Of a stretch of 21,598 nucleotides of DNA, positions 1 to 21,598 are shown in pieces. Source of the stretch: a virus. The stretch covers positions 1 through 21,598 of the IMG/VR virus record IMGVR_UViG_3300025323_000028. One strand, 5' to 3'. The notes under the pieces are model-generated. The model did not search any database and was not told the origin of the DNA. It saw only the letters and a list, made by a program, of their open reading frames with translations. Each line of letters begins with the position of its first letter. Position 1 is the first letter of the stretch. The translations under genes were made by a program, and so were the position numbers.

Positions 1-1533
1 GACACCGAGGATCGGCAAGTGAGATCCCTTGCCGACCAGCTCTCCGAGTTGCGCGAGCTTGCCAAAAAGGAACAACTGAATGTTGTGGATGTATTCATAG
101 AAAAACAAACTGCCAAAACTCCAGGTAGGCCTGTTTTTGCTGAAATGATAGAGCGTATTGAGAAGGGTGAGGCTAATGGAATTCTCGCTTGGCATCCAGA
201 TAGGCTCGCTCGCAACTCGGTGGATGGTGGAAGGATCATCTACATGGTGGATACTGGCACCATCACCGACCTCAAGTTTCCAACTTTTTGGTTCGACGCT
301 ACGCCTCAAGGCAAATTTATGCTTTCTGTTTCTTTTTCGCAGAGCAAGTATTATGTTGATAACCTATCAGAAAATATAAAACGAGGACATCGACAAAAAC
401 TCAAAAATGGAATTTGGCCTCAAAAGGCACCACTCGGATATTTGAATGATAAGGTCACCAAAAATATCACCATTGATACCGAGAAAGCACCGCTCGTAGT
501 AAAAACCTTTGAGGCATATGCGACTGGCAATTTCACGTTTGCTCAAGTCCGCCAGAAAATTAATGATCTTGGACTCAAAGGTACTGGCGATGGTGTGCTT
601 GCTGTTTCTAACTTTCAGTACCTTTTGAAAAATCCCTTTTATCATGGCCTCATTCGATATGGTGGAGAATTCTATGAGGGTAAACACCCACCGATTATTT
701 CAAAGAAACTTTTTGATGATGTGCAGGAAGTAATGACACGAAAATCCAAACCTCATAGCAAAGGATTGAAACCATACGTATACCGTGGTTTATTTCACTG
801 TGGCGAGTGTGGGTGCTTCATTACTACTGAACAACAAAAAGGTCATAACTATTTGCGATGTACGAAGAGAAAAGGGGTTTGTTCGCAAAAATATGTTCGC
901 GAGGAAATCATCACTGCCAAAATGCAGGAGGAATTGAGAAAATATTCTTTAGCAGATGAAGTGGCGGACTGGCTGATTGCAGAGGTTGAGAAGGATAGTG
1001 TGACAGACAGCGCATCGTCGGGCATTCAGATTGGAAAAGTGAACAACGAGATCGCCATCATTGATGTGAAGCTCGACAAACTGATGACGGCATATCTTGA
1101 GAACGCTCTCACGCTTACAGAATATCAAGAAACTAAAAACAAATTGGTGACAGAGAAGCACGCCCTTAAAGACAAACTGAGTGCTTTTGAGCGATCTGCA
1201 ACAATTCGGTTCGAACCAGTCGTTAATTTCCTAAACGACTGTAAACAAGCCACTATTGTGGCAGAGAGCAACGATCCGACAAAAATTCGTGCACAAATTG
1301 AAAAAGTCGGTTCGAACCCACTCGTCCGCGACCGCACCCTCGTTTTTTCCGCACGTTCCCCGTGGATTTTTCTTTCAAAAATTCCCAAAAACGCCAACAA
1401 AGATGCGGGCGGGGCGGAAGGGGGGTTTCAGGGGGGAATTCCGCCCCGCCCTCCACATTCTGCGATTCTTTCTCCATTTTCTGCAGATTCTGAATTTTGC
1501 GCGAAATTGCGGTGGCGATTTCCGGAAGTTTGA
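1..1533 (+). CDS. Large serine recombinase (integrase), 5'-truncated by window edge
   Basis: Site-specific DNA integrase/resolvase. The frame is open to base 1 and the N-terminal catalytic Ser region lies outside the window. Counting from the GTG at 19: the rest of the resolvase fold with WHPDRLARN (58-66) and the helix-E-like GKFMLSVSFSQSKYYVDNLSENIKRG region split around 98-123; a Recombinase domain about 135-240; a zinc ribbon with C261, C264, C281 and C288 (GLFHCGECGCF); and a coiled coil about 335-395. This is the architecture of phiC31/TP901-type integrases. From about residue 445 the protein turns Gly/Pro-rich and unlike a folded domain, coinciding with a GC-rich palindrome, so the natural C-terminus may be run-on coding. 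It converges on the membrane protein gene at 1657-2202. Likely the phage integrase, although a separate element abutting the phage cannot be excluded. The CPR-like style is recognised by eye only. Confidence 0.93.
   Translation, partial: DTEDRQVRSLADQLSELRELAKKEQLNVVDVFIEKQTAKTPGRPVFAEMIERIEKGEANGILAWHPDRLARNSVDGGRIIYMVDTGTITDLKFPTFWFDATPQGKFMLSVSFSQSKYYVDNLSENIKRGHRQKLKNGIWPQKAPLGYLNDKVTKNITIDTEKAPLVVKTFEAYATGNFTFAQVRQKINDLGLKGTGDGVLAVSNFQYLLKNPFYHGLIRYGGEFYEGKHPPIISKKLFDDVQEVMTRKSKPHSKGLKPYVYRGLFHCGECGCFITTEQQKGHNYLRCTKRKGVCSQKYVREEIITAKMQEELRKYSLADEVADWLIAEVEKDSVTDSASSGIQIGKVNNEIAIIDVKLDKLMTAYLENALTLTEYQETKNKLVTEKHALKDKLSAFERSATIRFEPVVNFLNDCKQATIVAESNDPTKIRAQIEKVGSNPLVRDRTLVFSARSPWIFLSKIPKNANKDAGGAEGGFQGGIPPRPPHSAILSPFSADSEFCAKLRWRFPEV
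1407..1451. repeat. 13-bp perfect GC-rich inverted repeat with overlapping G-quadruplex motif
   Basis: GGGCGGGGCGGAA at 1407-1419 is the exact reverse complement of TTCCGCCCCGCCC at 1439-1451, with a 19-base loop. The plus strand from 1407 to 1436 also has G-tracts of 3, 4, 6 and 6 separated by 1, 5 and 5 bases, which satisfies the usual G-quadruplex rule. The two folds compete for the same bases. It lies inside the end of the recombinase frame. No T-tract follows on either strand, so it does not look like a standard terminator. Confidence 0.8.
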
Positions 1534-1552
1534 ACCGGTATTCGCCTTAAAG

Positions 1553-1668
1553 GCCTTATCTTATGGCCGTATTGATAAAATTATACGCCGTTTACGGTTA
1601 TTTTACAAGGAAAATCCAGCCTCCTTTGAGGTTCCGGCCTTTGCTCAAAAAGTCTACTAAGATAAGGC
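1553..1668. repeat. 11-bp inverted repeat spanning the gap between convergent genes
   Basis: GCCTTATCTTA at 1553-1563 is repeated in inverse as TAAGATAAGGC at 1658-1668, framing the 123-base gap between recombinase and membrane-protein stop codons. Between them lie smaller dyads: CGTAT (1568-1572) with ATACG (1583-1587), and CCGT-TT-ACGG (1588-1597). The spacing is too long for a simple terminator. It could be a recombination or attachment region, or chance. No second copy exists in the window to prove an att site. Confidence 0.4.
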
Positions 1669-2202
1669 TATTACTGCCGATACGAGTAAATAAATACCAA
1701 TGCTATTTAACACAAACGACAATAATGCAAATTGCCAAATCTTTATTTTTGAAAGACCGAGCAAGCCAATACCCACTTCATCCGGAATTGGTGACATAAT
1801 TATCAGTGCCCCCAATATCGAAAGGAATAAATTTGTTATTACACCGTCTCGTTTGAAAATAGACCGTTTAAAGACTCTATCAAAAAATGGGGACAGTTCC
1901 TTGAAGACGCCATCCTTAAAGACTTTAAAAATTACAAGATCGCCAAAAATTGCCCCCGCACCGGCCAATAAAGATATTTCAATGGGGTTCAGATAAGAGG
2001 CTAAGAGATACAATGCTAATGTGGCTGGGGCAACTGTAAAAATTGAAACAAAAAAAATCCCAGCAAGAAAAGCACCCAAATAACCCCATTCACCGAAGGA
2101 TGTTATGGCTGACTTAAAAAAAGGCAACTGTCCAATAATTAATGTCAGAATAAGTATCGACAGGGCTATTACTGTATTTTTGTATTTGAATTTAGACTTC
2201 AT
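1657..2202 (-). CDS. VTT/DedA-like small membrane protein (probable cargo gene)
   Basis: A 181-aa polytopic membrane protein, acting in the cytoplasmic membrane. Hydrophobic segments lie at about 9-28, 40-70, 76-95, 122-140 and 155-179. It has GAIFGD at 83-88 and MSPIPDEVG at 136-144, in the positions where SNARE-associated/VTT (DedA, TMEM64, YdjX) proteins carry their conserved Gly-rich and Pro-containing re-entrant motifs. Family members are linked to lipid scrambling or carrier recycling and to envelope homeostasis; the substrate here is unknown. The start is supported by a promoter 18 bases upstream and a very short leader without Shine-Dalgarno. The gene lies between holin and integrase, reads with the late genes, but has its own promoter. 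It is full length, so not an obvious insertion casualty. It could be a phage moron or a host gene at an element boundary. Confidence 0.7.
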   Translation of the reverse strand: MKSKFKYKNTVIALSILILTLIIGQLPFFKSAITSFGEWGYLGAFLAGIFFVSIFTVAPATLALYLLASYLNPIEISLLAGAGAIFGDLVIFKVFKDGVFKELSPFFDRVFKRSIFKRDGVITNLFLSILGALIIMSPIPDEVGIGLLGLSKIKIWQFALLSFVLNSIGIYLLVSAVIALS

Positions 2203-2220
2203 AAGAAAATATCTAAATTC

Positions 2221-2249
2221 ATTATATCAAAAATTTGAGCTTTAGTTAA
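2221..2249 (-). promoter_or_regulatory. Sigma70-like promoter for the VTT membrane protein gene
   Basis: On the minus strand, TTAACT (2249-2244) and a perfect TATAAT (2226-2221) are separated by exactly 17 bases. The -10 box ends 18 bases before the ATG at 2202, giving an expected leader of about 12 bases. The -35 box starts 3 bases after the holin stop codon, so the gene can be expressed independently of the late operon. Confidence 0.65.
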
Positions 2250-2252
2250 TTT

Positions 2253-2471
2253 TTAGAATTGATCACCCTTCATGTCCGTTTCCTCGATCAGCTTCCTTTC
2301 CTTCAGGTATCGGCTTACAGCATACCAAGCCGAGTTTACAAGTGGAATTAGCAGTGTCCAACGAGGATCATTCTGCACATAGGCCAAAATGATCGGCAAG
2401 ATTGACGAGACTCCGGAATAAAGAAAAACGATCGCTAGATGCTTTAATGCTTCTTTTTGTGGGGTTGTCAT
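2253..2471 (-). CDS. Putative holin
   Basis: A 72-aa protein that I call a holin from size, topology and position. It has one clear hydrophobic segment at about 10-32 (LAIVFLYSGVSSILPIILAY), a second amphipathic or hydrophobic stretch at about 39-55 (TLLIPLVNSAWYAVSRY), and a charged C-terminus (KERKLIEETDMKGD). Holins oligomerise in the cytoplasmic membrane and release or activate the endolysin. It starts 6 bases after the amidase stop codon and is the last gene of the late operon. I do not recognise a specific holin family. The start is preceded by TTAAACCACTATG, matching the local non-Shine-Dalgarno pattern. Confidence 0.6.
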   Translation of the reverse strand: MTTPQKEALKHLAIVFLYSGVSSILPIILAYVQNDPRWTLLIPLVNSAWYAVSRYLKERKLIEETDMKGDQF

Positions 2472-2477
2472 AGTGGT

Positions 2478-3047
2478 TTAATAAATTATCTTTTTAATGA
2501 TTGCCAGCCCTTCCTCAATTTTCCTTACACCCTCCTCGACTGAAGTGTTTGGTGTGTGGCCTCCAGCAAGGGCAACGAGTTCGTCCAATATTCTTTTATC
2601 GGTTGCTGGGCAATTCGGCTTTTTGGAATAAATTTCAAAGTGTCCGACAATGTGATCACGGTCGACCGGAATTTGCCAGCGTTGGCAGATCTCGTGGATC
2701 ATCATTGCACTCGCTTGTTTCATTGCTTCAGTCCAGATGTCGCTTGGCTTTCCATCGTGTTCGATCCCGATCGTATAGAGGTTAGGATTAATCTTTGGTT
2801 TTATAAACTTCCAAATTGGGGCATCTACACGGCCAGCATGCCAAGCAGTATCTTCCTCTTTGACATATTGATGCACTTCGCCATTTTTTCCGATGCCGTA
2901 GTGAGCACTTACTTGCGATGCTGGGTTTGTAAACCACGCATCGGTTCCGGCCAGCGTGCCGTCCATAATATGAATGACTATTGCTTCCGGCCGGTAACCA
3001 TTACGACCAACCCAGAAGTTAGGAGACTTTTTTTGAATGATGTTCAT
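2478..3047 (-). CDS. N-acetylmuramoyl-L-alanine amidase (Amidase_2/PGRP endolysin)
   Basis: A 189-aa zinc amidase cleaving the lactyl-amide bond between MurNAc and L-Ala of peptidoglycan; the phage endolysin. The type 2 amidase fold covers about 18-160. Zinc ligands are H26 (VIHIMDG), H136 (IVGHFEIY) and C146 (PNCPA), with Y50 (SAHYGI) at the usual catalytic tyrosine position and WHAGR at 69-73. The short tail (162-189) is helical and could be a minor anchor; there is no recognisable wall-binding repeat. No signal peptide, so export depends on the adjacent holin. It sits between the XhlA-like gene and the holin gene, completing a three-gene lysis cassette. The start follows AAAACTATG. Confidence 0.9.
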   Translation of the reverse strand: MNIIQKKSPNFWVGRNGYRPEAIVIHIMDGTLAGTDAWFTNPASQVSAHYGIGKNGEVHQYVKEEDTAWHAGRVDAPIWKFIKPKINPNLYTIGIEHDGKPSDIWTEAMKQASAMMIHEICQRWQIPVDRDHIVGHFEIYSKKPNCPATDKRILDELVALAGGHTPNTSVEEGVRKIEEGLAIIKKIIY

Positions 3048-3051
3048 AGTT

Positions 3052-3279
3052 TTATTTGTTAAGGGTTACTAATAAATTAATCAGGGCGGTGATCAATCCT
3101 CCAACCGATGCTGTTGCTAATATCCAAAAGAAACGCTTGAGCCAATCAACATCGGTACTTACTTTTGTCAGATCGGTTTGCATATGGACGAGGTGGTTAT
3201 CCTTGATTTCGTTCACCGTCTTTTCTACACGGTCGAGACGATCATCTTGTATTTTATTTTGATAGGCTGTTCTTTCCAT
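3052..3279 (-). CDS. XhlA-like holin-associated membrane protein
   Basis: A 75-aa protein with a charged heptad-rich N-terminus (about 8-45, RLDRVEKTVNEIKDNHLV) and one C-terminal membrane segment (about 50-72, FFWILATASVGGLITALINL). This is the layout of the XhlA/haemolysin-type holin accessory family. It is expected in the cytoplasmic membrane, working with the endolysin and holin downstream. I chose the ATG at 3279: the frame stays open to 3423, but that extension would overlap the 1058-aa gene by about 140 bases, whereas 3279 sits 4 bases after that gene's stop codon. Could also be a pinholin or Rz-like factor. Confidence 0.65.
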   Translation of the reverse strand: MERTAYQNKIQDDRLDRVEKTVNEIKDNHLVHMQTDLTKVSTDVDWLKRFFWILATASVGGLITALINLLVTLNK

Positions 3280-3283
3280 ATTG

Positions 3284-6200
3284 TTATTTCGGCACATATA
3301 CCGAGTCGAATCTGTTGATGAGACCTCTACCTTCCAATTTTTCCTCGATTCGGTCTTGGATATCTCGATCACGCCAGAACTTTTCTTTTTCCATGTCGAC
3401 TGATTTTGCTTTTGCACCGACAAGCCCGTACAAAAATTTCACGACTCCTGATGTGTTGTCATCGGAGAGTTTTCCGGCCGTGGTGTAGAATCTCCCCAAC
3501 GCAGTGTTTAAGAAGTGGAGTTTATAAGCATTCGCTCGATAGCTAACATTTCCGCTTTTATCTTTGTGTTCGCTGACCTCTAACCAATCACGCAATCCGG
3601 GAACGGCATTCACGAACGGATAGACACGGCTTCCTTCTTTGATTGGCTCACCGGTGAATAGGTTCTGTCCGGTGGCCGCCTCAATCGGATATTTCAGGAT
3701 CGGTGATAATTCGCCAACCATGCTGGCCAATGTTCGTTGTGGGCTTCCTTTATAAAGGCGGTTTATATCCTCGACCGGCAGACCTAAACCGTAGAGGTAT
3801 TGCGAGAATCCGTTTTTTTCGCCAAGTCGGACCGGCAATCCCTCTCGCATGTACGGAGGTAAATATTGGAATTCCTCTTTGGCTTTTTCTTTGTCGACTT
3901 GTAGATTGTCTACAAATTTACCGAGAGAGGCGTACTTACCGGGTTGCTTTACTATTTGCTCGAGCTGAAGTGGAATGTTGCCACGAGTCCATCGGTAAAA
4001 TGGCAACAGTCGCTTCATAATGTTTTGCTCGAAAGGTGCGAGTGCTTCCGGTGCGTAGTCGAAGTGGAATTGGAATACCGATTTCGCGGCTTGCTCTGGT
4101 GCATCGCCTTTGACTAAGCGATCCACAAATAGAGGCAGACGCAATCGGTTCTCGGTAATCTCCATTGCATTTTTAGGCAAATCCATAAGTTTGCCGACAG
4201 CACCTTTATTGACATCTTTTTCAACCTCACGCATTACATCCAAGTAACCGGGCTGTCCTACTACTCCCAACTTTTCGGCAATTTCTTTTATTTGCTGGTA
4301 GGTGTATTTCGTACCCAGTTTGGTTGTGATCGTTCCTTTGACTCCTCGAGCAATCTGATCGCCCTGGAGATATCGAGCAGGGTTTTTGACCCCGGCTATA
4401 AAGTTATTGAAAATTCCACCAATTGAATTTCGGACATGGAATGCAGGAAACCATCCGGTCACTGATCCTTTCCAGAATCCGAGAGCTTTGTCGTAGATTT
4501 TAAGGAATCCCTTTGTCGCTTCATCGCTCGTCAGTACCTTATAAGTTTCCTCGACATGCTTCACGATCTGCTCTGGCAAAAGCACGCCCTTAAGTTGAGG
4601 TACGGTACTTTCGATATACCGCATTCCATTGTCGAAGATTGGTTTTGCAGTCTCTTTTTTCACCATCTGTCCACTGATCGGATGTTTGTGTTCCTTGGTG
4701 ACCATTTCGGCTTGCTTCCCGAATTGCTTCCCGACATCGGTCAGGAAATCATAAGTATTCACGGCTTTTATGTGTTCGGCTTTGCGAGCACCAAACGCTT
4801 TGAATGCGTCTTGCTCAAAGAGCTTCACGCCGTGAGTTTTGCGGAAGTAACTATTGATATTTACGAGCGTATCATCGAGTGTTCGAGTTTTTGCGAACGG
4901 AGTGCTTACTCTCGTCTTTTGCAAAAGCTCTTGTGCGACATCACTATTATTTTGTAAGAACTCCCGACCCTCTGGTGTCAGGTAGTGGCGAAGATAATCT
5001 GGCAGAGTGTAGTCGAGGAGACCCCTTTCTTTTTCTTTAGTGGCAAAAGTTTTGTGTTGATCTCTTATAAAGTCAGTAATTTCATTTATAACCTTGTTGC
5101 CAGCTTGAGCAGTATCATCATTAACTTTCATTATTCCGTTCCAATAAGGCTTCGGAACTTTCACGGCCGTTCCGGAATATAGACGACCTTGATCCTTTCG
5201 GCCGGTATATAGCATCGCATCAAGTAATTCATCGCCTTGGCTTTCCGGCATTATGAAGTATTGGACTTTTCCTTTCTTGATAACTATTGGACTTGGAAGA
5301 CCTCCAGCATTTTTAAACTTCATTGAGCCGTCTTTAACTTTTACAAAAACATCAACATCGTTCGGTTTTAATTTCCCCTCAACGGACGAACCGAACACTT
5401 TCATGTCTACTATATTGTTGCGATCTACTCCTTTAATGTCGCCAAGATCAACACCCTTAACCATATCCTTGATTGGTTCAAGAGCTCTCGGCAAAGGTAT
5501 TTGAGGTTTAGGTACATTCTCAAGGATTTTTCCGACTTCAATTCCGGCTTTATCTCCCAATTCTTTTTTGGCAGTTTTCCCCAAAGCGGATACTTCCTCA
5601 ACAGCTTTGCCAACTTCCGATCTTGTTGCTTTGCTGAATGCAGAAAATTTATCGACATAGTCCTCGCCGATTCGTCCCGGCAATTCTTTGATGCTTTTAA
5701 ATGGCACGAATGCTTTACCAGCTAGGTCTTTTGCACCCTCGTACAATTTTCCGACTACAGGAGTTTTTTCAGCGAGCCAGTCTACCGCCTTGAATGGTGC
5801 AGTCACGGCCGATCGTGGCAGTATTTGTTTGCCAGCGAATTTCAAACCGCCCTTTGCGAGAAACTTTTCGCCACCCTCTGCGAGTACCTTTTCGGCGAGC
5901 ATCTTTCTTGCACCTTGTTCACCGACTTCAAGAATCGACTTCTTAAGCAGTGATGTTCCGGTCTTACTCAACACCACCGTGCCAGCTTTGGTTGCGAGTT
6001 TTGCGCCAGCTCCGTAACCAAAACTTAGATAAGTTGTTGGATCAAGTAGTATGTCTGCAATAAATCCACCGACCTTGCTTTTGATACCGAGTGCTTCAGA
6101 TGGTTGGATATGTTCTTTAATTCCGGCCTTGATTCCTTTTCCACTTATAAGACCGCCAACGGCATATCCTCCGGTGTTGAGTACATGGAGAATTTTTTGT

Positions 6201-6460
6201 AGTGTTGATTCCTTGGGTTGAGTGGAGGATACATCCACATTATTTTGCAAAGCAAAATCTCGCAGTCCCTCGACTGTTGTCACATTCGGTTTTCCGGCCG
6301 TTTTCTCTACCTCGGTCGTCACAAACTTTCCCTCGGCATTTTTTTGATACTTTACTGCGGTACCGGCCGATGATGGTTTTGATGTCGTGAGTGGAGGAGA
6401 GACCGGCGCAGAACCGGTATTTATGTATTTTCCTGTTTTAGGGTCTTTAGTGTAAGCCAT
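3284..6460 (-). CDS. Large internal virion (ejection) protein with nucleotidyltransferase signature
   Basis: 1058 aa, the largest protein here; no full-length family recognised. Regions: a low-complexity basic start (1-60); a Gly/Ala-rich, helical, possibly membrane-active part (95-260); a pol-beta type NTase signature F356-G357-S358-x9-D368-V-D370-V, matching hG[GS]x9-13Dh[DE]h; then a long helical part with WFPAFHVRNSIGGIFNN (670-686) and FDYAPEALAPFEQ...LLPFYRWTRGNIPLQ (800-832). The latter two patterns recur in very large phage and mobile-element 'polyvalent' proteins thought to be packaged and injected with DNA. The third acidic residue expected on the next NTase strand is not evident (GKVQYFIM at 397-404), so activity is uncertain. 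Location after the adaptor/nozzle and LysM genes and before lysis fits an internal core or ejection protein, like T7 gp15/gp16. It lacks the long coiled coil of a tape measure. Confidence 0.6.
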   Translation of the reverse strand: MAYTKDPKTGKYINTGSAPVSPPLTTSKPSSAGTAVKYQKNAEGKFVTTEVEKTAGKPNVTTVEGLRDFALQNNVDVSSTQPKESTLQKILHVLNTGGYAVGGLISGKGIKAGIKEHIQPSEALGIKSKVGGFIADILLDPTTYLSFGYGAGAKLATKAGTVVLSKTGTSLLKKSILEVGEQGARKMLAEKVLAEGGEKFLAKGGLKFAGKQILPRSAVTAPFKAVDWLAEKTPVVGKLYEGAKDLAGKAFVPFKSIKELPGRIGEDYVDKFSAFSKATRSEVGKAVEEVSALGKTAKKELGDKAGIEVGKILENVPKPQIPLPRALEPIKDMVKGVDLGDIKGVDRNNIVDMKVFGSSVEGKLKPNDVDVFVKVKDGSMKFKNAGGLPSPIVIKKGKVQYFIMPESQGDELLDAMLYTGRKDQGRLYSGTAVKVPKPYWNGIMKVNDDTAQAGNKVINEITDFIRDQHKTFATKEKERGLLDYTLPDYLRHYLTPEGREFLQNNSDVAQELLQKTRVSTPFAKTRTLDDTLVNINSYFRKTHGVKLFEQDAFKAFGARKAEHIKAVNTYDFLTDVGKQFGKQAEMVTKEHKHPISGQMVKKETAKPIFDNGMRYIESTVPQLKGVLLPEQIVKHVEETYKVLTSDEATKGFLKIYDKALGFWKGSVTGWFPAFHVRNSIGGIFNNFIAGVKNPARYLQGDQIARGVKGTITTKLGTKYTYQQIKEIAEKLGVVGQPGYLDVMREVEKDVNKGAVGKLMDLPKNAMEITENRLRLPLFVDRLVKGDAPEQAAKSVFQFHFDYAPEALAPFEQNIMKRLLPFYRWTRGNIPLQLEQIVKQPGKYASLGKFVDNLQVDKEKAKEEFQYLPPYMREGLPVRLGEKNGFSQYLYGLGLPVEDINRLYKGSPQRTLASMVGELSPILKYPIEAATGQNLFTGEPIKEGSRVYPFVNAVPGLRDWLEVSEHKDKSGNVSYRANAYKLHFLNTALGRFYTTAGKLSDDNTSGVVKFLYGLVGAKAKSVDMEKEKFWRDRDIQDRIEEKLEGRGLINRFDSVYVPK

Positions 6461-6466
6461 AGCATT

Positions 6467-7810
6467 TTAATTTCCGATACCGAAGAGTCCTTTGAAGAAG
6501 TTTTTGCTGGTGTTAAATCCTGACTTCGCAATGTTCGGTATCTTTTGTGTGAATACATCTTTGACCCCAGCACCAAAATCTTGAGCGGTTATCTTTGGCT
6601 GACTTGATTTCAACGCTTGAGCCGCCACCGCATCGGCTTGCTGTTGTGCGTTCGCTTCAGAAATAATCTGATCTCGTTTCTGAAGGACTTGCGCTCGGAT
6701 GTTTTGAGGTACATTACTTGCGGTGAAGTTTGGGTTATTTAGAAGTTCAAGTGCGTAGGCTTCCACATCACTTGCCGAACCTCCGGCATCTGATCCGCTA
6801 CCGGTCGTTTTCTTTGTACCAGTTACTTTCGTACCGGCGATATCAAGCACCGTTCCAGCTGGTGTGTCGTTGGCGAGACCGGCAAGTTTAATCGCTCGAT
6901 CAATAACATCTTGAGCATCTTTCTTTTCCTGCTCTTTGCCGTATTTGGCGGAGTCAATAATGTTGGTGACATCTTTTTCAGAAGCACCGAATACTTGACT
7001 CAATAAATCACCCAGCACGCCGTATTGATCCTTTTGGAATCCGAGAGTTTTTTCAGCCACCGTTAATGGCAAAGTCGAATCCTCGTATTGCATTCCGGCA
7101 ATTTCTTTTGCCGAAGTTTCGGCAGTACCCATTTGAGTGGCAAGTTTATTTCTTTCATTGAGTAGTTTTCTGTATTCATCTATAAGTGGTTGTTTTTCTG
7201 AAGCGACCAATCTTTGAGTTTGGCTTTCTGTTACCAGACCATTGCTTGCAACGGTTCGGTCTCTGATATCTTTTTCCGAACTATTGATTGACTCCTCCAT
7301 TGTGGCCAATCGATTGTCCAAGCTTTGCAGGTTTGTCTGCATTGTATCGAGCCCTCGCTTAGTTCTTTCTTGTTGGTAGATGTCTGACTTTTTAGGCAAA
7401 TTCTTTAGAGTATCGAGGTAGGAGGTCTGACTGTCTTGCATGCTTTTTAGGGTGGAATCAAGGCCTAAGTCGGACCGGTATTGTTTAAGCAAAGAAGTGT
7501 TAGAAGGCACTTCAGTCCCATACAGGGTGCTTTTGGCTGGCACAGAGCTTGTCCCCGGGCTCGAATTTTGGGCAACGGGTGGTGTTACTGTCGAAGAAGG
7601 TGTCACGGTGGGACTTGGGCTCGGAACGCTCGCCTTAGGGGCAACAACGGGTGAAGCCGGAATTCCGGGTAAATTCAAAGCTGATCCGGCATATATCAGG
7701 TTCGGATTCTTGATCGTTGGATTTGCTTTTAGTAAGGCATCCAGCGTGGTGCCTTGTTGTTTGGCGATTCCCGATAAGGTTTGACCTTTTTGGATTGTTA
7801 TCGTTGCCAT
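6467..7810 (-). CDS. LysM-domain virion protein
   Basis: A 447-aa protein. Residues 3-48 form one LysM domain (QKGQTLSGIAKQQGTTLDAL, then NLIYAGSALNLPG), which binds GlcNAc-containing peptidoglycan. A Pro/Ser/Thr-rich linker spans about 50-105. A strongly helical, coiled-coil-prone segment follows at 105-235, then mixed helical sequence with a Gly/Ser-rich patch near 337-348. There is no signal peptide and no catalytic wall domain. Lying between the nozzle candidate and the giant internal protein, it is most likely a virion or ejection protein that docks on the cell wall during entry. The start follows TTAAAAACCTATG. The family of the C-terminal region is not recognised. Confidence 0.7.
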   Translation of the reverse strand: MATITIQKGQTLSGIAKQQGTTLDALLKANPTIKNPNLIYAGSALNLPGIPASPVVAPKASVPSPSPTVTPSSTVTPPVAQNSSPGTSSVPAKSTLYGTEVPSNTSLLKQYRSDLGLDSTLKSMQDSQTSYLDTLKNLPKKSDIYQQERTKRGLDTMQTNLQSLDNRLATMEESINSSEKDIRDRTVASNGLVTESQTQRLVASEKQPLIDEYRKLLNERNKLATQMGTAETSAKEIAGMQYEDSTLPLTVAEKTLGFQKDQYGVLGDLLSQVFGASEKDVTNIIDSAKYGKEQEKKDAQDVIDRAIKLAGLANDTPAGTVLDIAGTKVTGTKKTTGSGSDAGGSASDVEAYALELLNNPNFTASNVPQNIRAQVLQKRDQIISEANAQQQADAVAAQALKSSQPKITAQDFGAGVKDVFTQKIPNIAKSGFNTSKNFFKGLFGIGN

Positions 7811-7816
7811 AGGTTT

Positions 7817-8023
7817 TTAAGTTAGCGTTACATACCTCCACACTCCGTTAAAAAATATATAGAACCGTCGCACACTGCCGTTATCGTATATTGCAAAGCT
7901 GATCGGGGTTCTCGGCGTATCGGCCGGCGGTGAGTTCAATATCGGAATATCACGGAGGAGATTGAGTATCGAACCCAGATTCGGATCAAACGGCTGATCT
8001 TTGTTGGTTGGTGTATTGTTCAT
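7817..8023 (-). CDS. Small virion-associated protein, function unknown
   Basis: A 68-aa protein I do not recognise as a family. The N-terminal half is polar and Pro-rich (about 1-36). The C-terminal half alternates hydrophobic and polar residues (FAIYDNGSVRRFYIFFNG, then VWRYVTL), a beta-hairpin pattern I have seen in small segments of phage tail-fibre proteins. Its ATG overlaps the TGA of the upstream 65-aa gene (ATGA), so the two are translationally coupled. It may be a small attachment or chaperone-like module of the tail. Confidence 0.6.
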   Translation of the reverse strand: MNNTPTNKDQPFDPNLGSILNLLRDIPILNSPPADTPRTPISFAIYDNGSVRRFYIFFNGVWRYVTLT

Positions 8024-8217
8024 GTTTGTGGAAGTTTTTTATACTCGTCCAAGACCTCATCTATTTGAACGAGCTGTTGTTGCATGGTGGCGATTTGTTT
8101 TTCCAGATCCTCTTTCTGTTTTTGCAGAGCAGGAACATTTACGATTGAGACTGACTCCAGCGTGTCAATCTTTTTTGCATTTTCAGCATCTATTTTTTCC
8201 AATGTGAATTTAGGCAT
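8020..8217 (-). CDS. Small coiled-coil protein
   Basis: A 65-aa protein with a heptad-like C-terminal helix (about 29-62, LQKQKEDLEKQIATMQQQLV), preceded by a short mixed N-terminus. It has no signal peptide or membrane segment. It starts 5 bases after the nozzle-candidate gene and its TGA overlaps the next start. Small coiled-coil proteins in this place can be tail assembly or trimerisation factors, but no function can be assigned from sequence. The start context is AAATTATATG. Confidence 0.6.
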   Translation of the reverse strand: MPKFTLEKIDAENAKKIDTLESVSIVNVPALQKQKEDLEKQIATMQQQLVQIDEVLDEYKKLPQT

Positions 8218-8222
8218 ATAAT

Positions 8223-9914
8223 TTATTTAATTATTCTGTCCGGCACAAAGACGGCGGACACATCTTTCACTCCCATGTCCCATTCGCCAGAGTATCCGGA
8301 GTTACTCCAAACCTCGACCTTGAATTGAATCTTTTTTGACCTCGCATTAAACCGAAGCATTTTATTTACCTTGCCTTGGTTTTCATTTCCTTTAATCGTT
8401 CCAAGTCTCTTGAAAGGGGTGATCGCCACATAATCTCCAGCTTGTAGATATCCTTGTGAAGTCCCGACATAGTACAAAGTTTCGTCCAGATAGATCGTCT
8501 TAGTCACGGTATCCATGCTTTTTATATGTCTTATTTGTCCGGCGGCTGGACCGGCAAGTACAATCACTTCATCACCGACTTCAACCGAGCTAGGTATCGA
8601 TGATACGGTAAAATAATCATAACTACCGCCAGTCACATATTTCGCTTGGTCTCTTATATTCTGCTCGGTGACATTGTATTTAATCTCGAATCTGGCAAAA
8701 CTGCTGTTTGGCATCGGCTTGAAAAAGTTCAAAATAAACTGTTTCCATCTTTTACGAAGATATGGTTCATTGTCTATTAGCGGACTGATCCAATACGCCC
8801 CGAATTCGTAAGGTCTGAATGTTCCGGTTTCGTGGTTTACATCGATGATTGATTTGTTGCCGTCGCTATACATCACTCGGATCGTATTGTTGTCGACATA
8901 AAGACCGTACATGACCGCTATTCCGGGAGTCACATGATTTACCGCACCGTTCGATACTCGATGTTTGAAATAGAGAGCGTTTGTCGCTGGGTTATAGCAC
9001 CAAATTCCGCAATACTGGCTTCGGCGACTCACATCGTAGGTATTCGATCCCTTGGCGATGAGAATGACACCTTGATAAACTTTCATGCATCCGGCTTTCA
9101 GTGAAATATAGTCCTCGTGATTCATTTCCGGGAAGCGGTTTAGCTTTTCAATTCCAGAACCGTTGAATCGGCAAATCCAACCGTCTCTTGTTAAAAAGTA
9201 CAGAACATTTTTATCGACCACACCGGCAAGACTTTGGGTTTGAGTTAATTGCAAGACACGGTTATAAGTCTGAGAATATCCATCCCAGAAAAATAAAGCT
9301 GAACCGAATGTCGGATGATGGGCGGAAATAACCAGATAGTCGGTAAGCGGTGCGAGCCACACGATCACATAACCGGTTGGCAGGGTTAGTTTGTTTGGAT
9401 TCCACGCACTTGCACCAGTGTCCCATGTGGCAAGATAATTTTTATTGCCAAAGCAAATGAATTTCAAAAACTTGGTAATCGGAACATCGTCAAAGGCGGT
9501 ATTCACATTGAACGACTGCCAATTGTCTACCCATGTGTTTTTATCAAAGCGTCCGACCCAAGTACTACCGGCGTAGTACATGTAGTCGTCATCGGCATAT
9601 AATCCACTTCCTCCCCAAATGTTCGTGCTGTCGTGTACTTCAACCCAACTGCTATAATTATTTTCAAAAATTTTCCCGTCATCATGATTGGCACAATAAT
9701 ATCGATAATTGAAATAGCACATGTAGGTTGGTTCATCGAGAGCTGGCACACTGACGCTATCGCTTTCCTTAAAAAATTTATTAGCCACTTTCAAATATGG
9801 CGGATACTGATCAAATTCCAGACCATTTGCAAACCAAAAAGTTCCCTCGACATTAAGGTTTGAAATGCCTTTGTGGAATTGCGAAGCTTTCCAGATTTTT
9901 TTTGGTAACGCCAT
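8223..9914 (-). CDS. Putative tail nozzle / beta-propeller virion protein
   Basis: A 563-aa, almost entirely beta-stranded protein. Residues about 20-375 contain repeated blades rich in aromatic and Gly/Asp turns (YMYYAGSTWVGRFDKNTW, NVLYFLTRDGWICRFNGSGI, GIWCYNPATNALYFKH), suggesting a beta-propeller. A later segment, about 435-510, is a small beta-barrel-like module (VGDEVIVLAGPAAGQIRHI ... AGDYVAITPF). Tail nozzle proteins of podoviruses (T7 gp12, P22 gp10) have propeller domains and are usually encoded next to the adaptor, as here (adaptor gene immediately upstream). No family-level match is claimed; a receptor-binding propeller is the alternative. Confidence 0.5.
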   Translation of the reverse strand: MALPKKIWKASQFHKGISNLNVEGTFWFANGLEFDQYPPYLKVANKFFKESDSVSVPALDEPTYMCYFNYRYYCANHDDGKIFENNYSSWVEVHDSTNIWGGSGLYADDDYMYYAGSTWVGRFDKNTWVDNWQSFNVNTAFDDVPITKFLKFICFGNKNYLATWDTGASAWNPNKLTLPTGYVIVWLAPLTDYLVISAHHPTFGSALFFWDGYSQTYNRVLQLTQTQSLAGVVDKNVLYFLTRDGWICRFNGSGIEKLNRFPEMNHEDYISLKAGCMKVYQGVILIAKGSNTYDVSRRSQYCGIWCYNPATNALYFKHRVSNGAVNHVTPGIAVMYGLYVDNNTIRVMYSDGNKSIIDVNHETGTFRPYEFGAYWISPLIDNEPYLRKRWKQFILNFFKPMPNSSFARFEIKYNVTEQNIRDQAKYVTGGSYDYFTVSSIPSSVEVGDEVIVLAGPAAGQIRHIKSMDTVTKTIYLDETLYYVGTSQGYLQAGDYVAITPFKRLGTIKGNENQGKVNKMLRFNARSKKIQFKVEVWSNSGYSGEWDMGVKDVSAVFVPDRIIK

Positions 9915-9923
9915 ATCGGTTTT

Positions 9924-10556
9924 TTATACGAGACTGCTTCTTGGAATTTCCGCTTGATCCGAAGCCGAGGCCATTCTGGCCAGCTCTTGATCACGCCACT
10001 TTCCAATCATAGTTCTCTCGAAGTTACTTTCGGCTTGTCGTTCCAGCTCGGTGTCACCCTGCTGGTTGTAGTACATTTTCTTGCCCCATTCGACATGGGA
10101 TTGATGGTAGAGTTTCTCGACCTCTGGTTCGTCATTGTCGGATGCAAAATCATCAGATATTCGGACAAAGACAAACCTCATGGTGTTGCCGTCGGCAGTT
10201 GGTGTGGCTACTGGGTAAAAATAACCTCCCAGCATATACACCGCATGGCCACCAAATTTATCTCTGTCTCGGAAGTCGATCAGTTTATAAGGTGTTTTGT
10301 CCGTTCCAATTCTGAGTTCGATAAACGCACGGTAATTTTCCGGTACGGGATATTTCTCTTGATTGGCTGTGGTTGTGAATGGTTGCTCTGTTTTGAGATA
10401 ATCCCAATAATCAAAGGTTTGATCCCGATCTTCCGGCGGTCTCCAACTCTGAACCTTTTCATCGGCTCTCTGTATCCATGTGTTTAACAATGAAGAGTCG
10501 ACTGTTTGGTCATCGACCTCGTTTTTAATTGCTGTTTTTATTTCGCCTCTGGTCAT
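9924..10556 (-). CDS. Head-tail adaptor (gp6 / T7 gp11 / P22 gp4-like)
   Basis: A 210-aa protein. It begins with a helical segment of the form TRGEIKTAIKNEVDD...SSLLNTWIQRADEKVQSW (2-38), typical of ring-forming connector proteins that bind below the portal. A beta-rich middle follows (KYPVPENYRAFIELRIG, PYKLIDFRDRDKF), then a C-terminal helix-rich end (about 145-200, YHQSHVEWGKKMYYNQ). That helix-beta-helix layout is the one of T7 gp11/P22 gp4 family adaptors. It is followed by the nozzle candidate, as in podoviruses. The start follows CTAAAACCTATG. Confidence 0.65.
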   Translation of the reverse strand: MTRGEIKTAIKNEVDDQTVDSSLLNTWIQRADEKVQSWRPPEDRDQTFDYWDYLKTEQPFTTTANQEKYPVPENYRAFIELRIGTDKTPYKLIDFRDRDKFGGHAVYMLGGYFYPVATPTADGNTMRFVFVRISDDFASDNDEPEVEKLYHQSHVEWGKKMYYNQQGDTELERQAESNFERTMIGKWRDQELARMASASDQAEIPRSSLV

Positions 10557-10561
10557 AGGTT

Positions 10562-10876
10562 TTAGATGTCATCACGAATAATGATTGATGTTTGTTTGTA
10601 TCCGGTTTGAATTTTTCCATCAGGGAATGTTACTTCGACCTCTCCCAAGTAAGTTCCGACTGTATTGGTATCTGATCCAGACCACAGATATTTGCATTTA
10701 CCCTTGGTTGCATCGGTGATCGTGCAAGTGGTGCCGTTTATTTTGACCGAACCCGATGTCGCATCCTTCATGTAGAATTTAACCGTGCATCCGGTTAGAT
10801 TCACTGGCGAACCGTCTTGAGTCAAATTAAATTCAAGCGGTGGTAAGGTGTCGTTTTGTACGATTTTTATGCTCAT
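10562..10876 (-). CDS. BppU N-terminal-like Ig-fold tail protein
   Basis: A 104-aa beta-sandwich protein. KIVQNDTLPPLEFNLTQDGS (4-23) then PVNLTGCTVKFYMKDATSG, an internal CTITDATKGKCKYLWSGSD and a closing GTYLGEVEVTFPDGKIQT follow the pattern of the N-terminal domain of lactococcal phage baseplate protein BppU. In that family the domain anchors receptor-binding proteins to the virion. Its ATG overlaps the TGA of the upstream 14-residue-repeat protein (ATGA at 10873-10876), suggesting coupled expression and perhaps a shared structure. Only the isolated domain is present. Confidence 0.65.
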   Translation of the reverse strand: MSIKIVQNDTLPPLEFNLTQDGSPVNLTGCTVKFYMKDATSGSVKINGTTCTITDATKGKCKYLWSGSDTNTVGTYLGEVEVTFPDGKIQTGYKQTSIIIRDDI

Positions 10877-12174
10877 AGGTTTATATCTTGTTTATTGCTC
10901 GGCAGATTGATGTTGTTTTTGGCAGTCTGCATCTGTTGGTCTTGCCGAGCAGTTTTGACCTCAATGTTTGTTTTGGCTTTTGTCAGCCCAAGAGTTTCTC
11001 TGGCCGACAGCATCAGGACCGACACTTTGGCGGAAAGCAGTTCAATGGCAATTTTTATTCCCTCGGCAATTTTCCAAATGTCGAATCTATAAGTCCAAGC
11101 TTTTGCTATTAGTCCTCGGATATCTAAGCGGTATGTCCATTGCTTGCCTGTGGTTATCAGAATGTCTAATCGGTAAGTCCACCATTTTGCAATCTTGCTT
11201 AAAATGTCCCAGCAATAGGTTTCTGTTTTAGCTATTAATCCTCTGATATCCAGCACATATCTTTCAATCTTGGCCGTCAGTGTTCTTATGTCGAATTTAT
11301 AAGATTCAAGTTTTGCAATCAGTCCTCGAACATCGAGAACATACTGCATTACTTTGGTTGTCAGGTTCCTAATGTCTAAGAGATAGATTGTCTGTCTCAA
11401 CACGCTAAGCAGTGAATCAAATAAATATTGAGTACTTTTGTTTGCCAAACTTCTGATGTCTAACAAATATCTTTCAAGTTTCGTGGCAAGGTTTCTGATA
11501 TCCAGCGTGTAAGTCCACGCTTTGTTTGCCAATGCTCTGATGTCCAACACATAGGCAGATATTTTGTTGGCGAGATTCCTGACATCAAGTTTGTAGGTCT
11601 CTATTCTGGCCACCACGCTACCGACATCGATCACATAGGCCATTAACTTTTGAGCAATGTTTCTTATATCTAACTTGTAGATTGATTGGCGGATTGCCAA
11701 GAGAAACGAGTCAAATTTGTAGGTGATAGTTTTTCCGAGCGTGATCAGTATGTCGAGTACATAGTTGGTGTCCTTTGGGACAAGGTTGCGAATGTCGAGT
11801 TTATAAATCCTTCCAATCAACGCACCGCCGATAATATCGAGAATGTAAGTCAGAGTTTTTATTGCTCTCTGATAAATATCCAAGATATAAGTTTCGAGTT
11901 TGGTCGCAAGATTGTTGATGTCGAGCTTATAAGCAATCACTCTGACAACGAGTCCGAAAGTATCAATGATGTATGTCTCTGTTTTATCGATCAAAGTTCT
12001 AATGTCGAGGATGTAAGACTTTGCGTGCGATATTGTGATGAAGCTGTCGAATAAATAAACTATTTGTTTGTTTATCAATCCAAACACATCGAGCACATAA
12101 CTCACGGCTTTGGCGATTGGCTTTGAGCCGGTGTTGTTTAATTGGGCAGTGTTGAATTGATAAGAGTTAAACAT
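10873..12174 (-). CDS. Tail protein built of 25 tandem 14-residue YxxD repeats
   Basis: 433 aa; no family recognised. Residues 26-375 are 25 uninterrupted 14-residue units with no insertion or deletion. Tyr is at unit position 1 in all 25 (26, 40, 54 ... 362) and Asp at position 4 in all 25; position 3 is Leu, Phe, Ile or Trp, position 5 mostly Ile/Val, and R-x-L follows at 6-8 in many. A typical unit is YKLDIRNLANKISA. Units 2, 10 and 17 carry FDS in place of LDI. The start, MFNSYQFNTAQLN, resembles phage tail or baseplate protein N-termini; the end (376-433) is polar, Lys/Asn/Gln-rich and non-repetitive. Alternating hydrophobics at positions 1, 3 and 5 favour a beta-solenoid, though 14 also equals two heptads. 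Position between the beta-helix tailspike and the BppU-like gene suggests a fibre or adhesin. Confidence 0.75.
   Translation of the reverse strand: MFNSYQFNTAQLNNTGSKPIAKAVSYVLDVFGLINKQIVYLFDSFITISHAKSYILDIRTLIDKTETYIIDTFGLVVRVIAYKLDINNLATKLETYILDIYQRAIKTLTYILDIIGGALIGRIYKLDIRNLVPKDTNYVLDILITLGKTITYKFDSFLLAIRQSIYKLDIRNIAQKLMAYVIDVGSVVARIETYKLDVRNLANKISAYVLDIRALANKAWTYTLDIRNLATKLERYLLDIRSLANKSTQYLFDSLLSVLRQTIYLLDIRNLTTKVMQYVLDVRGLIAKLESYKFDIRTLTAKIERYVLDIRGLIAKTETYCWDILSKIAKWWTYRLDILITTGKQWTYRLDIRGLIAKAWTYRFDIWKIAEGIKIAIELLSAKVSVLMLSARETLGLTKAKTNIEVKTARQDQQMQTAKNNINLPSNKQDINL
11050..12099 (-). repeat. 25 x 42-bp degenerate coding tandem repeat
   Basis: The DNA counterpart of the 14-residue repeats. 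Each 42-base unit encodes Tyr-x-x-Asp at the same phase, but the nucleotide sequences have diverged strongly (plus-strand variants such as ATGTCTAAC, ATATCCAGC, ATGTCGAGT, ATATCTAAG at the coded L/F-D-I/V). The conservation is therefore at protein level, indicating old duplication with selection on the fold rather than recent slippage. Confidence 0.85.
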
Positions 12175-12178
12175 AGTT

Positions 12179-13732
12179 TTATCCGGTAGCCGGTATGTTA
12201 GTACCTCTCACTGAGTTGGTTCCTTGCAGTCCGATCTGAGCGGTTACCGCATCCTTGCAAACATTACCGATTGCCAAGTTATAATCATCGCTCGCACTTT
12301 GCTCTCTGATGTGATAGGCAGATTTGTTAGCTTGTGTGGCGTGCAGGTTGTTTGACGAGATTGCATTGTAGGTTGAATACACTGTTCCATTGTTTGAGAG
12401 ATAGATGCTGTGCGAAGTGTTATTGGTTGTTCGTGATGCATTATCTATGGCGTTCCCAGTGATGGTGTTGTAGGAAGATCCATAAAGATATATCCCATGT
12501 CCGCCAGCACCATAGATGTGATTTCCACTTATAACATTGCTCACCGTTGTACCTGAACCATGATAGATGGCGATTCCTTGTCCGACCGGATAAGCGATTG
12601 TGTTTCCGGTGATTACATTGTATTTGGTGGCGTTTGCGCTGTTGCCGATCACGATGCCCCAGTTGTCACCGTAGAAATGATTTCCCGTTATGGATATTCT
12701 TTGACCACCAACGAGATATACTCCGTAGTTCGTGCTAGTAAAAACCATATTGCCGGTGAATACTTCTCGCCACCCACTACTCACATAAAAGCCGTAGCCA
12801 TTATTGCGAATCACATTGCCAGTTATGGTGTTGTAATTGCAGGCGTTGTCGTATACCCCATACGAATTAGAAACCAGCACATTGCCAACGATACTGTTGT
12901 ACTGAGAAGTGGTGAATAATCCGATTGCCGTTCCAATGTTTGAGTAGATGTAACAATTTTTTATTACGCTGTCCTCAATAGCAATAACTTTTAAGCAATC
13001 TTGTTTTGCACCAGTCAGCCATAAGTTCTCTATGGTCAATCTGCTGTGCTTGTATGATGTGGTTCCCCAGAGCACCAACGGACTGTTTGCACCGGATGTT
13101 TGGTTGGCTTGGTTTCCATCGATCATAAAGTCTCGGACCGTGATGTTTGTGTAGCTTACAGTCCCACCATTGCCGATTCTTACGACATCTCCCAAGTTAG
13201 CCGAATTAGCGACACGCAAAAGCGTTGACGCCCCTTCGCCCTCGAGAATCACATTACTCTTTAATATTTCAACGAGTCCGGTTAGGTTGTAGGTTCCTTT
13301 TTTCATCCTCACAATTCCACCACCAGACGGCAGGTTGCTTATAGCTTCGTTTATTTCTGTCTGATCGGCTGTACCGTCGCAGTTGTAATCGCCTGAACCG
13401 TCGGTTGCGACAATAATCTCGGTTCTAGTTTGGAAGTCGTCAAAAAGCTTGGCAGTCACCAAAAGCTCGAGGCGTGTGCCTTGAGGCCATTGTTGGGCAG
13501 TGGTGTTTTCTTTGGCACGCTCAATTGTGAATTGGTCGGTTGTTATCGTGGTCACTTTCACAATTTCGCCTACACTGGGATCGCTTGAATAAAGCGTGGC
13601 GTGGAATGGTGCTGATGGAAATTTTGCCCCGTCACCAGTCTGCACATTCAGGACAGTCGCACCGGATGATAATGGGTTGTCCGTGATGGTGCTTTTGGCA
13701 TTATTCTTTTTTGTTAAGAAGGTCTTAGCCAT
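12179..13732 (-). CDS. Right-handed beta-helix tailspike (pectate-lyase-like)
   Basis: A 517-aa protein. Residues about 10-100 are a small beta module (PLSSGATVLNVQTGDGAKFP, GEIVKVTTITTDQFTIERA) often found at the N-termini of phage tail proteins, here probably the virion attachment part. From about 105 (IIVATDGSGDYNCDGTADQT, then a GGGIVRMKKGTY strand near 138-149) it becomes a parallel beta-helix, with many NTITGN / YNVITGNTI / NVISGNHIYG coils up to about 490. Such folds bind and often cleave surface polysaccharide; catalytic residues cannot be assigned by eye. It starts 16 bases after the 259-aa gene and lies 4 bases before the repeat protein gene. Confidence 0.75.
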   Translation of the reverse strand: MAKTFLTKKNNAKSTITDNPLSSGATVLNVQTGDGAKFPSAPFHATLYSSDPSVGEIVKVTTITTDQFTIERAKENTTAQQWPQGTRLELLVTAKLFDDFQTRTEIIVATDGSGDYNCDGTADQTEINEAISNLPSGGGIVRMKKGTYNLTGLVEILKSNVILEGEGASTLLRVANSANLGDVVRIGNGGTVSYTNITVRDFMIDGNQANQTSGANSPLVLWGTTSYKHSRLTIENLWLTGAKQDCLKVIAIEDSVIKNCYIYSNIGTAIGLFTTSQYNSIVGNVLVSNSYGVYDNACNYNTITGNVIRNNGYGFYVSSGWREVFTGNMVFTSTNYGVYLVGGQRISITGNHFYGDNWGIVIGNSANATKYNVITGNTIAYPVGQGIAIYHGSGTTVSNVISGNHIYGAGGHGIYLYGSSYNTITGNAIDNASRTTNNTSHSIYLSNNGTVYSTYNAISSNNLHATQANKSAYHIREQSASDDYNLAIGNVCKDAVTAQIGLQGTNSVRGTNIPATG

Positions 13733-13748
13733 AACTTTTTAATTTCTT

Positions 13749-14528
13749 TTAGGCCGCAGTGTCACCCTCGGATTTCACTTGTGTTGATGTTGCTGTAACC
13801 GCACCGGCACCGGCTGGCCATGTGATTCGATACCACAAGCCCAAGTTTCCGGCTGGTGCGACATCACCGGACTTTAATCCCGTTGCTTTGCTGGCCATAT
13901 CGCCACCCTCGGCGTTTATAACCGACCCTCCGGAATACTTCTTGCCGAACCAGAGGAAGCTTATCTTTTTGTTAAGCCCGATTGAGCCTCGTGATGTACC
14001 TCCCGAACCTTGTCTGATGGTCACAGTTCTTGAAGCGGAGAGTGAGTTTGTATAACCGGCATACACTTTGGAAAATGTAAGAGCCCCAACGACTTCGACC
14101 GCACCGTTCAAGGTGAGAGTTTCTGTCTGTCTGTTTCCTGATGCATCCTCACCGACAATTGTTACTTGTCTGGTGTCAGCACCATCAGAAACTACAGCTA
14201 CAACGGCGTTGGCAGAAAACACCGTCATGTTTCCTTGAGCACCGTCGGCATCATCGGCATGATCCAATCCGAATCCGAACGACAAGGCGGAATTGGTTGG
14301 TTGGCTAAGTAGCCACGAGACTATATTTTGCCAAGTGAGTGTTGCATGAGTGTTTTTTCTGAATACCTTTCGATACTCAGTGCCACCGGCAGTCGCTTCA
14401 TCACCGGTGATGTCGGTGAATAAGTTATTGTCGGTATTATCTACGACTTCAGTCGCAGAAATTCCAGCACCATCGGAATTGGTTGCCGATGATTTATATT
14501 CTTTTAAGTCTGCTGATATGATTGGCAT
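13749..14528 (-). CDS. Beta-rich virion structural protein
   Basis: A 259-aa protein resembling a recurrent phage virion protein encoded between capsid and tail genes: a start with SADLKEYKSSATNSDG, then NNLFTDITGDEATAGGTEYR (about 34-53) and KNTHATLTWQNIVSW (58-72). The remainder is beta-stranded, with an Ig-like segment about 118-170 (RQVTIVGEDASGNRQTETL, ALTFSKVYAGY) and a C-terminal WYRITWPAGAGAVTA. A virion component is well supported by context and style; whether it decorates the head or belongs to the tail is not clear. Its leader is nearly identical to that of the major capsid gene. Confidence 0.6.
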   Translation of the reverse strand: MPIISADLKEYKSSATNSDGAGISATEVVDNTDNNLFTDITGDEATAGGTEYRKVFRKNTHATLTWQNIVSWLLSQPTNSALSFGFGLDHADDADGAQGNMTVFSANAVVAVVSDGADTRQVTIVGEDASGNRQTETLTLNGAVEVVGALTFSKVYAGYTNSLSASRTVTIRQGSGGTSRGSIGLNKKISFLWFGKKYSGGSVINAEGGDMASKATGLKSGDVAPAGNLGLWYRITWPAGAGAVTATSTQVKSEGDTAA

Positions 14529-14545
14529 AAGTTTGTTTTAAGTTA
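14524..14545 (-). promoter_or_regulatory. Duplicated leader / translation start element (copy 2)
   Basis: Twenty-one of these 22 bases match 16241-16262 before the major capsid gene, including AAAACAAACTTATGCC. No Shine-Dalgarno is present. The element spans the start codon of the 259-aa virion protein and probably sets efficient initiation of abundant virion proteins. Confidence 0.5.
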
Positions 14546-14561
14546 TCGACCTCGTAAGGTT

Positions 14562-14918
14562 CTATCTGTCTTTCAAGAGTTCAATCAATCTATCTTTAGT
14601 TTCAGTGCCGTCGACCTCAACACCTTTTTCATTTGCCAGAGTCTGCAATTCTTTTTTTGTGAGCTTCACAAAGTCTTTATCGACTGTTGTGTCCTCAACG
14701 GGACTCGACTCGTCAGACACACGCCAAAAATCTATTTTGAAAGTGTCTAACTCCTCAAGCTGTTTGATTATTTCCTCGTCTTTGGTCTCAAACTGACCAT
14801 CCTCGAATAAAGCGTAGACTCCCGGCTGATCGCCGATTTTCAATCCGCCCTCAAATATCGGCGTAGCCGGTTTAAGAACGATCTTGAGTCTTTTGATGTG
14901 GGAATTAAATTTAGCCAT
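14562..14918 (-). CDS. Capsid-associated protein with HeH/SAP-like C-terminus
   Basis: A 118-aa protein directly downstream of the capsid gene. The N-terminal part (AKFNSHIKRLKIVLKPA, then GVYALFEDGQFET to IDFWRVSDE, about 2-70) is a small beta domain found in short proteins next to phage capsid genes. After an acidic linker, residues 84-117 (VKLTKKELQTLANEKGVEVDG, split here by the fold's turn, then TKDRLIELLKD) match a HeH/LEM-SAP helix-extended-helix fold, a possible nucleic-acid or protein contact. I chose ATG 14918: the frame is open to 15029, but the extension crosses the hairpins and overlaps the capsid gene. Likely a head decoration or completion protein; exact role unknown. Confidence 0.65.
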   Translation of the reverse strand: MAKFNSHIKRLKIVLKPATPIFEGGLKIGDQPGVYALFEDGQFETKDEEIIKQLEELDTFKIDFWRVSDESSPVEDTTVDKDFVKLTKKELQTLANEKGVEVDGTETKDRLIELLKDR

Positions 14919-14950
14919 ATAAGTTTTGTTAATTAGGTTTTTAATTATCT

Positions 14951-15019
14951 TGGCCTCCGCCCTCACTCCTGGCTTCCACAAAGTGGAGGCCAGCGAGTCA
15001 GAGCAGAGCCGTTGACTCG
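14951..15019 (-). other. Tandem RNA hairpins just after the capsid stop codon
   Basis: On the minus strand, 2 bases after the capsid TAA, CGAGTCA (15019-15013) pairs with TGACTCG (15000-14994) across a 12-base loop. Immediately next, CTGGCCTCCAC (14993-14983) pairs with GTGGAAGCCAG (14979-14969) across three bases, with one mismatch. A longer alternative joins TGGCCTCC at 14992-14985 with GGAGGCCA at 14958-14951. No U-tract follows, so it is more likely a partial terminator, mRNA 3'-end stabiliser or processing site than a classical terminator. Confidence 0.6.
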
Positions 15020-15021
15020 GT

Positions 15022-16245
15022 TTAGGCAACGCCCTTAAGCAAAGCGTTCTTTTCGAAGTTGACTCTCTGCAAACCGACTTCGGTTTTGTACTGGTCTACT
15101 TCCTCGTCAGCATCGTTGTCTTGAATGTTAGTTTCGAGAGAAGTGTCTCGACCATTCAAAGGACAATGCTTTAAGGTTGAAAGATCCAATACGACTCCCA
15201 TGCCAGCATACTGATTGTCGAACATCGGATGACGGACAATGTTTAGTGTGCCAAAGGAAGACTGGAACTTGCGAATTTCCACGCCGTAGGTCTTATCGGT
15301 CGGGACGATATACATCTTGCTGGTAGCAAAACCCTCCAAATAGCCGAGGACGGTATTTCCACAGAAGAAGTATTTTTCGCTTGAACCATACTTGAAGGCA
15401 TAGTTCTGCAAGAACGATCGGAATTCAGCTTCGGTTAAAGCAGAACTTGATTCATCTTGCACATTGCCAGCGGAGATGATGGCTTCCAAAACACCTCCGG
15501 ATAAGCGGAGAGGTTTGCCATCGGGACCGGTGACCTCTTTCTTTTCACCGAACCAATATGCACGCTCGATTTTCTTGGCTTGCTCAATACCGTGTTTAGC
15601 ACGCAAGTATTTGAGATCCGCACCCGGGTTACCGGATGGATAAAGCTTCGAAGCGTTCTCGGTTGCAGTGACACCGAATTTGGTTTTGAAGATTTGGGTG
15701 TAGTTGGTGACTTTTACGAGCTTAGTCGTATTGGAATCGCCAGACTTTGATCCTTCCTCAAAAGCTGGACCGATGACTAACAGCCAGTCGTCATCATTGA
15801 TGGCGGCCGCCGCAGTGGCACCGGCTCCACGAGATACGGTGAGTGTGTTCGTGGAATAGTTGATAGTGGTGACACGCATGATTTCACCAGTTCGAGTGTT
15901 TTTAATCAGGTCGAACTTGGAGAAAATTGATGCACCGGGACTATCAACGACAATGTCGGTAGCACCGGCTATGTAGCCACCGCCGTTGTTGATTCGAGCC
16001 CAGACGCCAGAGTACTGATCCTCATATTCAGTAAACTCTGGGTTGTACACGACTCTTTTTTGGAGAGCCATGCCCTTGAATTTGCCACCACCGTCGCCAA
16101 TCTTTCCGATTTGGGTCAAGAAAGCGGTGAGCGGTGATTCGCCTGGTTCAAGGAGAAAAATTTTGTCATCGACATCGGGAATACGCTGTGATTGTTCAAT
16201 CGTCAGCGTATTCCTCGTTCCGATGAGATGGGTTGGTTCAGGCAT
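15022..16245 (-). CDS. Major capsid protein (HK97 fold, SU10/DUF5309 type)
   Basis: A 407-aa shell subunit. It opens with THLIGTRNTLTIEQSQRIPD, then FLLEPGESPLTAFLTQIGK, as in DUF5309/SU10 major capsid proteins. A beta insertion (about 91-158: GGYIAGATDIVVDSPGASIF to DDDWLLVIGPAF) is typical of the group. The middle has KVTNYTQIFKTKFGVT and an EQAKKIERAYWFGEK helix (spine helix region), and the end has EVGLQRVNFEKNALLKGV. There is no protease gene or obvious cleaved N-terminal delta domain, in line with use of a separate scaffold. It lies directly after the scaffold gene and carries the duplicated leader AAAACAAACTTATG. Confidence 0.9.
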   Translation of the reverse strand: MPEPTHLIGTRNTLTIEQSQRIPDVDDKIFLLEPGESPLTAFLTQIGKIGDGGGKFKGMALQKRVVYNPEFTEYEDQYSGVWARINNGGGYIAGATDIVVDSPGASIFSKFDLIKNTRTGEIMRVTTINYSTNTLTVSRGAGATAAAAINDDDWLLVIGPAFEEGSKSGDSNTTKLVKVTNYTQIFKTKFGVTATENASKLYPSGNPGADLKYLRAKHGIEQAKKIERAYWFGEKKEVTGPDGKPLRLSGGVLEAIISAGNVQDESSSALTEAEFRSFLQNYAFKYGSSEKYFFCGNTVLGYLEGFATSKMYIVPTDKTYGVEIRKFQSSFGTLNIVRHPMFDNQYAGMGVVLDLSTLKHCPLNGRDTSLETNIQDNDADEEVDQYKTEVGLQRVNFEKNALLKGVA

Positions 16246-16262
16246 AAGTTTGTTTTATGTTA
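16241..16262 (-). promoter_or_regulatory. Duplicated leader / translation start element (copy 1)
   Basis: The 22 bases around the capsid start codon differ at one position from 14524-14545. The core AAAACAAACTTATG replaces a Shine-Dalgarno sequence. Because only this short piece is conserved between the two leaders, it is likely a functional start-site element rather than leftover duplicated coding DNA. Confidence 0.5.
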
Positions 16263-16304
16263 GAAAGCCAGCGACCGCTTACGAGACCTCAAATCTTATA
16301 AGTG

Positions 16305-17159
16305 TCACCTGACTTTGTTTGGGTTGATACTTTCGCCCACAAGATCATCAAAGGGATTGTCTTTGGGCGTTTGGCCTTTGGCAGTTGATGTACCGCCTCC
16401 GACACCGGATGCATTTTCACGCTCGAGATTTTTCACTTCCTCTTTTTTAAGAGCATCTTCGGCCGCTTTTTTGGCTTGCGAATCTTTGGTTATGGAGTCG
16501 TAGGCCAGCTGGAGAGTTCGGGCATTGAACGGAAGCTTTTCTTTCTCGATGATGTCGAGTACTTGGTGACCCAGTTCGGGTTCCTTGAAGTCCTCGTGTT
16601 CACCAATCCATTTGTCTATCTCAGCTTTCGTCTTTGCCTTTGTTTCTCGTTCCTCAAGTTTCTTATCAAGAAGAGCTTCTATATCGGGCGTATCCTCTGG
16701 CTCATCGTCACTGGACTTCATAGCTTCGGCGAGTGTCGCTTTTAGCTGTTCGGCCAGCTGTGGATTCTTGACTAAGGCTCGATCAAGCACAGAGAGAAAC
16801 TGATCGTTTTTCTCGGTGGCAGTTTTGAGATCATTGATCTCTTTGCCTTGCTCGATGATCTTGGTCTGGGCTTCGTCATAGGAGTGTTTAGCATCCTCCT
16901 CACTCTTAAACTTGCCCCAGAAGGACTTGTCGCCCTCGGGTTGTTTGCCCTCGGGACTTTCGCCTTTATCGGCAGGCGTTACGCCAGATTGATCTTTAGG
17001 CTGTTCACCTTTAGCGTCTGGTTTTTTGTCAGGTTGGTCTCCGCTCGGAGTGCCCGACGGAACGGAATTGACCGGTTGTTCCTTACCGACTGCATCATCG
17101 AACGACGGAGTCGTTGGTGTTGCGTTCGGATCGGCGCCGGCATTGTTTGGTTTTTCCAT
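16305..17159 (-). CDS. Capsid scaffolding protein
   Basis: A 284-aa protein with the composition of phage scaffolds: a disordered Pro/Gly/Lys/Asp-rich N-terminus (1-80, several PEGKQPEGDK-like stretches), then helices with charged heptads (about 92-135, SYDEAQTKIIEQGKEINDL; 165-250, LDKKLEERETKAKTKAEIDK), and a basic, flexible C-terminus ending NPNKVR. No Cys or membrane segment. Scaffolds guide capsid subunit assembly and leave or are degraded before DNA packaging. It starts after the terminator-bearing gap and precedes the capsid gene by 59 bases, so scaffold and capsid probably form their own transcription unit. Confidence 0.8.
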   Translation of the reverse strand: MEKPNNAGADPNATPTTPSFDDAVGKEQPVNSVPSGTPSGDQPDKKPDAKGEQPKDQSGVTPADKGESPEGKQPEGDKSFWGKFKSEEDAKHSYDEAQTKIIEQGKEINDLKTATEKNDQFLSVLDRALVKNPQLAEQLKATLAEAMKSSDDEPEDTPDIEALLDKKLEERETKAKTKAEIDKWIGEHEDFKEPELGHQVLDIIEKEKLPFNARTLQLAYDSITKDSQAKKAAEDALKKEEVKNLERENASGVGGGTSTAKGQTPKDNPFDDLVGESINPNKVR

Positions 17160-17363
17160 AGGCGTATTAATTGCAGATTGTTCTTTTTAAGTCTGACCTC
17201 ACGAAAGACTTTCAAAGCGTCTGCTGTTTAATAAAACCGAGCCCCTTTGCGGAGGCTCGGTTGGCTTCTCAAGATGTGGAAATCGCCAGAAATCCCATCT
17301 TAAGAGGCCAGCTGAACCCCTCAAAATTTTGGCGATTTCCTTAAATTGTTTTATATCAGGTTT
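17160..17363 (-). other. Structured intergenic region before the scaffold gene
   Basis: A 204-base gap, the longest in the late region. On the minus strand it holds, in order: an 11-bp inverted repeat GGAAATCGCCA (17340-17330) / TGGCGATTTCC (17287-17277); a second, overlapping stem with its 5' arm CCTCTTAAGATG (17306-17295) and 3' arm CATCTTGAGAAG (17275-17264), 12 pairs of which two are G-U; a terminator hairpin; and a 6-bp hairpin AAGTCT/AGACTT near 17190-17212. Because each of the first two stems has an arm inside the other's loop, they can form a pseudoknot or exclude each other. A weak promoter candidate for the capsid unit is TTGAAA (17215-17210) with TTAAAA (17190-17185), but its 19-base spacing is long. 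Confidence 0.55.
17231..17262 (-). terminator. Rho-independent terminator upstream of the scaffold gene
   Basis: On the minus strand, AACCGAGCC (17262-17254) pairs perfectly with GGCTCGGTT (17243-17235) around a 10-base loop and is followed by TTTTATT (17237-17231 including the stem's last bases). It ends or attenuates transcripts from the terminase-portal-79 aa unit, separating them from the scaffold-capsid unit. Confidence 0.75.
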
Positions 17364-17603
17364 TCATATTTTTGGTTTCATAAATTCATCGTGTATTGCT
17401 TTAACTCTAAGCAACACGACTCCCAGTCCTTCGGCTCGACCTTGATAATACCGAAGATCGTCATTGGGCAGTCCTTTGTTTAACAGCCAAGTCTTGGTTA
17501 TTTCTAATTCCTCGGCTATAAGGTCGGACAACGCTTCAAAATACTTCGTCTCATAAAAGTTGCTTATCGTTTCCTCGGTTTGTTTATTTATTTTCTCATT
17601 CAT
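17364..17603 (-). CDS. Small helical protein between portal and scaffold
   Basis: A 79-aa, mostly helical protein; family not recognised. Residues 14-42 form an amphipathic acidic helix (FYETKYFEALSDLIAEELEI) and 51-75 another with YYQGRAEGLGVVLLRVKAI, a Y-x-G-x-x-x-G/A-L pattern I have seen in small proteins encoded next to phage portals. No membrane segment. It starts 4 bases after the portal stop codon and is the last gene before the terminator. A role in portal or procapsid assembly is a guess from position only. The start context is AAACAATAAATCTATG. Confidence 0.65.
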   Translation of the reverse strand: MNEKINKQTEETISNFYETKYFEALSDLIAEELEITKTWLLNKGLPNDDLRYYQGRAEGLGVVLLRVKAIHDEFMKPKI

Positions 17604-17607
17604 AGAT

Positions 17608-19473
17608 TTATTGTTTTACTGCATTGCCTAATATCGCACCTATTTGGTTTCCAGCAAGAGGTGACACATCGGGTGATATCGCTGGTGCTTCACCGGCAGG
17701 ACTCGGCATTCCTGGATCGGTTGGTATTGGGACTGGTTGTTTCTGTTCGGAGATGTAGTTGGTTGGCTCCCAGCCATAATCCTCAAACAGCTTCATTAAT
17801 ATTTTAAACTTCTTTACCGAGTACACGGTTCCGGTCTCAGCATCGATTAATTCGTTTACATCTTTTATAAGTCCCCAGAGTTCCAAGTCTTTTGATTTTT
17901 TGAGTTCGGATGAAGAAGCAAGAGACGATGTTGATTCCAGTGACATTTCGTACTCATCATCAAAGAGTCCGTTAACGCTTTCGTCTGCTTCAGTTATAAG
18001 TCCGTGTCGGGTCAAAATTGCTATGGCCTTATCTGGCATTACTGACTTCTTTGTCCAGAATTGCTTAATCATGCTGATCCAATGGTCAAAGTGCATGACA
18101 TAAGAATTGCGAAGCATTATCAGAAATAATTTCACACCCTCAAGGGTTGCTTCTCGCATGAACGAGGCAACGGTGGCGGTTTCTTTTCTGTCAGCACCGG
18201 CCGTAGTAGTGAATTCGTCTATGCCGACAGCGATTCGCATAGCTTCCTTAATGTGATCGGGTTCAACAAATGCCGAGGAATTAACATCGCCGAATTTAAG
18301 TTCTCGGACCGAGTTCGGATCGTTAGTCCATAAGATACCCAGTGGCTTTACTGTAATGGTTGATTGTTTATATCCGGGCAGAGCCACCGGTGCGGCCGCA
18401 ATCATGCTGTGTATCTTCATTGTTACGGCATCTACTCTCTGATTGGTTATGGAGTTCAAAAGCTCTTGTAAGTGGTCAACGAGTTTCGGAATACCGAGCC
18501 AATAAAACGAGAATGGCCTTGGGAAGAACCCTGTTCGGGAATAAGGTTTCTGTTCGTGATCGTATGGATTGTCACCGTCCTTAATCTCCACCGGCGTGCC
18601 TTCCATTGGCAGAAATACGGTAAAGCGATCGTCAACCCAGCGTTCAACGACTTCAAACAGTTTTTCACTGCTGGTTGGCATCTGTACTGGATTGTTTGGG
18701 TTGCCCTCGATTGGGCTTGAGGCCTTGGTGGTTTCTCTTATACTTTTTCTAAGTTGGATTAAGACTTCTTTTCGTACATAGGCATAGTCGGTTGTATCGC
18801 CACCAGACTTTACCACTTCACCCTCGGTATTTAGGAATTGTTTCCAGACATTCTCGTTTATATCGGGGTATTGGGCTTTCATTTCATCCAGCGTCAGCAC
18901 ATAGCGATGGAATACCGGGAACGGATCGGCAATCTTTTTCATTCTTGGGTGTGGATAGAAGTTATAAATATCCACTGGGTCAAAGTCCGGTCTAAATATA
19001 ATCTTGGATGTCGCCGTCTTGAAAATAAGCTTTTTGATTTTATCCACTATGCCAACTTCTTTCTGTCTCTTTTTCTTGGTCTCTTTTCTGAGGAAGTCTT
19101 TACCAATGGTGGTTCCGCAGATGAATACTTGCAGGAAGTAATCAATCAGGTCGTCACTCATGCCAACCTCCCAGAGCCACAGTATCAGGTCTTTTAAAGC
19201 TTCATTATTTTTACCCTCCAGCTTGAAGTCGGGTGTTATGCCGACACTCTTTTGTAAAAAGGTTTTGATGTATGCAAAAACTTGGGGAATAAAAACATTT
19301 GATTGCCAAACCTCGCCGTCATTGGTTTTTTCCAATTGCTCGGCACGATCGCCGTTATAAGATGCGAACAGCTTATAACCCCGATCAAATTCGGGTTTGT
19401 AATAGTACAAGAAGTTTTTCTTGGCTTCACCGTACTCGCTATTGAATTTTTGTAGTTCTTTTGTGTTTGCCAT
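17608..19473 (-). CDS. Portal protein
   Basis: A 621-aa portal; forms the dodecameric ring at one capsid vertex through which DNA is packaged and ejected. Recognisable parts: a helical N-terminus; SNVFIPQVFAYIKTFLQKSV (about 58-77); a beta-rich wing with RPDFDPVDIYNFYPHPRMKK (about 160-179); SFYWLGIPKLVDHLQELLNS (about 322-341) with NQRVDAVTMKI following, characteristic of large P22-like portals; a helical crown with ETATVASFMREATLEGVKLF; and a Pro-rich C-terminal tail (about 575-600). Its length is in the range of P22-type portals. It follows the large terminase with one base between the genes. Confidence 0.9.
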   Translation of the reverse strand: MANTKELQKFNSEYGEAKKNFLYYYKPEFDRGYKLFASYNGDRAEQLEKTNDGEVWQSNVFIPQVFAYIKTFLQKSVGITPDFKLEGKNNEALKDLILWLWEVGMSDDLIDYFLQVFICGTTIGKDFLRKETKKKRQKEVGIVDKIKKLIFKTATSKIIFRPDFDPVDIYNFYPHPRMKKIADPFPVFHRYVLTLDEMKAQYPDINENVWKQFLNTEGEVVKSGGDTTDYAYVRKEVLIQLRKSIRETTKASSPIEGNPNNPVQMPTSSEKLFEVVERWVDDRFTVFLPMEGTPVEIKDGDNPYDHEQKPYSRTGFFPRPFSFYWLGIPKLVDHLQELLNSITNQRVDAVTMKIHSMIAAAPVALPGYKQSTITVKPLGILWTNDPNSVRELKFGDVNSSAFVEPDHIKEAMRIAVGIDEFTTTAGADRKETATVASFMREATLEGVKLFLIMLRNSYVMHFDHWISMIKQFWTKKSVMPDKAIAILTRHGLITEADESVNGLFDDEYEMSLESTSSLASSSELKKSKDLELWGLIKDVNELIDAETGTVYSVKKFKILMKLFEDYGWEPTNYISEQKQPVPIPTDPGMPSPAGEAPAISPDVSPLAGNQIGAILGNAVKQ

Positions 19474-19474
19474 A

Positions 19475-21121
19475 TTAATAAAGTTTTATTGAACGACCTT
19501 TGTGTTGAAGTGGCATCTCGCTTGGTAACTCTTTAAGTCCTTGCCATGCGAGCATTGCCGATATAAGGCAGTCGTCTTTTTGTCCTGTTTCCGCTCCCAT
19601 GCCGTACTTATTGCTTTCACTGGTGTGAACGAATGTCATCATTTGGCTTATGGTTGTTTGGCTAGATAATCCGATATCATCGTCTCGCAAACCGGCTATG
19701 AAATCATCGACCATTAAAGGTTTGGTGGTTTGAGTGGTTTTCCAGCCCAGCTCTTTTCTCTTGGTGTTGTTAGCTTTGTCGAATACTGTTCGTTGGTAGA
19801 TATTCGCGTATTCACCCTTAAGAGCGTTTATTACCGCCAGCCCATGATTGTTTATCTCGATTACGGCCAGAGCATTGTTGAACAGTTCGGCTGATTGTCT
19901 TATTTTCTTGGCGAATAAGTCCGGTTGAATTTGTCCAATGTAGCTTCCGACTTCTCGTCCGGTCATCTTGTCTATCACCGTGATTGCCGAGTCATCTTGT
20001 CCTATACCCTCGGATGGATCGCCCCCTAAGCTGTAGAAGTGTCTTGAGTTTGGTTCCTCATATATCAGGATGTCATCAAGCTTTCTTATCGGTTGTCTGA
20101 CGAATTTGCTTTGGGCTTCGATGTACTGCTTTGGTATTACTGCTTTGCTTGAGGCAACGAATGATTCCTCAATGGTGGCTGGATATTCTTGTTTGAATTT
20201 GTCGGTATCACCACCACAGAGGTTTTGGATTGCCCATCTACGCCATTTCAGTTGCTCACAGGTCAGATTTTCTTTGGCTCGCAAATCTTTCTCGTATTCA
20301 TTCAGTGTTTCGGCAAACTTTTTTCTGTCGATATCACTCGCAAATGGTTGGCTGTATTCGGTCATCAGGTGCCACGGGAGGAATATAAGCTCAAATTCAT
20401 TCTTGCCGGCCAGAGCATCTTGTACTATTTGGTAGAAGTACTCGCCGTCACCACCAAAACCGTTGGCGGTTGATTCCAGAAAGACGGAGGTGTTCGGAAG
20501 ATTCGGAATTGATTGCATCACTGATAACATTAAAGCTTTGGCGTTTTTCCAGAATGCTACTTCAGAACCGTGGAAGTTATGGATTGTTAGACCTCTACCG
20601 ATTTTTATCTTGTCGGCCGTGGCAATAACCATTCGACTTCGCAGTCCGGGGTTGCTCGTTCTGCCTTTCTCGTCCGGATTCTCAAAGACCATCTGCTTTT
20701 TGTTGTCGTACCGTCGCATTGGCTTAACATCAAACGGCAGGAGATCGTAGAACAGTTTACTCATTGAGAATATGGCATCGGTTGATTCGGGCTCGTGGGC
20801 GACAATCAGCGAGTTGGTGTTTTCAAATCTCGCCGTTCGTTCGAATATCAGACCCTCGCAGAGTGTGGACACGCCCTCTTGTCTGGCTTTAAGGATTATC
20901 ATTCTGATTGGTCTCTTTTGGGCTTTTAACTGTTTTATTTTCTTGTAAAACAGGGCTTGAGCGGTATTAAAATTTAAAGGAACAGTCTGCTGATCTTTGG
21001 TTTTTATGAACAGGCACTCCTCAATGAAATCTCTCGGATCAGCGTCGAAAAGATTCACGAAATCCACCAGCGTTTTAACCGTCGGGTGGTCTCTCTCTGG
21101 CTTTTTTGAGTATTTGTTCAT
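19475..21121 (-). CDS. terL: Terminase large subunit
   Basis: A 548-aa DNA-packaging motor. ATPase: Walker A-like KARQEGVST at 78-86; Walker B-type strand with HGSEVAFW (184-191, E187 probably catalytic); coupling motif STANGFGG at 217-224. C-terminal RNase H-type nuclease: D368 in GGDPSEG, E422 in VIEINNHG, and D516/D517 in QKDDCLIS. This is the ATPase-nuclease order expected of headful or cos terminases; the packaging type cannot be read from it by eye. The start overlaps the small terminase gene by 47 bases; the ATG at 21121 is kept because the next Met is at residue 74, just before Walker A, and the context CTAAGTTATG fits its neighbours. Confidence 0.96.
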   Translation of the reverse strand: MNKYSKKPERDHPTVKTLVDFVNLFDADPRDFIEECLFIKTKDQQTVPLNFNTAQALFYKKIKQLKAQKRPIRMIILKARQEGVSTLCEGLIFERTARFENTNSLIVAHEPESTDAIFSMSKLFYDLLPFDVKPMRRYDNKKQMVFENPDEKGRTSNPGLRSRMVIATADKIKIGRGLTIHNFHGSEVAFWKNAKALMLSVMQSIPNLPNTSVFLESTANGFGGDGEYFYQIVQDALAGKNEFELIFLPWHLMTEYSQPFASDIDRKKFAETLNEYEKDLRAKENLTCEQLKWRRWAIQNLCGGDTDKFKQEYPATIEESFVASSKAVIPKQYIEAQSKFVRQPIRKLDDILIYEEPNSRHFYSLGGDPSEGIGQDDSAITVIDKMTGREVGSYIGQIQPDLFAKKIRQSAELFNNALAVIEINNHGLAVINALKGEYANIYQRTVFDKANNTKRKELGWKTTQTTKPLMVDDFIAGLRDDDIGLSSQTTISQMMTFVHTSESNKYGMGAETGQKDDCLISAMLAWQGLKELPSEMPLQHKGRSIKLY

Positions 21122-21497
21122 AACTTAGGCCTGTTCCATATAATCCTTTGTGTTCGATCGTTTCTTTGGGGCTTCCCAGTTCACGGTCGAGTATCTCTTT
21201 GCACGCGCGAAATTTTACATTGTCATCGGCACTGCCCATAAGGGCGACAAGCATTGAGGCGGCGGTCTCAACACTCTTGTGCATGATCCATTCAGCTTGG
21301 CTTTTTTTGACTTCATTTTGGGTGTCCCTATAAGTTTCGTATTCGTCTTTAAGCAAGCCACCGAAGGCAAACCATTTTTCGACTGTTGAGACTGGAGTTT
21401 TAATCTTTCGGGCAATAACAGGATAAGACTCGCCGTTGTACTTAAGGCGAATCGCTTCTTGATACTTTGCGTTCTTGATGTCGGCTTTTTTGCTCAT
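21075..21497 (-). CDS. terS: Terminase small subunit
   Basis: A 140-aa DNA-recognition subunit that loads the packaging motor on the phage genome. An N-terminal helix-turn-helix lies at about 16-43 (AIRLKYNGESYPVIARKIKT, followed by PVSTVEKWF), then a helical oligomerisation region (58-112, including VKKSQAEWIMHKSVETAA and FRACKEILDRELG). The ILDRELG motif is common in small terminases. The ATG overlaps the TGA of the upstream frame (ATGA), and the 3' end overlaps the large subunit gene by 47 bases, so the genes are likely translationally coupled. Confidence 0.85.
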   Translation of the reverse strand: MSKKADIKNAKYQEAIRLKYNGESYPVIARKIKTPVSTVEKWFAFGGLLKDEYETYRDTQNEVKKSQAEWIMHKSVETAASMLVALMGSADDNVKFRACKEILDRELGSPKETIEHKGLYGTGLSYEQILKKARERPPDG

Positions 21498-21598
21498 TTT
21501 GTTGTATCTTGTTTCTGAATGTTGCCGTTTTGTGTATTTATAAACCGGCTACACACTTCGGCGATCGCCTCACTCTCGGTCATTTTTGATTCTTTTGA
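21494..21598 (-). CDS. C-terminal end of an unidentified gene, or a 29-aa ORF
   Basis: A minus-strand frame entering from the right edge with no stop codon. It ends in a TGA that overlaps the terminase small subunit ATG. Visible residues are 34, including an internal Met (MTESEAIAEVCSRFINTQNG, then NIQKQDTTK). Either the tail of a longer gene outside the window or a 29-residue ORF starting at 21583. The stop/start overlap supports that it is translated. No function can be given. Confidence 0.5.
   Translation of the reverse strand, partial: SKESKMTESEAIAEVCSRFINTQNGNIQKQDTTK

Follow-up and report, generated by a model that had tools for sequence, protein, structure and literature searches.

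Among the described systems closest to the locus studied here are the polyvalent proteins, a survey of which records pol-beta nucleotidyltransferases (NTases) only for those encoded by conjugative elements (Iyer et al. 2017, PMC5512222). Entry of an enzyme together with the genome is known from head-packaged effectors such as phage T4 Alt (PMC5512222), and the NTases of the Hailong anti-phage system are cited as immune enzymes in PMC12265719. Our literature search found no pol-beta NTases in phage virion proteins, nor polyvalent proteins of Patescibacteria phages. Phages of this bacterial group have received little study, most of them remain uncultured, and no early effector of theirs is known to us.

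The stretch of DNA analysed here, referred to as the window, is the whole of a 21.6-kb IMG/VR virus record. Its gene products include an adaptor and a capsid protein of the SU10 type, a portal, a terminase, an amidase and a serine recombinase, the last of which suggests a temperate lifestyle. A 1058-aa ORF is encoded among the structural genes, in agreement with its earlier reading as a large virion-type protein. The main features are as follows:

1..1533, plus strand: serine recombinase (Pfam PF00239 and PF07508)
3284..6460, minus strand: 1058-aa ORF, large virion (probable ejection) protein with the NTase-like module (ORF call; C-terminal core conserved in homologues)
3965..4003, minus strand: core motif PFYRWTRGNIPLQ, residues 820-832 (conserved core)
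4427..4453, minus strand: core motif WFPAFHVRN, residues 670-678 (conserved core)
6467..7810, minus strand: LysM protein, 447 aa, adjoining the 1058-aa ORF (Pfam PF01476, E 8.4e-12)
9924..10556, minus strand: SU10-type adaptor protein (Pfam PF24175, E 6.9e-16)
15022..16245, minus strand: SU10-type major capsid protein (Pfam PF17236, E 8.7e-40)

Both core motifs, which the sequence-only reading had likened to patterns of very large injected phage proteins, were confirmed in the 1058-aa protein, and the core surrounding them is kept in distant homologues. Large proteins resembling it are encoded in further phage genomes, of which two carry the title Podoviridae, and the protein belongs to temperate SU10-like phages whose hosts are probably the ultra-small Patescibacteria. 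Beyond the NTase-like domain described below, no second domain of the polyvalent-protein catalogue was recognised, a Pfam search at E values up to 0.5 having brought up none of them, LPD and MPTase included; the helical core may be undescribed. Elsewhere in the window, positions 10873-12174 (minus strand) encode a 433-aa protein built from a strict 14-residue repeat, Y-x-[LFIVW]-D-[IVS], with 24 matches spaced mostly 14 residues apart. This protein has no Pfam match up to E 0.5, and the DNA copies of its repeat have diverged, since TRF finds no array at these positions.

As the record carries no host label, we infer the host of the window phage from its relatives; it is probably a member of Patescibacteria, a point that had been missed before. 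In a genome scan, homologues were found in MAGs titled Magasanikbacteria, Vogelbacteria, Yonathbacteria, Nomurabacteria, Paceibacterota and Parcubacteria, and further ones in bins titled only 'bacterium', in one Bacteroidetes bin and in one Bacillota bin (a distant relative), the named homologue records being mostly Patescibacteria. On a 1.5-Mb contig of genome G005 there is a module-less homologue with genes for HisRS, RNase III and a DnaA C-terminal-domain protein in its vicinity, and this neighbourhood supports an integrated prophage; by class, G005 goes with two MAGs titled Parcubacteria group. A 5.4-kb contig binned as Bacteroidetes (L022), with a core 66% identical, is probably misbinned; otherwise the host range is wider.

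Homologues of the 1058-aa protein align throughout bar one block, and it is this block, or slot, that holds the NTase-like module. The features within and around it are given below:

4961..5659, minus strand: recombined tract, residues ~268-500 (nearest to L019/L020 here and to L002/L012 elsewhere)
5126..5515, minus strand: NTase-like module, residues ~316-445, ~130 residues (presence/absence alignment of homologues)
5261..5263, minus strand: Q400 codon, invariant Gln where NTase 2rff has its third catalytic Asp (alignment with 2rff)
5348..5395, minus strand: motif FGSSVEGKLKPNDVDV, residues 356-371, hG[GS]x9DhDh (pattern match and conservation)

Five copies of the module are known (the window, L019, L020, L021 and L029), three of them close to each other. 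It is missing from the 938-aa homologue encoded by L002 (a virus contig of 55.9 kb), which matches the window protein at ~92% identity wherever both align, and a short spacer takes its place both there and in L012-L016 and L018. A different module, alike in L017 and L036 and unrelated to the NTase-like one, occupies the slot of these two. This second module (L017 1-2604, L036 4463-7687) contains VLDG[SA]H[KR]LAG, which is ParB-like by eye; its assignment to ParB/Srx found no support in an hhalign score of 11.0, with a null reaching 26, in a comparison of two sequences with seven ParB sequences. Two distant relatives, L003 and L024, share 63% identity in the C-terminal part and 45% in the N-terminal part, and the ORF of L003 at 3718-7731 carries ~200 extra residues (~427-626) upstream of the conserved core that are missing in L024. 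From the alignments, this block is taken to sit in the same slot; its reading by eye as an ADP-ribosyltransferase found no Pfam or PDB support and was dropped. No close homologues of the NTase-like module alone were confirmed in IMG/VR, the phage collection or plasmids, and a search of 380 genomes of the phylum with the module profile returned only a known copy and an unrelated 381-aa protein taken as chance (L030, E 1.1e-5), another candidate (L028, E 0.065) being likewise set aside. One Parcubacteria MAG (G008) holds two copies of the module-bearing protein, on contigs C22 and C4 (L026, L029), which suggests either two related prophages or a binning mix. Judged from these comparisons, the domain is a recent, exchangeable insert, which had been overlooked in the sequence-only reading.

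Outside the recombined tract, the nucleotides of the window are ~88% identical to L002/L012 and ~70% to L019/L020, whereas inside it, from residue ~268 to ~500, they are ~87% identical to L019/L020 and about 50-79% identical to L002/L012 where these can be aligned. We read this nucleotide mosaic as recombination, through which the window's copy of the module was acquired across residues ~268-500. In NG86 estimates, in which dS above 1 is near saturation, comparison of the module in the window with that of L020 gave a dN of 0.0037 and a dS of 1.0, and comparison with L021 gave 0.13 and 1.8, respectively; by these values selection on the module is strongly purifying.

The module very probably has the NTase fold, a conclusion that draws on several weak but agreeing tests together, no single sequence test being significant alone. 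When all of Pfam was searched, all five copies matched Polbeta (best E 0.0018), NTP_transf_2 (0.0087) and DUF6932 (0.014), all of these matches lying under the curated cut-offs; DUF6932, described by Pfam as a family of unknown function, is presumably linked to NTases. Two of the members also matched the T7-like gp67 phage model (E 0.091), and the NCBIfam matches were to aminoglycoside nucleotidyltransferases only. With the L021 module as a phmmer query, NTase 2rff ranks first in the PDB (E 0.1), above SmD1, and the alignment stays collinear all the way from the first strand to the strand of the third acid, where the third Asp of 2rff stands opposite a Gln. Alignment with 21 NTases by hhalign, chosen by a motif filter that favours agreement at the motif, scored 31.3 (P 5e-5), while 60 column shuffles reached 16.9 at most and a ParB profile gave 11.5. 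In PDB profile searches the unrelated proteins SmD1 and desmoglein outrank the NTases, and the PDB sequence ranking alone is therefore not decisive. For an AF2 model of residues 262-512, Foldseek ranks 1-18 in the PDB are all NTases, led by HalB (E 2.7e-3, prob 0.99) and followed by 2rff (E 0.021) and then ANT(4'). Confidence was low in both AF2 models, with a mean pLDDT of 43.5 and 46.5 and values of about 50-71 in the core of the module; the model of the module alone has no sensible structural match, and the VIA Z-scores of 3.6-4.9 lie within the range of common arrangements. The alignment behind the first model took in the L029 copy, and that behind the second was built from the window and its related loci. 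PHROGs holds no family matching the module. A resemblance of the tail of the module to the PolX thumb was considered and set aside; that family is absent from the Pfam matches, and PolX stands low in the VIA list.

The motif FGSSVEGKLKPNDVDV at residues 356-371 is, as first noticed from the letters, an exact fit to hG[GS]x9Dh[DE]h. Since this pattern occurs in 2.4% of shuffles of the 1058-aa protein, the motif by itself is only suggestive, and it is the addition of conservation and profile evidence that carries it far beyond chance: FGSSVEGKLKPNDVD[VI]F, comprising hG[GS] and then DhDh, is kept in five of five module copies, and G357, S358, D368 and D370, whose conservation had been put forward as a check, are invariant in all of them. 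The third acidic residue had been reported as not evident, and its position has now been found, with Q400 standing opposite the Asp of 2rff. All module copies have Gln there, and the later-strand acid required for canonical catalysis is not present. The earlier assignment to the NTases is in this way largely supported, the superfamily fold being favoured by Pfam, NCBIfam, hhalign and Foldseek and the third acid being absent. The earlier interpretation as a whole is partly supported, its injected and active enzyme with tRNA or protein as target being a hypothesis. Some members of the pol-beta NTase fold do without a third catalytic acid; with Gln in all copies, activity is uncertain, and the module is therefore classed as having an NTase-like fold rather than being a canonical NTase enzyme. 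An active divergent transferase and a catalytically dead nucleotide- or nucleic-acid-binding derivative appear to us about equally probable.

The possible absence of catalysis deserves the most weight among the alternatives, and we judge it a serious one, if somewhat short of even. The module would then have a structural role or bind, for instance, nucleotides, RNA or another protein; RsfS, a non-catalytic member of the NTase fold, offers a parallel. Replacement of the third Asp by an invariant Gln agrees with such a role, and RsfS is among the top VIA matches, at a Z under 5 that may mean a common arrangement only. However, G357, S358, D368 and D370 remain invariant at synonymous distances above 1, which would be surprising had metal and nucleotide binding been lost, and E406, D410 and E411, which are invariant in the alignment of module copies, could in principle supply a substitute carboxylate.

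The reading that we favour, and consider rather probable, is that the 1058-aa protein is an internal ejection-type virion protein whose slot-borne NTase-fold cargo acts on a target early. The proposed course of events would be as follows: (i) the 1058-aa protein would be a large internal virion protein of a temperate SU10-like short-tailed Patescibacteria phage, with a cargo slot upstream of its conserved C-terminal core; (ii) the slot would here be loaded with a minimal pol-beta NTase-fold domain, gained by recombination within the gene; (iii) the protein would go into the cell together with the DNA; (iv) the domain would bind nucleotide and metal via G357/S358 and D368/D370; and (v) it would then act on a host or competitor target as infection begins. 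We infer both the entry of the protein into the host with the DNA, by packaging and ejection, and the nucleotide binding and action on the host by its domain. The module may be cargo that is swapped in and out among phages and acts on the host as infection sets in. The more specific proposal, that the hot-swap slot of Patescibacteria phages holds an active non-canonical NTase (DxD plus Gln) modifying a host target or countering nucleotide-signalling defence, we regard as unlikely, and a counter-defence role of the module is speculation.

Ejection itself could be questioned, as the LysM gene adjoins the gene of the 1058-aa protein and the amidase gene is separated from it by one short ORF, so that the protein might instead be a scaffold, tail or lysis-related structural protein with a module that tunes assembly. 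Its size, its place beyond the adaptor and structural genes and its likeness to large phage proteins nevertheless fit ejection proteins, and the presence or absence of a whole module is easier to explain for cargo than for an assembly part, which leaves this explanation somewhat unlikely. It is improbable that the motif is coincidental and the domain another small beta fold, for which Sm-like is the best sequence candidate: one PDB profile search put SmD1 at the top (E 0.015), GSSVEGKL and GKVQYFIMPES align with Sm1/Sm2-like parts of SmD1, and a first AF2 model, of very low confidence, was chemokine-like, but three NTase or NTase-like Pfam families are matched in every member and a Pfam Sm family in none, phmmer with the L021 module places 2rff over SmD1, the hhalign NTase score is well above the shuffles, and Foldseek lists NTases for the better model (262-512).

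Since the slot is conserved, lies in what is probably an ejection protein and shows presence or absence and recombination between phages, it offers a direct route to more cargo domains, whose discovery would proceed by alignment of the backbone and reading out of the contents of the gaps.

Compared with the MNT-type minimal NTase 2rff of Sulfolobus, the module is collinear over ~75 residues, hFGS and DhDh both falling in register, but is one residue shorter between GS and DxD, has Gln for the third Asp and lies inside a 1058-aa virion protein. HalB (9dbj), the NTase of the Hailong system, is the best structural match (68 columns, 22% identity, with a flanked model of low confidence); its PDB chains run to about 215 residues, whereas the module has ~130 residues within a phage protein. 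With T4 Alt the 1058-aa protein shares the proposed delivery mode, entry of an enzyme with the genome, although Alt is an ADP-ribosyltransferase whose injection has been shown, and here injection is a proposal and the fold is NTase-like. The polyvalent proteins (PMC5512222) have in common with it the very large protein of a mobile element, the predicted co-entry with DNA, the interchangeable effector domains and the presence of pol-beta NTases among the catalogued domains; by analogy, the 1058-aa protein may work like a phage-type polyvalent protein. It differs in being a phage structural gene product with no other catalogued domain detected and no third acid, and is not filed as a phage-type polyvalent protein because a second catalogued domain was not detected. 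What is new with respect to the survey is a pol-beta NTase-like domain in a phage protein, and its occurrence in a phage virion protein supplies an entry missing from the published table of domains in polyvalent proteins.
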